From the NCBI GenBank assembly GCA_003165095.1, contig PLSH01000066.1, positions 25,860 through 31,206 of the forward strand: a DNA stretch of 5,347 nucleotides, written 5' to 3'. The translations under genes were made by a program, and so were the position numbers. Source of the DNA: Acidobacteriaceae bacterium (GTDB lineage: Bacteria > Acidobacteriota > Terriglobia > Terriglobales > Acidobacteriaceae). The notes under the pieces were generated by a model, which was not told the origin of the DNA, made no database searches, and was given only the letters and a program-made list of their open reading frames with translations. This document shows, one piece after another, positions 1-5,347 of the stretch. Positions within the stretch are counted from its first letter, which is position 1. Each line of letters opens with the position of its first letter.

Positions 1-114
1 GGCCGTTTGCCGGCTCGGATCGAGATCGACCCTGGCGATAGTGAGCAGCAGCGCCAGTTCCGGTCTGTTGTTTATGGCTGCAGGCAAAGCGACACCTCGA
101 TCAGGAGTTCCCAT
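1..114 (-). CDS. N-terminal fragment of a probable nucleotidyltransferase-family protein (PF14907-like), cut by the window edge
   Basis: An ATG at 114 opens a frame that stays open for 38 codons to the left edge. The translation starts MGTPDRG and continues with PELALLLTIARVDLDPSRQ. The pattern 'PE-x-LLL-x-x-AR-x-x-LDP' resembles the opening helix of the uncharacterised nucleotidyltransferase family PF14907 (NTP_transf_5), as I remember it; no catalytic residue falls inside the fragment. The frame is closed upstream by a TAG within the last codons of the peptidase gene, and this ATG is the only standard start. No strong ribosome site precedes it. It lies 49 bases after the peptidase stop on the same strand, so it is probably co-transcribed. 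PF14907 proteins are known near PqqD-like and S24/S26 peptidase genes in RiPP-like loci, which fits the neighbours. With only 38 residues, the family call is tentative. Confidence 0.5.
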   Translation of the reverse strand, partial: MGTPDRGVALPAAINNRPELALLLTIARVDLDPSRQTA

Positions 115-163
115 TCCGATTTTCTTGCGATGGAGATATGGCGGGAAAAGACGGCGACGGTGT

Positions 164-676
164 TCAAGTGCGTTCTAACTTTTCGATGGTCACTGGCGAT
201 GAGTTCGCCCAGGACGCATGCAAATTCCAGGAGCCGCGCAGGCGCCTGCTCAAATAGAGCGTGACACGCGTGAAGAGATCCGAGCGGCGCAACATCAATG
301 ACATGACACGCTGCCAGAATGCAAGTTCAATCCGGACGGCGCGGCCTGCGCGGGAAATGCCGATCACCTGTCCTACGACATCAGATGCATTCACTGGAGG
401 ATCGAAGCAAGGCAGCGCGTCTCCGCGCAGGATCAGCCAATCGCCGGACACGTGCCTGATGCGATGCGCGGTGAGCATTCCATCGCGCCGGTATAAGGCA
501 ATCTGTTCCGGCTGCAATTTGGACGGGGCACAGTGCTGAACGGTGACCACATCGCCGGGCCAGAGCGCAGGCAACATGCTGGCCCCGGCAACCCGGAGGC
601 GAACCTCGCCGGAGATGCGAGCTACATCGCAGGTCAACTCGCAACACACGGAGTGACGTTGTGTCTCTTGATTCAT
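164..676 (-). CDS. S26-family (signal peptidase-like) serine peptidase, stand-alone, Ser-His type
   Basis: The 170-residue product carries the S24/S26 peptidase core. GASMLPALWPGDVV (residues 31-44) holds the probable nucleophile Ser33 in the usual S-M-x-P box, followed by the GD turn. LTAHRIRH (68-75) supplies His71 where bacterial signal peptidase I has lysine. LILRGDAL (81-88) and the following Asp92 and Asp99 match the RGD-x-x...D box. This Ser-His layout is that of SipW/archaeal/ER-type signal peptidases, not of LepB. No N-terminal or clear C-terminal membrane segment is visible; residues 112-145 are Arg-rich and amphipathic, so the protein may be cytoplasmic or only peripherally bound. 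The ATG at 676 lies 12 bases after the peptide stop, without a good ribosome site, which suggests translational coupling. The obvious substrate is the 60-residue peptide (leader removal) or another product of the locus; both are inference. A non-catalytic S24-like role is less likely because the dyad is intact. Confidence 0.85.
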   Translation of the reverse strand: MNQETQRHSVCCELTCDVARISGEVRLRVAGASMLPALWPGDVVTVQHCAPSKLQPEQIALYRRDGMLTAHRIRHVSGDWLILRGDALPCFDPPVNASDVVGQVIGISRAGRAVRIELAFWQRVMSLMLRRSDLFTRVTLYLSRRLRGSWNLHASWANSSPVTIEKLERT

Positions 677-688
677 GCGCGGTTCAAT

Positions 689-871
689 CTATGAGGCCTT
701 GCGGTTATAGTGGCACGATCCCTGAGTTACCTGCACTTTGCCGCAGGAAAGAGCCAAAGTCTCGAAGACCCGCTCATGGCGCACCTCGGGCTTCTGGTAC
801 GGCTTTTTGGCCGTGGGCTTCTGCTCGGGCGTAGTTCGATTTTTCCGTTCCTGCTCCGATTCACTCATCAT
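689..871 (-). CDS. Small RiPP-precursor-like peptide with YxxP leader motif and two-cysteine tail
   Basis: The peptide has 60 residues. Residues 1-24 are hydrophilic and charged (MMSESEQERKN...). Residues 25-37 read YQKPEVRHERVFE and contain a Y-x-x-P motif, the element that PqqD-like RRE domains bind in lasso-type leaders. The tail, from Thr38 to Ser60, holds Cys43 in SCGK and Cys53 in GSCHYN, with several Thr/Ser, and no Asp or Glu after Glu37. There is no signal peptide or membrane segment. GAGG at 874-877 precedes two adjacent ATG codons; spacing is 2 bases to the first (871) and 5 to the second (868), so the true product may be 59 residues. It sits between the secreted giant (47-base gap) and the S26 peptidase (12-base gap). 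The hydrophilic leader, motif and neighbours support a modified-peptide precursor. The modification is unknown, as no maturation enzyme other than the peptidase is fully inside the window. An alternative is a small regulatory or cofactor-carrying protein. Confidence 0.75.
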   Translation of the reverse strand: MMSESEQERKNRTTPEQKPTAKKPYQKPEVRHERVFETLALSCGKVQVTQGSCHYNRKAS

Positions 872-882
872 GACCTCATGAT
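867..882 (-). promoter_or_regulatory. Inverted repeat enclosing the ribosome site and start codons of the small peptide gene
   Basis: ATCATGA and TCATGAT form a perfect 7-base inverted repeat separated by two bases. In the mRNA a 6-bp stem AUCAUG/CAUGAU could close an AGGU loop, which places the core of the Shine-Dalgarno sequence in the loop and both AUG codons in the stem. The stem is AU-rich and weak. It could tune translation of the peptide or be a DNA-binding site, or it could be chance produced by the repeated ATG/TCATGA words. Confidence 0.3.
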
Positions 883-918
883 ATATCCAGATTGAGCTTT
901 CTATTCAACTTCCCTCCC

Positions 919-3900
919 CTACGGGTTTGACTGCTGCGCCTGCACAGCGTCGATAGTGACCGCAGAGCCGGCAGCGCAATTGCTGCTGGTCGAACCGTTC
1001 GGACCGCCCGCAGCCGCGCCGTCGAGATTCACGAGATAGATTTGAGAGGCGCCTGTCGTAGTGGCGTCGTTGTCGACCACGATCCCGCCCGTCGCCCAGC
1101 ATCCGGGGGAAGCAGGGGTTGTGACATTCAAGCCTGTGCCGGAGATGGCGATCGCCGACGGATTAGTGACGTTAAAGGACAAGATGCAGCCGTGCCCGGC
1201 AGAGGAGGTGCATCCGCCCACCTCCGACTGGTTCAAGCTGAAGAAAACGTAGTCGGTGCCGCTGGTCGTTTCTGTTGCACTTGCAGTGCAAGCGCCGTTA
1301 CAGAATTCCGAGAGAGGAGACGGATACGGATGAGCGCCAGTTGGTGTGAGCACAGCATCGTAAGTGGACCAGGCGCCTGTCATGAAGCCGCCTGAGATGG
1401 CAACCTTATACAACGCCCCCGTATTTGTGCCTCCTGTGTTTCCGGCTACATAAAGGTTTCCCGAGTCAGTTGAGGATTCAAACCAGACGTTGTCGAACAT
1501 TCCCGCGTACAGATAATATCCAGTGCCTCCTGTTCCGAGTGGAACGACCCCAGGGGCTCCCGGTTGCCCGACGGCCACCAGGTCTGTGAATGCGGTGGAA
1601 AAACCGTAGAGCGCGTTAGCCCCGGGCTCACTGTACGAGCCGCTAGTGGTGACAAATGCGAAAACTGCTCCTTTGTTGCTATCGACCAGAGGCGCGTCGG
1701 CAATGGCATCTCCGATATTCGCCGTGCCGTGGATAACACCAGTAGTTGTTCCCGCGTTCCCGGTGCCCACGGAATGGAGCGTTCCATCCAGGTCGCCCAC
1801 GAAGACGTATCCAGAGGTGGGATCGTAGATGGGTGACGAAATTTTATACCCAGCGTCGAGCGTTACCGGCCATGAGGTGGTGACGGTCTCCTCCGGTGTG
1901 CCAAAGAAAACTCCTTTGAACTGATGCAGCAGGCCGCTGTCATCTCCAACGTAGAGCGCATCGTCGCTGGCGTAGTCGTAAAAAGGAGCTGAGATCGAGT
2001 CGTCGTCGCCGTCTTCGAGGGGTATGACGACCATGCACGGGGCGGTGCAAGCTCTATAGGTGGATGTTGTCTCGCTGGTAATGGCTGCCGGTGAAGTGAT
2101 GGAGCTGGTAGCCGATTTCCATTTAAGCAGGACCAGACTTGCGTTTGCGCCGTTCGATTGCATGAACGCAACCTGGGTGCCGTCCGCGGAGATGATGGGT
2201 GAATTGGTGACCGCGTGACCTGTGCCCGCGTTATAGGCCCAGTAAACTGTGGGGTTTGAGGTTTCGCAGGCTCCGGTGCCAACATAGATATTATTGTAGG
2301 CAATGATGTTTGCGGCGCCCGTTCCGCCCGCTTGCCCTGCCGGGTAAACGACAAAGTCGTTGGCACAGCTTGCGGTAGTCAGACTTGCCCCATACTTGGC
2401 GGGATAGGCATTGGGCTGGACCGTGGGAATTGCGCCACCGTCAAAGCTGACGGCTCCGGTAAGAGCTGAAAAATCCGTGACGGATGCGGAGTAGCTGTTC
2501 CCAGCGGCCCCAGCGGTTTTAGCGGTGAAGGTCACGTCCCCGCTTGCCGGCGAATTCGCGGCGGCCGTAATGACCGCGCTCGCGGTGGAGTTGGCGTTGA
2601 CGGCTGTGGTGATGTTCGAGGCAACTACCGAGGCCGCATCGTAGGTTGTGCCCGTCCAGTACGCGAAGGTTGGCGGCGATGCCGTACCCGAGGTGGTGCC
2701 GTTCGTTCCGGCCGTGCCCGCGCCGAGGGTTGTGCCCTGCCATGCGAAATTGCTCAAAGTCTCGGTAGTGGCGATGGTGTCGGCGCCTGTCCCGGGCGTT
2801 GCTGCGGTCACGGTGACAACTCCGGCACTTGAAGTTGCGGTAAGAACCGTTGTACTGATATTCCGCGTAATTGCAGCGGCGAGGTTGGTGGCATCGTCTG
2901 CCAAGACGCCATCGACGGCAAAGTCCGTACCCGTATTCGTTCCGGTCCCGCCCGTTAGTGTGCCGCCGGCCCATGCAAAGAATCCGGCCGTGCTGGGGGT
3001 CAAACCGATGCTGTTTCCAGCGGTGCCTGCTGTAATGGCGGTAAGCGTCACGGTTTTGGTGCTGGAGGAAGCAGTGACGCCGACGGCTGCCGGGCAGAGA
3101 TTGATCGCCGCGGCAAGGTTGCCCGCCAGGGTTGTCGTGCTGCTGCTCGTCGCGTAAGTTCCGGCGGTGGAACTCGTGCAGCTGTTGGAGCCGGCATTGC
3201 CGCCGGTCACGGTAGCCCAGCTGAAGATGCCGGTGTTGTTCGTTGCGTTGACCGTGAGAAAGGGCCCCGGTGTGGGGTTTGTAACCGTAAACGTGTTGCC
3301 AGAGGCATAGCTGGCGGTAACGCCAACGGGGTAGGTAGTCTGGCAGCTTGTGCTCATGATGGCGGCTTCCAGGTTCGAAGCTACCTGGTAGGTCGGGTTC
3401 GTCGCGCTACTGGCTGTGGCAAAGGTGCCAGTCGTCGAGCTTGTGCACGCGTTCGTACCGGTGGCGCCGGCGGTCACAGTACTCCAAGTGAAATGAGTTG
3501 CGGTCTCGCCTGTGCCCAGTGTCAGGGTGGGGTAAGCACCGAGCGTGGTGTTGGTAATAGTCACGACGTTGCTGGCCACGGTGGAGGTTACGCCCACGCC
3601 TGAGTAGGTACCGACGCAGGCATTGATCGCAGAATTCAGATTGCCGGCAACTGTATCGCCTGTGGTGTCGACGGGGTCGATGAGGAAGGTGCCGGTAGTA
3701 GCGCCGGTGCATGTGTTGGTGGTTCCCACGGCAATCGAGGAACCGGAAGCGGGGCTCAAGGTAAAGACGCCGCTGTTGTTAACGACACTCCAGGTTAGAG
3801 CTGCGCCGGAGTAGTTGGTAACCGTAACCTGACCGCTAGCGCCACTGGTGGCAGCCGTTGCGGTAATGTTAGGAACTGCCGTTGTCCCTGTGCCGTAGCA

Positions 3901-5070
3901 AGGAACTGTAGTGCCGCACGAGCTACTGGTGGCTGTAATTGCTGCAGCGATGTTTTGAGCGTACTCGAGGTTGGTTGTGCCCCCCCCTCCTGGGCGGTCG
4001 ATGCAGTTGGCGGTGCCACCGCAGTTGGAAGCAAAGGTGTATTCCGTCGCGCCGATTGTGAGGGTATCGGAGTTTCCGGGACGGCCGCTGACCGTTATGG
4101 TACCCGTTCCTCCGCTGCCGCCCGTCAAGGTCAGCGTATTTGAATTCAGGCCGTTTGTGATTTTGACGGTCTGGCCGGAGGCCGGCCCGACGCTAGATGC
4201 AGTAATGGTTCCCGTCGCGTGCGCGGCCGTGGCATTGGTCGTCAGGGTCAATACGTTCCCATTGACTCCGTTTGTGATGGCGATGGTAGGAGCCGTGGTC
4301 GAGGTGGGAGAGGCTGCGACCGTTCCAATGGCGCTCGCCACCGTCGCGTTGGTCGTCAGACTCAGGGTCGCGCCATTCACCACGGTGATCGTGCTGCTCG
4401 CTTGAGGCAAGCTCGAAAAGGTTCCGGTCCGTGTAGCTTTCGTGGAGACGCTGGCCGTCAGAGCCACTCCGTTGATCGTCGCCGTCTGGCCGCTGGTGGG
4501 GTTGCCGGTGAAGGTTCCGGTTTCGCTGGCCGCGGTCGGGGCGCTGGCGTCAAAGGTCATGCCGTCGATGGTGAATTGCGAGCCACCGCTGATGGAGGAT
4601 GAGCTAAGCGTCCCCACCGCAACGGTCAAAGCTGCTGCGGTGCTTACGCTGCCCAGGCTCTGGCTCCAGTCCTTTTTCACGCCTTTGCTTGAGGTCCTCA
4701 GAGAGTTCCAGCCCATCAGAGGCTCTCTGATTCCATCGGAGAAGTTGTCCTTTTCGGATTTGCGAAAGGCACCGGTGGCCGCCACCACGGGTGGCGTGCC
4801 CATGTGCCGCTTTGCCTGCTGCATCTGGTAGCGGGGATCGCTGGTGACTTTGAGCCATTTGTCGAGCTCCCCGTTCTTGACCGCGTCTTCCCTGGTGCCG
4901 GGATTGGAGAAGAGCAAGTGGTGGTACGTCCAATCGTCTACGAAGCCGCCCTTCGGCGCAGACGATCCGGTGGCATCTTGCGCCTGCATGGGAGAGATGA
5001 ACGCGGCTATCATGGCCACCAGAAAGGCGGTTGCAAAAAACCTGAATGAAAACGGATTGGCATTCAGCAT
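919..5070 (-). CDS. Giant exported repeat protein with C-terminal beta-propeller-like region
   Basis: The 1383-residue product has, in order: a signal peptide (residues 1-30); a mature N-terminal module (about 31-140) with FVDDWTYHHLLFSNPGT and KWLKVTSDPRYQM, which reads as a folded, conserved-type domain; four short NG-containing beta repeats (about 184-330); six longer Thr/Ala/Gly-rich units (about 331-880); and a C-terminal region (about 890-1365) with propeller-like strands. Twenty cysteines occur, all after residue 340, as expected for an oxidised extracytoplasmic protein. No LPXTG, PEP-CTERM or other sorting tail is seen; the end is VQAQQSNP. I chose ATG 5070 because the signal peptide starts there. 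The longer reading begins with TTG at 5184 and would bury the signal peptide behind 38 hydrophilic residues; in-frame ATGs at 5130 and 5094 have the same fault. GGGAG lies 10 bases before ATG 5070. The function is not recognised; a surface or adhesion-type role is inference from architecture. It is probably the first gene of an operon with the small peptide and the S26 peptidase. Confidence 0.88.
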   Translation of the reverse strand: MLNANPFSFRFFATAFLVAMIAAFISPMQAQDATGSSAPKGGFVDDWTYHHLLFSNPGTREDAVKNGELDKWLKVTSDPRYQMQQAKRHMGTPPVVAATGAFRKSEKDNFSDGIREPLMGWNSLRTSSKGVKKDWSQSLGSVSTAAALTVAVGTLSSSSISGGSQFTIDGMTFDASAPTAASETGTFTGNPTSGQTATINGVALTASVSTKATRTGTFSSLPQASSTITVVNGATLSLTTNATVASAIGTVAASPTSTTAPTIAITNGVNGNVLTLTTNATAAHATGTITASSVGPASGQTVKITNGLNSNTLTLTGGSGGTGTITVSGRPGNSDTLTIGATEYTFASNCGGTANCIDRPGGGGTTNLEYAQNIAAAITATSSSCGTTVPCYGTGTTAVPNITATAATSGASGQVTVTNYSGAALTWSVVNNSGVFTLSPASGSSIAVGTTNTCTGATTGTFLIDPVDTTGDTVAGNLNSAINACVGTYSGVGVTSTVASNVVTITNTTLGAYPTLTLGTGETATHFTWSTVTAGATGTNACTSSTTGTFATASSATNPTYQVASNLEAAIMSTSCQTTYPVGVTASYASGNTFTVTNPTPGPFLTVNATNNTGIFSWATVTGGNAGSNSCTSSTAGTYATSSSTTTLAGNLAAAINLCPAAVGVTASSSTKTVTLTAITAGTAGNSIGLTPSTAGFFAWAGGTLTGGTGTNTGTDFAVDGVLADDATNLAAAITRNISTTVLTATSSAGVVTVTAATPGTGADTIATTETLSNFAWQGTTLGAGTAGTNGTTSGTASPPTFAYWTGTTYDAASVVASNITTAVNANSTASAVITAAANSPASGDVTFTAKTAGAAGNSYSASVTDFSALTGAVSFDGGAIPTVQPNAYPAKYGASLTTASCANDFVVYPAGQAGGTGAANIIAYNNIYVGTGACETSNPTVYWAYNAGTGHAVTNSPIISADGTQVAFMQSNGANASLVLLKWKSATSSITSPAAITSETTSTYRACTAPCMVVIPLEDGDDDSISAPFYDYASDDALYVGDDSGLLHQFKGVFFGTPEETVTTSWPVTLDAGYKISSPIYDPTSGYVFVGDLDGTLHSVGTGNAGTTTGVIHGTANIGDAIADAPLVDSNKGAVFAFVTTSGSYSEPGANALYGFSTAFTDLVAVGQPGAPGVVPLGTGGTGYYLYAGMFDNVWFESSTDSGNLYVAGNTGGTNTGALYKVAISGGFMTGAWSTYDAVLTPTGAHPYPSPLSEFCNGACTASATETTSGTDYVFFSLNQSEVGGCTSSAGHGCILSFNVTNPSAIAISGTGLNVTTPASPGCWATGGIVVDNDATTTGASQIYLVNLDGAAAGGPNGSTSSNCAAGSAVTIDAVQAQQSNP
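976..2403 (-). other. C-terminal beta-propeller-like region of the giant protein
   Basis: Residues about 890-1365 differ from the repeats: more aromatic, more Asp, fewer Thr. Blade-like strand pairs recur: NSPIISADGTQVAFM (956-970), SAPFYDYASDDALYVGDDSG (1027-1046), SSPIYDPTSGYVFVGDLDG (1078-1096) and ADAPLVDSNKGAVFAFV (1124-1140). The S/A-P step falls at 958, 1029, 1080 and 1127, a spacing of 71, 51 and 47 residues, typical of propeller blades. Later segments SGNLYVAGNTGG and GALYKVAISGG resemble PQQ-type blades. Close cysteine pairs at 1008/1012, 1257/1261 and 1287/1295 suggest local disulfides. The blade count and subclass cannot be fixed by eye. Confidence 0.5.
2431..4071 (-). repeat. Six diverged tandem protein repeats of about 80-115 residues
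   Basis: Units begin near residues 334, 450, 538, 628, 710 and 789. The consensus is a TN-x-C-T...TGTF start, an AxNLxAAI helix, a strand pair GVTA...VTxT, a TxGxxGN-type turn and a closing F-x-W strand. The closing tryptophans of units 1-5 are at 427, 529, 618, 700 and 777; the sixth unit lacks this Trp. Units 1-4 carry cysteines at the start and about 28-35 residues later (350/385 and 356/391, 454/485, 542/576, 631/659), whereas units 5 and 6 have none. The helix-plus-'TAGxxGNxI' pattern recalls repeats in phage tail and bacterial surface proteins. The repeats are diverged at DNA level, so this is an old array and not a recent slippage product. Confidence 0.7.
3980..3987 (-). repeat. Homopolymeric G8 tract inside the giant gene
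   Basis: Eight C on the plus strand (G8 in the coding strand) encode part of a Gly361-Gly364 run at the first long repeat unit. Such tracts can slip. A one-base change here would truncate the protein and remove all but the signal peptide, N-terminal module and short repeats. Confidence 0.9.
4081..4530 (-). repeat. Four short NG-type beta repeats of about 32-39 residues
   Basis: Related segments GQTATINGVALT, SSTITVVNGATLSL, APTIAITNGVNGNVLTL and GQTVKITNGLNSNTLTL put an Asn-Gly turn at residues 200, 232, 267 and 306. Each is flanked by a T-G-T-x or G-T-x strand (184-187, 215-218, 249-251, 286-289, 323-325). They form a distinct array upstream of the longer units and end at the SGRPGNSDTL linker near residue 330. 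A stalk or beta-solenoid spacer is a reasonable structural inference; no enzymatic motif is visible. Confidence 0.6.
4981..5070 (-). other. Signal peptide of the giant protein
   Basis: Residues 1-30 have a short n-region with Arg10, a hydrophobic core FFATAFLVAMIAAFI (11-25) and a c-region SPMQA with likely cleavage after Ala30, before QDATG. The type is Sec/SPI: there is no lipobox cysteine and no twin arginine. It decides the choice of start codon at 5070. Confidence 0.85.
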
Positions 5071-5102
5071 GGCTCGAATTCTCCCGTCTTGCATTGACAC
5101 AT
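5064..5102 (-). CDS. Possible 12-codon cysteine-containing leader ORF overlapping the giant gene start
   Basis: ATG at 5102 opens a 12-codon frame, MCQCKTGEFEPC, that ends in TGA at 5064-5066, four bases inside the beginning of the giant gene (ATGCTGA). GGGAG at 5109-5113 is spaced 6 bases from this ATG, a better ribosome site than that of the giant gene itself. Three of twelve codons are Cys. It may couple or gate translation of the downstream start, as overlapping leader ORFs do elsewhere. Chance is possible in so short an ORF. Confidence 0.3.
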   Translation of the reverse strand: MCQCKTGEFEPC

Positions 5103-5131
5103 TCGTATCTCCCTGCGCCGAAGGTTTCATT

Positions 5132-5163
5132 TCGCAGCCTGAAGGTCCAATTGAAGGCTGCGA
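5132..5163 (-). promoter_or_regulatory. 9-bp perfect inverted repeat in the 5' leader of the giant gene
   Basis: TCGCAGCCT and AGGCTGCGA pair without mismatch across a 14-base loop. It is GC-rich enough to fold stably in mRNA. No T-run follows on the minus strand, so it is not an intrinsic terminator. It stands about 20 bases upstream of the GGGAG of the leader ORF and could be an mRNA-stabilising or regulatory stem, or a protein-binding palindrome. Confidence 0.45.
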
Positions 5164-5209
5164 GCCGCCTTTTGCCAGGGTCAAATCGCTGCGAGATGAG
5201 AAGACACTC

Positions 5210-5235
5210 GCAACTTGATTTACATGTGAAGTTGC
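5210..5235 (-). promoter_or_regulatory. 7-bp inverted repeat close to the predicted transcription start
   Basis: GCAACTT and AAGTTGC form a perfect inverted repeat with a 12-base spacer, starting about 18 bases downstream of the predicted -10 box. The position suits either an operator or a 5' end stem. No regulator is encoded in the window. Confidence 0.3.
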
Positions 5236-5252
5236 AATAGCGGTTAGTCCAG

Positions 5253-5281
5253 ATTGTAATGCCCTAATGTCGTATTGTTAG
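5253..5281 (-). promoter_or_regulatory. Candidate sigma-70-type promoter for the operon
   Basis: On the minus strand CTAACA (5276-5281, 4 of 6 matches to TTGACA) is followed by a 17-base spacer and TACAAT (5253-5258, 5 of 6 matches to TATAAT). A T7 run lies just upstream of the -35 box and could act as an AT-rich upstream element. Transcription would start near 5246 and give a leader of about 175 bases before the giant gene. This was read by eye from consensus only. Confidence 0.35.
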
Positions 5282-5347
5282 TAAAAAAATACTTACTTCG
5301 CACCCATTCAGTAGATTGCTGCCGATTGCGTTTCTGTTGCATCAACA

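Follow-up and report, generated by a model that had tools for sequence, protein, structure and literature searches.

A stretch of 5,347 nucleotides from an Acidobacteriaceae contig (hereafter the window) encodes a short precursor peptide, a stand-alone peptidase and a large protein with a probable propeller domain, and we consider it probable that these genes form the left part of a RiPP cassette that resembles the LPP clusters of Bacillota, with a radical-SAM step and a propeller protein in addition. The cassette is a genuine one of RiPP type, patchily distributed. At the sequence level this reading is carried by the gene content of relatives, by conserved residues, by the association of peptide with propeller and by predicted folds; the chemical steps, their order, export of the product and the partnership with the propeller are what we infer. 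Our literature search, judged by titles and the beginnings of abstracts, found no description of the cassette.

In gene order, the minus strand of the window carries a 1421-aa ORF, the 60-aa peptide, the 170-aa peptidase and a gene start of 38 codons that continues past the window edge (Table 1). The original prediction had described the last three as closely spaced ORFs of one strand, which they are, with a gap of 12 bp between the peptide and the peptidase start and one of 49 bp between the peptidase and the next start; it had omitted the large upstream ORF, a putative further partner in the cassette. The ORFs of the window include no kinase, PqqD or radical-SAM gene, and TRF found no tandem repeats.

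Table 1. Features of the window (positions in nucleotides of the 5,347-nt stretch).
Feature	Position	Strand	Basis
Precursor peptide of 60 aa with YxxP leader, FET motif and a two-Cys core with final Ser	689..871	-	ORF; 220 homologues; alignment A1
Y25-x-x-P28, predicted RRE (PqqD) binding motif	788..799	-	Y and P invariant in 47 rows
F36-E37-T38, predicted leader cleavage after T38	758..766	-	invariant in A1; LPP analogy (PMC13381572)
Predicted core of 22 residues, LALSCGKVQVTQGSCHYNRKAS, containing Cys43, Cys53 and, at its C-terminus, Ser60	692..757	-	residue counts in 96 distinct cores
Serine peptidase of S26/S24 type, stand-alone, with Ser33 and His71; predicted to cleave the leader	164..676	-	motifs, homology
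Gene start of 38 codons, possibly of NTP_transf_5 type (PF14907)	1..114	-	2.6 bits, weak
1421-aa partner 'BIG', probably secreted, probable start Met39 (5070)	919..5184	-	homologues beside peptide; co-occurrence 38/43
Probable signal peptide, residues 39-68, ending AQA-Q	4981..5070	-	translation, by eye
Ser/Thr/Gly-rich region, about residues 181-900, repeat-like by eye only	2485..4644	-	sequence
Beta-propeller domain at the C-terminus (about residues 919-1421), probably with eight blades	922..2430	-	

The peptide, singled out at first for its YxxP leader, belongs to a conserved family, as a search of 5.8 billion proteins returned 220 homologues at E≤0.01 (the window's own counted). A cluster of the identical peptide (P0001) represents 54 contigs, of which the longest has 115,733 bases. 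Across a 47-row alignment that includes the window, Y25, P28, V35-F-E-T38, A40-L41, C43-G-K45, C53 and S60 are invariant and the first 20 residues are mostly variable. The spacing from P to F/Y/I is 7 residues in all 102 distinct strings, with a pattern that permitted 5–9. Motifs of the YxxP type also occur in LPP and lasso leaders (PMC13381572). By analogy with LPP, the leader would be cleaved after Thr38, and cutting after F-E-T leaves a core of 22 residues in 77 of 96 distinct cores (range 21–26). Counted from this cut, position +2 is Ala in 96/96 cores, +3 is Leu in 95/96, +4 is Ala (41), Ser (33) or Thr (15), +5 is Cys in 96/96, +6 is Gly in 91/96 and +7 is Lys in 95/96. A Cys lies eighth from the C-terminal end in 85/96; 94 cores hold two Cys and two hold three, and the variable positions fall between the Cys and ahead of the terminal Ser. 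These counts are restricted to cores of at least 15 aa and omit L046, which a contig end cuts, and L148 (12-residue core, one Cys, final Ser); among 121 peptide hits, those with irregular motifs (the L159 copy at 8065, L128 and L181) were excluded, and L044 was first excluded and then readmitted under a wider pattern. The peptide profile had no match in the PDB up to E 10. Two near-identical divergent peptides with the core end CNAAPRRS (L139 and L141) lie about 3 kb apart in one locus. In L181 (G008, contig 274) a stop codon disrupts the peptide copy of the cassette, whose other genes match over long open stretches; elsewhere in the G008 genome two open peptides adjoin propeller genes.

The final residue is Ser in 95 of the 96 distinct cores, a count that carries a mild bias since the members used for the peptide model (A1) end in Ser, and in 119 of 120 of the database homologues listed; the one exception among the cores, from a Myxococcales MAG (L045), ends in Gly. 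As the sole near-invariant hydroxyl of the core, this Ser is the natural site for a kinase, and it may be phosphorylated by the kinase encoded in relatives, as its conservation suggests. It is kept even in peptides with no kinase nearby, so that a contrast of kinase against Ser is not available from these loci. Related kinases act on a C-terminal Ser in paeninodin and pseudomycoidin, and in pseudomycoidin a nucleotidyltransferase can also act on it (PMC8498205, PMC9266682).

Used as a query against genome contigs, the peptide alignment found 46 loci. Most belong to MAGs named Acidobacteria, Acidobacteriaceae or Terriglobia, and a few to MAGs named Proteobacteria, Burkholderiales, Ramlibacter, Endomicrobiales or Myxococcales, some of which may be misbinned. 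Families recurring in the related loci are radical SAM with SPASM, PqqD, NTP_transf_5, an ABC ATPase and an ABC-2 permease (ORF comparison, with Pfam on representatives), together with a family of median length 295 aa that received no Pfam assignment. The PqqD-type RRE and NTP_transf_5 genes anticipated in the original prediction are thus present among relatives. Sixty and then 24 further regions were added to these loci, some repeating earlier ones, and instances were collapsed by peptide sequence, which left 63 distinct instances besides the window, each flanked by 5 kb or more on either side; neighbours were counted within 7.5 kb, centre to centre, on either strand, with models from the first 46 loci. 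Near the peptide we found the kinase-like family, PqqD and radical SAM in 54/63 instances each and S26 in 51/63. NTP_transf_5 and the large-ORF family each occurred in 30/63, the ABC ATPase model in 15/63 and the permease in 13/63. All four of S26, kinase, PqqD and radical SAM are together in 51 of the 63, and eight have none of the four.

At the genome level, the peptide was detected in at least 55 of 399 genomes of the class and at least 83 of 398 of the family, lower bounds because at most 15 and 16 first-look candidates, respectively, were scored per genome. In the phylum set 16 of 347 genomes were positive, ten of them through partial matches (E 1e-8 to 3e-4). The best match to the peptide profile was the same in the class, family and phylum sets (G001, 106.9 bits). 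Past the radical-SAM gene, and encoded on the other strand, a protein of 336–986 aa that by eye resembles an HD-GYP plus GGDEF regulator recurs in 11 of the 46 loci (L007, L012, L015, L019, L027, L028, L031, L032, L033, L038 and L039).

With regard to the peptidase, the residues originally pointed out are in place, Ser33 in G-A-S-M-L-P and His71 in HRI, and are joined by an RGD...D box. Both database models closest to it scored under their cut-offs: Pfam Peptidase_S24 gave 20.1 bits (cut-off 23.3), and the best NCBIfam model, archaeal-type signal peptidase I, gave 31.1 bits (cut-off 51.85). Judged by eye, the sequence has no membrane segment. BLASTP relatives (E≤0.01) are present in 38 of 46 genome loci. 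Relatives that retain the peptidase also conserve the 60-aa peptide, the opposite of what would have counted against the original prediction. The Ser, His and GD..D patterns are all present in 90 of 98 S26 hits, with seven lacking the His pattern and one lacking every motif. A search with the peptidase found no viral relatives, plasmids gave one weak match (33.1% identity), and S26 had no PDB match up to E 1.

The kinase of relatives is predicted to adopt a PEPCK/HprK-type fold, as judged by structure comparison. Its 50 best VIA matches are all PEPCK, with HPr kinase not among them, and HPr kinase appears in the Foldseek list; by sequence, profile A3 reached PEPCK only at E 0.13. The P-loop pattern is present in 81 of 92 kinase hits, the His in 78 and Asp-Glu or Asp-Asp in all 92. 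CxxxCxxC is present in 91 of 92 radical-SAM hits. Matches of PqqD to designed Cake proteins were read as repeat artefacts.

The 38-aa fragment at the window edge had been called the probable start of an NTP_transf_5 gene, a call that survives as a hint: the NTP_transf_5 model was the best of eight models from related loci and aligned in the correct N-terminal register, at a weak 2.6 bits, and the fragment had no match in Pfam or NCBIfam. In none of the loci examined does NTP_transf_5 directly follow S26, so that either this is an uncommon gene order or the fragment has another identity. L002 was left out of this comparison because unrelated genes separate its S26 and kinase. In L025 a single open frame of 937 aa (6531–9341) covers both NTP_transf_5 (156.6 bits) and the propeller protein.

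The large protein belongs to a family (median 633 aa) whose members adjoin the peptide in related loci and which received no Pfam assignment. Neither TRF nor self-BLAST revealed repeats or internal pairs in it. By structure comparison the propeller is closest to eight-bladed designs, and ODA16, BamB and YxaL are the best natural matches among the best 50; the propeller here has no sequence-family match. In Foldseek, TM-scores by query length were at most 0.46 in the best 50 matches, which unrelated large assemblies lead. Two homologues of window positions 922–2487 (P0348 and P0330) combine the propeller with a PP2C-type phosphatase domain in one protein, possibly a signalling version. In L158 a propeller–peptide fusion within one 1075-aa open frame was considered and rejected, the end of the propeller gene being out of frame there.

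Among 399 sampled genomes, 38 of the 43 found positive for the propeller, a lower bound with at most three first-look candidates scored per genome, also carry the peptide, and in fetched stretches from the other five a loose search for ORFs with Y..P and a final Ser yielded no plausible candidate. Such an association could also arise if the propeller were a mere neighbour by common descent and the peptide acted alone as an exported signal or bacteriocin. That explanation fits the presence of the ABC ATPase model close to 15 of the 63 instances, part of them with a propeller gene as well, and the lack of a propeller match in 17 of 55 peptide-positive genomes. However, in 16 of those 17 the peptide is of the divergent IYET or CGKLP type, G058 being the exception, and six loci (L029, L035, L116, L130, L159 and L167) hold propeller and peptide alone of the cassette models. 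We regard descent without partnership as unlikely, if the least unlikely of the alternatives considered. Among main-type instances, the propeller gene is absent within 7.5 kb in 18 of 48. G154 has several propeller genes away from its single detected peptide, which ABC genes adjoin.

Eight is also the blade number of quinoprotein dehydrogenases, and PqqD and radical-SAM/SPASM proteins could be imagined to convert the peptide, by analogy with PQQ, into a cofactor or prosthetic ligand for the secreted propeller. The closeness of the propeller to eight-bladed designs, its association with the peptide, orphan pairs included, and the conserved ALxCGK framework of the core are all in keeping with this. 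Yet no quinoprotein is among the best 50 structural matches, where ODA16, BamB and YxaL lead the natural ones; the positions between the Cys vary freely; and the cassette includes a kinase and NTP_transf_5, neither of which is known to take part in PQQ biosynthesis. We think a cofactor of this kind improbable. A more speculative variant, to which we give slightly less credence still, is that a radical-SAM-modified, tail-phosphorylated peptide serves as ligand or cofactor of a dedicated secreted eight-bladed propeller, the two forming a pair of an origin separate from PQQ and quinoproteins.

The original prediction took the cassette to be lasso-like, and while its RiPP character holds, the lasso comparison is not supported. 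A lasso-type or lasso-derived phosphopeptide would account for the YxxP leader, PqqD, HprK-like kinase and NTP_transf_5, all common to paeninodin-type clusters (PMC8498205, PMC9266682, PMC13381572). Within the assembled sequence of 14 genomes, which bounds these absences since MAG contigs are short, B2 (PF13471) occurs in three, on contigs other than the peptide's, and Asn_synthase (PF00733) occurs in all 14 and never within 10 kb of the peptide, the nearest on a peptide contig being about 10 kb away (G085) and the next 15 kb (G297). A radical SAM gene stands there instead in 54 of 63 instances, and we consider a lasso product highly improbable. Two genomes may hold a separate lasso-like locus: remote from the peptide, G002 (contig 131) and G243 (contig 10) each have a B2 match with an Asn_synthase match some 1 kb from it.

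We favor a pathway in which a PqqD-type RRE, expected past position 1 should the gene content here match that of relatives, would bind the YxxP leader, and the radical-SAM/SPASM enzyme would modify the 22-residue core, most likely via one or both conserved Cys. The PEPCK/HprK-fold kinase would phosphorylate the C-terminal Ser, whose phosphate NTP_transf_5 could decorate in about half of the loci. With the RRE presenting the leader, the S26 peptidase would cleave behind F-E-T in the manner of LppS from the LPP family, and the exported product would act with, or on, the secreted propeller protein of the adjoining gene.

Parts of this cassette recur in several known systems. Paeninodin and pseudomycoidin share with it the C-terminal Ser, an HprK-like kinase and a lasso-type RRE, and pseudomycoidin also the nucleotidyltransferase (PMC8498205, PMC9266682), whereas their macrolactam synthetase and B2 peptidase were not found in the cassette here, which has radical SAM instead. 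A radical-SAM/SPASM enzyme with CxxxCxxC beside a Cys-containing precursor (54/63 related instances) is reminiscent of sactipeptide- and ranthipeptide-type systems. SynChlorMet (NCBIfam TIGR04248-TIGR04251), for which our literature search found no paper, has a PqqD-like protein and radical-SAM/SPASM proteins, and its ScmC is the best NCBIfam match of the one kinase scanned; however, with one representative each, scores fell far short of the curated cut-offs (ScmC 35.6 of 125, ScmD 20.6 of 100, ScmE 97.5 of 400, ScmF 57.5 of 400). The PQQ and mycofactocin pathways likewise combine a PqqD-type RRE with a radical-SAM/SPASM enzyme, but matches lay under the equivalog cut-offs (PqqE 100 of 381.35, mycofactocin 129.4 of 265), and a kinase and an S26 peptidase are present here. 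The terms signal peptidase, S26, S24 and LexA do not occur in PMC10885120.

The closest resemblance is to LPP, described from lpp clusters of Bacillota by Popov et al. 2026 with the leader consensus YxxPxVLxHQxIxFETxxS, in which the SpI-like peptidase LppS cuts behind the FET threonine with the assistance of an RRE and a kinase polyphosphorylates core Ser3 (PMC13381572). Shared features are the YxxP...FET leader, a leader peptidase that resembles archaeal-type signal peptidase and has the catalytic Ser and His (Ser33/His71 in the window), and, in relatives, a discrete RRE and an HprK-like kinase (each within 7.5 kb in 54/63 instances; in this genome they would lie past the window edge). An NTP transferase may be a further one (30/63 related instances; 2.6 bits for the window fragment). 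The LPP MsbA-like transporter has a possible counterpart in an MsbA-like ORF in L001 (276.1 bits of 602) and in the ABC ATPase model of 15/63 instances, all types pooled. In contrast to LPP, the P-to-F spacing is 7 residues here (102/102 strings) rather than P-x9-F, the phosphosite S3 is not conserved (+3 Leu in 95/96) and the terminal Ser is, the core is short, nearly fixed in length and has two Cys, and a radical-SAM/SPASM enzyme and a propeller partner are added. The host is an acidobacterium, probably of soil, whereas the authors call LPPs restricted to Bacillota (PMC13381572, section 12), and neither 'radical SAM' nor 'Acidobacteri' occurs in the main text of that paper. The cassette would bring the signal-peptidase/RRE/kinase logic of Bacillota (PMC13381572) to Acidobacteriota, combined with radical-SAM chemistry acting on a short core with two Cys, and would point to a testable phosphosite, the C-terminal Ser; the genomic link to the propeller would be a first handle on the role of the phosphopeptide, left open in the account of PMC13381572. 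Because it shares the LPP logic while missing two of its details and adding a radical-SAM/SPASM enzyme, we describe the cassette as LPP-like in its working without classing it as an LPP, and our best reading is of an acidobacterial LPP relative that adds a radical-SAM step and whose kinase probably targets the C-terminal Ser.
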